NCBI RefSeq assembly: GCF_900112685.1
Contig: NZ_FOMS01000001.1
Location: 62,001 to 126,000 of the forward strand
DNA from: Roseivivax sediminis
GTDB taxonomy: Bacteria > Pseudomonadota > Alphaproteobacteria > Rhodobacterales > Rhodobacteraceae
Length of the DNA stretch: 64,000 nucleotides
Reading direction: 5' to 3'
Of this stretch, positions 1-64,000 are shown one piece after another. Positions within the stretch are counted from its first letter, which is position 1; the number at the start of each line of letters is the position of its first letter. Position numbers and translations under genes: made by a program. The notes beneath the pieces were generated by a model. That model was given only the letters and a program-made list of their open reading frames with translations. It made no database searches and was not told where the DNA came from.

Positions 1-168
1 GGCTTCCCGCTGTCGATGTTCACGCCCATCTTCGCCATCGGCCGCACCGTCGGCTGGATCTCCCAGTGGAAAGAGATGCTGGGGGATCCGCAGAACAAGA
101 TCGGCCGGCCGCGCCAACTCTATCTCGGTCATACGCTGCGCGACTACGTGGATATCGAGAACCGCTGA
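1..168 (+). CDS. gltA: citrate synthase, C-terminal end (partial)
   Basis: The gene is cut by the left edge of the window; only the last 55 codons are present, in frame 1 and ending in TGA at 166-168. The tail contains [24 protein letters not shown] and a final YVDIENR. These are characteristic of the C-terminal helix bundle of hexameric-type bacterial citrate synthase, which condenses oxaloacetate and acetyl-CoA at the entry to the TCA cycle. A clear intrinsic terminator follows 24 bases later, so this is the end of the transcript. The 5' part, including the catalytic His/Asp residues, cannot be assessed here. Confidence 0.93.
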
Positions 169-191
169 CAATTCCGGCCGTCAGGAACGAT

Positions 192-218
192 AGGGCCCGC
201 CATTCTGCGGGCCCTTTT
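192..218 (+). terminator. intrinsic terminator after gltA
   Basis: A perfect 9-bp stem (AGGGCCCGC, 192-200, pairing with GCGGGCCCT, 207-215) with a 6-nt loop is followed by TTT. It lies 24 bases after the citrate synthase stop codon. Confidence 0.85.
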
Positions 219-564
219 CCATTCCGTCTCGGAAACAATTCCTGAAAATCACGCCGATCCCCACGCAATTGGCCAGCAATGGAATTGATGCTGTCCGCGC
301 AGGTTGGACACTGGCAAAGCCCCGCATACGGCTATCGATTCGACTTTGACCCGCCCTGAAGGTGACAATTTTCACTCATGGGATCGCCCGGAATGCAGGA
401 CAAAATCGCCCCTATCAGCGCTCTAACCCCATACCGGAAACAATTACCGAAGCATTGCGGCCAAAGCCGGAGGAACTTGGGCCAAAATCGGTTTTTCTTT
501 GGTCGAACTACGGTACCGGCGATATCACCTTCTTCGGATTTCCATTTCTCGGAGTGTTTTCGAA
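219..564. other. intergenic region upstream of the acidic repeat protein
   Basis: About 345 bases with no convincing gene; reading frames here lack typical codon use. The stretch is less GC-rich than its surroundings and contains the 11-mer CGGAAACAATT twice in direct orientation (230-240 and 435-445), about 205 bases apart. It must hold the promoter of the downstream gene, but I cannot pick a confident -35/-10 pair. Confidence 0.4.
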
Positions 565-2682
565 ATGACCGGCATCAAGACGGAAAAGGTAGTGAAGCTC
601 GGCTGCGATCCGCAGGTCACCGTCACCATCGTCGAAGACGACGGCAGCCTTCAGCTGCGCGTCACCGCACTCGATCCCGAAACGGACATCGACGCGCTGG
701 CGTTCAACATGACGAACCAGCAGGCGCTCGAGACGCTGACGGTCTACCCCGAGGTGGATACCCAGGACGTGACCGGCTTCCAGGTCGAGGCCGGCGGCAT
801 CGACAGCCCCGCGACCGGCGTGATCCTGCCCGAGAGCTTCGACGTCGGCGTGCAATTCGGCACCGAGCAGAACCTCACCTCCGAGGGCGACATCAACAAT
901 GTGGCGTTCAACGTCTTCGTTCTGGAGGGTGAAAACCTGACCGTCGACGACATCGACATGGATAGCCTGACCGCGGTCGTCAACTCCGAAGACGGCAACG
1001 GCCTCGCCCTGACCCCGGTCACTCCCGACACCACCACCGAGATCGTCGAGACCGTGCAGCTTGAGGAAGATTTCGATCACCTCTGGAGCGCGGACCACAG
1101 CGACGCGATCAAGTCCGACGCGCACTGGATCATCTGGAACGACAAGCTGACCACCACCGGCTGCAACGACGGCGCGCTGCAGCTGAGCGAGGTGCGCACC
1201 GACGATCCGGTGAAACTGACCTTCGACGCAAAGGTCTGGGACGCCTCGAAGTTCGATAACAGCGGCCACTTCGCGGACGAGCTGAGCGTCGAGGTCCGGC
1301 TCGACAACGGCGACTGGGTCAAGCTCGACACCTTCAAGGTGAACGATCAGGGCACCGCGCTCGTGGGCGACCAGACCGGCCAGACCATCGGCGAGGACAT
1401 GGGCGCGCTGGAATATTCCGGCGGCCTCCTCGACGACGTGAACCACGGCGCGGAGTTTCGCATCGTCTCCGACTTCACCAGCTACGACGAGATCCTGATG
1501 GTCGACAACCTTCAGGTGACGACGCTGGAGGAGGTCGAGATCGAGGCCGGCGAGGAGATCCGCGAGACCGTCCAGCAGGAGGATTTCGACCGCCTGTGGT
1601 GGAACCCCGACCACAGCGACGAGATCGTCTCCGACGGGCGTTGGGCCGTGGCTCACGATCAGCTCGTCACCAACGGCTACAGGGACGGCACGCTGACCTT
1701 CAAGGAGATCCAGACCGACAAACCGGTGGAACTCAGTTTCGACTCCAAGGCCTGGAACGTCGACGAATTCGAGAGCGCCGGCCACCAGGCCGACAGCCTG
1801 AAACTGCAGGTGCAGATCGACAACGGCGACTGGGTCACGCTGGATGACTTCGTGGTCAACGACCAGGGCACCGCGCTCGTCGGCTCCGAGACCGGGCAGG
1901 AGATCAATGGCGATCCCTCGACGCTCAGCTACGGTGGCGGCGTGCTGGACGAGGCCGAAGAGAATGTGCAGTTCCGCCTCGTCTCCGACCTCAGCGCATG
2001 CGACGAGGTCGTCAAGATCGACAACTGGAAGGTGGAGACGGTCGAAACCACCGGCACCGAAAAGGACCCTGCCTGCATCGACGAGGATTTCGAGGATGCC
2101 GAGGCCGGCGACACCGTGTCCGACCAGTTCGAGGGCTACACCGTCTCGGGCCAGAAGGCCGGCGACGCGGAAGACAGCGCCAACGACGCGATGATCTTCG
2201 ACACCGGCAACCCGACCGGCCGCGATGACGATCTCGGCTACGACGACCGGGGCAATGCCATCATCCTCTCGGAAGACGGCGACGCGAGCGATCCCGATGA
2301 CAATGCAGGCGGCGGCACACTCAGCTTCGCTTTCGACGACTCCTCCACGATCCAGCAACTCACCCTTCTGGACATCGAGGAAGAGGGCGGCTCCATCGAC
2401 CTCTACGACATCGACGGAGAACTTCTGAACTCTATCGAGATCCCGGTAGCGGGCAACAATTCCGCCCAGGACCTGGCGGTCGAAACCTCTGGCGTGAGCT
2501 TCATGGACGTCAACCTCGCAGGGTCCGGCGCGGTCGACAACATGTGCTGGGCGCCCGACAAGGATTGCCAGTTCCAGTACGGCGTCGGCTATAAATTCCT
2601 CGAGGACGAGGAGGCGCCGGACGATGAGCCCGAGCCCGAAGAGGACGAGGAGGAGATCGTCGAAAGCTACCTGGCCGCCTGA
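565..2682 (+). CDS. acidic two-module repeat protein, unknown function
   Basis: A 705-residue, very acidic protein. I start it at the ATG at 565 because GGAG lies at 551-554 and the upstream in-frame residues look non-coding. Residues 1-155 form an N-terminal domain. Two homologous modules follow (about 162-326 and 334-495), each starting ETVQ.EDFD.LW and sharing the motif VNDQGTALVG. A third domain (about 515-665) carries ILSEDGDASDPDDNAGGG, a motif I associate with extracellular proteins of marine bacteria. The tail is a run of Asp/Glu ending ESYLAA. There is no N-terminal signal peptide and no membrane segment. Together with the acidic C-terminus this could mean type I secretion, but no RTX nonapeptides are present. 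The biochemical role is unknown. Confidence 0.85.
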   Translation: MTGIKTEKVVKLGCDPQVTVTIVEDDGSLQLRVTALDPETDIDALAFNMTNQQALETLTVYPEVDTQDVTGFQVEAGGIDSPATGVILPESFDVGVQFGTEQNLTSEGDINNVAFNVFVLEGENLTVDDIDMDSLTAVVNSEDGNGLALTPVTPDTTTEIVETVQLEEDFDHLWSADHSDAIKSDAHWIIWNDKLTTTGCNDGALQLSEVRTDDPVKLTFDAKVWDASKFDNSGHFADELSVEVRLDNGDWVKLDTFKVNDQGTALVGDQTGQTIGEDMGALEYSGGLLDDVNHGAEFRIVSDFTSYDEILMVDNLQVTTLEEVEIEAGEEIRETVQQEDFDRLWWNPDHSDEIVSDGRWAVAHDQLVTNGYRDGTLTFKEIQTDKPVELSFDSKAWNVDEFESAGHQADSLKLQVQIDNGDWVTLDDFVVNDQGTALVGSETGQEINGDPSTLSYGGGVLDEAEENVQFRLVSDLSACDEVVKIDNWKVETVETTGTEKDPACIDEDFEDAEAGDTVSDQFEGYTVSGQKAGDAEDSANDAMIFDTGNPTGRDDDLGYDDRGNAIILSEDGDASDPDDNAGGGTLSFAFDDSSTIQQLTLLDIEEEGGSIDLYDIDGELLNSIEIPVAGNNSAQDLAVETSGVSFMDVNLAGSGAVDNMCWAPDKDCQFQYGVGYKFLEDEEAPDDEPEPEEDEEEIVESYLAA
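1048..2040 (+). repeat. tandem duplication inside the acidic protein gene
   Basis: Two in-frame copies of a module of about 165 codons (roughly 1048-1533 and 1564-2040) encode clearly homologous protein segments. Matching landmarks are EDFDHLW/EDFDRLW, DNGDWVKLD/DNGDWVTLD, NDQGTALVG in both, and EFRIVSD/QFRLVSD. The DNA has diverged more than the protein, so the duplication is not recent. Confidence 0.85.
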
Positions 2683-2700
2683 CCGGCCCCGCCCCGACCG

Positions 2701-2738
2701 AACGCGCCCCGGCCCGCAGCCCGCGGCCGGGGCGCGTT
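2701..2738. terminator. bidirectional hairpin between convergent genes
   Basis: A perfect 14-bp inverted repeat (2701-2714 and 2725-2738, starting AACGCGCCCC) with a 10-nt loop fills the gap between two convergent genes. The outer AA/TT pairs are short, so it is at best a weak U-tract terminator. Confidence 0.65.
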
Positions 2739-2741
2739 ACG

Positions 2742-3518
2742 TCAGCGCCCCTCGTAGCGCGCTGGTCGCTTCTCCAGGAAGGCCAGCACGCCTTCCTTGA
2801 AATCCCGCGTCTTGCCGCATTCACCCTGCAGGCGCGCCTCCACGGCCAGCTGATCCTCGAGGCTGTTGCCGAAGGACGTCCGCAGCGCCTCCTTCACCCG
2901 GGCATAGGCGGCGGTCGGGCCCTGCGCCAGATGCGCCGCCCGCGCGCGCCAGCCGGCCCCGAACTCGGCATCGGGGTAGCTCTCCCAGATCATGCCCCAG
3001 CGCTCGGCCTCGGCCGCGGTGATCCGTTCGGCGAACAGGGCCGCGCCCATTGCCTTGGCCATGCCCACCTGCCGCGGCAGGAGCCACGTGCCCCCCGCAT
3101 CGGGGATGAGCCCGATCTTCGTGAACGCCTGGGTGAAGGCCGCGCTTTCCGCCGCGATCACCACGTCGGCAGACAGCGCGAGGTTCGCCCCCGCCCCCGC
3201 CGCCGCGCCGTTCACTGCGGCAATGGTCGGCACCGGGCAACCGGCGATGGCCGTGAGCATCGGCACGTATTCGTCGCGCAGCGTCCGCTCCAGGTCGAGG
3301 CTCGCCGCGTTGCCGCCGTCACCGAGATCCTGGCCCGAGCAGAACGCCCTTCCCTCACCGGTCAGCACCACGACCCGCGCCTCGGACCCGCCGCGCTTCA
3401 CCGCGTCGGTCAGCTCGGCCCGCATCGCTGTGTTGAGCGCATTCATGACCTCCGGCCGGTTCAGCGTGACGACGGCCACCCTGTCCTCCACCCCGTAGGT
3501 GATCGTGTCGTACTGCAT
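2742..3518 (-). CDS. enoyl-CoA hydratase/isomerase, PaaG-like
   Basis: A 258-residue crotonase-fold protein. The chosen ATG (3518-3516) is preceded by GGAGGGAG; the open frame extends further upstream but without initiation signals. The oxyanion-hole segments AFCSGQDL (about 58-65) and NGAAAGAGANLAL (about 103-115) are intact, as is the active-site Asp in GLIPDAGGTW (Asp140). The segment KIGLIPDAGGTWLLPRQVG closely resembles PaaG, the ring-epoxide isomerase of phenylacetyl-CoA breakdown. No other paa genes are in view, so a general enoyl-CoA hydratase role remains possible. It probably works on CoA thioesters in the cytosol. Its 3' end converges on the acidic-protein gene. Confidence 0.85.
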   Translation of the reverse strand: MQYDTITYGVEDRVAVVTLNRPEVMNALNTAMRAELTDAVKRGGSEARVVVLTGEGRAFCSGQDLGDGGNAASLDLERTLRDEYVPMLTAIAGCPVPTIAAVNGAAAGAGANLALSADVVIAAESAAFTQAFTKIGLIPDAGGTWLLPRQVGMAKAMGAALFAERITAAEAERWGMIWESYPDAEFGAGWRARAAHLAQGPTAAYARVKEALRTSFGNSLEDQLAVEARLQGECGKTRDFKEGVLAFLEKRPARYEGR

Positions 3519-3620
3519 GGGTCTCCCTCCGCCGGCCGCTTCGGCCCGCATCAAACACGGGCGGCTCGGCGGCGCCAAGCTCAACGCGGCGTCAGGGCCG
3601 GCCTCATCGGCATGTCCCCG

Positions 3621-3660
3621 GCTTCATCTGCCCGGAAAATATCCCCGCCGGAGGCTCTGC
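3621..3660. repeat. dispersed intergenic repeat, copy A (partial)
   Basis: GCTTCATCTGCCCGGAAAAT followed by ATCCCCGCCGGAGG resembles intergenic elements at 26294-26349 and 41811-41870. Here it lies downstream of ccmH. The CTTCATCTG box and the CCCCG..GG core are shared, but the long GGGGAGCG..CGCTCCC hairpin of the other two copies is missing. Confidence 0.45.
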
Positions 3661-3681
3661 CGGCACCGCGCGCGGTGCCGC

Positions 3682-4152
3682 CTACCGGTCGCGCAGAAGC
3701 TCCCGCAGGCGCGCCTCTTCCTCCGCCGAAAGCGCCGCGGCGCCGTCCTCGCCGCGGGCCCGTCCCCGCAAGTAGACGGCCCCGACACCTCCCGCGACCA
3801 GCAACATCAGCGGCCCCGCGGCCCACAGGAGCCAGTTCCAGCCGCCGGTCGTCGGTTGCAACAGCACGAACTCGCCGTAGCGCGCGACGATGAAGTCGAC
3901 GACCTCCTCGTCGCTGTCCCCTTCGACCAGCCGGTCGCGCACCAGGATGCGCAGGTCGCGCGCCAGCGGCGCGTTCGATTCGTCGATCGACTCGTTCTGG
4001 CAGACGAGACAGCGCAGCCCCTCGCTGATCTCCCGCGCCCGCTCCTCGAGCGCGGGATCGTCCAGCATCTCGTCCGGCTGCACCGCCCCCGCCGGGGCCG
4101 CCAGCGCGGCCGCGAGGACGCCCGCAAGGGCGGAGGAGCGCAGCCCTCTCAT
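3682..4152 (-). CDS. ccmH: cytochrome c maturation protein CcmH
   Basis: A 156-residue thioredoxin-like subunit of the haem-lyase complex that keeps apocytochrome c cysteines reduced for haem attachment in the periplasm. It has a signal peptide (about 1-23, ending APAGA), the defining LRCLVCQN motif with redox Cys48 and Cys51, a periplasmic three-helix domain, one membrane anchor (about 104-126) and a short cytosolic tail. This is the short CcmH form without the TPR domain of E. coli CcmH/CcmI. The start overlaps the ccmF stop codon as ATGA, so the two genes are translationally coupled. Confidence 0.95.
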   Translation of the reverse strand: MRGLRSSALAGVLAAALAAPAGAVQPDEMLDDPALEERAREISEGLRCLVCQNESIDESNAPLARDLRILVRDRLVEGDSDEEVVDFIVARYGEFVLLQPTTGGWNWLLWAAGPLMLLVAGGVGAVYLRGRARGEDGAAALSAEEEARLRELLRDR

Positions 4153-6113
4153 TCCGCCGGCACCGCGGTCCCGGGCGCCTTGCGCGCCCCGGCCGCGACC
4201 CGGAACCGCCGGTCGGACAGCGACAGCCCGGCGCCGAAGGCCATCAAGAGGCAGCCCGCCCAGATCCAGTTCGCCAGCGGCTTGATATAGGTGCGCACGA
4301 CCCAGCCTCCGCCCTCCTGCGCATCGCCGATCACCACGTAGAGATCGCGCAGGAACCGGTAATCGATCGCCGCCTCGGTGGTCGGCATCTGTGCCACCGG
4401 GTAATTCCGCTTCTCGGGATGGAGTGTGACGATCTCGGCCCCGTCCTGCCGCACCACGATCTCGCCCATGGTCGAGAGGTAGTTCGGCCCCTGCACCTGC
4501 CGCACGTCCGCCAGTTCCAGCTCGAAGCTGCCGACGGTGAAGCGCTCGCCGATCTGCGCGACGCGGATATCCTCGCTCTCCCAGGCAAGAAGCCCGGCGA
4601 TCCCGAGCATCGTCACGCCCAGCCCTCCATGCGCCACCGCCTTGCCCCAGTCGGCCCGCGGCAGCCGGCCGAGCCGTGCCAGCGACCCGCCGCGCCCGGT
4701 CTTCGACCAGAGGTCCGTCGCCGCGCCGGCGACCAGCCAGGCCCCCAGGAAGACACCGACGGGCCCGAGGATCGACCGGCCCGTCTGTATCGCCCAGACG
4801 AGCGCGGCCAGCGCGAGCGCGAGGCCGAAGGCCGGCGCCAGCGCCCGCAGCGTACGGCCCGCGCGCCCGCGCTTCCACGACAGCATGGCGCCCACCGGCA
4901 GGATCAGCCCAAGGACCAGCATGAACGGCGTGAACGCGAGGTTGAAGAAGGGCGCGCCCACCGACAGCTTTCGGTCGAGGAACATCTCCGCCACCAGCGG
5001 CCACATCGTCCCCACGAAGACCACGAAGGACGACACCGCCAGCAGGATGTTGTTGGCCACCAGCGCGCCCTCACGGCTGACCACGCCGAAGACGCCGCGC
5101 GCCTGCATAACCCCGGCCCGCGCGGCGAAGAGCGTCAGCGCCCCGCCGGTGAAGACCACCAGGATCGCCAGGATGAAGACGCCGCGCTCGGGATCGTTGG
5201 CGAAGGCGTGGACGGAGGTCAGCAGCCCCGAGCGCACGATGAACGTGCCGATCAGCGAGAATCCGAAGGCGAGGATGGCCAGGAGGATCGTCCAGGCCTT
5301 GAGCGCCTCGCGCTTCTCCACCACGATCGCCGAATGGAGCAGCGCCGCGGCAAAGAGCCAGGGCATGAACGACGCGTTCTCCACCGGGTCCCAGAACCAG
5401 AAGCCGCCCCAGCCGAGCTCGTAATACGCCCACCAGGACCCCAGCCCGATGCCGATCGTCAGGAAGCCCCAGGAGGCCAGTGTCCACGGCCGTACCCAAC
5501 GGCCCCAGGCGGCGTCCACCCGCCCCTCGATAAGCGCTGCGACGGCGAAGGAGAAGCAGATCGAGAGCCCGACATAACCGAGGTAGAGAAACGGCGGATG
5601 GAAGGCGAGCCCGGGATCCTGCAGAAGCGGGTTGAGGTCCTGTCCGTCGAAGGGCGGCACCGCGAGCCGGTCGAACGGGTTCGAGGTGAAGAGGATGAAG
5701 GCGAAGAACGCGGCCGCGACCGAGGACTGCACCGCCAGCACCCGCGCCCGCAGGCTCGGCGGCAGGCCGCCCCCGAACCACGCCGCCATCGCCCCGAACA
5801 GCGTCAGGATCAGCACCCACAGCAGCATGGAGCCTTCGTGGTTCCCCCATGTCCCGGTGATCTTGTAGAGGAGCGGCTTGGCCGAGTGCGAATTCGACGT
5901 CACTACGGCAAGGCTGAAATCCGAGGTCACGAAGGCGTAGACCAGCGCGGCGAACGACCCCGCGGTCAGCAGGAACTGCGCCGAGGCCGCGGGCTCGGCG
6001 ACCGCCATCCAGCCCGGCCAGCGCATATGCGCGCCGACAAGCGGCACGATCATCTGCACGAGCGCCGTCAGGAAGGCGAGGATCAGGGCGAAGTGGCCAA
6101 GCTCGGTAATCAT
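4149..6113 (-). CDS. ccmF: haem lyase subunit CcmF
   Basis: A 654-residue multi-spanning membrane protein of system I cytochrome c biogenesis, which presents haem from holo-CcmE to the apocytochrome. The tryptophan-rich haem-handling loop WGGFWFWD is at residues 235-242, and conserved stretches such as GTWGNHEGSMLLW (about 88-100) and DPGLAFHPP (166-174) are present. Length matches the family (about 650). The start is the ATG in MITELGHFAL, although no strong Shine-Dalgarno sequence precedes it. It is the first gene of a ccmF-ccmH pair; ccmA-E and ccmI are not in the window. Confidence 0.95.
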   Translation of the reverse strand: MITELGHFALILAFLTALVQMIVPLVGAHMRWPGWMAVAEPAASAQFLLTAGSFAALVYAFVTSDFSLAVVTSNSHSAKPLLYKITGTWGNHEGSMLLWVLILTLFGAMAAWFGGGLPPSLRARVLAVQSSVAAAFFAFILFTSNPFDRLAVPPFDGQDLNPLLQDPGLAFHPPFLYLGYVGLSICFSFAVAALIEGRVDAAWGRWVRPWTLASWGFLTIGIGLGSWWAYYELGWGGFWFWDPVENASFMPWLFAAALLHSAIVVEKREALKAWTILLAILAFGFSLIGTFIVRSGLLTSVHAFANDPERGVFILAILVVFTGGALTLFAARAGVMQARGVFGVVSREGALVANNILLAVSSFVVFVGTMWPLVAEMFLDRKLSVGAPFFNLAFTPFMLVLGLILPVGAMLSWKRGRAGRTLRALAPAFGLALALAALVWAIQTGRSILGPVGVFLGAWLVAGAATDLWSKTGRGGSLARLGRLPRADWGKAVAHGGLGVTMLGIAGLLAWESEDIRVAQIGERFTVGSFELELADVRQVQGPNYLSTMGEIVVRQDGAEIVTLHPEKRNYPVAQMPTTEAAIDYRFLRDLYVVIGDAQEGGGWVVRTYIKPLANWIWAGCLLMAFGAGLSLSDRRFRVAAGARKAPGTAVPAE

Positions 6114-6273
6114 GACAAAGCTATAGCGGTCTCGGGCCGGGTTTGTCCAACCACGCAGACGTGACACTGTGCCTCGCACGCTGGGCGCCGGCGGGGCCCG
6201 CGGAACGCCCGTCGCCGGACCATTGGTGGCCCGGCGACGTATCTGAAATCCGAAGATGCGCGCAAAGCCGACC

Positions 6274-6870
6274 TCAGGCCCGTCCCCGCGACCAGTCGGC
6301 CAGAGCGGCGTTGTCGCCGGCCTCCACGAGCTCGGCTGCCCGGTCCGGTCCGGGCTCGGCCGCCGCCGCACGCAAAGCGACGGGGTCCGGCGCCGCGATC
6401 GCGGCGCGCAGCCGCTCGATCTCGCCGACGCGGGCGGCGACCTGCGGCGCCGCCGCCATGGTCGCGGCGATCTCGCGCCGGAACTCCTGCCCCTTGGCCT
6501 GGTGGCGCGCACCGAAATAGAAACTGACGATGGCGCCCAGCAGCCACCAGAGCGGCTCCGGTACCAGCGCGATCCCGGTCATGCGCGCGGCGAACCAGAC
6601 CGGATCGACCATCGCCGCGGCGAAGAGCGCCAGTGTACCCAGCGCCATCGCCGGCCGCGGCACACGGTTGAGCCCGTCGATCAGCCGGTCGAACCAGGAC
6701 CGTCTGTTTGCACCGAACTCCGCGGCGAACTGCGTCAGCGCCTGCCCCTGCAGATTGGCTCTGCGCTCAGCGTCGGCCTCGGCGTTCACGCGGAAGACCT
6801 CCGCGGTCTCCACGATGGCGTTGCGCCCTTCACCGAAGACCAGCCCGAACAGCTGCGAGATCAGTCCCAT
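6274..6870 (-). CDS. 3TM-type holin (gene-transfer-agent release type)
   Basis: A 198-residue protein starting MGLISQLFGLVFG. It has an N-terminal amphipathic segment, two clear hydrophobic helices (about 75-97 and 102-121) and a charged C-terminal tail. It resembles the Pfam family described as holin of 3TMs for gene-transfer release, found across Rhodobacterales. Holins make inner-membrane holes that let an endolysin reach peptidoglycan. Its start overlaps the 3' end of the endolysin gene by about 10 bases, so the pair forms a lysis cassette. There are no capsid or tail genes nearby. In Rhodobacter capsulatus the GTA lysis pair is likewise unlinked from the structural cluster. Confidence 0.8.
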   Translation of the reverse strand: MGLISQLFGLVFGEGRNAIVETAEVFRVNAEADAERRANLQGQALTQFAAEFGANRRSWFDRLIDGLNRVPRPAMALGTLALFAAAMVDPVWFAARMTGIALVPEPLWWLLGAIVSFYFGARHQAKGQEFRREIAATMAAAPQVAARVGEIERLRAAIAAPDPVALRAAAAEPGPDRAAELVEAGDNAALADWSRGRA

Positions 6871-7484
6871 GCCGCGACCCTCGCCTCGAACTCCTGCGCG
6901 CTCAGGTGGTAGCGTGGCGCGATGAATTCCTCGGCCCGGCGGATCCAGCCACCTTTGCCGCCCGCCCGCGTGCGGGCGTACTTGCGCGAGGCCGGGCGGC
7001 GGTCTGCGAGCGCGAAGTAGTAGTTGCGCCGCGCGATCCCGTAGGCGTCGGCCAGGTGGTCGGGCGCGGCCGCCTGCGCCTCGGACGCCGCCGCAAGCGT
7101 CTGCGGCCCGACCACCCCGTCGACCGCGATCTGCCAGCCCATCCGGCGCAGCAGGCGCTGCAGGATCTTCACCGCGTTGGCACCCGCGTTGACATACATG
7201 TCGAAAACCGACGCCTGCAGCGGTTCGGGCAGCGCACCGATGCGCGGCCGCGCGAAGTAATGCTCGAGGAAGATCTCCACCGCCTGCGCGCGGGTCAGTC
7301 TTTTCACATCGGCCGGCGTCACCCGCCCGTCGCCGTCGAGGTCCATTCCCAGCCGCGCCATCGTGCCGATGGTCACGCCGAAATTGGTCGCGCCGCCGGG
7401 ATCGTCGGGGTCATTGACATACCCCCCCTCGCGGGCGACGATTCCTTCCGCGATCTGCCGTACATCCGGTCCGCTCTGGCCCAT
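6861..7484 (-). CDS. GH108-type endolysin (N-acetylmuramidase)
   Basis: A 207-residue peptidoglycan hydrolase. The ATG at 7484-7482 follows a strong GGAGGTGA site. The glycosyl hydrolase 108 signature is at the N-terminus: EGGYVND with predicted catalytic Glu19, then PGGATNFGVT. The C-terminal half (DGVVGPQTLAAA, about 130-141) is a peptidoglycan-binding-3 type domain. An EF-hand-like acidic loop DLDGDGRVTPAD (48-59) interrupts the catalytic domain and may bind calcium. There is no signal peptide, as expected for a holin-dependent endolysin. It is the first gene of the lysis pair and probably releases gene transfer agent particles. Confidence 0.85.
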   Translation of the reverse strand: MGQSGPDVRQIAEGIVAREGGYVNDPDDPGGATNFGVTIGTMARLGMDLDGDGRVTPADVKRLTRAQAVEIFLEHYFARPRIGALPEPLQASVFDMYVNAGANAVKILQRLLRRMGWQIAVDGVVGPQTLAAASEAQAAAPDHLADAYGIARRNYYFALADRRPASRKYARTRAGGKGGWIRRAEEFIAPRYHLSAQEFEARVAAWD

Positions 7485-7593
7485 GTCTTTCACCTCCGGT
7501 GCAGACGGAGGCTCTGTGCCGCCTCCCACCGTGCAAGGTGCCGGAGGCGCGCTAATACCGGCTGAGCCCACCGCACGCTGCCTTGAGGAGCCC

Positions 7594-8022
7594 ATGGAAG
7601 CCGACGAGATCATCGCCAAGCTGGGCCTCGCGCCGCATCCCGAGGGCGGGCATTTCCGCGAGACCTGGCGCGCCGAGACGCCGGAAGGCGGCCGCGCCAC
7701 CGGCACCTGCATCTATTTCCTGCTGAAGGCGGGGGAGCGGAGCCACTGGCACCGCGTCGACGCCACGGAGATCTGGCACCATTACGCCGGCGCGCCGCTG
7801 ACGCTGTCCCTCGCCCCGGACGACGCCGGCCCGCGCACCGATCACGTGCTCGGCCCTGACCTGGCCGCCGGCGCCGCGCCGCAGGTGATCGTGCCCGAGG
7901 GGCATTGGCAGGCCGCGGCGGCGGCGGATGACGGCTGGACGCTCTGCGGCTGCACGGTCTCGCCGGGCTTCGACTTCGCGGGGTTCGAACTGGCGCCAAA
8001 GGATTTCGACATCCCGCGCTGA
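7594..8022 (+). CDS. cupin domain protein (DUF985/Cupin_5)
   Basis: A 142-residue single-domain cupin. The ATG at 7594 is preceded by GAGGAG; the longer open frame upstream would overlap the divergent endolysin promoter and is not protein-like. The N-terminal motif LGLAPHPEGGHFRETWR, the YFLLKAGERSHWHRV segment with its metal-type His pair and a late GCTVSPGFDF are typical of Cupin_5 proteins. Some of these are annotated as sugar-binding or isomerase-like, but no activity is established. It converges on the lysozyme-like gene, ending 14 bases from it. Confidence 0.85.
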   Translation: MEADEIIAKLGLAPHPEGGHFRETWRAETPEGGRATGTCIYFLLKAGERSHWHRVDATEIWHHYAGAPLTLSLAPDDAGPRTDHVLGPDLAAGAAPQVIVPEGHWQAAAAADDGWTLCGCTVSPGFDFAGFELAPKDFDIPR

Positions 8023-8036
8023 GCGCCGGAGGCCAG

Positions 8037-8771
8037 TCATCCCGGGAATATCTCGCGCATCGCGGCGTCGAACTGCGCCCAGCTCATGGTCGCGTGGTTT
8101 CCGGCATAGCCGTGGTAATGGGACCGGCCCGAGGAGTTCGGAAAGCCCGCCCAGATCTTCGCGAGATTGTTCATGAACCCGGTGCGCGACAGCTGCCCGC
8201 GCGTCATCTGCGCCAGTCCCGCCTCATCCAGCAGCAGGTCCGCCAGACGGTCCTGCACTGCCGGGGAAAAGCGCGTCCGCTCGCCCAGCCCCAGCGTCGC
8301 GACCAGTCGGCGCAGGGTGGCGGGGATGAACTGGTAACGCCCGATCGCGTGCGGCTGGCCAGGCGTCGCGTCGATCCAATCGTAGATGTCCCCGATCGTC
8401 ATGGCCGTGGGACGCCGCGGCGGTTTGATCCGTGCGCCGTGCTGCACGGCATCGTAGCCGCGCTTGCCGGCCTCAGCCCGGGCGATCAGATGGCGGATCC
8501 GCTCCGCCGCCGAGGCGAACGGGCCGGGCAACGCGGCACGACCCGCCACCGGGCGCCGGGCCACGGGCGCGAACAGGCCCGCCCGCGCGCGCCCGGCGAA
8601 GAGGCTGCCGCCCGCGGCCGCGCCGGCCGGGGCGGAGACCTCCACCAGCGCCGCGCCCGGACGCAACAGCGGCCCGCGCGCGCCGCCGAAGAGCGGTTCG
8701 GCCCGCGCCAATCCGGCGGCGGCCAGCACCGCCAGCAGAGACAGGATCAGAACGAAGCTCTTGCGGACCAT
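8037..8771 (-). CDS. exported lysozyme-like muramidase
   Basis: A 244-residue protein with a clear signal peptide (1-24, ending GLARA), a Gly/Ala/Pro-rich linker, then a lysozyme-fold domain. The domain starts IRHLIARAEAGKRGYDA with predicted catalytic Glu100, followed by PHAIGRYQF (141-148), the substrate-cleft motif of the lambda-R/GH104-type transglycosylases and lysozymes. It probably cleaves murein in the periplasm. It sits near, but not in, the holin/endolysin cassette. A role in GTA release or entry is conceivable but unproven. Confidence 0.78.
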   Translation of the reverse strand: MVRKSFVLILSLLAVLAAAGLARAEPLFGGARGPLLRPGAALVEVSAPAGAAAGGSLFAGRARAGLFAPVARRPVAGRAALPGPFASAAERIRHLIARAEAGKRGYDAVQHGARIKPPRRPTAMTIGDIYDWIDATPGQPHAIGRYQFIPATLRRLVATLGLGERTRFSPAVQDRLADLLLDEAGLAQMTRGQLSRTGFMNNLAKIWAGFPNSSGRSHYHGYAGNHATMSWAQFDAAMREIFPG

Positions 8772-8836
8772 GGCCCCCGCGCCAACAGGATCGGATGGCG
8801 CGGATCATGGCGCAGGGAAGTTCACATTCCGTTTCC

Positions 8837-10420
8837 TCAGCCGCGATAAAGCAGCACGTAGTCCACGAGCTGCCTTGTGGAGCCGTCCTTGTCGCCGGCT
8901 GGCGCGTCCCCGGTCACCACGGGCTCCAGCGACTTGGCCAGTTCCTTGCCGAGCTCCACGCCCCACTGGTCGAAGGAGTTGATGTTCAGGATCGCCCCCT
9001 CGACGAAGACCCGGTGCTCGTAAAGCGCGACGATCTTGCCGAGGATCTCGGGCGTGAGCTGCGGGTAGATCAGCGTCGTGGACGGTCGGTCGCCCGGGAA
9101 CACGCGATGCCGCGCCTGCCGTTCCAGTTCGTCGCCTTCGAAGCCCTTCGCGGCGCAGATCTCGCGCGCCTCGTCCAGGCCGCGGCCGCGCATCAGCGCC
9201 TCGGACTGCGCAAGGCAATTGGCGACTAGAAGGTCGTGGTGATGGCCGAGATCGGGCTCGTGCCCCGTCGCCGCGACCATGAATTCGCAGGGCACCACCC
9301 GCGTGCCCTGGTGGATGAGCTGGTAGAAGGCGTGTTGCCCGTTGGTGCCCGGCTCGCCCCAGACTACGGGGCCGGAGGGCACGTCGAGCGTCCGGCCGTC
9401 CATCGACACGCCCTTGCCGTTCGATTCCATCTCGAGCTGTTGCAGGTAGGCCGGCAGCCTTGCCAGGCGGTTGTCGTAGGGCAGCACCGCACGGGTCGCG
9501 TGCCCCATCACCTGATTATGCCACATGCCGACCAATGCCAACAGCACCGGCATGTTCTCGTGCAGCGGCGCCGACAGGAAGTGCCGGTCCATCTCCTGCC
9601 CGCCGCGCAGGAAGCTGCGGAAGGCCTTGGGCCCTATCGCCATCATCAGCGACAGACCGATCGGTCCCCACATCGAATAGCGCCCTCCGACCCAGTCGGC
9701 GAAGCCGAAGACGCGGTCCTCGGAGATACCCCACTCCGCCGCCTTCTCCTTGTTCGACGACAGTGCCACGAAACGGCCCTCGTGCCTCACCCCCTTGTCG
9801 TCGAGCCAGGCCTTCGCGGTGCGCGCGTTGGTCATCGTCTCGATCGTCGTGAAAGTCTTGGAGGCGACGACGAATAGCGTGGTCTCGGGGTCGAGCGTGC
9901 GCAGCGTGTCGGCGATGTCGGCGCCGTCGACGTTCGAGACGAAGTGGCAGCGCGGCCCGTCGGCATAGGGCTTGAGCGCAAGATATGCCATCGCGGGGCC
10001 GAGGTCCGATCCGCCGATGCCGATATTGACCACGTCGGTGACGTCGCCGGCGCGCACGTCGTCGGCCAGCTTGGCCATCCGGTCGAGCGTATCCCGCACC
10101 TCGGGCATGACGTCGGCGCCGTCCACCAGCACCGGCCCGCCATCGAGATTGCGCAAGGCCGTGTGCAGGACGGCACGCCCCTCGGTCTCGTTGATCGCGT
10201 GCCCGGCGAACATGGCATCGCGGCGCTCTGCCACGCCGGTTGTGCGCGCGATATCCAGAAGCGCCGCGCGGCTTTGCTCGTCCAGCTGCGTCTTCGAATA
10301 GTCGAACAGCATCCCCGCCGCGTTCAGGCTGAACTCCGCCGCGCGGTTCGCGTTGTCGAACCGCGCCAGGATGCTCTTTCCCGCCCCGGCCCCGGCCAGC
10401 CGCTTCACCTCGTCCCACAT
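8837..10420 (-). CDS. pgi: glucose-6-phosphate isomerase
   Basis: A 527-residue enzyme interconverting glucose-6-phosphate and fructose-6-phosphate. Signature segments [34 protein letters not shown] and the late GANTNGQHAF-like [17 protein letters not shown] are all present. It is the third gene of a zwf-pgl-pgi operon. With Zwf and Pgl this supports cycling of fructose-6-phosphate back into the oxidative/Entner-Doudoroff branch, common in marine alphaproteobacteria. Length matches the family. Confidence 0.96.
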
Positions 10421-10479
10421 GGGCCCTTGCCTCCGTATCGTCGCCCCTTCGGGCCATCCATGTCTCGCACGCCCGGCCG

Positions 10480-11157
10480 TCAGGGGGCCCAGTGCACCTC
10501 GGCCTCGTCGAGGATCGCGTTGACCGGCGCCTCCTCAGCGCTCTTGCCCTTCGCGGCCTCGAGCGCGGCGCGCTTCTCGTCACCGAAGATCAGCAGATGC
10601 TTGGAGAGCGCCCCGCCCAGCACCGGCGCCGTCAACGTCACTCGCGGCTCCCCCGCGCCGGGGGCGCGCATCGGCATCAGGATCGGCGCCGAGCTTTCCA
10701 GCGCCGCGGCAAGATTGTCCGCCCCGGGAAAGAGCGACGCGGTGTGCATGTCCGTTCCCATCCCCAGAAGGACCACCGATAGCGGCAGGTTCGGGCGGAT
10801 GATCTCCGCCAGTTCCTCAAGCCGTTCCTCGGGCTCCTGGCAGGGCAGGAACATCGGCAGGAGCCGCGCCGCCGCCGCCTTGCCAACCGTCAGGCGCTCG
10901 CGCAGCAGCCGGGTGTTGGACCGCTCGTGGTCTTCCGGCACCCAGCGCTCGTCGGTGAGCATCACGTCGACGCGGTCCCAATCGAGCTCCACTTCGCAAA
11001 GGTCGTCGAAGACCGGCCCGGGCGAGGTGCCGCCGGGCACCGCCATGGTCACCCGTTCGGCCCGCGCCAGCGCGCCGCGCAATTCTCCGGCGATGCGGTC
11101 GGCGAGCGCGAGCGACAGCATCTCTCGGTCGGCATATTCGTTGAAACTGTAGGACAA
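10480..11157 (-). CDS. pgl: 6-phosphogluconolactonase (TTG start)
   Basis: A 225-residue DevB-type lactonase that hydrolyses 6-phosphogluconolactone to 6-phosphogluconate. I start it at TTG (11157-11155), encoding [13 protein letters not shown], because AGGAG lies 7 bases upstream and family members begin with such an EYADRE segment; the ATG at DREM would remove it. Motifs include [17 protein letters not shown] and [16 protein letters not shown]. It lies 11 bases after zwf and is presumably co-transcribed. Confidence 0.93.
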
Positions 11158-11168
11158 GTCGTGGCTCC

Positions 11169-12620
11169 TCAGGCCTTTATGTCGCGCCAGCGGCGTCCGT
11201 CTCGGTGCAAAAGCATCAACGCATCCTCCGGCCCCGACGATCCCGGATCGTAGGGCTTGGGCACGTCGCCGCGCGCTTCCCAGCCGTCGATCATCGGATC
11301 GGTCCAGGCCCACGCGGCCTCGACCTCGTCGCCGCGCATGAACAGGGTCTGGTTGCCCCGGATCACATCCATCACCAGCCGCTCGTAGGCGTCCGGCACG
11401 TTGGCCCCGTCCGGGCCAAGCGCATCCGCGAAGGTCATGTCGAGCGGCACGTCGACCAGCCGCATGCCGCCCGGCCCCGGCTCCTTGATCGTCACGTCGA
11501 GGGTCATGCCCTCGTTCGGCTGCAATCGGATTGCCAGCACGTTGTTGTGCCGCCCCGCCTCCGCGCCGAAGATCGAGTGCGGCGCGTCCTTGAAGACCAC
11601 CGCGATCTCGGAGGTGCGCGCCCGCAGCATCTTGCCCGTGCGCAGGTAGAAGGGCGTCCCCGCCCAGCGCCAATTCGACACGTGCGCCTTGAGAGCCACG
11701 AAGCTTTCGGTGCGCGAGCGTTCGTTCTCCACGTGCGCGCGGTAGCCCGGTTGCTTCTCGTCGGCGCCGTACTGGCCGCGCACGATATGGTGCGGCTCCA
11801 CCGGATCGAGCGCGCGGATCACCTTGAGCTTCTCGTCGCGTACCGAATCCGGTTCGAACTGCGCCGGCGGCTCCATCGCGATCAGACACAGAAGCTGCAT
11901 AAGGTGGTTCTGCACCATATCCCGCATGGCACCGGAATCGTCATAGTAACCGCCGCGCCCGCCGACGCCGACGGTTTCGGCCACGGTGATCTGGATGTGG
12001 TCGACGAACTGCGCGTTCCAGAGCGGCTCGAACAGCACGTTGCCGAAACGCACCGCCATCAGATTCTGCACTGTCTCCTTTCCGAGATAATGGTCGATCC
12101 GGTAGATCTGCGTCTCGTCGAAATATTGCGCCAGCTCGCGGTTGAGCGCGCGCGCGCTCTCCAGATCGTGGCCGAACGGCTTTTCCACGACGATGCGGCT
12201 TGTCTCCGTGGCAAGGCCGAAGGCGCGCAGCCGCTCCGCAAGGTCGCCGAACAGTGCCGGTCCCACGGAGAAATAGAACGCCCGCACGCAATCGTCGCGC
12301 AGCCTGTCCTTCAGAGCCTTCCAGCCGCCGTCGCCCTTGGCGTCCACCGCGACGTAGCCTACTCGCTCCAGAAAAGAGTCGAGCTGGCCAGGGTCCTCCG
12401 CCCCGCCGCCGAATTCGTCGATCGCCGCGCGCACCATGTCGCGAAAGCCCGCATCGTCCATCTCGGTCCGGGCGGCGCCGACGATCTGCGCCTCGGGCGG
12501 CATCTGCCCGGCGCAGAAGCGTCGGAAGAGGCCGGGAAGAATCTTTCGTCGCGCCAGGTCGCCCGTGCCGCCGAAAATGACGAGGTCGAACGAGTCGACG
12601 GGAATGACGCGCGATACCAT
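11169..12620 (-). CDS. zwf: glucose-6-phosphate 1-dehydrogenase
   Basis: A 483-residue enzyme that oxidises glucose-6-phosphate with NAD(P)+. The ATG (12620-12618) follows GGAGG. The nucleotide-binding start FGGTGDLARRK is at about residues 13-23, and the active-site signature RIDHYLGKETVQN contains the catalytic His/Lys. It is the first gene of zwf-pgl-pgi. No edd or eda lies next to it, although a sugar-acid dehydratase of the IlvD/Edd family is encoded near 38.5 kb. Confidence 0.96.
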   Translation of the reverse strand: MVSRVIPVDSFDLVIFGGTGDLARRKILPGLFRRFCAGQMPPEAQIVGAARTEMDDAGFRDMVRAAIDEFGGGAEDPGQLDSFLERVGYVAVDAKGDGGWKALKDRLRDDCVRAFYFSVGPALFGDLAERLRAFGLATETSRIVVEKPFGHDLESARALNRELAQYFDETQIYRIDHYLGKETVQNLMAVRFGNVLFEPLWNAQFVDHIQITVAETVGVGGRGGYYDDSGAMRDMVQNHLMQLLCLIAMEPPAQFEPDSVRDEKLKVIRALDPVEPHHIVRGQYGADEKQPGYRAHVENERSRTESFVALKAHVSNWRWAGTPFYLRTGKMLRARTSEIAVVFKDAPHSIFGAEAGRHNNVLAIRLQPNEGMTLDVTIKEPGPGGMRLVDVPLDMTFADALGPDGANVPDAYERLVMDVIRGNQTLFMRGDEVEAAWAWTDPMIDGWEARGDVPKPYDPGSSGPEDALMLLHRDGRRWRDIKA

Positions 12621-12902
12621 GGCAGCCTCCAGCTGAGCTCCGCTTCTATCCGTGTCGTGGGCGCCGCAGCGCATGTTACCGCTAACGGACCATCACGTCG
12701 CGGCAGATACCGCAGGTCCCGGGCAAAGTCTAACATTCGTCGCCGCTGCGGCAATGACGGCGGCCCGAAAGTCCACGCGGCGCACCCGGCCGCAGCATAT
12801 GCGCCGCAATGCCGACCCGAGGGCCCGGGCCGACAAGACCCTTGCGGCCCCCCGCCGCCCGTGCGACCCCAAGCATCGCACCCAGCCGGAGCCCGCTGTC
12901 CC

Positions 12903-13844
12903 ATGCCCCCGCGCAAGATCATCATCGACACCGATCCGGGCCAGGACGACGCTGTCGCCATCCTGCTGGCCCTCGCCTCGCCCGAGGAGATCGAGGTCCT
13001 GGGCATCACCGCCGTCGCCGGTAACGTGCCGCTGGAGTTGACCGCCAAGAACGCGCGCATCGTCTGCGAACTGGCCGGCCGGCCCGAGATACGCGTCTTC
13101 GCGGGCTGCGACACGCCGCTCGCCCGCCCGCTCGTCACCGCCGAACACGTCCATGGCAAGACCGGGCTCGACGGTCCGGACCTGCCGGACCCGGCGATGC
13201 CGCTGCAAGACACCCACGCCGTCGACTTCATCGTCGAGACGCTCCGCGCGGAGCCTCCGGGGACCGTCACGCTCTGCCCGCTCGGGCCGCTGACGAACAT
13301 CGCCACGGCGCTGGCGCGCGCGCCCGACATCGCGAACCGGATCGCCGAGATCGTGCTCATGGGCGGCGCCTATTTCGAGGTGGGCAACATCACGCCCACG
13401 GCCGAGTTCAACATCTACGTCGACCCCGAAGCTGCGGCGCAGGTCTTCGCGTCCGGTGTGCCGCTGACGGTCATGCCGCTCGACGTGACGCACAAGGCGC
13501 TGGTGACCGGCCCGCGCAACGACGCCTTCCGCGCGCTCGGCACGCCCGTCGGCCGCGCAGTGGCAGAGATGACCGACTTCTTCGAACGGTTCGACAAGGA
13601 CAAGTACGGCTCTCTCGGCGCGCCGCTGCACGATCCCTGCGTGACCGCCTACCTGATCGAGCCGGAGATCTTCACCGGCCGCCACATCAACGTCGAGATC
13701 GAGACGACTGCCGAGCTTACCCTCGGCATGACCGTCGCCGACTGGTGGGGCGTCACGTCCCGCGCGCCCAACGCCACCTTCATGGGCGATCTCGACGCCG
13801 ACCGTTTCTTCGCCCTGCTGACCGACCGCCTCGCCCGGCTCTGA
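12903..13844 (+). CDS. inosine-uridine preferring nucleoside hydrolase
   Basis: A 313-residue enzyme cleaving the N-glycosidic bond of ribonucleosides to base and ribose. The calcium-binding DTDPGQDDA motif is at residues 9-17. Also present are the central MGGAYFEVGN segment and the late LHDPC stretch with the conserved catalytic His and calcium-ligand Asp. Length and motif spacing match the IUNH family. It is divergent from zwf across a 282-base gap, where I see no other feature. Confidence 0.93.
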   Translation: MPPRKIIIDTDPGQDDAVAILLALASPEEIEVLGITAVAGNVPLELTAKNARIVCELAGRPEIRVFAGCDTPLARPLVTAEHVHGKTGLDGPDLPDPAMPLQDTHAVDFIVETLRAEPPGTVTLCPLGPLTNIATALARAPDIANRIAEIVLMGGAYFEVGNITPTAEFNIYVDPEAAAQVFASGVPLTVMPLDVTHKALVTGPRNDAFRALGTPVGRAVAEMTDFFERFDKDKYGSLGAPLHDPCVTAYLIEPEIFTGRHINVEIETTAELTLGMTVADWWGVTSRAPNATFMGDLDADRFFALLTDRLARL

Positions 13845-13882
13845 CGCTGGCGCGCTCCGCTTCACAGATCGAAAGACCCGCC

Positions 13883-14413
13883 ATGCCCCGCCTCTCGCTT
13901 TCCGCCCTTCTCGCCGCCCTGCCCGGCCTTGCCGCCGCGCAGGACTTCGCCCCGCGCTGGGAGGTGCTGGGCACCTTCGAGGCGACCGTCGAGGGCACGG
14001 ACCACACGCTCTACGCGCTGGCGGACAATGAGGGCGGATCGGACTTCGTTGGCGTGACCGAAGCCGGCGGCTTCACGGTCATCACCGTCACCGCCGCCGC
14101 ACCGGGCGCCGGCGGTCAGCCCGCCCCGCCCTACCTGTCGGCCACGATCGGCCCCTTCCGCGACGCGCCGGGCGACGGCGCCGGCATTGAGTGGCGCGAG
14201 GGCGAGACCGCCTGGTTCGCCACCTCCGACAGCGGCACGCGCGCCGACATGTCGGATGTCGACTACGATGGCGAGCGGCTATCCTTCACCTTCGACGCGC
14301 CCGAGCTCGTCGCGCTCGAGACCGACGAGGACTGGAACTTCATCCCCGTCGAGGGCGTCGCACCGGTTTCGGCCTCCGGCACGTTCGAGGGCCGCGTGCC
14401 CGCCTCCGACTAA
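13883..14413 (+). CDS. small exported protein, unknown function
   Basis: A 176-residue protein with a short signal peptide (about 1-20, ending LAAAQ) and a mature part rich in beta-strand-forming, acidic sequence. No cysteines or known motif are visible. It follows the nucleoside hydrolase by 38 bases and is probably in the same transcript. Codon use is like that of its neighbours. I do not recognise the family. Confidence 0.75.
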   Translation: MPRLSLSALLAALPGLAAAQDFAPRWEVLGTFEATVEGTDHTLYALADNEGGSDFVGVTEAGGFTVITVTAAAPGAGGQPAPPYLSATIGPFRDAPGDGAGIEWREGETAWFATSDSGTRADMSDVDYDGERLSFTFDAPELVALETDEDWNFIPVEGVAPVSASGTFEGRVPASD

Positions 14414-14437
14414 GCCGCGAACCGGAGACCTACACCC

Positions 14438-14887
14438 GTGAAATCGCTCCACCTTGCCGGTCCGGAAGACGCACCGAAGCTTCTGCCGATGGTCGCCGCC
14501 TTCCACGCCGAAAGCGGCTTCGATACCGATGCCGATCATCAGGAAAGCGCAATCGCCCCGCTGCTTGAAGGCTCGCCGCACGGCGCGGTCTGGCTGATCG
14601 GCCCGCGAAAGGCGCCGGTGGGCTACATCGTCGTCACCTTCGGCTGGTCGGTGGAGTTCGGCGGACTCGATGCCATCATCGACGAGGTCTACGTCCGCGC
14701 CGCCGTACGCGGCCGCGGCATGGGCTCCGATGCGCTCGAAGGAATCGCCAAGGCCCTGCGCGAAGCCGGCGTGCGCGCCCTCCACCTCGAGGCGGACCGG
14801 AGCGACACGCAACTTCATAGCTTTTACGCCCGTGCACGCTTCAAGCCGCGGGAGGACTACATGTACATGACGCGCCTTCTCGGCTGA
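14438..14887 (+). CDS. GNAT family N-acetyltransferase
   Basis: A 149-residue acetyltransferase with GTG start; GGAG lies 10 bases upstream. The acetyl-CoA pyrophosphate loop RGRGMG is at residues 91-96 after the IDEVYVRAAVR strand. The C-terminal LHLEADRSDTQLHSFYARARF matches motif B of GNAT enzymes. The acceptor substrate is unknown. It lies 24 bases after the exported-protein gene. Confidence 0.88.
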   Translation: MKSLHLAGPEDAPKLLPMVAAFHAESGFDTDADHQESAIAPLLEGSPHGAVWLIGPRKAPVGYIVVTFGWSVEFGGLDAIIDEVYVRAAVRGRGMGSDALEGIAKALREAGVRALHLEADRSDTQLHSFYARARFKPREDYMYMTRLLG

Positions 14888-14969
14888 GGGGCCTACGGGC
14901 GCATCGCGCCCTCCGGGCATCGTCGGCGCACGGGTGGCACATAGCCGCCCCGACTCCTATGTATCCACC

Positions 14970-16388
14970 ATGACCTTCGCGATCCCGTTCGACAACAGTT
15001 ACGCCGCCCTGCCCCCGGGCTTCTACTCTCGCCTCGACCCCAAGCCCGTGGCGCAGCCGTCGCTCGTCGCCTGGAACCGGCCACTGGCGGATACGCTCGG
15101 CATCGGCGAGGCGGATGATGCCACGCTCGCCCGCGTCTTCTCGGGCTCCGAGGTGCCCTCGGGCGCGGCGCCGCTGGCGCAGCTCTATGCCGGGCACCAG
15201 TTCGGCCAGTTCAACCCGCAGCTCGGCGACGGCCGCGCGCATCTCCTGGGCGAGGTGATCGGCACCGACGGGGTCCGCCGCGACATCCAGCTCAAGGGCT
15301 CCGGTCCCACGCCGTATTCGCGCATGGGCGATGGCCGCGCCTGGCTCGGCCCGGTGCTGCGCGAATACGTGGTGTCCGAGGCGATGCACGCCCTCGGCAT
15401 CCCCACCACCCGCGCCCTCGCCGCCGTCCGCACCGGCGAGGAGGTCGTGCGCGAGGCGCCGCTGCCCGGCGCCGTCCTCACCCGCGTCGCGCGCAGCCAC
15501 ATCCGTGTCGGCACCTTCCAGATCTTCGCCGCGCGCCAGGACATCGAGGCGCTGCGCGCCCTCTACGACTACACGGTCGACCGCCACTACCCAGACGTGA
15601 CCGACCCCGCCGATCTGCTGCAGCGCGTGATCGACCGGCAGGCCGCGCTCGTCGCGCAATGGATGAGCGTCGGTTTCATCCACGGCGTGATGAACACCGA
15701 CAATTGCACGCTCTCGGGCGAGACCATCGATTACGGCCCCTGTGCCTTCATGGACGACTACCACCCCGACACGGTGTTTTCCTCCATCGACCGGTTCGGC
15801 CGCTACGGCTTTGCCAACCAGGCCGACATCATCGTGTGGAACATGGCGCAGCTGGCCACCTCGCTTCTCCAGCTCATGCCCGACCCCGAGGCGTCGGTGG
15901 AGCCGTTCACCCGGCAGGTCCACGCCATGCCCGACGTGATCCGCGCGGAGTGGGAACATCGCTTCGCCGCCAAGATCGGCATCTCGACCCCGCGCGACGG
16001 GGACGCGACGCTCGTCGCCGATCTTCTGACCCGGATGCAGGCGAACCAGGCCGATTTCACCAACACCTTCCGGGGCCTGCTGACCGGCACCGCGCGCGAC
16101 AATTTCACCGACCGCGCGGCCTTCGACGAATGGGAACCGCGCTGGCGCGCCCGCATTGAGGAAGAGCCGGAGCCAGAGGCGCAGATGGCCCGGTCCAATC
16201 CGGCGTTCATCCCGCGCAACCACCGGATCGAGCAGATGATCGAGGCGGCGACCGAAGGCGACGACGCCCGCTTCCACCGGCTGAACGCCGTTCTGGCCCG
16301 CCCCTACGAGGACCAGCCCGGCGCCGAGGACCTGACCCGCGCGCCGCTTCCCGCGGAGCGCGTGCCGGCCACCTTCTGCGGCACCTGA
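14970..16388 (+). CDS. selO: protein adenylyltransferase SelO (YdiU)
   Basis: A 472-residue pseudokinase-fold enzyme that transfers AMP from ATP to Ser/Thr/Tyr of target proteins and is linked to redox stress. Visible family features are KGSGPTPYSRMGDGRA (109-124) with the ATP-contacting Lys109, the catalytic-loop equivalent MNTDN (241-245), the DYGPCAFMD segment (254-262) with metal-binding Asp254, and a C-terminal Cys in FCGT. The start is the ATG in MTFAIPFDNSYAALP, the usual N-terminus. Confidence 0.94.
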   Translation: MTFAIPFDNSYAALPPGFYSRLDPKPVAQPSLVAWNRPLADTLGIGEADDATLARVFSGSEVPSGAAPLAQLYAGHQFGQFNPQLGDGRAHLLGEVIGTDGVRRDIQLKGSGPTPYSRMGDGRAWLGPVLREYVVSEAMHALGIPTTRALAAVRTGEEVVREAPLPGAVLTRVARSHIRVGTFQIFAARQDIEALRALYDYTVDRHYPDVTDPADLLQRVIDRQAALVAQWMSVGFIHGVMNTDNCTLSGETIDYGPCAFMDDYHPDTVFSSIDRFGRYGFANQADIIVWNMAQLATSLLQLMPDPEASVEPFTRQVHAMPDVIRAEWEHRFAAKIGISTPRDGDATLVADLLTRMQANQADFTNTFRGLLTGTARDNFTDRAAFDEWEPRWRARIEEEPEPEAQMARSNPAFIPRNHRIEQMIEAATEGDDARFHRLNAVLARPYEDQPGAEDLTRAPLPAERVPATFCGT

Positions 16389-16410
16389 TCGGTCCCGCGC
16401 GCGCCGGCGG

Positions 16411-16851
16411 TCAGCCGCCGGCGAGCCGTTCCGCCAGCGCGCGGATGCCGGCGGCGAAGGTCTCCTGCCCCACCGCCTGCCGGATCTCCGCCTCGTCCTC
16501 GGCGCCGACCTCGAAGGTCGCCCACCACTCGACGAACGTCGCGCCCCGCTCGGTCACCGGGGTGCAACGGAAGGTGGCGACGTAGTTCTCGATCGGCATC
16601 GGGGAGACGATGATCGAATAGGTGAACGCGTGGTCGAGATCGCTGAAGCTCAGCAGGCGCTCGCGTAGATGGCCACCATCGGTGAGGGTGAAATTGCGCA
16701 CGCAGCCGACCTGATCGGGCGGCAAGCCGTCCTCGATGGTGCTTTCGGCGATCCGGGGATGCCAGTCGCCATGACCGTTGAAGTCCCGCGCCAAGGCCCA
16801 GACCTTGTCCACGGGCGCCTCGATGATATCGCTGATATAGACCTTTGCCAT
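16411..16851 (-). CDS. SRPBCC family protein (polyketide cyclase-like)
   Basis: A 146-residue START/Bet v1-like single domain beginning KVYISDIIEAPVDKVWALARDF, typical of SRPBCC ligand-binding proteins. GAGGAGAAC precedes the ATG. It is the last gene of the leftward liv/UPF0261/TIM operon, 11 bases after the TIM-barrel gene. It may bind or convert a hydrophobic intermediate of that pathway. The true ligand is unknown. Confidence 0.85.
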   Translation of the reverse strand: MAKVYISDIIEAPVDKVWALARDFNGHGDWHPRIAESTIEDGLPPDQVGCVRNFTLTDGGHLRERLLSFSDLDHAFTYSIIVSPMPIENYVATFRCTPVTERGATFVEWWATFEVGAEDEAEIRQAVGQETFAAGIRALAERLAGG

Positions 16852-16862
16852 GTTCTCCTCCG

Positions 16863-17705
16863 TCACCGGGCCGCGCCGGGTTTCAATGCCTTGAACTCGC
16901 GCGTCTGGGCGATCAGCGCGTTCTCGGTCGGCAGCCGCTCCATGGAGCTTGCGCCGTAGAAGCCGTGGCACCCGGGGCAATTGTCCAGGATGAAGGCCGC
17001 GTCGTCCGGCATCGCGATCGGGCCGCCGTGGCAGATCACCATGACGTCGTCGCGCACCGTGCGGGCGGCGTCGGCGATGGCGTTGACCTCGTCCACGCAA
17101 TCCTCGAGCGTCAGGGCGGTTTCCGCGCCGATGGCGCCGCCGGTCGTCAGGCCCATATGGGCGACGACGATGTCGGCACCGGCGCGGGCCATGTCCTGCG
17201 CGTTGGCGGCATTGAAGACGTAAGGCGTGGTCAGCAGGTCCTTGCCCCGCGCGCGGGCGACGAGGTCGACCTCCAGCCCGTATCCCATGCCGGTCTCTTC
17301 GAGGTTGGCGCGGAAGGTCCCGTCGATCAGGCCCACGGTCGGGAAGTTCTGGATCCCGGAAAAGCCAACCGCGCTCAGCTGGTCGAGGAACCAGTCGAAG
17401 TTGCAGAACGGATCGGTCCCGTTGACCCCGGCGAGGACCGGCGTCTCGCGTACCACGGGCAGCACCTCGCGGGACATCTCCATCACCACGTCGTTGGCGT
17501 TGCCGTAAGCCAGGAGCCCGGCGAGAGAGCCGCGCCCGGCCATGCGGTAGCGCCCGGAATTGTAGATCACGATGAGGTCGATGCCGCCGGCCTCCTCGCA
17601 CTTGGCCGAAAGGCCGGTGCCGGCGCCGCCGCCGACGATGGGCCGGCCCTCGTCGATCATGCGGCGGAACTTGGCGAGGATCTCCTCGCGGGGGATGCGG
17701 GGCAT
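16863..17705 (-). CDS. TIM-barrel protein, phosphoenolpyruvate hydrolase-like family
   Basis: A 280-residue protein of the family called TIM-barrel signal transduction/PEP hydrolase-like. Markers are [22 protein letters not shown] (23-44), [10 protein letters not shown] (91-100), [15 protein letters not shown] (118-132), [10 protein letters not shown] and a late CHGGP. Its start codon overlaps the stop of the UPF0261 gene. In plant Tm-1 proteins the same two domains are fused in one chain, so the two products probably work together. The family also occurs as an N-terminal sensor of Fis-type regulators, as at 24456-26228 here. The reaction is not established. Confidence 0.85.
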
Positions 17706-18910
17706 CACTGACCTCCTGTCGTTGTCTCCCGCCAGGCCGAGACGAGCGCGTCGGCGAAGGCGGGATCGTTGATGTGATGGGGCACGCGGACAAGGCGGCG
17801 GGTCTGTGTCTGCTCCACCGTGGCCTCGAGCGCCTCGAAGAGGGCGGTCCGCGCGGCATCGTCGTGGAAGGCCGCGCCCGGCGCGTCGAGGGCGGAGATG
17901 CCGCCCTCGGGCAAGAGGAACCGCACAGGTCCCTCGCAGGCGTTGAGCTTCGCGCCCAGCCAGCGGCCCATCTCGGCGTTCTCTTCCGGCGTGGTCCGCA
18001 TCAGCGTGACCTGCGGGTTGTGTTCGTAGAAAAGCCGGCCGGCGTAGCGCTCCGGCACCGTGTCCGGAGCCCCGAAATTCACCATGTCGAGCGCCCCGAC
18101 GGAGCCGACATACGGCACCCGCGTGCGCGCGATGGCGCCAAGCCGGTCCTCGGTGGCGGGAAAGACGCCGCCGAACAGCAGATCGCAGATCTCGGTCGTG
18201 GTGGTGTCGATGACGCCCTCGACGAGGCCCGACTCCACCAGCTTCTCCATCGACTGCCCGCCGGTGCCGGTGGCGTGGAAGACGAGGCAGTCGTAGGTAT
18301 CCGACAGCCGCTCCACACTCTGGTTCACGCACGTCGTGGTGACGCCGAACATGGTCAGGCCGAGCGCCGGCTTGACGTCCGCCGCCGGCACCTCTGCGCG
18401 GGCCATGCCGGCGATGGCCCCGGCAGCGTTCGCGAGAACCCGGCGCGAGATGCGGTTGAGACCCGCGACGTCCGTGACCGAGTACATCATCGTCACGTCC
18501 GACGGCCCGACATAGGGGGCCACGTTGCCCGACGCGACGGTGGACACCATGAGCTTCGGCACCCCCACGTCGAGCGTGCGCATCGCCGGCGTGATGAGCG
18601 CCGTGCCGCCCGAGCCACCGATCCCGATCAGGCCCGCGAGGTCCTCGCGGCCGCGCGCGAACCGCTCGAACGCCTCTGCCATCGCCGCGACGGCGCTGCC
18701 GCGGTCGCCGGTGAAGACCGCGTCGGCGCCGTCCGGGTGGTGCGCCGCGACCTCGCGGGCCGGAATGTCGGCGCCGCTCGGCGGGCTTTCGGTGGTCGAC
18801 AGGTCCACGAGCGCGACCTCCGCACCCGCCGCGCGGATGCGGTCGCGGACGTAGTCGAGTTCAGGATATTTCGTGTCGCAGGTCCCTGCGAGGTAGATGC
18901 GCGTGGTCAT
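17705..18910 (-). CDS. UPF0261 / Tm-1-like ATP-binding protein
   Basis: A 401-residue protein of the UPF0261 family, the N-terminal half of plant virus-resistance protein Tm-1. Characteristic pieces are [16 protein letters not shown] at the N-terminus, [33 protein letters not shown] (about 94-126), the [10 protein letters not shown] segment, [14 protein letters not shown] and a C-terminal [14 protein letters not shown]. It has no membrane segment. It follows livF by 13 bases and overlaps the TIM-barrel gene by 1 base. No enzymatic activity is firmly known for the bacterial members. Confidence 0.88.
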
Positions 18911-18923
18911 CCTGTTTCCTCCC

Positions 18924-19637
18924 TCAAGCCTCGGCGGCCACACCGAGATAGCGGTTGCGCAGCGCGCGGTCGTTCAGCAGAGACTCCGCATCGGTCTCCA
19001 GCGCGATCTCGCCGTTCATCATCACCATGATCCGGTCGCTGACCTGCGTGGCGACGCTCAGGTTCTGCTCCACCAGCAGCAGCCCGACACCCGACCGGCC
19101 GATCTCGCGCAGAACCTCGACCACGTGATCGACGATCACCGGCGCCAGCCCCTCGGTCGGCTCGTCCATGACCAGAAGCCGCGGGTTCAGCAGCAGCGCG
19201 CGGGAGATCGCCAGCATCTGCTGCTCTCCGCCCGACAGCGCGCCGCCGCCGTTCTTGCGACGCTCCGCAAGGCGGGGGAAGGTGTCGTAGATACGCTCGA
19301 TCGTCCATTCGCCGCCGGGCTTTCCGACGAGCTTCAGGTGCTCCTCCACGCTGAGCGAGCGGTACACGCGGCGCCCCTGCGGCACGTAGCCCACCCCGGC
19401 GCGCGCCACCCTGTAGGCGCGGCGCCCGTTGAGCCGTTCGCCGCCGAGCCGGACCTCGCCGCGCGCGGCCGGAACAAGGCCCATGATCGCCTGGCAGAGC
19501 GTCGACTTGCCCATGCCGTTGCGGCCGACGAGGGACAGGGGCTCCGTCCCCGCCTCCAGCGACAGCCCGTGCAGGACGTGGCTGGAGCCGTAATAGACGT
19601 GCAGGTCCTCGACCTTCAGAAGCGGGTCATTTGCCAT
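18924..19637 (-). CDS. livF: branched-chain-amino-acid-type ABC transporter ATPase LivF
   Basis: A 237-residue ATPase with Walker [10 protein letters not shown] (38-46), signature LSGGEQQML, and Walker B LLVMDEP followed by [12 protein letters not shown], the hallmark of LivF proteins. With LivG it powers import through LivH/LivM. The start overlaps the 3' end of livG by 11 bases. Transporters of this type carry branched-chain amino acids but also urea, amides and other small organics. The local context points to a non-standard substrate. Confidence 0.92.
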
Positions 19638-20394
19638 GGCGGCCCATGTAGATGTCCTGGATGTCCTGGTTGGCCGAGATCTCGGCCGGTGTGCCTTCGG
19701 CCAGAAGGTGGCCGTTGTGCATGACGCTGACGTAGTCGACGGCCTTCAGCGCGATATCCAGATCGTGCTCGATCAGGATCAGCGTCAGATCGCGCGGAAG
19801 GTCGGCCAGCATGGCCACCAGCGACTCGCGCTCGCGGGTCGACAGGCCCGCCGCGGGTTCGTCCAGCAGCAGCAGTTTCGGCGGATGCGCCAGCGCCATG
19901 CCAAGCTCGAGCTGGCGCTGCTCGCCGTGGCTGAGTTCATTCGCCATCGTGTCGAGCCGGTCGGTCAGCCCCACCCGCTCGGCCAGCGCGTCGGTCTGCG
20001 CGCGGTCGGGCTGGTTTTCGGCCCGCTTCCAGATCGTCAGCCGCGGGCCCGTGGCGCCGCGGATCGCGACATAAAGGTTGTCTCTGACGGTCATGCCGCC
20101 GAAAACCAGCGATTTCTGGTAGGTGCGGCGCACCCCCGCCAGTACGCGCTTTTGCGGCGATAGCTCGGTGATGTCCTCTCCGAAGAGCCGGATATGCCCG
20201 GCGCTCGGGGGCAGATCGCCCGCGATCATGTTGAACAGCGTCGTCTTGCCTGCGCCGTTGGCGCCAAGCACCGCCCGGCGTTCTCCGGCCGAGACGCGCA
20301 AGGTCACGTCATCGACCGCCACGAGCGCGCCGAAGCGGCGGGTGAGGCCCTCGATCGCGAGGGCCTCCTCCGTAGTCTGGCGAGCCGCCTGCAT
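19627..20394 (-). CDS. livG: branched-chain-amino-acid-type ABC transporter ATPase LivG
   Basis: A 255-residue ATPase with Walker A GANGAGKTT, signature LSHGEQRQLELGMAL and Walker B LLLLDEPAAGL. The ATG (20394-20392) shares a base with the TGA of the binding-protein gene; an in-frame GTG three bases earlier is an equally possible start. GVRRTYQKSLVFGGMTVRDN is the Q-loop region typical of LivG. It is co-translated with its neighbours. Confidence 0.92.
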   Translation of the reverse strand: MQAARQTTEEALAIEGLTRRFGALVAVDDVTLRVSAGERRAVLGANGAGKTTLFNMIAGDLPPSAGHIRLFGEDITELSPQKRVLAGVRRTYQKSLVFGGMTVRDNLYVAIRGATGPRLTIWKRAENQPDRAQTDALAERVGLTDRLDTMANELSHGEQRQLELGMALAHPPKLLLLDEPAAGLSTRERESLVAMLADLPRDLTLILIEHDLDIALKAVDYVSVMHNGHLLAEGTPAEISANQDIQDIYMGRHGK

Positions 20395-21659
20395 CACGAC
20401 GGGCAGGACGGGTTTTCGCGGGACGGCAGACCAAGCTCCATGTAGGTCTCCCGGTCGAGCCCGAGATACTGGTCCACGCTCTCGATCCGTTCCAGCGGTT
20501 CGAGCGCGAGGGAACCGCCTTCCTGCTCCACCACCTCGTTGATGTAGATCGCGGCGGTCGCCTGCCGGTTCTCGTTGAGGCTCACGGTGCCCGTCGGGCT
20601 GGTGAACTCCAGGTTGGCAAGCGCTTCGTTGAACGCGGCGTGGTTGTCGGACAGGTCGCCCTCGACCTCCTGCAGTGCCAGCAGCGCGGCCTTCGTGTTG
20701 GTGTAGTAGTTCGACGCGAAGAGCGACGGCGACGGCAGGCCCTCGTCACCATAGTAGTCGCGGTAGAGTTGCTTGAACTCTTCCCACGCCTCGAGGTCGT
20801 CGTTGTCCGACACCGGGCCCGAGGACAGGATGCCGGGCAGAAGCTCGCGCGCCGGGCCCTGGGTGGTCAGCACGGTCTGGTCGGTCACGTTGGTACCGCC
20901 GACGATGGGAAGCTGCCCGCCCATCTGCGCGTATTGCGACAGGAAGTTCACCGCGTCCGAACCGCCGAGCACGACGTACATGCCGTCGATCTCTCCGGCT
21001 TCCAGCGGCAGCTGCGCGATCACCGAGGAATAGTCGTTGTTGCCGACGGGCGTGAAGTACTTGTCGGCCACGGTGCCCCCGGCCTCGCAGTAGGTGGCCA
21101 TGAAGCCGAAGATCTGCGCGTAGGGGAACGAGTAGTCCTCGGACACGATGACGATGTTGTCCCAGCCGCGCTCGTTCACGACGTACTCGCCCAGGGGCGC
21201 GGTCCATTGCGCGCCCTCGGTGTTGAAGCGGAAGAAGTTCTCGGCCGGGTCCACCAGCGTCGTCTCGATCGCCGCGGAGCCGCCGTTGAGGAACGTGGTG
21301 CCGGGCTGCTCCTTGGCGTATTGCGCGATCCGGATGCCTTCGGAGCCCGAGAGCGGCCCGACCATGATGTCGGCGCCGTCCTGCTCCACCAGGCGGCGGG
21401 CGGATTCGAGCGCGACGTCGGGGTTGCCGTCCGAGGACGCGGTGATGAACTCGATCGGGTGGCCGGCGATCTCGCCGCCGAACTCGTGGATCGCCAGCTC
21501 GACGCCGCGCAGGCCGTCCTCGCCCGGTGCCGCGAACGGCCCTTCGAGCGTGGCGAGCCCGCCGATGGTGATGGTCTCGCCGTCCTGCGCGAGCGCGGTG
21601 GAGCCCATGAGCGCGGCAAGCGTCGCCGCCGTGCCCAGCATGAAGCGTTGGGTGTTCAT
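20394..21659 (-). CDS. Liv-type periplasmic substrate-binding protein
   Basis: A 421-residue binding protein with signal peptide (1-24, ending STALAQ) and a strong GAGGAGGT site before the ATG. The type I periplasmic fold is indicated by GGLATLEGPFAAPGEDGLRGVELA and FITASSDGNPDVALESARRLVEQD, followed by MVGPLSGSEG and a C-terminal PSCPS that could form a disulphide. It defines the specificity of the LivHMGF importer. It lies between livM and livG, unlike the classical position at the operon front. Confidence 0.9.
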   Translation of the reverse strand: MNTQRFMLGTAATLAALMGSTALAQDGETITIGGLATLEGPFAAPGEDGLRGVELAIHEFGGEIAGHPIEFITASSDGNPDVALESARRLVEQDGADIMVGPLSGSEGIRIAQYAKEQPGTTFLNGGSAAIETTLVDPAENFFRFNTEGAQWTAPLGEYVVNERGWDNIVIVSEDYSFPYAQIFGFMATYCEAGGTVADKYFTPVGNNDYSSVIAQLPLEAGEIDGMYVVLGGSDAVNFLSQYAQMGGQLPIVGGTNVTDQTVLTTQGPARELLPGILSSGPVSDNDDLEAWEEFKQLYRDYYGDEGLPSPSLFASNYYTNTKAALLALQEVEGDLSDNHAAFNEALANLEFTSPTGTVSLNENRQATAAIYINEVVEQEGGSLALEPLERIESVDQYLGLDRETYMELGLPSRENPSCPS

Positions 21660-21673
21660 ATCGGGATACCTCC

Positions 21674-22675
21674 TCATTTTCCGATATCGTCGGTCTCTCG
21701 GGCGTCGCCGTCATTGCGGCGCGCCCATCCGGTCCCCCGCGTCCAGGCGCGGTGGACAAGGCCGGTCAGCCCGTCGGGCGAGAACAGCACGATGGCCAGG
21801 AAGATCAGGCCGATCAGCGTGTTGAACCGCTCGCGGGCGATGAAATCGATGGCGAAGTTGTCGACGACGGTGAACACGAACGCGCCGATATAGGCCCCGA
21901 TCGGGTGGCCGATGCCGCCGAGCACGCCGGCCATCAGCACGTCGATCACCGGGTTCAGAGCGACCGAGCCGGGCGAGATCGAGGCGTTCAGCCAGATGTT
22001 CAGGATGCCGCCGATCCCGGCGATGAACCCCGCGAGCCCGAAGGCCAGCACGCGCAGCAGCGGCACGTTGTAGCCCAGCGCACGCAGCCGGTCGGGTTCG
22101 TCCCGCAGCCCTTGCAGCGCCAGCCCGAAGGGTGTGCGCACGACATGGCGGACACCGAAATAGCATGCCGCGGCGAGAACGACGCTCATGTAGTAGAACG
22201 GCAAGTTCGCACCGAGGTCGAGGCCCAGGATCACCGGCGGCTGGACGTTGTTGAAGCCGGTATAGCCATTGAACAGGTCGTAGTTCTGCAGCGTCAGGAA
22301 GTAGAACGCCATCGCCACGGCGAGCGTGATCATCAGCGTGTAGATCCCCCGCGTGCGCACCGCGACGAGGCCGATCAGGAGCCCCGCCACCGTGGCGAGG
22401 CCGAGCGCGAGGATCAGTGCCAGCGGCCAGGGCAGCAGCAGGCCGACACCGCTCGTGGGCGCGGTGAAATAGGCGGTCGCGTAGCCCGCGACGCCCGCCA
22501 CACTCATCTGCGCGAGGCTGAGCATGCCGGTATAGGCGGTCAGGAAGACGAGGCTGAGGACGATGGTCCCGAAGCCCAGGGTGCGGCCGCCGATCTGCAC
22601 CAGCCAGAAGCTGTTGACGACGAAGGGATAGACCAGCAGCAGGGCGATCACGGCGAGGGGCAGGATCCAGCGCAT
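21674..22675 (-). CDS. livM: Liv-type ABC transporter permease LivM
   Basis: A 333-residue integral membrane protein with about ten hydrophobic helices and the LivM landmarks GMLSLAQMSVAGVAGY (about 55-70) and RDEPDRLRALGYNVPLLRVLAFGLAG. The start ATG overlaps the livH stop by one base. It forms the translocation pore with LivH. Confidence 0.92.
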   Translation of the reverse strand: MRWILPLAVIALLLVYPFVVNSFWLVQIGGRTLGFGTIVLSLVFLTAYTGMLSLAQMSVAGVAGYATAYFTAPTSGVGLLLPWPLALILALGLATVAGLLIGLVAVRTRGIYTLMITLAVAMAFYFLTLQNYDLFNGYTGFNNVQPPVILGLDLGANLPFYYMSVVLAAACYFGVRHVVRTPFGLALQGLRDEPDRLRALGYNVPLLRVLAFGLAGFIAGIGGILNIWLNASISPGSVALNPVIDVLMAGVLGGIGHPIGAYIGAFVFTVVDNFAIDFIARERFNTLIGLIFLAIVLFSPDGLTGLVHRAWTRGTGWARRNDGDARETDDIGK

Positions 22676-23562
22676 CAGGCGGCCCTCCCCAGCAGACCCT
22701 GCGGGCGCACGGCGAGCACGGCGACCATGATCGCGAAGGTGTAGACGATGCCGTAGGTCGGCGTATAGGCGAGCCCGTAGGTCTCGGCCATCGCCACCAG
22801 CAGCGCGCCGATCGCGGCGCCGGGGATCGACCCCATGCCGCCGACGATCACCACGATCAGCGACGACAGCAGGTAGCGCGCATCCTCGCCCGGCGAGACC
22901 GACAGGACCGACCCGCCGATCACCCCCGCCATGCCGGCCAGCCCCGCGCCGATGGCGAAAACGCCGACGAAGACGAGCGGGACGTTCACGCCCATCGCCT
23001 CCAGCATCCGGCGGTCATCGACACCGGCGCGGATCAGCATGCCGATGCGGGTGCGGTTGAGAATGAGCCAGAGCGCCACGCCGATCACAAGCGCGAAGCC
23101 GATCAGCATCAGCCGCGCCATCGCGTAGCGTCCCGCGACCGGCACCGGCACGAAGGTCGACACCGCCTCGGGCAGCGCGATCTGGTAGGCCGATCCGCCC
23201 CACTGGGCCAGCATCAGGTCCGCCGCGACGATGGACACGCCGATGGTCGCGAGCGCCTGTCGCAGGTCCTGCCCCTGCATCCAGGACAGGATCGACACCT
23301 GCAACGCGGCACCCGCAGCGGCCACGACCACACCGGCGGCGAGGATGCCGAGGATCCAGCTTCCCGTCGCCTCCGACACCTCGAACCCCACATAGGCCCC
23401 GAGCAGGTAGAGCGAGCCATGCGCCATGTTCACCACCCGCATCAGCCCGAAGATCAGGGAGAACCCGCTCGCCACGATGAAATACAGCGAGGCGAGCGTG
23501 AGCCCGTTCAGCGTGACGATGGCGAAGAGCCGCCAGTTGATGTCGGCCAGCGTCTCGATCAT
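22675..23562 (-). CDS. livH: Liv-type ABC transporter permease LivH
   Basis: A 295-residue membrane protein with LivH features: NGLTLASLYFIVASGFSLIFGLMRVVNMAHGSLYLLGAYVG near the N-terminus, RTRIGMLIRAGVDDRRMLEAMG in the central loop and GGMGSIPGAAIGA late. It is the first gene of the leftward operon that runs through livM, binding protein, livG, livF, UPF0261, TIM barrel and SRPBCC genes. Confidence 0.93.
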   Translation of the reverse strand: MIETLADINWRLFAIVTLNGLTLASLYFIVASGFSLIFGLMRVVNMAHGSLYLLGAYVGFEVSEATGSWILGILAAGVVVAAAGAALQVSILSWMQGQDLRQALATIGVSIVAADLMLAQWGGSAYQIALPEAVSTFVPVPVAGRYAMARLMLIGFALVIGVALWLILNRTRIGMLIRAGVDDRRMLEAMGVNVPLVFVGVFAIGAGLAGMAGVIGGSVLSVSPGEDARYLLSSLIVVIVGGMGSIPGAAIGALLVAMAETYGLAYTPTYGIVYTFAIMVAVLAVRPQGLLGRAA

Positions 23563-23830
23563 GGCCGGCCTGGCCCTTCAGTCGCGGTGCATAGCATTGG
23601 TGGCGTCTCCTCCCCTGTTTCCGGTGCGGGCACGACGCCTCCGTCCGGCAACGCGTCGCGCCGCTGGCCAGCCTCCCCTCTGGGATGCAGTCGATCCGGA
23701 TTGTTCTCCCGCATCGCGGTGTGGCAGAGCCACGTCCGTCCGCGATGACCCGAGCATTCCACGGCCCGAGACAGTCGCTCAACAGTCTCGGCACGCTATT
23801 TTGGGTAATATTGGGTAAACATGGCCTCGA
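23563..23830. promoter_or_regulatory. divergent control region of the liv operon
   Basis: A 268-base gap separates livH (leftward) from a TIM-barrel-like gene (rightward). It holds an inverted repeat CCGAGAC (23766-23772) / GTCTCGG (23785-23791). It also holds two direct copies of TTGGGTAA (23801-23808 and 23811-23818) exactly 10 bases apart, in an A+T-rich patch just before the rightward gene. Such helically phased repeats suggest a binding site for the Fis-HTH regulator encoded next door. I cannot assign promoter boxes firmly. Confidence 0.5.
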
Positions 23831-24466
23831 ATGCGTAGATTCTCCAAATGGCCGATCCAACGGCACACGGCAGCGTCGCGGTCCCTCCCCGATGCGCTCG
23901 TGACCGCATCGGTGGGGCTGCCCCCTGCGGAGATGCCGCCGGTCGTGGCGCTCCTTCTGCCGACTTTCGGCGGGGCGCAGGACGTTCTCGATGCGCTCGG
24001 GGAGGCGTGCCCGCAAGCGCTCGGCCTGTTCCTGGCCGATCCCAATCTGCTAACCGAACGGCTGTCCCGGCAGATCGCGCGCCACAGCCGCTGGGTGTGC
24101 AACCTGCCCAGCGTCGGGCAGCACGAACACGCGTTCCGGCGCTACCTGTCGGAGGTGGACCTCGACCACGGGCGCGAGATGCGCGTGCTGACCGATCTCG
24201 CCGCGGCGGGGCTGTCGACGATCGCCACCGTCTCGACCCCGCGCGACGTGGATGCGGCGCTGTCGGCAGGGCCCTCGGCGCTTCTCGTGGTGCCGCCCGT
24301 GCCCGACTTCGTCACCGGCGCGGTGCCGCTGGCGCGACGGGCGGCGCTTGAGCGCTCGGTCGCCGCGCAGAGCGACGCTCTGCCGATCCTCGGCCTGCGC
24401 GCGCCCGGAGAGGACGCGCTCGGCCTTGACGCCGCCCTCCTGCCCCCGTCCGGGATCAGTCTTTGA
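23831..24466 (+). CDS. half-length homologue of the PEP hydrolase-like TIM barrel
   Basis: A 211-residue protein. Its central part aligns by eye with the TIM-barrel protein at 16863-17705: CNLPSVG (90-96) corresponds to QNFPTVG. Both are followed by a helix segment at the same spacing (HAFRRYL versus GTFRANL), and SAGPSALLVVP corresponds to [11 protein letters not shown]. The N-terminal strand with the GGGAGTG motif and the C-terminal GGP segment are missing, so the barrel is incomplete and catalysis is doubtful. It is divergent from livH and its stop overlaps the 3' end of the regulator by 11 bases. A regulatory or partner subunit is possible. The start codon is uncertain. Confidence 0.65.
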   Translation: MRRFSKWPIQRHTAASRSLPDALVTASVGLPPAEMPPVVALLLPTFGGAQDVLDALGEACPQALGLFLADPNLLTERLSRQIARHSRWVCNLPSVGQHEHAFRRYLSEVDLDHGREMRVLTDLAAAGLSTIATVSTPRDVDAALSAGPSALLVVPPVPDFVTGAVPLARRAALERSVAAQSDALPILGLRAPGEDALGLDAALLPPSGISL

Positions 24467-26228
24467 GCCCCAGTCGCGCCATTCGGTTGTAGAGCGTCTT
24501 GCGCGAGATGTGCAGCGCCTCGGCCGTGCGGCCGCGATGAAAGTCGTTGCGCCAGAGCGCTTCCACGATTTGCCGCTTCTCGAGGTCGGCGGCCGTCTCT
24601 GGCGGCGGTCGCGCCGCTTCGCCGTCATCGAGGAAGGCGGCGATTTCGGTGCCGCCGACGTCGCCGGCGGCACCGCGTGCCGCGAGGCGCCCGATCACGC
24701 GGGCAAGCTCCGCCTCGTTGCCCGGCCAGGGATGGCGCCGCAACCGCTCCAGCGCGCCGGCGCCGAGCGGCGGCAGATCGGCGGCGTCCAGACCCGCTTC
24801 GGCCGCGAGCGCCGCCATGACCTCGGACAGATCCTCGACGCGCTGTCGCAGCGGCGGCAGCCGCACCGTCCACCCCGACAGCAGCGCAACGAGGTCCGGG
24901 TGCAGATCATCCGGCAGGAGCGGCTCGTCCGAGCCACGCTCGAACAGGAAGATCACCCGTGCCGTGACCCTTATGCGGCGACGACGGCGCGACGTCACCA
25001 GCGCGCCGCTCGCGAGGCTGCGCGCCAGCCGCTGCTGCAGCGACGGCAGCGCCCGGTCGATGTCGCGCACGATGATGGTCTCGCAGCCGGGCGCCGTCAG
25101 AAGGCCGGCCTCGTTGCCGCCCTCCGCGTCGTGCCCGAACAGCCGCCGGGACAGGCGCGGGCCCGGGTCTGTGCGGCCATCGACCTGCGGCACGTCTCGC
25201 CGCCGCCGGTCGAGCGCCGAGAGCACCGGCGCCAGCGGCATGCCCCGCTCCAGCGTCACCGCCAGCGACCGGCGCGCGCGCGACAGCGCCCCGAGATGCT
25301 CCAGGCAAGCCAGGACGGGCTTCGAGCGTCCGGAGAATCCGTGACCCCTTCCCCATCGCAGAAGCGCCTCCTGCCGCTGCGTCAGCTCGTCCTGCCGGCG
25401 GCCGGCCTGCCGGTAGCCGGCGATCCGGTTGGTCACCGATTCCTCGTAGGGCATCCGGTCGAGCGTCGAGCCGCCGACATAGCCGTCGAGGGTGGCGACG
25501 CGGGCGACATGCCCCAGGTCCTCGGCCGAGACCACCGGCCCGCCCTCCAGCAGGATCCGCGCGCCGGGATGGATGCGGCGCACGAGCGCGGCGTAGTCGC
25601 GCGCGATCAGGCCGACTTCCTCGAGCGAGGCACGCCGCGCATGGCCAAGAGAGCCGCCGGCGTTCCAGCCGAAATTCAGCAGGATCATGTCGAGCCCCGC
25701 CTCGGCGGCCGCCTGCGCATGCTCGCGTGCCCCGCAATAATAGAGCGCCCGGTAGCCGGCCGCCTGCACCCGCGCGAGCGTCTCGATCTCGCGGCGAAAC
25801 CCCCGTCCGGCCCGGTCCAGCATCTGCCGCATCGCCCGCGGCATTAGCGTGGCATTGGGAAAATTCACGGCGCCGGCAAAGCCTTGCTCGGCCACACGGT
25901 CGAGCGCCGCCTCCGGCGTGAAGTCCGGATCCCAGCAATTGACTCCCAGAAGAACCGGCACCGAAACCCGCGGCAGAATCTCCCGGGCCGCGAACGCATC
26001 TGTCATCGCGCTGGCCGCGTGACAGGGCAACATGCCGGCGATCGACGGTGCGCCCATGTTGCGCATCCGCGCCGCGTTGACCGCCAGGAGCAGATCGGCG
26101 CCGCCGACCTCCGCGGTCTGCGCGGCGATCCCGCTTCCCACGGCAGCGCCGATCAGCAGGCGTCCGGATGTCGACGGCATCATGCGCCGAGAGTGCACCG
26201 AAATCGCCCCCCGGGTCGAGCACCCCAA
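24456..26228 (-). CDS. TIM-barrel sensor / degenerate AAA+ / Fis-HTH transcriptional regulator
   Basis: A 590-residue fusion. Residues about 20-270 are a TIM barrel of the PEP hydrolase-like family (GAAVGSG at 28-33, LLGVNCWDP at 93-101, VNFPNAT at 121-127, EGGP at 228-231). Residues about 300-520 resemble the AAA+ domain of sigma-54 activators (RRLFGHD 361-367, VRLPPLRQRVEDL 455-467, WPGNEAEL 501-508). However, there is no Walker A motif and no GAFTGA loop. Residues 551-588 form a Fis-type HTH (AEALHISRKTLYNRMARLG). It probably binds DNA and senses a metabolite, but should not remodel sigma-54 polymerase. TTG at 26228 is chosen because GGGAGGG lies 5 bases upstream; an internal ATG at 26183 is an alternative. 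Confidence 0.85.
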   Translation of the reverse strand: MGCSTRGAISVHSRRMMPSTSGRLLIGAAVGSGIAAQTAEVGGADLLLAVNAARMRNMGAPSIAGMLPCHAASAMTDAFAAREILPRVSVPVLLGVNCWDPDFTPEAALDRVAEQGFAGAVNFPNATLMPRAMRQMLDRAGRGFRREIETLARVQAAGYRALYYCGAREHAQAAAEAGLDMILLNFGWNAGGSLGHARRASLEEVGLIARDYAALVRRIHPGARILLEGGPVVSAEDLGHVARVATLDGYVGGSTLDRMPYEESVTNRIAGYRQAGRRQDELTQRQEALLRWGRGHGFSGRSKPVLACLEHLGALSRARRSLAVTLERGMPLAPVLSALDRRRRDVPQVDGRTDPGPRLSRRLFGHDAEGGNEAGLLTAPGCETIIVRDIDRALPSLQQRLARSLASGALVTSRRRRRIRVTARVIFLFERGSDEPLLPDDLHPDLVALLSGWTVRLPPLRQRVEDLSEVMAALAAEAGLDAADLPPLGAGALERLRRHPWPGNEAELARVIGRLAARGAAGDVGGTEIAAFLDDGEAARPPPETAADLEKRQIVEALWRNDFHRGRTAEALHISRKTLYNRMARLGLKD

Positions 26229-26293
26229 TGCGTCCCTCCCGGCAGGCCCGATCGCCGCCGGCGCGTCCCACGTCCGGCCGGGGCGCCGCCCCT

Positions 26294-26350
26294 GCTTCTT
26301 TGGGCCTCAAATACTCCGGGGAGCGCGAGGGGCCGGCCCCTCGCTCCCGC
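26294..26350. repeat. dispersed intergenic hairpin repeat, copy B
   Basis: The core CCGGGGAGCGCGAGGGG (26316-26332) faces an inverted GGCCCCTCGCTCCC, making a long stem. It matches the element at 41837-41870 with a single mismatch over 34 bases. This copy lies between two divergently transcribed genes, so it is not placed to end either transcript. Confidence 0.8.
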
Positions 26351-26441
26351 CCTCTCCCTCCGCGCCGCCCGCCAGCCCTGCACGTACCGGAACCGCCCGC
26401 CTTGCGTTACGGTTCGTCCGGAGACAGCCGACGGACCCCGC

Positions 26442-27392
26442 ATGACCCCGCTTTTCGCCTACGACATCGCGCCGGACGGTTTCGCGCGCGCGACCCGCCC
26501 GGACGCCCCGCAGCCCGCCGAGGGGTATCGCTGGATTCACTGCGACATCACCCGGCCGGGCACGGAAAGCTGGCTCTTCGCCAGCCTGCCCGAACGTGCC
26601 GCCGAGATCCTGTCGCAGCCCGAGACGCGCCCGCGCGCGCTCGCCCACCAGAACGGCATCATCGCGATCCTGCGCGGGCTCAACCTCGACCCCGAGGCCG
26701 ACGATCCGGAGGACATGGTTGCGCTGCGGCTCTGGGTGGCGCCGGAGACCGTCGTCTCGGTCCGCCGCCGGCCGGTGCGCGGCGCGCAGGAGATCGGCGC
26801 GGAAGCCGCGGCCGGCCGCGCCCCGCAATCGCCGCAGATGCTGCTGGTGTCGCTCGCCGCCAACTTCACCGACCGGATCGAAACGCATTCCGTCGCGCTC
26901 GAGGACCGGGTCGACGAGCTGGAGGACATCCTCTTCGTCGACGACCGCGATCCCGGCCGAAAGTCGCTGCCCGAACTGCGCACCGCCGCCATCCGCCTGC
27001 ACCGCTACCTCGGCCCGCAGGCGGCCGCGCTGCACGCGCTCACCGACCCGCGCCTGCCGCTGATCGATGCCGAGGCGCGCGAGGACCTGTCGGAGCTGGC
27101 CGACCGCGCCCAGCGCGCGGTTGAGGAGACAAGCGCGATCCGCGACCGGCTCGCCGCGCTGGCCGATCATGTGGACATGAAGCAGAACGCACGGCTGTCG
27201 CGGCATTCCTACGCGCTGTCGATCGTTGCGGCGATCTTCCTGCCGATGAGCTTCCTGACCGGCCTGTTCGGTGTCAACGTCGCCGGGATGCCGGGCGTGG
27301 AGACGCCTGCCGCCTTCGCCGTCCTGACGCTCGCGAGCCTCGGGCTCGGCGGGCTCGTCTGGCTGGCGCTGCGCGCCTTGCGGCTGTTCTGA
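26442..27392 (+). CDS. zntB: CorA/ZntB-family metal ion channel
   Basis: A 316-residue protein with a soluble cytosolic funnel domain, a long helix (about 150-260) and two C-terminal membrane segments. The loop after the first segment contains GLFGVN, the GxN signature of CorA/ZntB channels. Lack of the full YGMNF and the overall pattern (GYRWIHCDI near the N-terminus, MSFLTGLFGVNVAGMP) fit ZntB, a zinc transporter, better than magnesium-specific CorA. It assembles as a pentamer in the inner membrane. Confidence 0.88.
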   Translation: MTPLFAYDIAPDGFARATRPDAPQPAEGYRWIHCDITRPGTESWLFASLPERAAEILSQPETRPRALAHQNGIIAILRGLNLDPEADDPEDMVALRLWVAPETVVSVRRRPVRGAQEIGAEAAAGRAPQSPQMLLVSLAANFTDRIETHSVALEDRVDELEDILFVDDRDPGRKSLPELRTAAIRLHRYLGPQAAALHALTDPRLPLIDAEAREDLSELADRAQRAVEETSAIRDRLAALADHVDMKQNARLSRHSYALSIVAAIFLPMSFLTGLFGVNVAGMPGVETPAAFAVLTLASLGLGGLVWLALRALRLF

Positions 27393-27474
27393 TCGCTACG
27401 CCTGAATCGCTCGCATGGACCGGTCCGATGTGTCAGTCTGTGCGCATGATCCCCGTCTCGGAAGGAGCCGTCCC

Positions 27475-28260
27475 ATGGGCATGATGAAAACGCTCGCCAA
27501 GGTTGCCATCGGCTACGCCGCCGCCCGCGGGGTCGACCGGATGAGCGGCAGCCAGGGCCTCGCCGGCCTGTTCGGCGGCGGCAAGCAGCTCAAGGGTCAG
27601 CATCCGATGACCCAGGCCGGCACCCAGATGAGCCAGGCGATGCAGGGCGGCGCGGCGCAGGCGACGCAACCCATGCAGGCGATCCTCGACAAGATGCGCG
27701 CCTCGGGCTTCGATCTGTCCTTGATGATGGGCGGTGCCGCGGGCACGGCGCCGAAGCCCGGCAGCGGCATGCTCTCCTCCACGTCGCAGGGCAGCGGCGG
27801 CGTCGCGGGCATGCTCGCCGCGGCCGGCGGGGCCGGAGCGATGGGCGGCAAGGGCGTGAGCCAGCTGCTCGACCAGTTCAACGCCGAAGAGACTGCGCCG
27901 GAGATGGAGAAGAGCGCCGGGCTGATGCTCCGCGCCATGATCCAGGCCGCGAAGGCGGACGGTGAGATCGACGCGGACGAGAAGGCGAAGATCCTCGAAC
28001 TCGTGGGCGACGACGCCAGCGCCGAGGACATCGCCTTCGTGAAGAAGGAACTCGCGGCGCCGGTCGACGTGGAAGCGCTCGCCGCCGCGACACCGGCGAC
28101 CCAACGCATGCCGATCTATTCCGCCTCGCTGATGACGATCCGCGTCGACACCGAGGCCGAGGCGCAATATCTCGACCGTCTTGCCAAGGCGCTGGAGCTC
28201 GACGAGCCGACCGTGAACGCCCTGCACGTGCAGCAGGGCCTGACGCCGCTCTACGCCTGA
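27475..28260 (+). CDS. TerB-like / DUF533 protein
   Basis: A 261-residue protein. A Gly/Met/Gln-rich low-complexity N-terminal half (about 1-135) is followed by a helical TerB-type domain (LMLRAMIQAAKADGEIDADEKAKIL, about 157-181) with an acidic metal-type loop DGEIDADE. The ATG follows GGAAGGAG. YebE-like DUF533 proteins have this layout; their function is unknown, with a weak link to tellurite or envelope stress in related families. Confidence 0.85.
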   Translation: MGMMKTLAKVAIGYAAARGVDRMSGSQGLAGLFGGGKQLKGQHPMTQAGTQMSQAMQGGAAQATQPMQAILDKMRASGFDLSLMMGGAAGTAPKPGSGMLSSTSQGSGGVAGMLAAAGGAGAMGGKGVSQLLDQFNAEETAPEMEKSAGLMLRAMIQAAKADGEIDADEKAKILELVGDDASAEDIAFVKKELAAPVDVEALAAATPATQRMPIYSASLMTIRVDTEAEAQYLDRLAKALELDEPTVNALHVQQGLTPLYA

Positions 28261-28296
28261 CGGCCCCGGCCCGCCTCGGCGGGCCGCACATATCCC

Positions 28297-29214
28297 ATGC
28301 CCCATACCCGCCTCTCCGGTCCCGCGCTCGCCTGTCTTGGCGCGCTGCTGCTCACGCCCGACGCGCTCTTCATGCGCCTGTCGGGCATGGATGGCTTGCA
28401 GATGCTCGCCTGGCGCGCGCCATCGATGGCCGGCATCTTCCTGATCGCCTGGGTGCTGACCTCCGGCACGCGGGCACGGGACTTCGCGGCGCTCGGCAGC
28501 GCCGCCGGCCTGACGGTGATCGCCGCGCAATTCGTCAACAACACGCTCTTTCCCGCCGGCATCGCGCTTGCGCCCGTCGCCGTGATGCTGCTCGCCGTGG
28601 CGACGGTGCCGGTCTGGGCGGCGGTGCTGGGTCGCATCCTGTACGGCGAGCGGACGTCTCGCGCGACCTGGGTGACCATCGCCGTTGTGCTCTGCGGCAT
28701 CGCGCTCGCGGTGACCGGCGGGCCGATGGAGATCGACCGTTCGGCGCTCTGGGGGGCGCTCTGCGGGCTCGGCGTGGCGATGTCGCTGGCGACGAACTTC
28801 GTCACCCTGCGGCACCACCCGCAGGTGCCGCTGCTCTTGGCGATGGGCGTCGGCGGGCTTGTGGCCGGCCTCATGGGGATCGCGATCACCGGCCCCGCGC
28901 GCCTGGGCGACGGGCAGGTCTGGGCTATCCTGGTGACTGGAATCGTGATCCTGCCGGCCTCCTTCTTCGCGCTCTCCAGCGCCTCGCGCCGCACCTCGGC
29001 GGCGACGGTCAGCCTGCTGATGCTGCTGGAGACGGTGCTGGGCCCGCTCTGGGTCTGGCTCGGCACCGGCGAGGCGCCGACGCCGCGGATGCTGGCCGGC
29101 GGCGCCATCGTCGTCACCGCGCTGGCGCTCTACCTGCGTCGCGGCACGCGCGCCCTTGGCGTGCCCCCGCGCGCCACGCTATCAGAAAGACCACCCGCGC
29201 CGCAGGATCCATGA
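28297..29214 (+). CDS. DMT superfamily (EamA) transporter
   Basis: A 305-residue membrane protein with ten predicted helices in two EamA repeats. Repeat ends such as PVWAAVLGRILYGERTSRATW and a late LLMLLETVLGPLWVW show the usual pattern of drug/metabolite exporters. The substrate cannot be read from sequence. Its stop overlaps the fur-like gene start as ATGA, so the regulator may be co-translated with it. Confidence 0.87.
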   Translation: MPHTRLSGPALACLGALLLTPDALFMRLSGMDGLQMLAWRAPSMAGIFLIAWVLTSGTRARDFAALGSAAGLTVIAAQFVNNTLFPAGIALAPVAVMLLAVATVPVWAAVLGRILYGERTSRATWVTIAVVLCGIALAVTGGPMEIDRSALWGALCGLGVAMSLATNFVTLRHHPQVPLLLAMGVGGLVAGLMGIAITGPARLGDGQVWAILVTGIVILPASFFALSSASRRTSAATVSLLMLLETVLGPLWVWLGTGEAPTPRMLAGGAIVVTALALYLRRGTRALGVPPRATLSERPPAPQDP

Positions 29215-29627
29215 CCGACACCATCGCCCGCCGCTGCACCGACAAGGGCCTGCGCATGACCGGCCAGCGCCGCGTCGTGGCGCAGGTGCTGGACGAATCG
29301 TCGGACCACCCGGACGTCGAGGAACTGCACGCGCGCGCCGCTTTGCATGACCCGAAGATCTCGCTCGCCACGGTCTACCGGACGGTGAAACTGTTCGAGG
29401 AAGCGGGGATCCTGGAGCGGGTCGATTTCGGCGACGGCCGCGCCCGTTACGAGGACGCCGAGCGCGAACATCACGACCACCTCATCGACCTGACCACCGG
29501 CCGGGTGATCGAGTTCGTCGATCCCGAGATCGAGGCGCTGCAGGAAAAGATCGCCGAGCGCCTGGGCTACCGGCTCGAGGGTCACCGGATGGAACTCTAC
29601 GGCACGCCGATCAAGAAGCGGTCGTAG
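29211..29627 (+). CDS. Fur-family metal-responsive repressor (Fur/Mur-like)
   Basis: A 138-residue Fur protein: winged helix (RMTGQRRVVAQVL, then LATVYRTVKLFEEAGIL) and the metal site REHHDHLIDLTTG. It lacks the C-terminal structural-zinc cysteines of E. coli Fur; the only cysteine is Cys9. This fits alphaproteobacterial Fur/Mur proteins, several of which respond to manganese. Targets are not visible nearby, but a ZntB-like metal channel lies 1.8 kb upstream. Confidence 0.88.
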   Translation: MTDTIARRCTDKGLRMTGQRRVVAQVLDESSDHPDVEELHARAALHDPKISLATVYRTVKLFEEAGILERVDFGDGRARYEDAEREHHDHLIDLTTGRVIEFVDPEIEALQEKIAERLGYRLEGHRMELYGTPIKKRS

Positions 29628-29661
29628 GGTTGGCAATCGGCCCACCCCCGGTGCCACGGAC

Positions 29662-29682
29662 GGGTGGGCAGATTGCCCACCC
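29662..29682. terminator. hairpin between convergent genes
   Basis: A perfect 8-bp stem GGGTGGGC / GCCCACCC with a 5-nt loop (AGATT) lies between the convergent fur-like and FAH-family genes. There is no long U-tract. Confidence 0.6.
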
Positions 29683-29698
29683 TTCGCGATGGCGCGCC

Positions 29699-30544
29699 TC
29701 AGGCGGCCGTCACTTCCTGGCGCTGCGTGCCCAGGGTCTCGATCGTCACTTCCATGACGTCGCCGGCCTTGAGGAAGCGCTGTGGCTTCATGCCCATGCC
29801 GACGCCTTCGGGCGTGCCGGTGGCGATGATGTCGCCCGGCACCAGCTTCATGAACTGGCTCATGTAGGACACGATATGCGCCACGCCGAAGATCATGTCC
29901 GAGGTCGACGAATCCTGCATCACCTGGCCGTTCAGCGTCAGCGAACAGGCCAGCGCCTGCGGGTCCGGCACCTCGTCCGCGGTCACCAGCCACGGCCCGG
30001 TCGGCCCGAAGGTCGGCGCCGACTTGCCCTTGACCCACTGGCCGCCGCGCTCGATCTGGAATTCGCGCTCGGAGACGTCGTTGATCACGCAATAGCCGGC
30101 GACCTTCGACAGCGCCTCGGCCTCGGAAACGTAGAGGCACTCCTCCCCGATCACCACGCCGAGTTCGACCTCCCAGTCGCCCTTCTTCGAGCCCTTGGGC
30201 AGGACGACCTTGTCGAACGGGCCGCTGAGCGCGGTGCTCGCCTTGGAAAACAGGATAGGCTCCTCGGGCTCCGCCGCTCCGGTTTCTGCCGCGTGCTTGG
30301 AATAGTTCAGTCCGATGCAGTGGAAATTCGGCACCGACGCGAGGCACGCGCCGATCCGGCCCGGCGCGTCCACCACCGGCAGGCTGCCGATGTCGAGCGC
30401 GCGAATCCGGTCGAGCGCATCTAGCGACACGCCCGCGCCGGCGAAATCGGGCACGCCCGCACCGGACAGATCGCGCACGTTGCCGTCGGCATCGAGCAGC
30501 CCCGGTTTCTCCTGCCCCTCGGGGCCGAACCGCAGTAGTCTCAT
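29699..30544 (-). CDS. fumarylacetoacetate hydrolase family protein
   Basis: A 281-residue FAH-fold enzyme. The C-terminal catalytic domain shows FHCIGLNYSKHAAE, the metal-binding DWEVELGVVIG (Glu-x-Glu), INDVSEREFQ and IATGTPEGVGMGM. FAH relatives cleave C-C bonds of diketo acids. Beside sugar-acid dehydrogenases, a 2,4-diketo-3-deoxy-sugar-acid hydrolase (as in the L-fuconate/L-rhamnonate oxidative routes) is the best guess. It lies 39 bases downstream of the gntR gene, probably in the same transcript and so under its autoregulation. Confidence 0.85.
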   Translation of the reverse strand: MRLLRFGPEGQEKPGLLDADGNVRDLSGAGVPDFAGAGVSLDALDRIRALDIGSLPVVDAPGRIGACLASVPNFHCIGLNYSKHAAETGAAEPEEPILFSKASTALSGPFDKVVLPKGSKKGDWEVELGVVIGEECLYVSEAEALSKVAGYCVINDVSEREFQIERGGQWVKGKSAPTFGPTGPWLVTADEVPDPQALACSLTLNGQVMQDSSTSDMIFGVAHIVSYMSQFMKLVPGDIIATGTPEGVGMGMKPQRFLKAGDVMEVTIETLGTQRQEVTAA

Positions 30545-30583
30545 TCATTGTCTCCCGTTGATTGTCCGTGTCGAACGCGCCGG

Positions 30584-31243
30584 TCAGGCAGCGTCCGTCC
30601 GCTCCGCCTCGAACACCTCGCGGATGTCGTGCGGCAGCGTGCCCAGGTGGCGGTCGATGGCCGCGCGCGCCGCGTCTCGGTTGCGCGCCTCCAGCGCCTC
30701 CAGGATCGCGGTGTGATGGGCGACCACCCGATCGCGGTTCCGCCGCTTGATGGCGGTGAGGTATCGCGCCCGCCAGAGCCGCGCAAGATAGGCGCCGTGG
30801 GTCTCGGCCAGCGCGTCGTTGTGCGAGGCCCGCGCGATGGCGGTGTGAAAGCTCATGTCGATCTCGAACATGTCGAGCGGATCGGTGGTATCGAAATGTT
30901 CGCTCATGTGGTCGGTGATCCGGCGCAACTCGGTCAGATCGTCCGCGGTCGCCTCCGCACAGGCGATCTCTGCCGACAGCTTCTCGAGCGCCAGCAGCAC
31001 CTCGATCGCGTCCGAGATTTCCTTGTAGGACGGCTTCGCCACGATCGGGCTGCGCGCCGGGCGCAGTACCACGAGGCCCTCCTTGGCGAGGATGCGGATC
31101 GCCTCGCGCATCGGCGTGCGGCTGACACCGAGTTCCGCGGCGTTGTCGCGTTCCTTGACCTGCGCGCCGGGCGCCAGCTTGCCGCGCAGGATATGGCGCC
31201 GCAGCTCGGAGGCGATCTGTTCCGGCAGGCTTGCCTCGGTCAT
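30584..31243 (-). CDS. GntR-family (FadR/FCD) repressor of the sugar-acid island
   Basis: A 219-residue regulator with an N-terminal winged helix (ASELRRHILRGKLAPGAQVKERDNAAELGVSRTPMREAIRIL, about 11-52) and a C-terminal FCD ligand domain with metal-type residues (DMSFHTAIARASHN, then AHHTAILEAL). FCD regulators usually sense small carboxylates or sugar acids and bind short palindromes containing GGTATACC-like cores. Perfect TGGTATACCA palindromes lie 82 and 139 bases upstream of its start and at three further promoters in this island, so it is the prime candidate to bind them. Confidence 0.9.
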   Translation of the reverse strand: MTEASLPEQIASELRRHILRGKLAPGAQVKERDNAAELGVSRTPMREAIRILAKEGLVVLRPARSPIVAKPSYKEISDAIEVLLALEKLSAEIACAEATADDLTELRRITDHMSEHFDTTDPLDMFEIDMSFHTAIARASHNDALAETHGAYLARLWRARYLTAIKRRNRDRVVAHHTAILEALEARNRDAARAAIDRHLGTLPHDIREVFEAERTDAA

Positions 31244-31324
31244 GTCAGGCCTCCCCTTTCGCGCCGCGGGCAAGATCGCCCGGCCGGCCCTCGGGCCTGT
31301 CTTGTACGTATTCGCATCACGAGA

Positions 31325-31338
31325 TTTGGTATACCAAA
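31325..31338. promoter_or_regulatory. GntR-type operator, site 1
   Basis: Perfect 14-bp palindrome TTTGGTATACCAAA in the divergent region between the gntR and TRAP genes, just upstream of a possible -35 box for the TRAP operon. Confidence 0.8.
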
Positions 31339-31343
31339 ATTTG

Positions 31344-31372
31344 TTGATTGTCGATATCGCTTTCGCTACGGT
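31344..31372 (+). promoter_or_regulatory. possible promoter of the TRAP operon
   Basis: TTGATT (31344-31349), 17 bases, then TACGGT (31367-31372) resembles a sigma-70 promoter. It is framed by operator site 1 upstream and site 2 immediately downstream, an arrangement suited to repression by blocking or looping. Confidence 0.4.
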
Positions 31373-31381
31373 CCTTCCCAG

Positions 31382-31395
31382 GATGGTATACCATC
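31382..31395. promoter_or_regulatory. GntR-type operator, site 2
   Basis: Perfect 14-bp palindrome GATGGTATACCATC, 57 bases centre-to-centre from site 1, lying at about the expected transcription start of the TRAP operon. Confidence 0.8.
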
Positions 31396-31471
31396 TGTGG
31401 CACGAACCCGACCAAACGGGCATCCAAATACGATAGGCGGCTTCAGGAGGGCCGCCGCAGGGAGGACAGAC

Positions 31472-32497
31472 ATGACCATGAAGACGCTTCTCGCGACGGC
31501 CTCGGCCGTCGTCCTGACCGCCGTTCCGGCCCTTTCGCAGGAGGTAACCCTGCGCATCCAGACCCACTACGCGACCGAGCATCCCTCGGGCCAGCTCGCC
31601 CAGCAGTTCATCGACGACGTCGAGACCATGTCCGGCGGCGAAATCGCCATCGAGATGTTCTATTCCTCCTCGGTGGTCGGCACGACCGAGACCTGGGACG
31701 CCGCGGTCAACGGCATCCTCGACTGCGACATGACCGGCGGCGCCTACCAGACCGGCAAGAATGCCGCGTTCCAGTTCGTGGGCGACATCATGGGCGGCTA
31801 CGACACGCCGTGGCAGCAGATCTCGTGGCTCTACTACGGCGGCGGCTACGACGCGGCGCAGGAGCTCTACAACGCCAACGACATGCAGCTCATCGGCTGG
31901 TGGCTCTACGGCCAGGAATCGCTCTCGTCGTCCTCCCCGGTGGCCACCATCGAGGATCTGGAAGGCTGGAAGTTCCGTTCGCCTCCGGGCATGGAGACCG
32001 AGATCTTCGAAGAGCTGGGCGCCTCGCCCATCGTGATGGACTTCACGGAGATCTTCACCGCGCTCGAGACCGGCATCATCGACGGCGCCGACGCCTCGGG
32101 CCTGGCCAACAATGTCGGGCTCGGCCTCTACGACATCGTCGACCACGCGACCTATCCCGGCTTCCACTCGATGCCGTCGGACCACCTGGCGTGCAACAAG
32201 TCGGTCTGGGACGGGCTCAGCGAGCAGCACCAGCGGATCATCGACACCGCGATGCAGAAGCTGACGCTGCACACCACCCTGTCGAACGAGAAGAAGAACG
32301 CCGAAGCCGCGGCCGAGCTGCGTGAACAGGGCGTGACGCTGCACGATTGGGCCGAAGAGGATCGCGCCGCGTTCCGCGAGGCGGCGCAGACCGCCTGGGA
32401 CCGCTGGGCCGAGAAGACGCCGGAGGCCGCCGCGCTGGTCGAAAGCCACAAGGCGTACCTCACCGACCTGGGCCTGATCTCCGGCGAAGACGGCTGA
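31472..32497 (+). CDS. dctP: TRAP transporter substrate-binding protein DctP
   Basis: A 341-residue periplasmic receptor with signal peptide (1-22, ending VPALS). The mature protein begins VTLRIQTHYATEHPSGQLAQQF and includes KFRSPPGMETEIFEELGASPIVMDFTEIFTALETGIIDGAD. This contains the conserved Arg of DctP proteins that pairs with the ligand carboxylate. GGAGG precedes the ATG. The ligand is probably a sugar acid, given the surrounding catabolic genes and shared operator sites. Confidence 0.93.
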   Translation: MTMKTLLATASAVVLTAVPALSQEVTLRIQTHYATEHPSGQLAQQFIDDVETMSGGEIAIEMFYSSSVVGTTETWDAAVNGILDCDMTGGAYQTGKNAAFQFVGDIMGGYDTPWQQISWLYYGGGYDAAQELYNANDMQLIGWWLYGQESLSSSSPVATIEDLEGWKFRSPPGMETEIFEELGASPIVMDFTEIFTALETGIIDGADASGLANNVGLGLYDIVDHATYPGFHSMPSDHLACNKSVWDGLSEQHQRIIDTAMQKLTLHTTLSNEKKNAEAAAELREQGVTLHDWAEEDRAAFREAAQTAWDRWAEKTPEAAALVESHKAYLTDLGLISGEDG

Positions 32498-32524
32498 TCC
32501 GGACCGGAGGCTGAACCGACACGG

Positions 32525-32550
32525 CGGACGGGCCGCAGGCCCGTCCGTTT
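32525..32550 (+). terminator. attenuating hairpin between dctP and dctQ
   Basis: A perfect 10-bp stem CGGACGGGCC / GGCCCGTCCG with a GCA loop is followed by TTT, inside the transporter operon. It could end a share of transcripts after dctP, giving more binding protein than membrane subunits. Confidence 0.7.
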
Positions 32551-32598
32551 CCGTCCCGCGGCCCCCGCGGCCGCCCGGTTTTCGAAAGGTCGCGACCG

Positions 32599-33405
32599 AT
32601 GACGAGACACAGCGTCTGGCTGGGCAGACTGCGCGCACCCGTCCGCTGGGGCATGATCGCCTTCACCGCGCTCGCCGCTGCCCTATGGGCGATCCTGGCG
32701 GTACTGCTGATCCTCGACCCCGAGAACGCCGCCGGCATGTACGAGATGATCCGGCCCGGGGGGCGCCCCCTGGTCATCGCCCTGATCGTCTGCCTGTCGC
32801 TGGCTCTGTTGTTCGGCTCGCTCTACCTGTCGGACTTCATCGGCCCGATCGAGCCCAGGCCGCAAGGTTTCTTCGACTATGTCAGCCTTGTGTGTTCGCG
32901 CCTCGCGATGATCGCGATCGCCTTCATCGTGCTGGTGATGTTCTACGAGGTCGTCTCGCGCTACGTCTTCGCGCGCCCCACGCTCTGGGCGAACGAGCTG
33001 TCGCTGTGGATCGCCGCCTTCATCTTCCTTCTGGCCGGCCTCTACGCGATGCAGCAGCGCAGCCATATCCGCATCTACGTGATCTACGACATGATGCCGC
33101 GCTGGATGCAGAAGGCGTCCGACGTGATTTCGGTGTCGCTGATCTGCGTCTTCACCTTCGCGCTGATCTGGGGCGGCTACAACGACGCCATGCGCCGGAT
33201 GATGCGGATGGAAACCTTCGGCACCGCGTGGGATCCGCCGATCCCCGGCACCGTGAAGCCGGCGATCCTGATCATCATCCTTCTGGTCGCCATCCAGGCG
33301 GTATCGAACCTCATCGCCGACTGGAACAAGGCGCCGGAAAAACACACCGACGAGCCCGACGAGCACGAGATCGAAGCGATGCGCCGCGCGCTGAAGGACG
33401 ACTGA
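32599..33405 (+). CDS. dctQ: TRAP transporter small permease DctQ (extended)
   Basis: A 268-residue membrane protein, longer than the usual 160-200. The DctQ core (from about residue 90: FYEVVSRYVFARPTLWANELSLWIAAFIFLLAGLYAM) is preceded by about 85 residues with two extra hydrophobic helices. The core contains the expected four segments. It bridges DctP-dependent transport to the large subunit. The start follows GGTCGCGACCG without a strong ribosome site, so low expression is plausible. Confidence 0.88.
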   Translation: MTRHSVWLGRLRAPVRWGMIAFTALAAALWAILAVLLILDPENAAGMYEMIRPGGRPLVIALIVCLSLALLFGSLYLSDFIGPIEPRPQGFFDYVSLVCSRLAMIAIAFIVLVMFYEVVSRYVFARPTLWANELSLWIAAFIFLLAGLYAMQQRSHIRIYVIYDMMPRWMQKASDVISVSLICVFTFALIWGGYNDAMRRMMRMETFGTAWDPPIPGTVKPAILIIILLVAIQAVSNLIADWNKAPEKHTDEPDEHEIEAMRRALKDD

Positions 33406-33406
33406 C

Positions 33407-35002
33407 ATGGTGGATATCGGCACTCTGAGCTTGATCCTGTTGCTGGCGATGTTCGCGCTCCTTGCGATCGGCATGCCGCTCGGCTTCGCATCGGCCTTCC
33501 TGGCCTTCGTCACGCTGCTGCTGAAATTCGACGTCGACATCCTGTTCCGCACCTTCGGACAGGGGCCGATGTCGGTGCTGGCACAGGCGGTCTACCGGCA
33601 GATGACGAACTACGTCCTCATCTCCATACCGCTGTTCATCTTCATGGCGGCACTGCTGGAGCGCTCCGGCATCGCGCGCGACATGTATTCGTCGCTCAAT
33701 GTCTGGCTGTCGCGCACCCGCGGCGGCATCGCCATCGTGACCTCGGTCATGGCGGTCATCATGGCGGCGATGTCCGGCATCATCGGCGGCGAGGTGGTGC
33801 TGCTCGGCCTGATCGCGCTGCCGCAGATGCTGCGTCTGGGCTACAACCAGAACCTTGCCATCGGTACGATCTGCGCGTCGGGATCGCTCGGCACGATGAT
33901 CCCGCCCTCGATCGTGCTGATCTTCTACGGGCTGGTGACCGAGACCTCGATCAAGTCGCTGTTCACCGCGTCGTTCCTGCCCGGCTTCATGCTGGCCTCG
34001 TTCTTCATCATCTACATCATCGTCATCACCCGGCTCGACCCGTCCAAGGCTCCCCTGCCCGAACAGGGCGACGAGGACCCGCAGGGCGGCGAGAAGGGGC
34101 TGATGTTCCTCGGTTTCCTGTCGCGTCTGGGCATGTGGGTCGTCGGAGTTCTGATCCTGCGGGCGCTGTTCTTCACCGCCACCGGGGCGAACGTCGTGCG
34201 CGAAGGCGTCGACCCGATCCTCTTGGGCATGATGAGCGACATCCCCTGGCTGATCGGCGCCTTCGCGATCCTCGCGGCGGTGGTCTTCCTGCTCGTCGGA
34301 CGCGAGCGTACGGCGCGCGGCTGGGACATGGGCAAGGGCCTCGTCGCCCCCATCGTGGTGATCGGCGTCGTGCTGGGGTCGATTTACGGCGGCATCACCG
34401 GCATCACCGAAGCCGCGGGCATGGGCGTCGTCGCCGTCTTCGTCATCGGTCTCGTCCGGCGCGAGATGACATTCGACATCGTCTGGGACAGCCTGATGCG
34501 AACGCTCAAGTCCACCGGCACGATCATCTGGGTGACCATCGGCGCCGCGGCGCTGGCGGCCGCGTACACGCTCGCCGGCGGGCCGAACTACGTCGCCAAC
34601 CTGATCGTCGGGGCCGAGATGCCGACCATGGGCGTGATCCTGATCATGATGCTGATCTTCCTGATCATGGGCATGTTCATGGACTGGATCGGGATCGTGC
34701 TGCTGATCATGCCGGTCTTCCTGCCCATCGTGGTGCGCCTGCCGGCCGAGGAGATCGGCTGGCTCGCCTCCATCGACGCGCGCTACATCCCGATCTGGTT
34801 CGGCGTGGTGTTCTGCATGAACATGCAGGTCAGCTTCCTGTCGCCGCCCTTCGGGCCGGCCGCGTTCTACCTGAAATCCGTGGCCCCGGCGCACATCTCG
34901 CTCACCGACATCTTCCGCGGCTTCCTGCCCTTCATCGCGCTGCAACTCCTGGCGCTGTCGGTGCTGTTGATGTGGCCGCCGATCGTCACACTCTTCCTCT
35001 GA
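33407..35002 (+). CDS. dctM: TRAP transporter large permease DctM (extended)
   Basis: A 531-residue membrane protein with the TRAP elevator features MAAMSGIIGGEVVLLGLIALPQMLRLGYN and ASGSLGTMIPPSIVLIFYG, and near the C-terminus MNMQVSFLSPPFGPAAFYLKSVAP. Typical DctM is about 425 residues. Here an insertion of about 100 residues (roughly 205-310) with two additional hydrophobic stretches lies in the middle. It starts one base after the dctQ stop codon. Confidence 0.92.
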   Translation: MVDIGTLSLILLLAMFALLAIGMPLGFASAFLAFVTLLLKFDVDILFRTFGQGPMSVLAQAVYRQMTNYVLISIPLFIFMAALLERSGIARDMYSSLNVWLSRTRGGIAIVTSVMAVIMAAMSGIIGGEVVLLGLIALPQMLRLGYNQNLAIGTICASGSLGTMIPPSIVLIFYGLVTETSIKSLFTASFLPGFMLASFFIIYIIVITRLDPSKAPLPEQGDEDPQGGEKGLMFLGFLSRLGMWVVGVLILRALFFTATGANVVREGVDPILLGMMSDIPWLIGAFAILAAVVFLLVGRERTARGWDMGKGLVAPIVVIGVVLGSIYGGITGITEAAGMGVVAVFVIGLVRREMTFDIVWDSLMRTLKSTGTIIWVTIGAAALAAAYTLAGGPNYVANLIVGAEMPTMGVILIMMLIFLIMGMFMDWIGIVLLIMPVFLPIVVRLPAEEIGWLASIDARYIPIWFGVVFCMNMQVSFLSPPFGPAAFYLKSVAPAHISLTDIFRGFLPFIALQLLALSVLLMWPPIVTLFL

Positions 35003-35010
35003 GCGCATCG

Positions 35011-35038
35011 CCCGGGGCGGTCCACCGACCGCCCCGGG
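35011..35038 (+). terminator. hairpin after dctM
   Basis: A perfect 12-bp stem CCCGGGGCGGTC / GACCGCCCCGGG with a 4-nt loop, 9 bases after the dctM stop. No U-tract follows, so read-through into the next genes is likely. Confidence 0.55.
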
Positions 35039-35121
35039 CCGCGGCCGGACCAGATCAACCAGCCCGCCGCTCGGTCGCGGACCGGCGCGGCCACGTAACC
35101 GAAACAGAACGGAGACACCCG

Positions 35122-36009
35122 ATGGCACAGGAGAAAATCGGATTCATCGGCCTCGGCCTGATGGGCCGCGCGATGGTCGAATGCCTGCAGAAGGCGGGCC
35201 ACCCGGTCACGGTGCTCGGGAACCGCGATCGAACCGGACTCGAGGAAGCCGTCGGCCGCGGCGGCACCGAGGCCGCGAGCGCGCGCACCCTCGCCGAAGA
35301 GACGGACATCGTGATGCTTTGCGTCGGCACGTCCGAGCAGGTCGAGGCGCGGATCTTCGGCGACGACGGCGTCCTCGCCGGCGCGAAGGATGGCCAGGTG
35401 GTGATCGACTTCGGCACCTCCCTGCCCGCCTCCACGCTGAAGATCGGCGCCGCGCTGGCCGAGAAGGGCGCGATCTACCTCGACGCGCCGCTGGGGCGCA
35501 CGCCGTCCCACGCCAAGGACGGCATGCTCAACATCATGTGCGCCGGGAACGAGGACGCCTATGCAAGCGTCAAGCCGGTGCTGGAGGTTCTGGGCGAGAA
35601 CGTGTTTCACCTCGGCAAGCTCGGCAACGGGCACACGATCAAGCTGATCAACAACTTCTTCGCCATGACCACCGCCACCGCGATGTCCGAGGCCTTCGCC
35701 GCGGCCGACGCCGCCGGGATCGACCGGCAGGCGCTCTACGGCGTGATGTCGGCCGGCCCGCTGCATTCGGGAATGATGGACTTCATCCGCAACTACGCGG
35801 TCGACGGGAAGGTCGACCTTGCGTTCTCGGTCGCCAACGGGTCCAAGGATGTCGGGTACTACCGCCAGATGACCGAGGATCTGGGCCTCGCCAGCCGCAT
35901 GTCCGGCGCCGCCGACGCCACCCTGTCGGAGGCAAAGGCCGGCGGCAGCGGCGATCTGATGATCCCGCAGATGGTCGACTGGCTTTCCGAGAACCTCAAG
36001 AAGGACTGA
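35122..36009 (+). CDS. NAD(P)-dependent beta-hydroxyacid dehydrogenase (HIBADH family)
   Basis: A 295-residue two-domain dehydrogenase. The Rossmann motif GFIGLGLMGRAMVECLQKAG is at the N-terminus, the substrate-binding DAPLGRTPSHAKDG replaces the usual DAPVSGG, and the catalytic Lys lies in GHTIKLINNFF. Relatives oxidise 3-hydroxyisobutyrate, tartronate semialdehyde, L-threonate or D-erythronate derivatives. Next to a TRAP system and DenD/OtnI-like genes, a sugar-acid (four-carbon) substrate is likely. Confidence 0.88.
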   Translation: MAQEKIGFIGLGLMGRAMVECLQKAGHPVTVLGNRDRTGLEEAVGRGGTEAASARTLAEETDIVMLCVGTSEQVEARIFGDDGVLAGAKDGQVVIDFGTSLPASTLKIGAALAEKGAIYLDAPLGRTPSHAKDGMLNIMCAGNEDAYASVKPVLEVLGENVFHLGKLGNGHTIKLINNFFAMTTATAMSEAFAAADAAGIDRQALYGVMSAGPLHSGMMDFIRNYAVDGKVDLAFSVANGSKDVGYYRQMTEDLGLASRMSGAADATLSEAKAGGSGDLMIPQMVDWLSENLKKD

Positions 36010-36016
36010 CACAGAG

Positions 36017-36742
36017 ATGCGATTGCAGGGCAAGACGGCGTTCGTCACCGCGGCCGGCCAGGGCATCGGCCGGGCCATCGCCGAAAGTTTCGTGCGCGAA
36101 GGCGCCTCGGTCATCGCCACCGACCGTGATGCCGCGCTTCTGGACGGCCTGGAGAGCGCGCAGACGGCCGCGCTGGACGTGACCGACAAGGCGGCGCTGA
36201 CGCGCGCGATCGAGGCCGCCGCGCCGGACGTGCTCGTCAACTGCGCTGGCATCGTGCATGCCGGCGCGCTCCTCGACGCGACCGAGGACGAATTCGACTT
36301 CGCCTTCGATCTCAACGTCAAGTCGCAGTTCCTGGCGATGCAGGCGGTACTGCCGGGCATGATCGAGCGCGGCGGCGGGTCAATCGTCAACATCGCCTCG
36401 GTCGCCTCCAGCATCGTCGCGGCGCCGGGCCGCTGCGTTTACGGCGCCTCCAAGGGGGCGGTGATCGCGCTGACGAAGTCCGTGGCGCTCGATTACGTCA
36501 CCCAGGGCGTGCGCGTGAACGCGATCTGCCCCGGCACCGTAGACAGCCCGTCGCTACACGACCGACTGCGCGCCACCGGCGACTACGAGGCCGCGAAGAA
36601 GGCTTTCATCGCGCGTCAGCCCATGGGCCGGATCGGCACCGCCGAGGAGATCGCGCATCTCGCGCTTTATCTGGCCTCGGACGAAAGCGCCTTCACCACC
36701 GGCCAGGCTCACATCATCGACGGGGCCTGGTCGGTCGGCTGA
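36017..36742 (+). CDS. SDR dehydrogenase, 2-keto-3-deoxy-L-fuconate dehydrogenase-like
   Basis: A 241-residue short-chain dehydrogenase: cofactor motif TAAGQGIGRAIAE, NCAGIV, Ser in IASVASS and catalytic YGASK. The segment APGRCVYGASKGAVIALTKSVALDYV followed by CPGTVDSPSLHDRL is shared with KDF dehydrogenases and DHRS6-type enzymes. Such an enzyme would produce the 2,4-diketo acid that the FAH-family hydrolase (29699-30544) could cleave. It starts 7 bases after the HIBADH-family gene. Confidence 0.87.
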   Translation: MRLQGKTAFVTAAGQGIGRAIAESFVREGASVIATDRDAALLDGLESAQTAALDVTDKAALTRAIEAAAPDVLVNCAGIVHAGALLDATEDEFDFAFDLNVKSQFLAMQAVLPGMIERGGGSIVNIASVASSIVAAPGRCVYGASKGAVIALTKSVALDYVTQGVRVNAICPGTVDSPSLHDRLRATGDYEAAKKAFIARQPMGRIGTAEEIAHLALYLASDESAFTTGQAHIIDGAWSVG

Positions 36743-37632
36743 TGGGAGAGGCAATTCCCCGCGAAGACCGGGCCTCCGCCGGGCTTTTGACCATGTGCCT
36801 GGCGGTGAGCTTCTTCACCTGCATCGACACCTCCGCCAAGTGGCTGATCCTGGCGGGGGTGCCGGCGCTGCAGGTGGTGTTCGCGCGTTATGCCGGGCAC
36901 GCGCTCCTGGCGCTCGCGCTCTACCTGCCGCAGGAGGGGCGCGGGGCGCTGCGTTCCAACAGTCCGGGCAAGCAGGTGATGCGCTCAGCCTTCCTGGCCG
37001 GCTCCACGATCTGCAACTTCACGGCGCTGCAATTCCTGCCGATCACGGTGACCACGACGATCATGTTCTCGGGGCCGATCGTGGTGACGCTTCTGGCGAT
37101 TCCGATCCTCGGCGAGCGTGTCGGCATCCGCCGCATCGCCGCCGTCTGCACCGGCTTTCTCGGCGTGCTGATCGTGATCCAGCCCTGGGGCGCGGAATTC
37201 CACCCGGCGATGCTGCTGTCGCTCGCGGCGCTGACCTTCGCGTCGCTCTACTTCATCATGACGCGGATGCTCGCGGGGGTGGAGGCGAACGCGACGCAGC
37301 AGCTGTGGTCCTCCGGCCTCGCCGCCGCGGTGCTCTTTCCGTTCGTGATCCCGGGCTGGACCTGGCCGGACTCGCCGCTGACCTGGATGGTCTTCTGCGG
37401 CATCGGCGGCTTCGGCGCGGCGGGACACATCTGCGCCACCATCGCGCATCGCTGGGCGGACGCCTCGCTGCTGGCGCCGATGGTCTATATCCAGGTGTTC
37501 CTCGCCGCCTTCGCCTCGATCGTGGTGTTCGGGGAATGGCCGACGGTCTGGACGCTCGCCGGCGCCGCGGTGATCATCGCCGCGGGCCTCTACATCTGGC
37601 AGCGCGAACGCCAGCAGGCCGGTGCCGCGTGA
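36742..37632 (+). CDS. DMT superfamily (EamA) transporter
   Basis: A 296-residue membrane protein with ten predicted helices and two EamA repeats (SFFTCIDTSAKWLILAGVPALQVVFARY at the N-terminus, LLAPMVYIQVFLAAFASIVVFGEWP late). Its ATG shares one base with the TGA of the SDR gene (TGATG), so it is the last gene of the TRAP-led rightward operon. It may export or import a pathway intermediate. Confidence 0.87.
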   Translation: MGEAIPREDRASAGLLTMCLAVSFFTCIDTSAKWLILAGVPALQVVFARYAGHALLALALYLPQEGRGALRSNSPGKQVMRSAFLAGSTICNFTALQFLPITVTTTIMFSGPIVVTLLAIPILGERVGIRRIAAVCTGFLGVLIVIQPWGAEFHPAMLLSLAALTFASLYFIMTRMLAGVEANATQQLWSSGLAAAVLFPFVIPGWTWPDSPLTWMVFCGIGGFGAAGHICATIAHRWADASLLAPMVYIQVFLAAFASIVVFGEWPTVWTLAGAAVIIAAGLYIWQRERQQAGAA

Positions 37633-37668
37633 CCGGCCCCGGCGGCGGGCGCGCCGCCGGGGCCACCT

Positions 37669-38406
37669 TCAGCCGCGTCCGATATAGGGCATCGCGCTCG
37701 CCATCACCGTCATGAACTGCACGTTCGCCGAGAGCGGCAGCGACGCCATGTGCAGAACGCTGCTGGCCACGTGTTCGGCGTCCATCACCGGCTCCACCGC
37801 GACCGAGCCGTCGGCCTGCGGCACGCCCTTTGTCATCTTCTCGGCCATGTCGGTGAGCGCGTTGCCGATGTCGATCTGCCCGCAGGCGATGTCAAACTCC
37901 CGCCCGTCGAGGCTGAGCGAGCGCGTCAGCCCGGTGATCGCGTGCTTGGAGATCGTGTAGGGCGCCGAGCCGTAGCGCGGCACATGCGCCGAGATCGACC
38001 CGTTGTTGATGATCCGCCCGCCCTGCGGATCCTGCCGGCGCATCAGCCCGAAGGCGGCGCGGGCGCACAGGAACATGCCGTGCACGTTGATATTCAGCAG
38101 GTTGTGCCAGTCGGCGACCTCGATCTCGTCGATCATGCCGGTGCCGAGGCTCACCCCCGCATTGTTGAAGAGCGCGTCGAGCCGCCCCCATTCGCGCGCC
38201 ACCGTCGCGAAGCCTTCGGCCACGGCGGCCTCGTCGGTGACGTCGAACGGCAGGACGAGCGCACCCTCGCGGCCCTCCGCCGTCTCCTCCAGAGGCGCCG
38301 GCCGCCGCCCGACCAGCGCGACCTTCCAGCCCGCGTCCAGAAACGCCCGCCCGGTGAGACGGCCGATGCCGCTCCCCGCTCCGGTGATCACGATGCCCTG
38401 CGCCAT
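37669..38406 (-). CDS. SDR family oxidoreductase
   Basis: A 245-residue classical SDR: TGAGSGIGRLTGRAF cofactor loop, NNAGVSLGTG, and catalytic YTISKHAITG. The usual catalytic serine appears as NNGSISAHVP. The substrate is not evident. It is the only gene between two opposing operons and lies downstream of the sugar-acid dehydratase gene in the same direction, separated by 74 bases, so it may be co-transcribed with it. Confidence 0.87.
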   Translation of the reverse strand: MAQGIVITGAGSGIGRLTGRAFLDAGWKVALVGRRPAPLEETAEGREGALVLPFDVTDEAAVAEGFATVAREWGRLDALFNNAGVSLGTGMIDEIEVADWHNLLNINVHGMFLCARAAFGLMRRQDPQGGRIINNGSISAHVPRYGSAPYTISKHAITGLTRSLSLDGREFDIACGQIDIGNALTDMAEKMTKGVPQADGSVAVEPVMDAEHVASSVLHMASLPLSANVQFMTVMASAMPYIGRG

Positions 38407-38480
38407 GTCGTCCTCCCATACCTCTCCGCCGGGCGCAGAATTTTAGCTAGAATTCTGCGCGCTGCCCCGGCCGGTGTGCT

Positions 38481-40262
38481 TCAGTGGTTGTCGCGGGGCA
38501 AGTCCCGCGCGATGCGGCGATAGGCCGTCGCGAGTTCCAGGCAGCCGCCGTCGCCGAGTTGGCCGACATGGGTGCGGTAGATCTCCTGCCACGGCGTCTG
38601 GTGGTGCAGATCGGGCGAGCTCCAGTCCGCGCGGCGCTGCGCCCACTCGGCCTCGTCCACCAGCGCGTCCATCCGGCTGGCGTTCAGATCGAGCCGCACC
38701 CGGTCTCCCGTCCGCAAGAGAGCAAGCCCCCCGCCGACCGCCGCCTCGGGCGAGGCGTTGAGGATCGACGGGCTCTCCGACGTGCCCGATTGCCGCCCGT
38801 CCCCGACGGTCGGCAGATGCGCGACGCCCGCCCGGATCAGCGCATCGGGCGGCTGCATGTTCACCACCTCGGCCGAGCCGGGATAGCCGACGCAGCCGAC
38901 ACCACGGATGAACAGCACCGTCGTCTCGTCGATCCCGAGATCGGGATCGTTGATCCGGTCGTGGTAATCCTCGGGTCCCTCGAAGACGACGGCGCGGGCC
39001 TCGTAGATGCCCTCCTGCCCCGGCGTCGACAGGAAGCGGCGCCGGAAATCCTCCGAGATCACCGAGGTCTTCATCAGCGCCGACTCGAAGAGGTTGCCGG
39101 AGAGCACCTTGAACCCGGCATTCTCGCGCATCGGTGCGGCGCAGGTCTTGATGACCTCGTGATCGACGCTCGCCACACCCTCCAGGACCTCCGCCATCGT
39201 CCGGCCCGAGGCCGTGCGGCAAGCGCCGTGGATGCGCCCGGCCCTGACCAGCTCGCCCATCACCGCCGGCACGCCGCCGGCGCGGAAGAAGCTCTCGCCC
39301 AGATAGGCCCCCGCCGGCTGCATGTTCACCAGCAGCGGCACGTCGAAGCCGATCGTCTCCCAGTCCTTGACGTCGAGGTCCACTCCGGCATGCCGCGCGA
39401 CCGCCTGCAGGTGCGGCGGGGCGTTGGTCGACCCGCCGATGGCGCCGTTGACCACGATGGCGTTCTCGAACGCCTCGCGCGTGAGGATGTCAGACGGCTT
39501 GAGATCCTCCAGCACCATGCCGACGATCCGCTTGCCGGTCTCGTAGGCCATCGCCATGCGCTCGCGGAACGGCGCGGGGATCGCGGACGATCCCGGCAGC
39601 GTCATGCCCAGCGCCTCGGCCATCGCGTTCATCGTCGACGCGGTGCCCATCGTGTTGCAATGCCCCAGCGACGGCGCCGAGGCGCAGGCCCGGGAGATGA
39701 ACTCGTCGTAGTCGATCTTGCCCTCGGCCAGCAGGCGCCGCGATTCCCAGATGATCGTGCCCGACCCGGCGCGCTGGCCCTTCCACCAGCCGTCCAGCAT
39801 CGGCCCGCCGTTGAGCGCGATGGCCGGGATGTCCACCGTCGCCGCGCCCATCAGCATCGCCGGCGTGGTCTTGTCGCACCCGGTGGTCAGCACCACGCCG
39901 TCGATCGGGTAGCCGTGGAGCACTTCGACAAGGCTGATATACGCCAGGTTGCGGTCCAGTGCCGCGGTCGGGCGCTTGCCGGTCTCCTGGATCGGATGGA
40001 CGGGAAACTCCATCGGGATGCCGCCGCCATCGCGGATGCCGGCCTTGATCCGGTCCATCAGGAAGACGTGGATCTTGTTGCACGGCGCGAGGTCGGAGCC
40101 GGTATTCGCGATGCCGATGACGGGGCGGTCGCCCTGCAGCTCGTCGCGGGTGTATTCCTGGTTCTGGTAGCGCTCAAGGTAGAGCGCGGTCATGCCCGGG
40201 TTGTTGGGGTTGTCGAACCATTCCTGCGAGCGGAATCGCTTGCGGGCGCGGGTGTCGGCCAA
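38481..40262 (-). CDS. IlvD/Edd family sugar-acid dehydratase
   Basis: A 593-residue Fe-S dehydratase. I start it at TTG (40262-40260), 8 bases after AGGAG. The N-terminus RKRFRSQEWFDNPNNPGMTALYLERY matches L-arabinonate/D-xylonate dehydratases rather than DHAD of isoleucine synthesis. Probable cluster ligands are Cys61 (LAPCN), Cys129 (TGCDKTTP) and Cys202 (GHCNTMGTAS). It removes water from an aldonate to give a 2-keto-3-deoxy acid. A perfect 16-bp operator lies 69 bases upstream of the start. Confidence 0.9.
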   Translation of the reverse strand: MADTRARKRFRSQEWFDNPNNPGMTALYLERYQNQEYTRDELQGDRPVIGIANTGSDLAPCNKIHVFLMDRIKAGIRDGGGIPMEFPVHPIQETGKRPTAALDRNLAYISLVEVLHGYPIDGVVLTTGCDKTTPAMLMGAATVDIPAIALNGGPMLDGWWKGQRAGSGTIIWESRRLLAEGKIDYDEFISRACASAPSLGHCNTMGTASTMNAMAEALGMTLPGSSAIPAPFRERMAMAYETGKRIVGMVLEDLKPSDILTREAFENAIVVNGAIGGSTNAPPHLQAVARHAGVDLDVKDWETIGFDVPLLVNMQPAGAYLGESFFRAGGVPAVMGELVRAGRIHGACRTASGRTMAEVLEGVASVDHEVIKTCAAPMRENAGFKVLSGNLFESALMKTSVISEDFRRRFLSTPGQEGIYEARAVVFEGPEDYHDRINDPDLGIDETTVLFIRGVGCVGYPGSAEVVNMQPPDALIRAGVAHLPTVGDGRQSGTSESPSILNASPEAAVGGGLALLRTGDRVRLDLNASRMDALVDEAEWAQRRADWSSPDLHHQTPWQEIYRTHVGQLGDGGCLELATAYRRIARDLPRDNH

Positions 40263-40330
40263 GTCGTGATCTCCTTCCGGTCGGTGGGCGGAGTCCCTGC
40301 CCGCCTGCCTCCTCTTGCCGCACCTTCTCA

Positions 40331-40346
40331 ATTTGGTATACCAAAT
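40331..40346. promoter_or_regulatory. GntR-type operator, site 3
   Basis: Perfect 16-bp palindrome ATTTGGTATACCAAAT between the leftward dehydratase gene and the rightward azl operon. It could control either direction. Confidence 0.82.
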
Positions 40347-40383
40347 GCAAGGGGTTTCCACGGCCCCGGAAGAGAGGCCCCTC

Positions 40384-40773
40384 ATGATACGCAATGCCGC
40401 GCTCCTTGCCGTCTTCGGCGCGCCCGCCAGCGCCGAGTTGGCGCTCGATGCGCCCGAGACCTGCCTGGCCCGTGCCCGCGCCGATGGCCCTGTCACGGCC
40501 GCCCGCTCCGGCGGGACGGAAGAAGCCCGGACGGCCGGCACCCGCGCCCGGTTGCCGGCATCGCGCGACGACGTCCGCGACCATGTCACCGCGATCCGGG
40601 GGACCGAGGGCAGGTACGGCGCGCTCGCCGGCTTCGTGCCATGCGACCGGACGGAGGCGCTCGCCCGCCACCCCAATGCCCGAACCTCCGAGATCGTCCG
40701 CACGCGCTGCGAGGCGCGGGCCTCCGGTCCGGCCTATGCGCGGCTCTTCCGCCGGGGAGCGCTCTCCGAATGA
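40384..40773 (+). CDS. small exported protein upstream of azlCD
   Basis: A 129-residue protein with a short signal peptide (about 1-17, ending GAPASA) and three cysteines in the mature part. I do not recognise the family. Its stop codon overlaps the azlC start as ATGA, which supports it being real and translated. It could be a periplasmic accessory of the exporter. It lies 38 bases downstream of operator site 3. Confidence 0.6.
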   Translation: MIRNAALLAVFGAPASAELALDAPETCLARARADGPVTAARSGGTEEARTAGTRARLPASRDDVRDHVTAIRGTEGRYGALAGFVPCDRTEALARHPNARTSEIVRTRCEARASGPAYARLFRRGALSE

Positions 40774-41471
40774 CGGCCCGCAGCTTCTACGAAGGCGCCC
40801 GCGACTGCGCGCCGTTCATGATCATCGTGATCCCCTTTTCGATGCTCTTCGGCGTGGTCGCGCGCGAAGCGGGGCTCGATATCCTGCAGACAGTCTCCAT
40901 GGCGGTCCTGGTGATCGCCGGCGCCTCGCAATTCACCGCGCTCGCGCTCCTGCAGGACAACGCGCCCGTCGTGGTGGCGCTGATCGGCGGGCTGGCGGTG
41001 AATCTGCGCATGGCGATGTATTCCGCCGCGCTCGTGCCCTATCTCGGCCATGCCCGCCTCTCCACGCGGGCGCTGATGGCCTACCTGATGGTGGACCAGT
41101 CCTTCGCGGTGGCGGTACGCGCCTACGAGGAACGGCCGCAGATGACCGCCCCGCAGCGGGTGGCCTATTATTTCGGCTGCATGGCGGCGATCTGCCCGCT
41201 CTGGTACGGTTGCACCTTCCTCGGCGCGGTGATCGGCGAGGCGCTGCCGGAGGCGCTGTCGCTCGATTTCGCGGTGCCGGTCTGCTTCATCGCGCTTTTG
41301 GCGCCGCTCTTGCGCTCTGGCCCGCATATCGTCGCCGCCTTCGTCTCGGCCGTAACCGCCCTGGCCTTCGCCTGGCTTCCGTGGAAGCTCGGCCTCGTCA
41401 TCGCCGCGCCGGCCGCCATGGTTGCCGGGGCGCAATGCGAACTCTGGCTGGCAAGGAGGCGTGCCGCATGA
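40770..41471 (+). CDS. azlC: AzlC family branched-chain amino acid exporter subunit
   Basis: A 233-residue membrane protein. AzlC landmarks are SFYEGARDCAPFMIIVIPFSMLFGVVA at the N-terminus, IAGASQFTALALL, NLRMAMYSAALVPYLG and a late MVAGAQCELWLA. With AzlD it forms a two-component exporter of branched-chain amino acids or analogues. The start overlaps the upstream small gene and the stop overlaps azlD. Confidence 0.92.
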   Translation: MTARSFYEGARDCAPFMIIVIPFSMLFGVVAREAGLDILQTVSMAVLVIAGASQFTALALLQDNAPVVVALIGGLAVNLRMAMYSAALVPYLGHARLSTRALMAYLMVDQSFAVAVRAYEERPQMTAPQRVAYYFGCMAAICPLWYGCTFLGAVIGEALPEALSLDFAVPVCFIALLAPLLRSGPHIVAAFVSAVTALAFAWLPWKLGLVIAAPAAMVAGAQCELWLARRRAA

Positions 41472-41788
41472 TCTCCGACACCGCGTTCTGGGTGCTCACC
41501 ATCCTGCTGGGTGCCGGCACCTTCCTGATCCGCTTTTCCTTCCTGGGCCTGCTCGGCGGGCGCACGCTGCCCGACTGGGCTCTTCTGCACCTCAAATACG
41601 TGGGCGTGGCGGTCTTCCCGGCGCTGATCCTGCCGCTGGTCCTCTGGCCCGACGCCACCGGCGGCACGCTCGACCCGATCCGCATCGCGGCCGCCTGCGC
41701 CGCCCTCGCCGTCGGCCTCAGCGGCTCCGTCATCGGCGCCATCTTCGCCGGCATGGGCACGCTCTATGCGCTTCAGTGGCTGTCCTGA
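41468..41788 (+). CDS. azlD: AzlD family transporter subunit
   Basis: A 106-residue membrane protein with about three to four helices. FLIRFSFLGLLGGRTLP and LKYVGVAVFPALILPLVLWP are typical AzlD segments. It is the small partner of AzlC and overlaps it by 4 bases. Confidence 0.9.
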   Translation: MISDTAFWVLTILLGAGTFLIRFSFLGLLGGRTLPDWALLHLKYVGVAVFPALILPLVLWPDATGGTLDPIRIAAACAALAVGLSGSVIGAIFAGMGTLYALQWLS

Positions 41789-41810
41789 CCGCGCCTCCCG
41801 AAAACCCGGC

Positions 41811-41870
41811 CCCTCCTTCATCTGGCCAGGTAAACCCCGGGGAGCGCGAGGGGCTGGCCCCTCGCTCCCG
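41811..41870. repeat. dispersed intergenic hairpin repeat, copy C
   Basis: CTTCATCTGGCCAGGTAAAC leads into the core CCGGGGAGCGCGAGGGG (41837-41853) and an inverted CCCCTCGCTCCCG. It differs from copy B at one of 34 bases. Here it lies between the convergent azlD and idnO genes, where it could act as a terminator. Confidence 0.8.
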
Positions 41871-41887
41871 GCAGCACCACCCGCGCC

Positions 41888-42649
41888 TCACAGGCTGGCC
41901 GTAATCCCCCCGTCGACATAGAGCACGTGCCCGTTCACGAAGCTCGCCGCGTCCGAGGTCAGGAACACGCAGGCGCCGACGAGCTCCTCGACGCGGCCCC
42001 AGCGGCCGGCGGGCGTACGCTTCTCCAGCCAGGCGCAGAAGTCCGGATCGGCCACCAGAGCGGCGTTGAGCGGCGTGTCGAAATAGCCCGGCGCGATGGC
42101 GTTGACGTTCAGCCCGTGCCGCGCCCAGTCGGTCGCCATCCCCTTCGTCAGGTTGACGATCGCCCCCTTGGACGCGGTGTAGGGCGCGATCCCCGGCCGT
42201 GCGAGCTGCGCCTGCACGCTGGCGATGTTGACGATCCGCCCCTGCCCGCGCGGGATCATGTGCCGCGCCACCGCCTGACCGACATAGAAGGCGGAGTTCA
42301 CGTTGGTCCGCATCAGCCGGTCGAACGCCTCCACCGGGAAATCCTCGAGCGGGGTGCGGTGCTGCATGCCGGCATTGTTCACGAGGATGTCGAGCGGTCC
42401 CTCGTCGCGCTCGTAGCGGTCCACCGCAGCCGCGGCCTCTTCGGCGTCGGTCACGTCGAAGGGCAGCACCGCGACTTCCGCGCCGGTATCCCGCAGGGCC
42501 GCCGCAGCGGCGTCGAGCCGGTCGGCATTGCGCCCGTTCAGCACGATGCGCGCGCCGGCCCGCGACAGTCCGCGCGCCAGTGCGTATCCGATCCCCATCG
42601 AGGATCCGGTGACGAGGGCCGCGCGCCCCCGAAGGTCGAATTCTTGCAT
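41888..42649 (-). CDS. idnO: gluconate 5-dehydrogenase-type SDR
   Basis: A 253-residue SDR: cofactor loop TGSSMGIGYALARGL, NNAGMQHRTPLEDFP, and catalytic YTASK. The stretch GLNVNAIAPGYFDTPLNAALVADPDFCAWLEKRTPAGRWGRVEELV and the ending YVDGGITASL are characteristic of IdnO/Gno enzymes that reduce 5-ketogluconate to D-gluconate. GGGAGGTAGC precedes the ATG. It is divergent from idnD, with an operator palindrome between them. Confidence 0.9.
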   Translation of the reverse strand: MQEFDLRGRAALVTGSSMGIGYALARGLSRAGARIVLNGRNADRLDAAAAALRDTGAEVAVLPFDVTDAEEAAAAVDRYERDEGPLDILVNNAGMQHRTPLEDFPVEAFDRLMRTNVNSAFYVGQAVARHMIPRGQGRIVNIASVQAQLARPGIAPYTASKGAIVNLTKGMATDWARHGLNVNAIAPGYFDTPLNAALVADPDFCAWLEKRTPAGRWGRVEELVGACVFLTSDAASFVNGHVLYVDGGITASL

Positions 42650-42716
42650 GCTACCTCCCGGCCCCGGGCGTGGCCGGCGGGCGGTTGACATCCCCCGGCA
42701 TTCCCGTGTTGATGAA

Positions 42717-42730
42717 AATGGTATACCAAA
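42717..42730. promoter_or_regulatory. GntR-type operator, site 4
   Basis: AATGGTATACCAAA with the core palindrome TGGTATACCA (42719-42728), in the 137-base divergent region between idnO and idnD. Seventeen bases (GAAAATGGTATACCAAA) are identical to site 5. Confidence 0.8.
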
Positions 42731-42786
42731 GCGCCCCGGATGCAAACCGTTGGGCGCGGCGGACCGAAGGGGGAGGAGACGCGCCG

Positions 42787-43824
42787 GTGAAGGCACTTTT
42801 TGCGCATGGTGCGCGCGATCTGCGGCTCGGCGAGACCGACATCGCGCGGCCCGGCCCAGGCGAAGTGCGCGTGCGGCTCGCCCGTGGCGGCATCTGCGGG
42901 TCGGACCTGCACTACTACACCCATGGCGGCTTCGGCGCGGTGCGGCTGCGCGAGCCGATGATCCTCGGGCACGAGGTGTCGGGCCACGTGGAGGAGACCG
43001 GACCGGGCGTGAGCGGCCTTGCCCCCGGCGACCTCGTGGCGATCTCACCCTCGCGCCCCTGCCGCGCCTGCACCGAATGTCTGCGGGGATTGCCGAACCA
43101 GTGCCTCGACATGCGCTTCTACGGCTCGGCGATGCCTTTCCCGCATGTCCAGGGCGCCTTCCGGGAAGAGATGGTCGCGGACGCCGCGCAATGTGTCCCG
43201 GCCGGCGGGCTCAGTCCCGCCGAGGCGGCGATGGCCGAACCCCTGTCGGTGGCGCTCCATGCGGTGCGCCGCGCCGGCCCGGTGCTCGGGATGCGTGCGG
43301 TGGTGACAGGCTGCGGGCCGATCGGCGTGCTGGCGATCCTGGCGCTGCGCCGCGCCGGCGCGGGCGAGATCGTGGCCACCGATATCGCCGGGCCCGCGCT
43401 GGACTTCGCCCGCGCGGCCGGCGCCGACCACGCCCTCGACACGCGGGCGGACCCCGAGGCGCTGGCGCCCTGGAGCGAAGGCAAGGGCAGCTTCGACGTG
43501 ATGATCGAGTGTTCCGGGGCGGAAGCGGCCCTGCGCGCGGGCGTCGCCGCGCTGCGCCCGCGCGGACGCGTTGTGCAGCTCGGGCTCTCGGGCGACATGG
43601 CACTGCCGATGATGCAGATCACCGCCAAGGAGTTGGAGATCGCCGGCGCCTTCCGCTTCCACGCGGAGTTTTCCGTGGCGGTGACGCTCATGCAGAAGGG
43701 CCTGATCGACGTGCGCCCGCTGCTGACCCACAGCTTCCGGCTTGACGATTACGAAGAGGCCTTCGCCACGGCCCTGGACCGGTCGCGCGCGATGAAGGTG
43801 CAGCTGGAGTTCCAGTCGTGCTGA
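42787..43824 (+). CDS. idnD: zinc alcohol dehydrogenase, L-idonate 5-dehydrogenase-like
   Basis: A 345-residue medium-chain dehydrogenase with GTG start 9 bases after GGAGGAG. Catalytic zinc ligands lie in GGICGSD (Cys37) and GHEVSG (His62/Glu63). Structural zinc cysteines are Cys92, Cys95, Cys98 and Cys106. The HYYTHGGFGAVRLREPMILGHE segment is typical of IdnD, which oxidises L-idonate to 5-ketogluconate. It leads a six-gene operon through a LysE exporter, a DHDPS-family enzyme, an FAD oxidase, a kinase and a DenD-like enzyme. Confidence 0.88.
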   Translation: MKALFAHGARDLRLGETDIARPGPGEVRVRLARGGICGSDLHYYTHGGFGAVRLREPMILGHEVSGHVEETGPGVSGLAPGDLVAISPSRPCRACTECLRGLPNQCLDMRFYGSAMPFPHVQGAFREEMVADAAQCVPAGGLSPAEAAMAEPLSVALHAVRRAGPVLGMRAVVTGCGPIGVLAILALRRAGAGEIVATDIAGPALDFARAAGADHALDTRADPEALAPWSEGKGSFDVMIECSGAEAALRAGVAALRPRGRVVQLGLSGDMALPMMQITAKELEIAGAFRFHAEFSVAVTLMQKGLIDVRPLLTHSFRLDDYEEAFATALDRSRAMKVQLEFQSC

Positions 43825-44420
43825 CCTTCGCCGCGGCGGTGTTCTTCCTGATCATCACGCCCGGACCGGGCGTTCTGTCGACGGCCGGCGTCGGCGCGGG
43901 CTACGGCTTCCGGCCCGGACTGGCCTACGTCGCCGGGCTGTTCATCGGGACCAACATCGTCGCGGCGGGGGTCATCACCGGCATCGCCGCAATCGTCCTG
44001 TCGGTGCCGTGGCTGCGTGCGCTGCTGATGGCCGCCTCGATCGGCTATCTGTGCTACCTCGCCGCGCGCATCGCCTTCGCCGGCGCCCGCGTCGCCTTCA
44101 TCGAGGCGAAGGCCCCGCCGGGCCTCCCTGCCGGAATCCTGCTGCAGGCGATCAACCCCAAGGCCTACGCGGTCAACACCACGCTGTTCGCCGGCTTTCC
44201 CTACGCGCCGCAGAACCTGGCGTTCGAGACCGCCTCCAAGCTCCTGATCGTGAACGCGATCTGGATCCCGATCCACCTCGCCTGGCTCTGGGCCGGCGCG
44301 TCGCTCCACCGGCTCGATCCGGGGGATGCGGCGCAGCGGCGGATCAACTATGCCATGGCGGCCTCGATGCTGGCGGTCGTGGCGCTTGCCATCCTTTCGG
44401 GCGCGCGCACCGCCGCGTGA
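43818..44420 (+). CDS. LysE/RhtB family exporter
   Basis: A 200-residue membrane protein with about six helices. The opening FLIITPGPGVLSTAGVGAGYGFRPGLAYVAGLFIG is the LysE/RhtB signature, and ILLQAINPKAYAVNTTLFAGF is its second repeat. It uses a GTG start inside the end of idnD. It probably exports an amino acid or small metabolite. Confidence 0.87.
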   Translation: MLTFAAAVFFLIITPGPGVLSTAGVGAGYGFRPGLAYVAGLFIGTNIVAAGVITGIAAIVLSVPWLRALLMAASIGYLCYLAARIAFAGARVAFIEAKAPPGLPAGILLQAINPKAYAVNTTLFAGFPYAPQNLAFETASKLLIVNAIWIPIHLAWLWAGASLHRLDPGDAAQRRINYAMAASMLAVVALAILSGARTAA

Positions 44421-44463
44421 CACCGCGCCCGCCCCATGTTTCGCTTTTCGCAAGGAGCCGAAA

Positions 44464-45378
44464 ATGAGCATATCCTACACCGGCATCTGGCCCGTCGCGC
44501 CGACCCCGTTCCACGAGGACGGCAGCCTCGACGAGGGCGGCATGAAGCGGGTGCTGGACCTGATGATCGACCAGGGGGTCGACGGGATCTGCATCCTCGC
44601 CAACTTCTCCGAACAATTCCTGATCACCGACGACGAACGGCGCACGCTCACGCGGCTCTGCCTCGAACACGTCGCGGGCCGCGTGCCGGTGATCGTCACG
44701 ATCAGCCACTATGCCACGCCGATCGTCGTCGCCCGCGCGCAGGAGGCCAAGGACCTCGGCGCCGCCATCGTGATGATGATGCCGCCCTATCATGGCGCCC
44801 TGATGAAGGGCACGGCCGAGCAGACCTTCGAACAGTTCCGGCAGGTGGGCGAGGTCGGCATCCCGATCATGCTGCAGGACGCGCCGCTGTCGGGCGTCGA
44901 TCTGCCGGTGCCGCTGCTGGTCAGGATGGCGCGCGAGATCGAGATGCTCAAGCTCTTCAAGATCGAATGCCCGCAGGCCGCCGCGAAGCTGCGCGCGCTG
45001 ATCGCCGCGGGCGGCGAGGCCATCGAGGGGCCGTTCGACGGCGAGGAGGCGATCACGCTTCTGGCGGATCTCGACGCCGGCTGCACCGGCACCATGACCT
45101 CGGCCATGATCCCCGACCTGATCGGCCCGGTCGTGAAGGATTTCCTTGCCGGCAACCGGCAGGCTGCGTTCGACGGCTATGCCCGCGTGCTGCCGGCGGT
45201 GAACCACGAGAACCGGCAATGCGGCTTCCGCTCCGCCAAGGCGGCGATGGTGGAAGGCGGCGTCATCGGCTCGGCCTTCTGCCGCCACCCGATCGCGCCC
45301 CTGCACCCGGACACGCACGGGATGCTGATGGAGCTGCTGCGCCCGCTCGACCCGCTCGTCTTGCGCTGGGGGAAATGA
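44464..45378 (+). CDS. DHDPS/NAL-family enzyme, 2-keto-3-deoxy-L-arabonate dehydratase-like
   Basis: A 304-residue class I aldolase-fold protein. The Schiff-base Lys166 lies in LFKIECPQA. The tyrosine of the usual YNxP motif is replaced by Gln in QDAP (138-141). The pattern MLQDAPLSGVDLPV, EGPFDGEEAITLLADL, NHENRQCG and the final LDPLVLRW resemble AraD of Azospirillum, which dehydrates L-2-keto-3-deoxyarabonate to alpha-ketoglutarate semialdehyde. The partner dehydratase may be the IlvD/Edd protein at 38481-40262. No semialdehyde dehydrogenase is in the window. Confidence 0.82.
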   Translation: MSISYTGIWPVAPTPFHEDGSLDEGGMKRVLDLMIDQGVDGICILANFSEQFLITDDERRTLTRLCLEHVAGRVPVIVTISHYATPIVVARAQEAKDLGAAIVMMMPPYHGALMKGTAEQTFEQFRQVGEVGIPIMLQDAPLSGVDLPVPLLVRMAREIEMLKLFKIECPQAAAKLRALIAAGGEAIEGPFDGEEAITLLADLDAGCTGTMTSAMIPDLIGPVVKDFLAGNRQAAFDGYARVLPAVNHENRQCGFRSAKAAMVEGGVIGSAFCRHPIAPLHPDTHGMLMELLRPLDPLVLRWGK

Positions 45379-46742
45379 TGGACCTCGGCGGACTTCAGAC
45401 GATCCTCGGCGACCGCCTCGTGACGAGCGAGGCGGACCGCACCCAGCACGGCCGGAACGAGACGTACTATCCCACCACCCCGCCCGACGCGGTGGCCTAT
45501 CCCGAGACCACCGAAGAGGTCTCAGCCATCCTCGCCCATTGTCACGCGCAGGGCATCCCGGTGACCGCCTGCGGCGCGGCAAGCTCCCTCGAAGGGCAGC
45601 ACCTCGCGATCCGCGGGGGGATCAGCCTCGACATGTCGCGCATGGCGCGGGTGCTGAGCGTCAACGCCGAGGATCTGACCTGCGAGGTGCAGCCCGGCCT
45701 CACCCGCAAGCGCCTGAACGAGGAGCTGCGGGACACCGGCCTCTTCTTCCCGGTCGATCCCGGCGCCGACGCCTCCATCGGCGGGATGGCGGCGACGCGG
45801 GCTTCGGGCACCACGGCCGTGCGTTACGGCACGATGCGCGACAACGTGCTCGCGCTCGAGGCGGTGATGGCGGACGGCACGGTGATCCGCACCGGATCGC
45901 GCGCGCGCAAGTCCTCCACCGGCTATGACCTGACGCACCTGCTGATCGGCTCCGAGGGCACGCTGGGAATCATCACCGCGCTCACCCTGCGCCTGTCGGG
46001 CATCCCGGAGGCGGTCACCGCCGCCACCTGCCGCTTTCCCTCCGTCGCCGCGGCAGTGGATTGCGTCATCCTGACGATCCAGTCGGGCCTGCCGGTCGCG
46101 CGGATCGAGCTTCTGGACGAGGTCATGGTGCGCGGCTTCAACCTGTATTCCGAGGCCGGCCTGCCGGAGCTGCCGCATCTCTTCCTCGAATTCCACGGCA
46201 CCCCCGCCGGCGTCGCCGAACAGGCCGAGACCTTCGCCGCGCTCGCCGCCGATTTCGGCGCGGAGGGTATCGCCACCGCTACCAAGGCAGAGGATCGCAC
46301 GAAGCTCTGGACGATGCGGCACGACGCGCATTACGCCTCGGCCGCGCTCGGTCCCGGCAAACGGATCTGCGCGACGGATGTATGCGTGCCGATCTCGCGG
46401 CTTGCGGGCGCCGTCGTCTGGGCGCAGGAGGAATGCGTGCGGCTGGACCTGACCTCGACCATCGTCGGCCATGTCGGCGACGGCAACTTCCATTGCGGGA
46501 TCTGCGTCGATCCCGATGACATGGGCGAAATGGCGCGGGTGGAGGACTTCACCCACCGGCTTGCCGAGAAGGCGCTGGCGCTCGGCGGCACAGTGTCGGG
46601 CGAGCACGGCATCGGCATCGGCAAGCAGGGCTTCATGGACGCCGAACACGGGCCCGCGGTGGCCTACATGCGCGCGGTCAAGACGGCGTTCGACCCGCGC
46701 GGCATCCTCAATCCGGGTAAACTTCTGCCGGAGGCACAATGA
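45375..46742 (+). CDS. FAD-linked oxidase, D-lactate/glycolate dehydrogenase-like
   Basis: A 455-residue PCMH-type flavoprotein. FAD-binding segments are PVTACGAASSLEGQHLA, FPVDPGADASIGGMAATRASGT and LIGSEGTLGIIT. The C-terminal cap has VGHVGDGNFHC (metal-binding His), EHGIGIGKQGF and the ending RGILNPGKLLP. Relatives oxidise D-2-hydroxyacids such as D-lactate or glycolate with a quinone or cytochrome acceptor. The ATG overlaps the preceding stop. The pathway could deliver glycolate or lactate as product. Confidence 0.9.
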   Translation: MMDLGGLQTILGDRLVTSEADRTQHGRNETYYPTTPPDAVAYPETTEEVSAILAHCHAQGIPVTACGAASSLEGQHLAIRGGISLDMSRMARVLSVNAEDLTCEVQPGLTRKRLNEELRDTGLFFPVDPGADASIGGMAATRASGTTAVRYGTMRDNVLALEAVMADGTVIRTGSRARKSSTGYDLTHLLIGSEGTLGIITALTLRLSGIPEAVTAATCRFPSVAAAVDCVILTIQSGLPVARIELLDEVMVRGFNLYSEAGLPELPHLFLEFHGTPAGVAEQAETFAALAADFGAEGIATATKAEDRTKLWTMRHDAHYASAALGPGKRICATDVCVPISRLAGAVVWAQEECVRLDLTSTIVGHVGDGNFHCGICVDPDDMGEMARVEDFTHRLAEKALALGGTVSGEHGIGIGKQGFMDAEHGPAVAYMRAVKTAFDPRGILNPGKLLPEAQ

Positions 46743-47656
46743 CCCAATCCTTCCTCGCCGTCGGCGAATGCATGGTCGAGATGGCCCAGACCGAGGGCGG
46801 ACTCTACCGCCGCGGCTTTGCCGGCGACACGTTCAACACCGCCTGGTACGCACGTCGCCTGCTGCCGGGCGACTGGTCCGTCGCCTATGGCAGCGCAATC
46901 GGCACCGACGCGATCTCCGACGAGATGGCGGCCTTCTTCGAGGCCGAGGGCCTCGATATCTCCGCGCTGGCGCGGATCGAGGGGCGCTCGCCCGGGCTCT
47001 ACATGATCTCGCTCGACCGGGGGGAGCGCAGCTTTTCCTACTGGCGCTCGCACTCGGCCGCGCGGCTTCTGGCGGACGACGCGGAGCGGCTTCAGGGCAT
47101 GCTGGAGGACCGCGACGTCGTCCATTTCTCGGGCATCACGCTGGCGATCCTCGCGCCCGAGGCGCGCATCCGTCTGTGCAACGCGCTGCGCGAGGCGCGG
47201 GCGCGCGGGGCGCGGGTGTGCTTCGACACCAACCTGCGCCCGCGCCTGTGGGAAGGCGCCGAAGCTATGCGCCAAGGCATCCTGATGGGCGCGGCGGCCG
47301 CCGACATCGTGCTGCCCAGCTTTGACGAGGATTCGGAGCTCTTCGGAGACGCCGCCGCCGACGACACCATAACGCGCTACAGCGGCCAGGGCGCGCAGGA
47401 GGTCGTTGTCAAGGACGGCGCCGGGGCGCTGACGATCTGGACGGAGGAGGGCGGTAAGACGGTGCTCAGCCCCGAGCCGGTGGAACCGGTGGATACCACC
47501 GCCGCGGGAGACAGCTTCGCCGCCGGCTGGCTCGCCGCACGCGCGATGGGCGAAGGCCCCGAGGAGGCCGGGCGCCGGGCGATGGCGCTGGCGGCCAAGG
47601 TCATCGGCGCGCACGGCGCGCTGGTGCCCCAGATCTTCGAAGGAGGCGAGGCATGA
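46739..47656 (+). CDS. kdgK: PfkB-type sugar kinase, 2-keto-3-deoxygluconate kinase-like
   Basis: A 305-residue ribokinase-fold kinase. GECMVEMA at the N-terminus, RRGFAGDTFNTAWYARR, FDTNLRPRLW and the ATP/base motif DTTAAGDSFAAGWLA are present. The residues after GDTFNTA and the DTNLR segment match KdgK, which makes 2-keto-3-deoxy-6-phosphogluconate for the Entner-Doudoroff aldolase. It overlaps both neighbours by 4 bases. Confidence 0.88.
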   Translation: MTQSFLAVGECMVEMAQTEGGLYRRGFAGDTFNTAWYARRLLPGDWSVAYGSAIGTDAISDEMAAFFEAEGLDISALARIEGRSPGLYMISLDRGERSFSYWRSHSAARLLADDAERLQGMLEDRDVVHFSGITLAILAPEARIRLCNALREARARGARVCFDTNLRPRLWEGAEAMRQGILMGAAAADIVLPSFDEDSELFGDAAADDTITRYSGQGAQEVVVKDGAGALTIWTEEGGKTVLSPEPVEPVDTTAAGDSFAAGWLAARAMGEGPEEAGRRAMALAAKVIGAHGALVPQIFEGGEA

Positions 47657-48618
47657 ACGTAGTGATCATCGGCGGCGGCGGCGTCGTCGGCCAAAAGCTT
47701 GCCCGTGCGCTTGTCGCGCGGGGCCACCTACTCGGGCGGGACATCGCCAAGATCACCCTAGCCGACATCGCCGCGCCTGCCCTGCCCGAGAGCGGCGTGC
47801 CGGTGGAGGCCGTCACCTGCGACATCTCCGATCGGGCCTCCGTCGCCGCCTGCCTCGGCCCGGAGGTGGACGTGATCTACCACCTCGCCGCCATCGTGTC
47901 GGCCCACGCCGAGGAAGACGTGGACGCCGGCTACCGCATCAACCTTGCGGGCACGATGAACGTGTTGGAGCGGGCCCGCGCGCTCGGCACGCGGCCCGTG
48001 GTGGTGTTCTCGTCCTCGATCGCGGTCTATGGCGGCGAGGTTCCGGACCCGATCACCGACCATTCGGCGCTGAACCCGCAGACGTCCTACGGCGCGCAGA
48101 AGGCGATGGGCGAGCTTCTGGTGACGGATTATTCGCGCAAGGGCTTCATCGACGGACGCGCCTTCCGGCTGCCGACAATCTCCGTCCGACCGGGCAAGCC
48201 CAACCGGGCGGCGTCGTCCTTCATGTCCTCGATCCTGCGCGAGCCGCTGAACGGGCAGGAGGCGGTATGTCCGGTCGATGACGATTTCCGGCACTACTAC
48301 CTCAGCCCCCGGCTTTGCGTGGAGAACCTGATCCGCGGTGCGGAGATCGAGGAGGCGGCGCTGGGACAGAACCGCGCGATGCAGATGCCGGGGCGCACCT
48401 GGACGATCCGCGAGGTCGTCGATGCCATGACCGCCGTCGCCGGCCCCGAGCCGGCGAAGCTGATCCGCTGGGAAAAACAGCCGGAGATCCGCCGGATCGT
48501 CACCGGCTGGCGCTACGACATCCAGGCGCGCAAGGCTCTGTCGCTCGGTCTGAAGGCCGACGAGAGCTTCAAGGACAACGTCCGGTATTACCTCGAGGAC
48601 GACAAGCCCGGCAGATAG
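47653..48618 (+). CDS. denD: NAD-dependent epimerase/dehydratase family, D-erythronate dehydrogenase-like
   Basis: A 321-residue extended SDR. The cofactor loop is VIIGGGGVVGQKLARAL, catalytic Ser is in FSSSIAVYGG and Tyr/Lys in TSYGAQK. The segments RLPTISVRPGKPNRAASSFMSSILREPL and CPVDDDFRHYYLSPRLCVENL are typical of DenD, which oxidises D-erythronate to 2-oxo-tetronate. It is the last gene of the idnD operon. A GAAA-loop hairpin overlaps its stop codon. Confidence 0.82.
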   Translation: MNVVIIGGGGVVGQKLARALVARGHLLGRDIAKITLADIAAPALPESGVPVEAVTCDISDRASVAACLGPEVDVIYHLAAIVSAHAEEDVDAGYRINLAGTMNVLERARALGTRPVVVFSSSIAVYGGEVPDPITDHSALNPQTSYGAQKAMGELLVTDYSRKGFIDGRAFRLPTISVRPGKPNRAASSFMSSILREPLNGQEAVCPVDDDFRHYYLSPRLCVENLIRGAEIEEAALGQNRAMQMPGRTWTIREVVDAMTAVAGPEPAKLIRWEKQPEIRRIVTGWRYDIQARKALSLGLKADESFKDNVRYYLEDDKPGR

Positions 48619-48633
48619 GGCGAAAGCCCTATC
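48614..48633 (+). terminator. hairpin at the end of the idnD-denD operon
   Basis: An 8-bp perfect stem GATAGGGC / GCCCTATC closed by a GAAA tetraloop overlaps the denD stop codon. A second GC hairpin (CGGGCC 48677-48682 / GGCCCG 48689-48694) follows before the convergent gene. Confidence 0.6.
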
Positions 48634-48716
48634 CGTCCGAGCCCGGAAAAGATGGCCCGAACAGTACCGAAGGTGCCGGGCCAGCGCCGGCCCGTCCTGC
48701 GCTAGCGGATGCCGCC

Positions 48717-49655
48717 TCAGTTCACCGGCGTCAGCAGCGCATTCCCGGTCAGAAACGCGGAGATGTTGTCGCGCTGAAGCTGCGCCATCGCCCCTCGCGT
48801 CGCCACCGATCCCGACCCCTGGTGCGGCTGGATAACCACCGACGGGATCTTGTAGAAGCGCGGGTCGATATCGGGCTCGCCCCGGAACACGTCGAGCCCC
48901 GCGCCCCCCAGCGCGCCGCTTTCCAGCGCATCGAGCAGCGCGCCCTCATCCACCGTCGTTCCGCGCGAGATGTTGACGAGCACGCCTTCCGGGCCCAGCG
49001 CCTCGATCACCTCCTTCGACACGTAATTCTCCGTCTCAGCCCCTCCGACCAGCGCGATGAAGAGCGAATCGACCGCGCCCGCCAGCGACACCGGATCGGC
49101 GTGGTAGGTCCAGCCGGGCGTGTCCTTCTCGCTGCGCGAATGGTAGTGAATCTCCATCTTGAAGGCCGAAAGGCGGTCCGCGATCTCGCGCCCGATGCGG
49201 CCGAGCCCGAGGATGCCGGCCGTGCCGCCGCTTGCCTTGGTGTTCAGACGGTATTCGCCCTTTTCCTTCCAGTTGCCCTCGCGCGCCCAGCGGCTGGCCT
49301 GTTCCATCTCGCGCCGCTGCATCAGCCACATCGCGACGGCAAGGTCGGCAACGTCGTCGTTCAGCACGTCCGGCGTGTTGGTCACGCGGATTCCGCGCTC
49401 CGTCGCCGCGTCCACGTCGATCGCGTCGTAGCCGACCCCGTAATTGGCGATGACGCCGAGGTTCGGCAGCAGGTCCATCATCTCGCCGTCGAAGGGCAGA
49501 TGGCCCTTGTAGGCCACCGCACGCACGAGATCGCGCTCGCCTGCGTCGACGCGCGCCAGTTCGGAGATCTTGTCGAGATGCAGCGGGTCGAACGCGGCCG
49601 TGAGGTCCTCCCGCTCGTGGGGCTTGTAGTTGCCGATGGCCGCGGTGTCGGTCAT
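48717..49655 (-). CDS. D-isomer 2-hydroxyacid dehydrogenase (glyoxylate/hydroxypyruvate reductase-like)
   Basis: A 312-residue enzyme: cofactor loop GILGLGRIGREIA, catalytic Arg in NISRGT, Glu in GEPDID and His in QPHQGSGS. The usual GAP/PHIGSAT is altered to PHQGSGS, as in several alphaproteobacterial hydroxypyruvate reductases. It would link 2-oxo acids made by the isomerase upstream to hydroxyacids. Operator site 5 lies 19 bases before the ATG, in a position to block initiation. Confidence 0.9.
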   Translation of the reverse strand: MTDTAAIGNYKPHEREDLTAAFDPLHLDKISELARVDAGERDLVRAVAYKGHLPFDGEMMDLLPNLGVIANYGVGYDAIDVDAATERGIRVTNTPDVLNDDVADLAVAMWLMQRREMEQASRWAREGNWKEKGEYRLNTKASGGTAGILGLGRIGREIADRLSAFKMEIHYHSRSEKDTPGWTYHADPVSLAGAVDSLFIALVGGAETENYVSKEVIEALGPEGVLVNISRGTTVDEGALLDALESGALGGAGLDVFRGEPDIDPRFYKIPSVVIQPHQGSGSVATRGAMAQLQRDNISAFLTGNALLTPVN

Positions 49656-49673
49656 GTGGGGTCCTTTCCGGAA

Positions 49674-49687
49674 AATGGTATACCAAA
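49674..49687. promoter_or_regulatory. GntR-type operator, site 5
   Basis: AATGGTATACCAAA with core TGGTATACCA (49676-49685), between the leftward isomerase gene and the hydroxyacid dehydrogenase gene. Identical over 17 bases to site 4. Confidence 0.8.
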
Positions 49688-49711
49688 CGATGCCGGTGCG
49701 CCGCGCGGGTG

Positions 49712-50497
49712 TCAACGCAAGGCGCGCATCCAGCCGAGCGTGGCCTCGGTCGGGCCACCCGGCCGGTACTCCGCCCCGACCGGCCGCGTCCAGCCGAGCC
49801 GGGCCAAAAGCGCGAAGACATGGGCATAGTCGAGTTCGCCGGTATCGGGCGGCCCCCGGTCCGGCGCCCCGGCGATCTGGATATGTCCGATCCGGGGCAA
49901 GAGCGCCTCCAGCCGGCGCGACACGTCTCCTTCGGTCCGCTGGACGTGGTAGCAATCGAACATCAGCCCGAGATTGGGCCGGTCGATCGCGTCCATGACC
50001 TCCGTCGCCTGCGCGGTGGTGCCCAGGAAATAGCCCGGCGCGTCGAAGCGGTTGAGCGGCTCGATCAGGATCATCACGCCCTGCCCCGCCGCACGGTCGC
50101 AGGCATGGGCGATATTGGCCACGAATGCGTCCCGCGCCGCCGCGCCCGAGGCCGTGCCGGCCATGACGTGCACCGCGCCCGCGCCGATCCGCGCGGCGTA
50201 GTCCAGCGCTTCGCCTATGTCCGCGCGCGCCTCCGCCTCACGGCCCGGCAGCGCGGCGAGCCCCGACTCCCCCGGTGCCCCCCGCCGCGTGTTGAGACCG
50301 AGCATCGGCAGGCCGGTTTCCTCCAGCGCGGCGCGCACCTGCGCGGCGTCAACATCGTAGGGCCAGTGGCATTCGACCGCGTCGAACCCCGCGGCGGCCG
50401 CGGCCCGGATCGCGTCGGGCAGCGTCAGCTCCGTCCAGAGAAACCCAAGGTTGGCAGAGAGCTTCACCGGCAGATCACTTCGCGCCGCGTCCGGCAT
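49712..50497 (-). CDS. hydroxypyruvate isomerase / 2-oxo-tetronate isomerase-like TIM barrel
   Basis: A 261-residue xylose-isomerase-like TIM barrel. Hyi/OtnI features are KLSANLGFLWTELTLPDAIRAAAAAGFDAVECHWPYD, the metal-binding Glu in ILIEPLNRFDAPGYFL, MFDCYHVQRTEGD and GHIQIAGAPDRG. With the DenD-like enzyme it fits the route D-erythronate, 2-oxo-tetronate, 3-oxo-tetronate. The matching OtnK/OtnC genes are not in the window, so hydroxypyruvate isomerase is an alternative. Confidence 0.85.
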   Translation of the reverse strand: MPDAARSDLPVKLSANLGFLWTELTLPDAIRAAAAAGFDAVECHWPYDVDAAQVRAALEETGLPMLGLNTRRGAPGESGLAALPGREAEARADIGEALDYAARIGAGAVHVMAGTASGAAARDAFVANIAHACDRAAGQGVMILIEPLNRFDAPGYFLGTTAQATEVMDAIDRPNLGLMFDCYHVQRTEGDVSRRLEALLPRIGHIQIAGAPDRGPPDTGELDYAHVFALLARLGWTRPVGAEYRPGGPTEATLGWMRALR

Positions 50498-50618
50498 GTC
50501 GTCCTCCCGCCTCCGCCTTCGTCCCGCGAGCGGTAGCCAGTGCCGCGCGGCGGGGTCAAGCGCGATTGCCCGGCCTTTGCCACGCGGCTAAGAGGGGCGG
50601 GCAAGACACGAGGCGCCC

Positions 50619-51056
50619 ATGCAGACGATCCTGATCCTGAACGGTCCGAACCTGAACCTTCTCGGCAAGCGCCAGCCGGAGATCTACGGCAGTGAGACGC
50701 TCGCCGACGTGGAGGCGCGGTGCCGTGCCATCTGCCCCGCCGGCATCGACATCGAAGTGCAGCAGTCGAACCACGAGGGCCAGATCATCGATTGGATCCA
50801 CGCGGCCCGCGAGAGTGCGGCCGGGATCGTCATCAACCCCGCCGCCTTCACCCACACCTCCGTGGCGATCCTCGACGCGCTCAACACATTCGAGGGTCCG
50901 GTGATCGAGGTGCACATCTCCAACGTGCACAAGCGCGAGAGCTTCCGGCACCATTCCTACGTGTCGCTGCGGGCGGACGGCGTGATCGCGGGGCTCGGCA
51001 TCGAGGGATACGTCGCCGCCACGCGCCGGATTTGCACCCTGCTCGCGAGCGGATGA
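50619..51056 (+). CDS. aroQ: type II 3-dehydroquinate dehydratase
   Basis: A 145-residue shikimate-pathway enzyme: [17 protein letters not shown] with the catalytic Arg and Tyr of the flexible loop, [26 protein letters not shown] and the late [18 protein letters not shown] with catalytic His. Length matches dodecameric type II enzymes. It is a housekeeping gene at the border of the sugar-acid island. Confidence 0.96.
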
Positions 51057-51113
51057 CGCCAACCCGCGTGCCTGCCCGCACCGGACCGCTTCGCACCTCT
51101 TTAGACGGAGCTG

Positions 51114-51977
51114 CTACCGTAGCACCGCTCTGGCCCCCTCTGCCCAGCCGGCCTCCGCGCGCATCGCTTCGGGTCCGCCGTCGCGGGCGGTCCAGAGGGC
51201 CTGCCGACCGTCCTCCACCTGCGCCGCATTGAGGTGGAAGGCGCCTCCGGTGTCGGTCAGCGGCGACATCCCACGGAACGAAAGCCGGTCGGGCGCCCGC
51301 CCCGCCAGGTCGCCGGCGAACATCAGCAGCAGCGCGGCCTGCATCGGGCCGTGCACCACCAGCCCGTCATAGCCTTCGCTCCGCACCGCGTGATCGCGAT
51401 CATAATGGATGCGATGCCCGTTGAAGGTCATCGCCGAGTAGCGGAACAGCAGGGTGCTCGACGGCTCCACGCGTCGGCGATGCTTTCCGGGCGGCGCAGC
51501 GGCGGGCGCCGCGCCGCCCGCTCCGCCGGCGGCGCGGTAGACAAGATCCTGCCGCTCGGTGACGCGCGTCTGCCCCGCGACGGTGATCTCATGCGCCACG
51601 GTCACGAACCAGAGCGTGCCGGAACGTCCCTCCTTCCGTGCGATATCGGCGATGCGCGACGTCCGGCACACCCTGTCGCCGACGCGCAGATCGCCGTGGA
51701 ACGTCACCTCGCCGCCGGCCCACATGCGGCGCGGCAGCGGCACCGGCGGCAGGAAGGTTCCGAGCGCCGGGTGCCCGTCTTCGCCCAGCGCGGACATCGG
51801 CGCCACGGGCTGGGCCAGGCACCAGTGGATCAGGCGCGGCGCGGCGGCGCCGGGCGCCGGCGGATCGCCGGGACGCTCGAAGGTCATGTGATACCGGGTC
51901 GCGAGGCGGTGCGAGAGCACCTCCTCGGCGCTGTCCTTGCGGCCGATCCACTCCGCAAGGTCATCCGCGTCGGTCAT
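51114..51977 (-). CDS. FAS1-like / MaoC-type hot-dog hydratase
   Basis: A 287-residue protein with two hot-dog halves. The C-terminal half carries the hydratase-2 type motif YSAMTFNGHRIHYDRDHA followed by GLVVHGPMQAALL. The N-terminal half has MWAGGEVTFHGDLRVGDRV. Relatives include HTD2-type dehydratases and mesaconyl-C4-CoA hydratase. GGAGGAGGAC precedes the ATG. It lies 32 bases downstream of the CoA-transferase gene and is likely to hydrate the unsaturated CoA ester made by the acyl-CoA dehydrogenase. Confidence 0.85.
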   Translation of the reverse strand: MTDADDLAEWIGRKDSAEEVLSHRLATRYHMTFERPGDPPAPGAAAPRLIHWCLAQPVAPMSALGEDGHPALGTFLPPVPLPRRMWAGGEVTFHGDLRVGDRVCRTSRIADIARKEGRSGTLWFVTVAHEITVAGQTRVTERQDLVYRAAGGAGGAAPAAAPPGKHRRRVEPSSTLLFRYSAMTFNGHRIHYDRDHAVRSEGYDGLVVHGPMQAALLLMFAGDLAGRAPDRLSFRGMSPLTDTGGAFHLNAAQVEDGRQALWTARDGGPEAMRAEAGWAEGARAVLR

Positions 51978-52009
51978 GCCGTCCTCCTCCTCCGAAGCTC
52001 GATGCTGCC

Positions 52010-53116
52010 TCACCCATCTCGCCCGCTCCCGTGCTGGCCGAGCCCCGGGACCGGCCCGAGCCCCCGCGGTGCGCCGTCGAAGACCGCTGCGGGCGCCGGA
52101 TAGCGCACCGGCCCGCACGCGGTGTCCACCGTCACGCGGCGCAAGTGCGGATGCGCCGCGAGCCCGGCCATGTCGTTCACTCGGGCAAAGGCGATCCCGG
52201 CGGCGTCGAGGATCGCCTCGGCCTCCTGAACCGTGTGGCTGGCGAAGCCCTCGGCGACGGCGGCGTCGGTCTCTGCCCGGTGCCGGACCCGGGCGACATT
52301 GGTGGCAAAGCGCGCATCCTCCGCCATCTCGGGCCGGGCAAGGAGATGTCCGCAGAGGACACGCCATTCACGGTCGCTCTGGATCGAGATCAGGATCTGG
52401 CCTCCGCAGGTACAATCGAAGACGCCATAGGGCGCGATCGAGGGATGGGCGAGTCCCATGCGCTGCGGCGTGTACCCCGCCTCGTGGTTCAAGAGCGGCA
52501 CGGTCAGCCAGTCGGCCATCACGTCGAACATGGAGATGCGGATATCCGCGCCCTCTCCGGTCACGCCGCGGCGGATCAGTGCCTCGAGGATCGCGGCATG
52601 CGCCGTCGCGCCGGTGGCAATATCGACGACGGAGACGCCCACTCGCGCCGGCCCGTCCGGCCCGCCAGTGATCGAGGCAAGGCCGCTTTCGGCCTGGATC
52701 AGCAGGTCATACGCCTTTCGCTGCGCCATCGGCCCATCCTCGCCGTAGCCGCTGATCGAGCAAAGGACCAGCCGCGGATACTCGGTCCGCAGCCGGTCAG
52801 GGCCCAGGCCCATCCGCTCGAGCGCCCCGGGCTTGAGGTTCTGCACCAGCACGTCCGCGCCCGCGATCAGCTCTTCCAGCCGCGCGCGGCCCGCATCGGT
52901 CGCCAGATCCACGACGACGCTTTCCTTGCCGCGATTGAGCCAGACGAAATAGCTCGCCTCGCCGTTCGCCGCGTCGTCGTAGCCGCGCGCGAAATCGCCC
53001 TCGGGCCGCTCGACCTTGACCACCCGCGCGCCGGCATCGGCCAGCCGCGACGTGGCGAAGGGCGCGGCGACGGCCTGTTCGACCGCGACCACCGTAAGCC
53101 CCTCGAGCGCCTGCAT
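52010..53116 (-). CDS. CaiB/BaiF family (class III) CoA-transferase
   Basis: A 368-residue CoA-transferase: LEGLTVVAVEQAVAAPFATSRLADAGARVVKVERPEGD at the N-terminus, SYFVWLNRGKESVVVDL, VLVQNLKPGALERMGL, and ISGYGEDGPMAQRKAYDLLIQAESGLASITG with the catalytic Asp region. It moves CoA between carboxylic acids to activate a substrate. The ATG overlaps the stop of the acyl-CoA dehydrogenase by one base. Confidence 0.9.
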   Translation of the reverse strand: MQALEGLTVVAVEQAVAAPFATSRLADAGARVVKVERPEGDFARGYDDAANGEASYFVWLNRGKESVVVDLATDAGRARLEELIAGADVLVQNLKPGALERMGLGPDRLRTEYPRLVLCSISGYGEDGPMAQRKAYDLLIQAESGLASITGGPDGPARVGVSVVDIATGATAHAAILEALIRRGVTGEGADIRISMFDVMADWLTVPLLNHEAGYTPQRMGLAHPSIAPYGVFDCTCGGQILISIQSDREWRVLCGHLLARPEMAEDARFATNVARVRHRAETDAAVAEGFASHTVQEAEAILDAAGIAFARVNDMAGLAAHPHLRRVTVDTACGPVRYPAPAAVFDGAPRGLGPVPGLGQHGSGRDG

Positions 53117-54276
53117 CAGAACGACCTCGGCAGGCCGAGCACGTGTTCGGCGACGTAGGACAGGATCAAGTTCGTGGAGATCGGCGCCACCTGGTACAAT
53201 CTCGTTTCGCGAAATTTGCGCTCCACGTCGTATTCGTGCGCGAAACCGTAGCCGCCATGGACCTGAAGACAGGCATTCGCCGCCTCCCACGACGCTTTCG
53301 CGGCGAGGTACTTGGCCATGTTCGCCTCTGCCCCGCATGCGGCGCCCGCATCGAACTTGCGGCAGGCTTCGAAACGCATGAGGCTGGCGGCCTCCACCTC
53401 AACATGCGCCTCCGCGATCGGGAACTGCACGCCCTGGTTCTGCCCGATGGGCCGGCCGAAAACCTCCCTGTCGCGCGCATAACCGGTGGCCTTCTCCACG
53501 AACCACCGGCCGTCGCCGATGCACTCCGCGGCGATCAGAACCCGTTCGGCGTTAAGACCGGTCAGGATGTACCTGAAGCCCTTGCCCTCTTCACCGATCA
53601 GGTTGTCCGCCGGGATCTCAAGGTTCTCGAAGAACAGCTCGTTGGTCTCGTGGCCGACCATGTTCCGGATCGGACGCACTTCCATGCCCGCCTGCATCGC
53701 CTCGGCGATGTCGACAAGGAAGATCGACAGACCTTCGGATTTCTTGCGCACCTCGGCCAGCGGAGTGGTGCGGGCCAGAAGGATCATCAGGTCGGAATGC
53801 TGGACCCGGCTGATCCAGACCTTCTGGCCGTTGATGACGTAGCGGTCGCCGCGCCGTTCGGCAGTGGTCTTGATCTTCGTGGTGTCCGTGCCGGTGGTCG
53901 GTTCCGTCACGCCCATGGATTGCAGGCGCAGCTCGCCGCTGGCGATCCTCGGCAGGTAGGTCCGGCGCTGCTCTTCCGAGCCGTGCCGGACGAGCGTGTT
54001 CATGTTGTACATCTGCCCGTGACAGGCGCCGGAATTGCCGCCCGAACGGTTGATCTCCTCCATGATTACCGACGCCTCGGTCAGGCCGAGCCCCGCCCCA
54101 CCGTATTCTTCGGGGATCAGTGCGGCGAGCCAGCCGTTGCGCGTCAGCGCATCGACGAAGTCCTCGGGATAGGCGCCCTCGGCATCGATCCGGCGGTGAT
54201 ACTCGGCCGGGAACTCGGCGCAGAGCGCGCGGAGCGCGTCGCGGATCTCCGCGTGGTCTTCGGCGGTGTCGTACAT
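53116..54276 (-). CDS. acyl-CoA dehydrogenase
   Basis: A 386-residue flavoenzyme: SMGVTEPTTGTDTTKIKTTA (FAD/substrate contacts), NGQKVWISRVQHSDL, and DREVFGRPIGQNQGVQFPIAEAHVEVEAA. The usual C-terminal catalytic Glu (YEGT) is replaced by QVAPIST. A Glu occurs instead in LNAERVLIA (Glu244), the position used by isovaleryl-CoA dehydrogenase, so activity is likely retained. It heads a three-gene leftward set with the CoA-transferase and hydratase. Confidence 0.91.
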   Translation of the reverse strand: MYDTAEDHAEIRDALRALCAEFPAEYHRRIDAEGAYPEDFVDALTRNGWLAALIPEEYGGAGLGLTEASVIMEEINRSGGNSGACHGQMYNMNTLVRHGSEEQRRTYLPRIASGELRLQSMGVTEPTTGTDTTKIKTTAERRGDRYVINGQKVWISRVQHSDLMILLARTTPLAEVRKKSEGLSIFLVDIAEAMQAGMEVRPIRNMVGHETNELFFENLEIPADNLIGEEGKGFRYILTGLNAERVLIAAECIGDGRWFVEKATGYARDREVFGRPIGQNQGVQFPIAEAHVEVEAASLMRFEACRKFDAGAACGAEANMAKYLAAKASWEAANACLQVHGGYGFAHEYDVERKFRETRLYQVAPISTNLILSYVAEHVLGLPRSF

Positions 54277-54355
54277 GGATGTCCTCCCTCTCGGCGCTCA
54301 GACATAGTCCGGAGCGGGGGCAAGGTTCAAACCGCTGGCGCCGCCGCGCGCAACG

Positions 54356-54384
54356 AAAAAGGCCCCCGCACCGGGCGGGGGCCT
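54356..54384 (-). terminator. intrinsic terminator of the BCCT gene
   Basis: Read on the minus strand, a 9-bp perfect stem GGCCCCCGC / GCGGGGGCC (54383-54375 and 54369-54361) with a 5-nt loop is followed by five U residues. Confidence 0.88.
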
Positions 54385-54406
54385 TCCTTCCGCGATGACG
54401 CCTGGT

Positions 54407-56050
54407 TCAGCGCGGTTCGGAGCGCAGGCCCTGCAGCGTCGAGTAGCACAGCACCAGCAGGATCAGCGTGAAGAAGATCCCCGTGGTGTTCACCATCGCC
54501 TGCAACGCCGTCAGACCGCCGCCGATCAGCAGCACAATGGCCACGATGCCTTCGGTCGTCGCCCAGAACACGCGCTGCGCGGTGGGCGCCTCGGTCTTGC
54601 CACCGGCGGTGATCGTGTCGATCACCAGGCTGCCGGAATCCGACGAGGTGATGAAGAACACCAGAACCAGGATGATCCCCAGCGAAGAGGTGATCATCGA
54701 CAGCGGCATGTCCCCGAACATCGCGAACATGGCCAGCGAGTCGTTATAGTTCTCGATCACGTTCTGATAGACGCCGCTCTCGGTGCCCTGTTCGATCACG
54801 TGGGTGATCGCGGTGCCGCCGAAGGTGGCCATCCAGAAGATCGACACCAGGGTCGGGATCAGCATCACGCAGGTGATGAACTCGCGCACCGTGCGGCCAC
54901 GGCTGACGCGCGCGATGAACATGCCAACGAACGGCGACCAGGAGATCCACCAGGCCCAGTAGAACGAGGTCCAGCTTTCGCGGAAGCTGGCGTCGTCACG
55001 CCCGATCGGGTTCGACAGCGGCACGATGTCGACGACGTAGGTCGACAGACCGGACCAGAAATCGCGCAGGATCTGCATCGTCGGCCCGGCAAAGAACACG
55101 AACAGCAGCAACACAGCCGCGAAGCCCATGTTGATGTTCGACAGAAGCTTCACGCCGCCGTCGATACCGCGCACGACCGAGATCAGCGCCACACAGGTCA
55201 CACCCGCGATCACGATGATCTGGGTGTTCAGCCCCTCGGGCACGCCGAAGACGTAGTGCATCCCCGAACTGGCCTGCTGCGCCCCGAGGCCGAGCGACGT
55301 GGTCAGACCGAACAGCGTCGCGAAGACGGCGATGATGTCGATGACATGGCCGGTCCAGCCCCAGACGCGATCCCCGAAGATCGGATAGAACGCCGACCGG
55401 ATCGAGAGCGGCAGCTGCTTGTTGTAGGTAAAGAGCGCCAGCGCCAGCGCCACGACCGCGTAGATCGCCCAGGGGTGCAGACCCCAGTGGAAGATCGTCG
55501 CGGCCAGTCCGTGCGCGCGCGCCTCGGCGACGAGATCGGGGTTGACGGACCCGTCGTCGTTGAGCGGCCCCTCGAGCCCGAGCGGTCCCGACACCTGCAT
55601 GTGGTAGACCGGCTCCAGCACGCCAAAGAACATCAGGCCGATGCCCATGCCCGCCGCGAAGAGCATCGCGAACCACGAGGCGTATCCGAAATCCGGCACC
55701 GCGTCCGTACCGCCGAGCCGCACCGCGCCCCATGGACTGACGATGAGGAACAGGCAGAAGATGACGAAAACGTTCGCCGCCGAGAGGAACAGCCAGTCGA
55801 ACTTCGTGGTCACGAAGGTGAACAGCCAGTTGAAGACCGCGGACGCCTGATCCTGGAAGATCAGCGTGACGAGCACGAAGGCCAGCGTCGTCAGCGACGA
55901 GATCAGGAAAACGGGGTTATGAATGTCGAAGACGAGCGGCCCCAGCGTGGGCTGAAGGTTGTCCTGCCCGACCTCGTAATCCGTGTCGATCGTGTTGACC
56001 TCGCCGTCCGGTGACGGGATGTCGAGACCTTCGGACGATGTGTCCGTCAT
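54407..56050 (-). CDS. BCCT family transporter
   Basis: A 547-residue membrane protein with 12 predicted helices. BCCT landmarks are FAAGMGIGLMFFGVLEPVYHM (about 130-150) and the Trp-rich signature WAWWISWSPFVGMFIARVSRGRTVREFI. The GMGIG form suggests ion-coupled symport, as in BetP, rather than CaiT-type antiport (GMGID). Typical substrates are glycine betaine, choline, carnitine or DMSP. GGAGGGAC precedes the ATG, and a long acidic N-terminal tail (about 40 residues) may sense osmolarity. The neighbouring ACAD/CoA-transferase/hydratase genes and acuI hint at a metabolic substrate. Confidence 0.92.
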   Translation of the reverse strand: MTDTSSEGLDIPSPDGEVNTIDTDYEVGQDNLQPTLGPLVFDIHNPVFLISSLTTLAFVLVTLIFQDQASAVFNWLFTFVTTKFDWLFLSAANVFVIFCLFLIVSPWGAVRLGGTDAVPDFGYASWFAMLFAAGMGIGLMFFGVLEPVYHMQVSGPLGLEGPLNDDGSVNPDLVAEARAHGLAATIFHWGLHPWAIYAVVALALALFTYNKQLPLSIRSAFYPIFGDRVWGWTGHVIDIIAVFATLFGLTTSLGLGAQQASSGMHYVFGVPEGLNTQIIVIAGVTCVALISVVRGIDGGVKLLSNINMGFAAVLLLFVFFAGPTMQILRDFWSGLSTYVVDIVPLSNPIGRDDASFRESWTSFYWAWWISWSPFVGMFIARVSRGRTVREFITCVMLIPTLVSIFWMATFGGTAITHVIEQGTESGVYQNVIENYNDSLAMFAMFGDMPLSMITSSLGIILVLVFFITSSDSGSLVIDTITAGGKTEAPTAQRVFWATTEGIVAIVLLIGGGLTALQAMVNTTGIFFTLILLVLCYSTLQGLRSEPR

Positions 56051-56481
56051 GGGCACGTCCCTCCTGAGGTTGGTTGTGTTTGAATATTTGCTCAGCGTTG
56101 TATCACGCCAGTATGGCACCACGTAGATCACCGCGCACCCACGGGCATCAAGATCTCGGCAATGAAATGCCGATTCCCGACGGTTCGGTCCGGAACATCA
56201 TGTTTTAAATTACTAAAAAAATCCCCCGCCACGCACGGAACCGAATGCCGGATTGCGGCGTTCGCGCGCGAAGCGGCCGCAATTGCCCGCCGGGGCCTGC
56301 AGGCAAGGCTGCGCTGACGCTGCTGCATTGAATGCACGGCGACCGACGGAACCAACCGAGGCGAAGAGCGCATCTCGAGAAGGGCGCGCGATGGCTGTCC
56401 GGGCCTCGCATTCCCGCCCCAATTCGCACCCCGAAACCTCCCGGCGGCGTGGGGGCAAAGCCCCCACCCTTGCCGGCCGGC
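56051..56481. other. intergenic region between BCCT and acuI
   Basis: About 430 bases with no convincing gene. An A+T-rich patch (about 56200-56222, TTTTAAATTACTAAAAAAAT) stands out against the GC-rich background and may be part of the BCCT promoter region. The right end holds an 8-bp perfect hairpin GTGGGGGC / GCCCCCAC (56449-56456 and 56460-56467), placed to end the acuI transcript. Confidence 0.5.
56449..56467 (-). terminator. hairpin downstream of acuI
   Basis: A perfect 8-bp stem with a 3-nt loop lies 15 bases beyond the acuI stop. It lacks a U-tract. Confidence 0.5.
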
Positions 56482-57474
56482 TCAGGCGGTCAGGTCGACG
56501 ACGACCCGTCCCTGGACCTGCCCCTTCAGGATGTCGGCGCCGAGTTGCGGCAGGTCGGACAGGCGCGCGGGCCGCACCATGTCTTCCAGTTTCTCCATCG
56601 GCAGATCCCGGGCGATGCGCTGCCAGGCCTCCAGCCGGTTCTCGTAGGGCTGCATCACGCTGTCGATGCCCAGAAGATTGACGCCGCGCAGCAGGAACGG
56701 CACCACCTTCGCCGGCAGCTCCGCGCCGCCGGCCAGCCCCACTGCAGCGACCGAGGCGCCGTATTTCATCTGCCCCAGCACGCGGGCAAGCATGGGGCCG
56801 CCCACGGCATCGACGCAGCCCGACCAGGTTTCCGCCTCGAGCGGGCGCTTGGTGGTCTCGGCGAGGTCGGCGCGCGCGACGATCTGCGTGGCGCCGAGGC
56901 TGCGCAGGTAATCGGCGCTCTCCGGCCGCCCGGTCACCGCCGCGACCTCGTGACCGAGCCGGCCGAGGATCGCCGTGGCCACGGAGCCGACGCCGCCCGA
57001 CGCCCCGGTCACCAGGACCGGCCCCTGGCCCGGCGCCAGCCCGTGCCGCTCCAGCGCCATCACGCCCAGCATCGCGGTGAATCCGGCGGTCCCGACCGCC
57101 ATCGCCTGCCGCGTGTCGAGCCCCTCCGGCAGCGGCACCAGCCAGTCGGCGCGCACGCGCGCCTTCTCGGCATAGCCGCCCCAATGCGCCTCGCCGACGC
57201 GCCAGCCGGTCAGCACGACCTTGTCGCCGGGCTTGTACCGGTCGTCCGAAGAGCTCTCCACCGTGCCGGCGAAGTCGATCCCCGGCACGTGCGGATAGGA
57301 GCGGACCAGTCCCCCGCCCGGCCCGATGCAGAGCCCGTCCTTGTAATTGAGCGTGGAATACTCGACCGCGACCGTGACCTCGCCGTCCGGCAGGTCGCTT
57401 TCCTCGATCTCGCGGACGGCGGCGCTGGTCTTGCCGCTTTCCTCGTCCTTCTCGACCACCAATGCGCGGATCAT
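56482..57474 (-). CDS. acuI: acryloyl-CoA reductase (NADPH), AcuI/YhdH family
   Basis: A 330-residue medium-chain reductase without zinc ligands: YSTLNYKDGLCIGPGGGLVRSYPHVPGIDFAGTVESS near the N-terminus, GWRVGEAHWGGYAEKARV, GTAGFTAMLGVMALE and the cofactor loop VTGASGGVGSVA. These match AcuI/YhdH. The enzyme detoxifies acryloyl-CoA to propionyl-CoA, notably after DMSP cleavage in marine alphaproteobacteria. No ddd lyase or dmdA is in the window. Confidence 0.88.
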   Translation of the reverse strand: MIRALVVEKDEESGKTSAAVREIEESDLPDGEVTVAVEYSTLNYKDGLCIGPGGGLVRSYPHVPGIDFAGTVESSSDDRYKPGDKVVLTGWRVGEAHWGGYAEKARVRADWLVPLPEGLDTRQAMAVGTAGFTAMLGVMALERHGLAPGQGPVLVTGASGGVGSVATAILGRLGHEVAAVTGRPESADYLRSLGATQIVARADLAETTKRPLEAETWSGCVDAVGGPMLARVLGQMKYGASVAAVGLAGGAELPAKVVPFLLRGVNLLGIDSVMQPYENRLEAWQRIARDLPMEKLEDMVRPARLSDLPQLGADILKGQVQGRVVVDLTA

Positions 57475-57545
57475 CGTCCTGTCTCCTCTTCGCTGTCGCC
57501 CTTCGTCGTGACCTACCGCGCGGACTGCCGAAGGCAAATGCGCAC

Positions 57546-58061
57546 TCAGGGGATTCCGGCGCCTTCCGGCATGAAGGCGAGGTCCGAGACCGGCGGGACA
57601 GCCCCGGCCTGCGACAGCATCGCATGAACCTGGCCCCGATGATGGGTCTGGTGATTGAACATGTGCACCACGCAGAGCGCGCGAGACTTCGTCTCCGTCC
57701 GGCCCGTCGCGGCGGAAGTCCAGCTCAGCGTGCCGCCAAGCTCCACGTTGCGCAGCCGCTCGGCCCAGTGGAGGATCGCCGCATCGCGCCGGAAGCGGGC
57801 GATTTCCCACGCGCCGGGCCCGTCCGTGAAGTCGGGGCTCTCCTCGAGGCCCACCCTTGGCGGCGCACCGCCGGTAAAACGCGCCATCCAGGCGGTATCT
57901 GCCCAGAGCACGTGGTTGAGCGTGCCAAGGATCGAGCCGAAGACCGCGCCGCGATCGCAGGTGAGGTCGGCCTCGGTCAACGTCTTGAGCGCGGCCTTGA
58001 TCTGGCGGTTCTGCCAGGCGTTGTAACGCGCCATCTCTACGCAATAGCCAGTGTCGACCAT
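57546..58061 (-). CDS. DinB family protein
   Basis: A 171-residue four-helix DinB/YfiT-type protein. Its three metal-binding histidines lie in LNHVLWAD and in HMFNHQTHHRGQ. Members act as thiol-dependent transferases or hydrolases, some using bacillithiol or mycothiol in other phyla; the alphaproteobacterial substrate is unknown. The ATG lies 10 bases after AGGAG. It is upstream of acuI in the same direction, 71 bases away. Confidence 0.87.
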   Translation of the reverse strand: MVDTGYCVEMARYNAWQNRQIKAALKTLTEADLTCDRGAVFGSILGTLNHVLWADTAWMARFTGGAPPRVGLEESPDFTDGPGAWEIARFRRDAAILHWAERLRNVELGGTLSWTSAATGRTETKSRALCVVHMFNHQTHHRGQVHAMLSQAGAVPPVSDLAFMPEGAGIP

Positions 58062-58193
58062 CTCGCCGATGCTCCTTTTCGCTGCACGCGCACCGAATGT
58101 TTGGCCGATGCGGCGAACGACCGCAACACACAGGCTCTGGTCCTGACCCGGCCTCCGGCCTAGCTCCCCATGACCAAGGCCAGGGAGGCAGAC

Positions 58194-58553
58194 ATGGCGG
58201 TAGTCATCGACGTCGCGATCGCGGTTATGACCGTGGTGCTCGGCGCCGTGGGGCTCGTCGCCCCGCGCTACGCCGCAGGGGTGCTCGATCTCGTGCCGGG
58301 GGACACGACGATGGGCCTGTCGGAACTGCGCGCCTCGGCCGGCGGGCTTTTCGTGGCGCTGGGGTGCACGGCGCTGCTGACCGGCTCCGGCGCGGTCTAT
58401 CTCGGGCTGGGGATCGCCTATGCCGGCGCCGCTGTCGGTCGGGCGGTTTCGCTGGGGCTCGACGGGCCGCCAATGCCCAAAGCGGCGATCTACTTCGCCA
58501 TAGAAGCGGCCTTCGCGGCCTGGCTCGTCGCGACGCATCTGCGCAACCTCTGA
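58194..58553 (+). CDS. small membrane protein (DUF4345-like)
   Basis: A 119-residue protein with about four hydrophobic helices. The ATG at 58194 is chosen because AGGGAGG lies 6 bases upstream; an in-frame ATG at 58170 lacks one. The pattern VLGAVGLVAPRYAAGVLDL then ELRASAGGLFVALG resembles DUF4345 proteins. Function unknown. Confidence 0.8.
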   Translation: MAVVIDVAIAVMTVVLGAVGLVAPRYAAGVLDLVPGDTTMGLSELRASAGGLFVALGCTALLTGSGAVYLGLGIAYAGAAVGRAVSLGLDGPPMPKAAIYFAIEAAFAAWLVATHLRNL

Positions 58554-58733
58554 GGGCACCGGAGCCCTCCGTGTTAACGATAGCCATGCAGCGCCGGTCC
58601 GGCGATGGGGTGACGCCAACGGCCTTTGTTCCGCGCGGAGCCATCGCTCAACACGACGCCAAGCGAGATTTCCCTGCGCTACCCTCTTTTCATGGGCGCG
58701 CCGGCCGACTACATTCGAAATGTTCCGTAAGGG

Positions 58734-58800
58734 ACTATGGGCATAAACGCGCTCGTAATAAGCGGATCGGACCCGGGGGCGGTACCCGGCGGCTCCACCA
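58734..58800 (+). ncRNA. ssrA: tmRNA acceptor piece (two-piece, permuted ssrA)
   Basis: The 3' half of a permuted tmRNA. A T-arm CCGGG-GGCGGTA-CCCGG (58773-58789) is followed by GGCTCCACCA ending at 58800, which gives the aminoacyl-acceptor strand and a CCA end encoded in the DNA. The 5' limit is approximate. The acceptor strand GGCTCC pairs with GGGGCC at the start of the coding piece, as in a tRNA-Ala-like stem. Alphaproteobacterial tmRNA genes have this reversed order and are processed into two RNAs. Confidence 0.85.
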
Positions 58801-58824
58801 AACATCCCGTCGTTGGGGGATCAT

Positions 58825-59040
58825 GGGGCCGAAACAGGATCGACGAACGTGTAAAGGGGTGGCTTTGTCCCGGTGAGATACCACCGTTATCGGTTCACTA
58901 AGCATAATTGCCAACGACAATCGTGCTCCGGTTGCCCTCGCTGCGTAAGCAGTGCGGAAGACCGACTTCTGAAGTCCAGTTCCTCTAGCAAGGGCTGGCG
59001 GGGTTCGCAGGCACCTGGCAACAGAAGCCTGCATTTTCCC
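58825..59040 (+). ncRNA. ssrA: tmRNA coding piece with tag ANDNRAPVALAA
   Basis: It begins GGGGCCGAAACAGGATCGAC, the standard tmRNA 5' end. The tag reading frame runs 58910-58948: GCC AAC GAC AAT CGT GCT CCG GTT GCC CTC GCT GCG TAA, giving ANDNRAPVALAA. A hairpin GCAGGC / GCCTGC (59008-59013 and 59028-59033) followed by ATTTT marks the 3' end. The 24 bases between the two pieces are excised during processing. The RNA rescues stalled ribosomes and marks products for ClpXP. Confidence 0.95.
59008..59037 (+). terminator. terminator of ssrA
   Basis: A 6-bp perfect stem GCAGGC / GCCTGC with a 14-nt loop is followed by ATTTT at the end of the tmRNA coding piece. Confidence 0.65.
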
Positions 59041-59137
59041 ACACAGACCCTGACGTCCGTCACCGCATTCTGCGTTATCGCTCCGTGGGCGCGTCGCCGT
59101 CTCGACAGCGTTACAAGGGACGGCTAGCGATCGGCAC

Positions 59138-60382
59138 ATGACCGCGCCCTCCCTCTCCGACCTCGCTCGGGTCTTTCACCGCATCGGCTGGCTGTCCTTC
59201 GGCGGGCCGGCCGCGCAGATCGCCCTCATGCACCGCGAATGCGTCGAGGAACGACCGTGGCTGACCGAGCGGCAATACCTCAACGCGCTGAGCTTCTGCA
59301 TGCTCCTGCCGGGGCCGGAGGCGATGCAGCTGGCGACCTATACCGGCTGGCGGCTGAACGGCATCGCCGGGGGGCTGATCGCCGGCGGGCTCTTCGTGCT
59401 GCCGGGGGCGCTGGTGATCGCCGCGCTGTCCCTCGCCTACGTGACCGTGGGCGCGGCGCAAGGGGTGGACGCGGTGCTGCTGGGGGTGAAGGCGACGGTC
59501 ATCGTGATCGTGCTGCAGGCGCTGGTGCGACTCACGCGCAAGGGGCTGACCGGGGGCGCGATGGTGGCGCTCGCCGGGGCGGCCTTCGTGGCGATCTACG
59601 TCTTTTCCGTGCCCTTCCCGGTCATCGTCGCGGCAGCGGCGCTCTTCGGCTACCTCACCCGCCGATCCGAGCGCGACTCGCCGGCCGCTGAAGCCGCCCC
59701 GGCCCTGCCCTGGCGAACCATCGCGCTCTGGGCGGCGCTGTGGCTCCTGCCGCTGCCGATCCTGTGGGCGGCGAATGCGACGCTCTATTTCGACCTCGCC
59801 GCGTTCTTCGCCAAGCTGGCGGTGGTGACCTTCGGCGGCGCCTACGCGGTCCTTGCCTACATGTCCGACGTGGTGGTGGAGACCAACGGCTGGCTCACCG
59901 CCGGAGAGATGATCGACGCGCTCGGCCTGGCGGAGACGACGCCCGGGCCGCTGATCCTCGTGACGCAGTTCGTCGGCATGCTGACCGGGTTCGCCTCTGG
60001 CGGGATCGCCGCGGCCCTCTTCACCGGTGCGCTTACACTGTGGATGACCTTCGTGCCGTGCTTCCTGTGGATCTTCGCCTTCGCGGGGCACGTCGAATCG
60101 CTGCTGGCGCGGCCGCGGCTTCAGGGGGCGCTGTCGGCGGTGACGGCGGCGGTGGTCGGCGTCATCCTGAACCTGTCGATCTGGTTCGCGATCCACGTGC
60201 TGTTCGCCGAGGTAAGCGATGTCGGCGCGCTCGCGGTCCCCCTGCCCGTGCTCACGACGCTCGACTGGCGCGCGGTGGCGCTGACAGCGCTCGCGGCGGC
60301 GCTGATGCTCGGCCTGAAACGCGGCCCTCTGCCGACGCTCGCGGTCACGGCCGTTTGCGGCGGGCTTCTGGGTATGATCTGA
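59138..60382 (+). CDS. chrA: chromate transporter ChrA
   Basis: A 414-residue membrane protein with the two-domain CHR architecture. The first half has FHRIGWLSFGGPAAQIALMHRE and FCMLLPGPEAMQLATYTGWRLNG. The second half repeats this as KLAVVTFGGAYAVLAYMSD and LAETTPGPLILVTQFVGMLTGF. CHR proteins efflux chromate in proton-coupled fashion. The gene sits between ssrA and sspB. Confidence 0.93.
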   Translation: MTAPSLSDLARVFHRIGWLSFGGPAAQIALMHRECVEERPWLTERQYLNALSFCMLLPGPEAMQLATYTGWRLNGIAGGLIAGGLFVLPGALVIAALSLAYVTVGAAQGVDAVLLGVKATVIVIVLQALVRLTRKGLTGGAMVALAGAAFVAIYVFSVPFPVIVAAAALFGYLTRRSERDSPAAEAAPALPWRTIALWAALWLLPLPILWAANATLYFDLAAFFAKLAVVTFGGAYAVLAYMSDVVVETNGWLTAGEMIDALGLAETTPGPLILVTQFVGMLTGFASGGIAAALFTGALTLWMTFVPCFLWIFAFAGHVESLLARPRLQGALSAVTAAVVGVILNLSIWFAIHVLFAEVSDVGALAVPLPVLTTLDWRAVALTALAAALMLGLKRGPLPTLAVTAVCGGLLGMI

Positions 60383-60490
60383 GCGGACGAGGGCCCGGCG
60401 GCGCGGCACCGCCCGTTTTTCCGCCGGTCCCCTTTCATATCGCCGCAGATGCAATATGCTGGCGCCACGCAAGGGGAAGGACAACGCGTC

Positions 60491-60955
60491 ATGTCGCACG
60501 GCATCGACTATGGCAATCTGATGCACCGCGCGATGCGCGGCCTGATCCAGGAGGTGTTGACCGACGTCGCCGCGCACGGGCTTCCGGGCGAGCATCACTT
60601 CTTCATCACCTTCGACACCGGCCACCCGGACGTGGAGATCGCCGACTGGCTGTCCGACCGCTATCCGGGCGAGATGACGGTGGTGATGCAGCACTGGTAC
60701 GACAATCTCGACGTCACGGACGAAGGCTTCGCGGTGACGCTCAATTTCGGCGACGCGCCGGAGCGGCTCTACATCCCGTACGACTCGATCAAGACCTTCG
60801 TCGATCCGTCCGTGGAATTCGGCCTGCGCTTCGAGACGCAGGAGAGCGAGGACGACGAGGACGCAGAGACGATTCCCGAAGCCCCGCACGAGGAGGTCGA
60901 GGAAAAGCCGCAGAAGGACGCGGAGGTCGTCAGCCTCGACAGTTTCCGCAAGTGA
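60491..60955 (+). CDS. sspB: SspB, ClpXP adaptor for ssrA-tagged proteins (alpha type)
   Basis: A 154-residue protein with the alphaproteobacterial SspB fold: GIDYGNLMHRAMRGLIQEVLTDVAAHGLPGEHHFFITFDT at the N-terminus, FAVTLNFGDAPERLYIPYDSIKTFVDPSVEFGL, then an acidic linker (about 115-143) and a C-terminal ClpX-docking tail VVSLDSFRK. It tethers tagged proteins to ClpX. GGAAGGA lies upstream of the ATG. It is 1.5 kb from ssrA, whose tag it must recognise. Confidence 0.93.
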   Translation: MSHGIDYGNLMHRAMRGLIQEVLTDVAAHGLPGEHHFFITFDTGHPDVEIADWLSDRYPGEMTVVMQHWYDNLDVTDEGFAVTLNFGDAPERLYIPYDSIKTFVDPSVEFGLRFETQESEDDEDAETIPEAPHEEVEEKPQKDAEVVSLDSFRK

Positions 60956-61057
60956 TCCCGGCCGCCTGAGGGCGCAGCCGCGCGTTGCCGAACGCGGCCG
61001 CGCGCGCTATGGCGCTGGCGAAGCGACGTTGTCGCCAGCCTAAGCGAGGGACGAGAC

Positions 61058-62452
61058 ATGACCGCCACCCGTACCGAGACCGACAGCTTCGGCCCGCTCG
61101 AAGTGCCCGCAGACAAGTACTGGGGCGCCCAGACCCAGCGGTCGATCAGGAACTTCCCCATCGGGTGGGAACGCCAGCCGGTGCCGATCGTCCGCGCGCT
61201 CGGCGCGATCAAGAAGGCCTGCGCGCTGCAGAACGTCGAACAGGGCACCATGGACCGCGAGATCGGCGAGGCCATCGCGGCCGCCGCGCAAGAGGTGATC
61301 GACGGCAAGTTCGACGACAATTTCCCGCTGGTCGTGTGGCAGACCGGGTCGGGCACGCAGTCCAACATGAACGCCAACGAGGTGATCTCGAACCGCGCGA
61401 TCGAGATGCTGGGCGGCGAGATGGGCTCGAAAAAGCCGGTCCACCCCAACGATCACTGCAACATGGGTCAGTCGTCGAACGACACCTTCCCCACCGCGAT
61501 GCATGTCGGCATCGCAATGCACGCGCGCGACGTGCTGCTGCCGGGTCTGCGCAAGCTGCACGACGCGCTTGAAAAGAAGTCGAACGACTTCAAGGACATC
61601 ATCAAGATCGGCCGCACCCACACGCAGGATGCGACGCCGCTGACGCTGGGCCAGGAGTTTTCCGGCTACGCCCACCAGGTCGCCAAGGGGATCGAGCGGG
61701 TCGAGGTCTGCCTGCCCGACATCCACGAGCTCGCGCAGGGCGGCACCGCCGTGGGCACCGGGCTCAACACCCGGGCCGGCTGGGCCGAGGGCGTGGCGGC
61801 GAAGATCGCCGACATCACCGGCCTGCCCTTCGTCACCGCCCCCAACAAGTTCGAGGCGCTCGCCGCGCACGACGCGATGGTGATGTTCTCGGGCGCGCTC
61901 AAGACCGTGGCAGCATCGCTCTTCAAGATCGCCAACGACATCCGGCTGCTCGGCTCCGGCCCCCGCTCGGGCCTCGGAGAGCTGATCCTGCCGGAGAACG
62001 AGCCGGGATCGTCGATCATGCCGGGCAAGGTGAACCCGACGCAGGCCGAGGCGCTGACCATGGTCTGCGCGCATGTCATGGGCAACGACGCGGCGGTGGG
62101 CTTCGCCGGCAGCCAGGGGCATTTCGAGCTCAACGTCTACAACCCGATGATGAGCTACAACGTGCTGCAATCCATGCAGCTTCTGGGCGATTCGGCGTCG
62201 GCCTTCACCGACAACATGGTCGTCGGGATCGAGGCGAACGAGACCCGCATCGAGAAGCTGATGACCGAATCGCTGATGCTGGTCACCGCGCTGGCGCCGA
62301 CGATCGGCTACGACAACGCCACCAAGGTCGCCAAGACCGCGCACAAGAACGGCACCACCCTGCGCGAAGAGGCGGTCAACCTCGGCTTTGTCGACGAGGA
62401 AACCTTCGACCGTGTCGTCCGCCCGGAGGACATGATCGGCCCGAAAAGCTGA
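61058..62452 (+). CDS. fumC: class II fumarate hydratase
   Basis: A 464-residue fumarase/aspartase superfamily enzyme of the TCA cycle. The superfamily signature [11 protein letters not shown] is intact. Others are [35 protein letters not shown] and the catalytic-His region [16 protein letters not shown]. Length matches FumC. A 10-bp inverted repeat (62461-62470 and 62496-62505) follows the stop codon and may end the transcript. Confidence 0.96.
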
Positions 62453-62520
62453 GGCACCACCGGCGCGGCGCCCCCCAATGGAGGTCTTGGGCGGCCGCCG
62501 CGCCGTGCTATACATGCTCC

Positions 62521-62697
62521 ATGTCGAACACGGTCAATCTCAACCGCTATCGGAAGGACAAGGCCCGCGCCGAGAAGCGCGCCAAGGGCGATGAGAACGC
62601 GGTGAAGTTCGGCCGCTCCAAGGGCCGGAAGGCGCAGGAGCGGGCCGAGGCCGACAAGGCGCGGCGCGATCTCGACGGGCACAAGGGCGAGTCGTGA
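62521..62697 (+). CDS. DUF4169 small basic protein
   Basis: A 58-residue, very basic protein: MSNTVNLNRYRKDKARAEKR at the start, then KFGRSKGRKAQERAEADKARRDLDGHK. This Lys/Arg-rich helix pattern is DUF4169, found in Rhodobacterales directly after fumC and before an RHH gene. Its stop overlaps the next GTG start. Function unknown, possibly nucleic-acid binding. Confidence 0.88.
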   Translation: MSNTVNLNRYRKDKARAEKRAKGDENAVKFGRSKGRKAQERAEADKARRDLDGHKGES

Positions 62698-62939
62698 GCG
62701 GCCCGCCGGTCAAGCGCTCGCTCACGCTGCGCGGCCACCGCACCAGCGTCTCGCTCGAAGCACCGTTCTGGGACGCCTTTCGCCGCATAGCCGAAGCCGA
62801 CGGCAAGGCCGTGAACGCGCTCGCGGCCGAGATCGACGCCGAACGCGAGGTTTCGACAGGGCTTGCCTCCGCGATCCGCGTCTACGTGCTGGAACGCACG
62901 CAGCGCGGCATCGCCGAGGGTCAGCGTTCCAGGTCGTAG
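62694..62939 (+). CDS. ribbon-helix-helix domain protein
   Basis: An 81-residue protein with GTG start overlapping DUF4169 (GTGA). RSLTLRGHRTSVSLEAPFWDAFRRIAEADGKAVNALAAEIDAER is the RHH_4 pattern: a strand followed by two helices that dimerise to bind DNA. It may regulate its operon partner or fumC. Its 3' end overlaps the convergent SIMPL gene by 19 bases. Confidence 0.88.
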   Translation: MSGPPVKRSLTLRGHRTSVSLEAPFWDAFRRIAEADGKAVNALAAEIDAEREVSTGLASAIRVYVLERTQRGIAEGQRSRS

Positions 62940-63616
62940 ACGATCCGGACCGTGGCGCTGTAGCCGGTCTCGCCCGCCGCGATGGGCACGGACGCAGCGC
63001 GCATTTCGGCCATCGGCATCGGTTGGCCGCCCCCGGATCCGCTTTCGTCGATGGTCACGATCTCGCCCAGAGTCACGCCTGCCGCTTCGGCGTAAAGCTC
63101 GGCCTTCGCGCGGGCATCCTGCACCGCATCGCGCCGCGCGGCTTCCAGCAGCGGATCGGGATCGGCGACATCGAAGCTCAGCCCGCCGAGTGTGTTCGCC
63201 CCGTCCTCCAGAAGCGCGCCGAGCACGTCGCCGAGACTGTCCAGCGCGCGCACCCGCACGGTCACGTTGTTGGACGCCTCGTAGCCGTCGATGCGCGGAC
63301 GCTGCCCCGGCTCGCGGCTGTCGACGTAAACGGGATTGAGCGACAGGGACGTGGTCTGAACGTCCCGCGGCTGAACCTCCAGGCTCTCCAGCCGGCTCAG
63401 CATCCTGTCGGCCACGGCCGAGGCCGCGTCCATCGCCGCGACGGCCGTGTCGGCCTGCTCGCTGACGCCGACGGTCACCAGCGCCATGTCGGGCTCAGCG
63501 GCCGCCTGGCCTTCGCCGGTCACCGTCAGACGCCCGTCATGCGAGCGTCCGTCATGGGCCAGGGCCGGGCCGCTCAGAGCGGCGAGCGTCGCTATCACGA
63601 TTGCGTAACCGCGCAT
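62921..63616 (-). CDS. SIMPL domain (DUF541) periplasmic protein
   Basis: A 231-residue exported protein with signal peptide (about 1-20, ending GPALA). The SIMPL/DUF541 pattern is present: LTVTGEGQAAAEPDMALVTVGV, VQTTSLSLNPVY, YEASNNVTVRVRALDSLGDVLGALLEDGANTLGGLSFDV and ARRDAVQDARAKAELYAEAAGV. E. coli YggE of this family lowers oxidative stress. GGAGG lies 6 bases before the ATG. Confidence 0.9.
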   Translation of the reverse strand: MRGYAIVIATLAALSGPALAHDGRSHDGRLTVTGEGQAAAEPDMALVTVGVSEQADTAVAAMDAASAVADRMLSRLESLEVQPRDVQTTSLSLNPVYVDSREPGQRPRIDGYEASNNVTVRVRALDSLGDVLGALLEDGANTLGGLSFDVADPDPLLEAARRDAVQDARAKAELYAEAAGVTLGEIVTIDESGSGGGQPMPMAEMRAASVPIAAGETGYSATVRIVYDLER

Positions 63617-63774
63617 GATGATCCTCCGTATCGCGCCAGACGGGAAGGACTCTCGCGCCTTGCGCGGCGGGCGGCAAGCGGGTTCTCTTCCGTTGGGCAA
63701 ATCAGTGCTGTAGAGCACCTGGCACGCTTTCAACGGACTCCCCTAAGCCGCCATGCGATGGTAAGAGCGACACC

Positions 63775-64000
63775 ATGACAACCGATTTCGCGCTGAACCT
63801 GTCGTCCTCGGGCATCTCGCTCCTGCGCCGGGCGGACCGTGGCTGGCGTGTCGCCGGCGAGGCACAGCTGGACGGCGACCTCGATGCGGAGATGCGCGCG
63901 CTTCGGGCGATGACCGATGACGGCGCCGCCGTGAAGCTCGTCCTCCCGGAGGACCAGATCAAGTTCCTCAGCCTCGAGGATCCCGGGACCCCCAGTGGCC
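63775..64000 (+). CDS. unrecognised protein, N-terminal part (cut by window edge)
   Basis: The ATG at 63775 opens a frame that runs off the window. The first 75 residues start MTTDFALNLSSSGISLLRRA and contain WRVAGEAQLDGDLDAEMRALRAM and VKLVLPEDQIKFL. This looks like an actin-like or PilM-type opening in which a strand-turn-strand precedes a regulatory helix, but I do not recognise the gene. It is divergent from the SIMPL gene. Confidence 0.6.
   Translation, partial: MTTDFALNLSSSGISLLRRADRGWRVAGEAQLDGDLDAEMRALRAMTDDGAAVKLVLPEDQIKFLSLEDPGTPSG

What the first reader, a model, noticed from the sequence alone, without database searches (positions are those of the whole stretch)
16411..26228. Liv-type importer locus with three copies of one TIM-barrel family: enzyme, half-barrel partner and regulator sensor
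Seen directly: one operon links livHM-binding protein-livGF to UPF0261 (Tm-1 N-terminal half), a PEP hydrolase-like TIM barrel (Tm-1 C-terminal half) and an SRPBCC protein. Next to it are a half-length TIM-barrel relative and a regulator whose N-terminus is the same family. Aligned landmarks are QNFPTVG, CNLPSVG and VNFPNAT. Known: plant Tm-1 fuses UPF0261 to this barrel, and this barrel occurs as an N-terminal sensor in Fis-type regulators. Inference: a catabolic and sensing module for one unidentified small organic compound, in which the regulator reads the ligand with a copy of the catabolic enzyme. The substrate and reaction appear undescribed.
Basis: partly seen in the sequence, partly recalled or inferred. 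Interest (0 to 1): 0.87.

Follow-up and report, generated by a model that had tools for sequence, protein, structure and literature searches.

The report
Enzyme-derived switch beside Tm-1-type enzymes
A bacterial operon for taking up and probably converting an unknown compound appears to be switched on by a regulator that senses with a dead copy of the operon's own enzyme, accompanied by a shrunken third copy and a shared DNA site, which gives a handle for finding what this enzyme family, shared with plants, acts on.

Summary
Three PF09370 proteins lie together: an enzyme (432 bits), a regulator N-terminus (198 bits) and a 211-aa relative (E 1e-5 alone; profile-profile E 3e-20), beside one tight livHM-SBP-livGF-UPF0261-enzyme-SRPBCC operon. 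Corrections: the 'half barrel' is modelled as more than half (nine short strands), and the regulator lacks the sigma-54 loop GAFTGA. New: (1) the small barrel accompanies the regulator in 78 of 80 named loci (both misses lie at contig ends) and in 0 of 55 survey loci without it. (2) Two histidines kept in 96 of 98 enzymes are replaced in all 79 full-length regulators, which suggests a sensor pseudo-enzyme. (3) A direct repeat TTACCC-N4-TTACCC occurs in 68 of 80 regulator loci and 0 of 55 controls; in the window it lies 12 bp before the small-barrel gene. A -35-like TTG stands at one distance from it in 48 of 82 sites. (4) Five of 79 regulators keep GAFTGA; sigma-54 boxes precede their operons (9-10 of 10 positions in four, 8 in one). 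Substrate and reaction stay unknown; my searches of the paper library found neither. The UPF0261/PF09370 pairing and the barrel-regulator architecture were known; the partner gene, operator and promoter switch seem new.

The parts
22675..23562 (-). LivH-type permease, first gene of the operon
   Evidence: PF02653 119 bits
21674..22675 (-). LivM-type permease
   Evidence: PF02653 108 bits
20394..21659 (-). periplasmic binding protein of the Liv type, under the LivJ/LivK and UrtA model cut-offs
   Evidence: PF13458 197 bits; nearest solved chain 4zpj E 3e-38
19627..20397 (-). LivG-type ATPase
   Evidence: PF00005 106 bits
18924..19637 (-). LivF-type ATPase (fused to UPF0261 in relatives)
   Evidence: PF00005 91 bits; fusions
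17705..18910 (-). UPF0261 protein, homologue of the N-terminal part of plant Tm-1
   Evidence: PF06792 221 bits and PF23189 303 bits; 3wry E 5e-97
16863..17705 (-). PF09370 enzyme (TIM barrel)
   Evidence: 432 bits; 2p10 E 1e-124
16411..16851 (-). SRPBCC protein (Polyketide_cyc2)
   Evidence: PF10604 90 bits
23831..24466 (+). shrunken PF09370 barrel, partner gene of the regulator, 3' end overlapping it
24456..26183 (-). regulator: PF09370 sensor barrel, eroded AAA+ domain, Fis-type HTH
23803..23818 (-). putative operator TTACCC-N4-TTACCC
   Evidence: only match in the window at up to one mismatch, 0.01 expected; conserved in relatives
23777..23782 (-). putative -35 element TTGAGC of the liv operon promoter, 20 bp after the second repeat
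   Evidence: TTG at this exact distance in 48 of 82 sites
23753..23759 (-). putative weak -10 region
   Evidence: A and T enrichment at these offsets in 48 aligned sites; poor match in the window

Best explanation
A substrate-induced uptake and conversion operon controlled by an enzyme-derived switch. The Liv-type importer brings in a small organic compound; UPF0261 (ATP-binding by homology to Tm-1, recalled) and the PF09370 enzyme, partners that are fused in plants, convert it (inferred). The regulator senses the compound, or an intermediate made from it, with a copy of the enzyme barrel that kept the fold and parts of the pocket but lost catalytic-looking residues (sequence pattern shown, binding inferred). 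It binds two head-to-tail TTACCC half-sites one helical turn apart, centred near -64, and recruits sigma-70 polymerase to the liv operon (site and spacing shown; binding and activation inferred). The shrunken barrel has no recognisable DNA-binding part, starts 12 bp from the operator in the window and goes with the regulator; most likely it binds the regulator, holds it off without ligand, and is itself repressed when the operator is occupied (inferred).
For: Small barrel in 78 of 80 named regulator loci against 0 of 55 survey loci without a regulator, 53 of which hold a full barrel enzyme. With Pfam alone, of regulator genomes: 3 of 3 in the family draw, 3 of 4 phylum, 8 of 9 class, 6 of 6 order; the draws overlap and each includes the own genome. 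Residue switch, 98 distinct enzymes against 79 full-length regulators: H226 in 96 of 98, E in 79 of 79; H183 in 96 of 98, against N 71, D 7, V 1; K35 in 94 of 98, variable in regulators; R54, N120, P122, E145, R257, E261 kept in all 79. Operator: 82 sites in 68 of 80 loci at gap 4, 1 to 6 sites at six other gaps, 0 in 55 controls of 1.0 Mb. TTG at +36 in 48 of 82 sites, no other offset from 22 to 59 above 6. GAFTGA in 5 of 79 full-length regulators; sigma-54 consensus at 9 or 10 of 10 in 4 of these 5 (the fifth 8), against 1 of 73 others. Regulator model: barrel like 2p10 (TMt 0.76), AAA+ like FleQ (0.74).
Against: No ligand, substrate or reaction is known; no binding, expression or deletion data. 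Loci are related, so counts are not independent events. 12 of 80 regulator loci lack the repeat at one mismatch, and 34 of 82 sites lack TTG at +36. A GntR gene is present in 17 of 80 loci and in some separates the small barrel from the operator. In 17 of 78 loci the small-barrel gene is over 1.2 kb from the regulator. The scan for sigma-54 boxes covered 420 bp before the small-barrel gene, which is not the operon promoter in every layout. Two of the five GAFTGA regulators also have a repeat at one mismatch. The repressive role of the small barrel rests on gene layout alone. The -10 region in the window is poor.
Confidence: 0.6

Rival explanations
1. The small barrel is a positive co-sensor: it forms a mixed oligomer with the regulator barrel and is needed for ligand binding or activation, rather than an anti-activator.
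For: Near-perfect co-occurrence with the regulator; it keeps the N-x-P and E positions shared by enzyme and regulator, which could be an oligomer face.
Against: Its gene start lies close to the operator in most loci, which suits repression of the small barrel when the regulator is bound.
Confidence: 0.3
2. The regulator is an ordinary sigma-54 enhancer-binding protein, as 4 of the 40 plasmid relatives listed are named.
For: AAA+ fold and Fis HTH; five relatives do keep GAFTGA and four of them good sigma-54 boxes.
Against: The window protein and 73 other of 79 full-length regulators lack GAFTGA; the window protein also lacks a Walker A motif. Best sigma-54 match before the window's small barrel is 8 of 10 and faces away from the liv operon; none of 9 or more on the operon strand.
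Confidence: 0.03
3. The TTACCC repeat is bound by another regulator (GntR, AraC or an unlinked one), and the PF09370 regulator acts elsewhere.
For: GntR genes are present in 17 of 80 loci.
Against: The site is in 68 of 80 loci with the PF09370 regulator, so at least 51 of these have no such GntR gene, and in 0 of 55 without it. AraC genes occur in control loci that have no site.
Confidence: 0.1
4. An ordinary branched-chain amino-acid importer that happens to sit next to unrelated genes.
For: Liv-type components.
Against: Binding protein far under the LivJ/LivK-type cut-off; six other stretches of the genome match that model (none over its cut-off) and the window gene is not among those listed; LivF and UPF0261 are fused in 44 of 106 proteins of the UPF0261 cluster (domains checked on one).
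Confidence: 0.03

Closest known systems
Plant Tm-1 and Tm-1-like proteins (UPF0261 fused to the PF09370 barrel)
   Same: Same two families, working as partners; 491 of 504 bacterial genomes with the barrel also have UPF0261, and their distances correlate (PMC5028733; abstract and sections 6 and 9 seen).
   Different: Here separate genes in an importer operon with a regulator and a small barrel; no antiviral role implied.
Mll9387, PDB 2p10, 'putative phosphonopyruvate hydrolase'
   Same: Solved structure of the enzyme family.
   Different: The activity is a putative name in the entry's title; no test of it was found in the searches made.
GAFTGA-less NtrC proteins acting at sigma-70 promoters (R. 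capsulatus NtrC, Caulobacter NtrC, V. cholerae VspR as the paper writes it)
   Same: Eroded enhancer-binding protein; precedent for sigma-70 regulation (PMC10274813; passages seen).
   Different: Those act through receiver domains or their sites; here the sensor is an enzyme-derived barrel with a second, stand-alone barrel.
Enzyme-derived sensors such as yeast Gal3 (dead galactokinase) and ROK repressors (recalled)
   Same: A catalytically dead relative of the pathway enzyme reads the ligand.
   Different: Different folds; no miniature third copy known to me.

Membership tests
PF09370 (PEP_hydrolase-like) | profile match over the curated cut-off | tested here: met
   Enzyme 432 bits, regulator 198 bits over 33.8. 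The window small barrel is under it (24.9) but homologous by profile; of four relatives of it two are over the cut-off.
PF09370, active enzyme (regulator barrel) | near-invariant H183, H226, K35 of the enzymes | tested here: not met
   Met by the window enzyme; H183 and H226 absent from all 79 regulators. Regulator: family member by fold, not expected to be an active enzyme.
PF09370 enzyme | phosphoenolpyruvate or phosphonopyruvate hydrolysis | not testable with these tools
   Name only.
UPF0261 | both domains PF06792 and PF23189 | tested here: met
sigma-54 enhancer-binding proteins | GAFTGA loop and Walker A in the AAA+ domain | tested here: not met
   Absent in the window protein; GAFTGA in 5 of 79 full-length regulators.
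sigma-54 enhancer-binding proteins | AAA+ fold and Fis-type HTH | tested here: met
LivJ/LivK branched-chain amino-acid binding proteins | NCBIfam PRK15404 model over cut-off | tested here: not met
   27.8 of 477 bits; no protein of this genome passes it
class I sigma-70 activators | binding site at a fixed distance upstream of a -35 box | tested here: inconclusive
   Fixed spacing in 48 of 82 sites; binding and activation not tested.

The most novel reading that the evidence does not exclude
A three-copy enzyme-derived control circuit: active enzyme, dead enzyme as the sensor of an eroded enhancer-binding protein, and a miniature barrel that gates that sensor by entering the barrel oligomer in place of a full subunit. 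The regulator moved from sigma-54 to sigma-70 by losing its AAA+ machinery while the promoter exchanged its boxes beside the same kind of half-sites.
Probability: 0.35. Interest if true: 0.82.

Novelty: new variant of a known kind. Interest (0 to 1): 0.72.

Why it matters
UPF0261 and its barrel partner are shared by bacteria, archaea, fungi and land plants (PMC5028733), yet my searches of the paper library found no substrate for either. A regulator with a defined operator turns that open question into a reporter screen: the compound that switches on the TTACCC promoter should be the substrate or a product of the family. The miniature barrel and the paired loss of GAFTGA and of sigma-54 boxes would also be a clear case of how an enzyme becomes a sensor and how an enhancer-binding protein changes polymerase.

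Tried and rejected
Substrate by neighbourhood: neighbours differ by locus (CO-dehydrogenase-like molybdenum hydroxylase with MoxR and CoxE, flotillin, zinc ADH, FAA hydrolase, Gfo/Idh and cupin genes with sugar-type importers), so no single compound class follows. Substrate by binding protein: the nearest solved chains gave no usable ligand information here. Sigma-54 promoter in the window: rejected. Conserved motif upstream of the regulator itself: none seen in five aligned loci. Reading the own-genome hits of the repeat as a regulon: one exact site besides the window's and one with a mismatch, against four for the reversed control pattern, so chance level. Plasmid search with the window small barrel: no match, though the same search with the regulator finds 240 records, 36 of them over 80% of its length. 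Literature on PF09370, UPF0261, COG5441, COG5564, y4oU, y4oV, y4pA, 9MPY, Mll9387 and At5g66420: no function found (passages only of PMC6867892, PMC2364660, PMC12613988, PMC9069715, PMC8963296 and PMC3084825 seen). That the regulator reads a phosphorylated intermediate rests on UPF0261 ATP binding and on glycine motifs of barrel strands 7 and 8 that recall phosphate-binding barrels (recalled, untested). My first residue count used 54 hand-picked regulators (window and 53 of 80 loci); it was repeated with all 79 full-length ones and agreed.
Full report
What is there. The window (G000:C1:62001-126000) holds, on the minus strand, livH, livM, a binding protein, livG, livF, UPF0261, a PF09370 barrel and an SRPBCC protein, with junctions from 11-bp overlaps to 14-bp gaps. 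Upstream, on the plus strand, lies a 211-aa relative of the barrel, and converging on it a regulator with a PF09370 N-terminus and a Fis-type C-terminus. No other PF09370 or UPF0261 match was found in the genome at E 0.001.

Is the small protein a real relative? On its own it falls below the Pfam cut-off (24.9 of 33.8 bits, E 1.4e-5). A profile of 73 relatives matches the enzyme profile with E 3.4e-20 over enzyme residues 45-187; of four further relatives scanned singly, two pass the cut-off. AlphaFold2 with that alignment gives pLDDT 93.8 and nine strands of three or more residues. Foldseek puts the six chains of the solved family member 2p10 first (best TM 0.58 by query length and 0.47 by target length, 166 alignment columns of 211 residues). 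It is a shrunken barrel, more than half of one; whether the barrel closes was not checked.

It goes with the regulator. PF09370 surveys found the family in 16 of 100 genomes of the taxonomic family, 18 of 249 of the phylum, 40 of 385 of the class and 27 of 341 of the order (the draws overlap and each includes the own genome). Where a regulator appeared, Pfam alone found the small barrel in 3 of 3, 3 of 4, 8 of 9 and 6 of 6 genomes; the one miss, G134, twice counted, has it by my own profile (a profile that was trained on it), and a broken regulator copy in G295 has none. A scan of one genome per species with the regulator barrel found 243 relatives, of which the best 80 were returned, all named. 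In six frames, the small barrel, which had played no part in choosing these loci, was found in 78 of 80; the misses are L150, whose contig begins 1.7 kb before the regulator, and L174, whose contig ends inside it. Of 55 survey loci without a regulator none has one; 53 of these hold a full barrel enzyme and 49 UPF0261, two are weak hits only. Layout varies: convergent within 1.2 kb 57, same strand within 1.2 kb 4, further apart 17. The profile was built from 12 survey sequences, some of them the same genes.

A dead copy as sensor. In 98 distinct enzymes against the 79 full-length regulators of 81 loci (window included), the shared framework stays: R54, N120, P122, E145, R257 and E261 in all 79. 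Enzyme-specific residues go: H226 (96 of 98) is E in 79 of 79; H183 (96 of 98) is N in 71, D in 7, V in 1; K35 (94 of 98) and Y48 (92 of 98) vary or change (a first count with 54 regulators, agrees). That is what a ligand-reading pseudo-enzyme would show. Which residues are catalytic is inferred from conservation alone, and no ligand binding is shown.

The operator. Aligning the region between the small barrel and livH in eight loci showed one well kept block, TTACCCA-N3-TTACCCA (one locus deviates in one base). TTACCC-N4-TTACCC with up to one mismatch occurs 82 times in 68 of the 80 regulator loci (1.45 Mb) and never in 55 control loci (1.0 Mb); the same hexamer at six other spacings gives 1 to 6 sites in the regulator loci and 0 or 1 in the controls, and the reversed hexamer 0 to 11 and 1 to 6. 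In the window it occurs once, exactly, at 23803-23818, where 0.01 is expected. It lies 12 bp from the small barrel's start codon there. Of 67 relatives with a measured site, 41 have it 8 to 46 bp from the profile start of that gene and 11 at 1.0 to 1.4 kb, mostly where a GntR gene intervenes; four have it over 3 kb off on the other side. Direct repeats one helical turn apart are unusual for a Fis-type dimer (recalled).

Promoter switch. From the first base of the repeat, TTG stands at +36 in 48 of 82 sites (81 in relatives, one in the window; no other offset from 22 to 59 exceeds 6). In these 48, A and T are enriched at 60-66 and A at 72. This reads as -35, -10 and start of a sigma-70 promoter with the repeat centred near -64. 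Agreeing with that, GAFTGA is lost in 74 of 79 full-length regulators and in the window also Walker A. The five that keep it (Chelativorans, Ancylobacter and three Ectothiorhodospiraceae) have sigma-54-like boxes within 420 bp before the small-barrel gene, on the operon strand: 10, 10, 9, 9 and 8 of 10 positions, against 1 of 73 others at 9 or more and a shuffle rate of 0.007 per region. Two of the five also have a repeat at one mismatch, without TTG at +36. Of the 73 others, 59 have a repeat within 1650 bp before the small-barrel gene, 38 with TTG at +36 (43 within one base). That 420-bp stretch is not the operon promoter in every layout, so the 1 of 73 is only roughly comparable. In a tree of the regulator barrels the five branch near the base, but their grouping is weak (65/0), so the direction of change is likely, not shown. 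GAFTGA-less NtrC proteins at sigma-70 promoters are known (PMC10274813, passages seen).

What the operon does. UPF0261 resembles the N-terminal domain of Tm-1 (3wry, E 5e-97) and entry 9mpy, a UPF0261 domain-containing protein. UPF0261 and the barrel co-occur and co-evolve (PMC5028733, abstract and sections 6 and 9 seen); a fungal co-occurrence study ranks COG5441 with COG5564 third (PMC8963296, one passage; that COG5564 is the barrel is recalled). LivF is fused to UPF0261 in 44 of 106 proteins of the UPF0261 cluster, judged by length; domains were checked on one. This ties UPF0261 to the importer. Neighbours elsewhere include molybdenum hydroxylases, ADH and FAA hydrolase, or sugar-type importers with Gfo/Idh and cupin genes. 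This favours a role in the use of oxygenated carbon compounds without naming one. My guess, weakly held, is that UPF0261 uses ATP to activate the substrate and the barrel acts on the activated form, which the regulator reads.

Known or new. Known: both families, their pairing, the solved folds, the barrel-regulator architecture (product names; a Pfam note on it is recalled, not seen here), GAFTGA-less regulators. Not found in the paper searches made: the small-barrel partner, the residue switch, the operator and the promoter change; no search was made for the repeat itself. I call it a new variant of a known kind: an enzyme-derived sensor controlling its own pathway.

Noticed in passing
L026-L030, L047-L076 (for example L066:5841-8051): LivF ATPase fused to UPF0261 in one protein of about 736 aa, in a cluster of 24 survey loci; domains checked on one member.
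   Followed up: partly
L026, L027, L029 and others: A flotillin-like protein (529 to 1160 aa in the cluster) sits between the PF09370 enzyme and one or two SRPBCC genes; in 13 survey loci a CO-dehydrogenase-like molybdenum hydroxylase follows, its cofactor-binding domains in separate genes, in most with MoxR and CoxE.
   Followed up: partly
L033:4898-5617: A regulator copy interrupted by stop codons next to a UPF0261-PF09370 pair; no small barrel there.
   Followed up: no
window:29699-30544: An FAA-hydrolase-family gene 3.5 kb beyond the regulator; members of the same cluster follow the operon in survey loci such as L035 and L066.
   Followed up: partly
window:14970-16388: A SelO-like gene (by eye) converges on the SRPBCC gene, bounding the operon.
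   Followed up: no
plasmids listed: Regulator relatives occur on plasmids of Sinorhizobium, Mesorhizobium, Bradyrhizobium and Azospirillum, among them NC_000914 of S. fredii NGR234.
   Followed up: partly
L144:12463-12515: In a GAFTGA-keeping locus TTACCC arrays face each other on both strands, unlike the single array usual elsewhere.
   Followed up: no
literature, PMC2364660 (passages): A Brucella UPF0261 gene (BMEII0128) is reported there as attenuated in a signature-tagged mutant screen; no function given.
   Followed up: no
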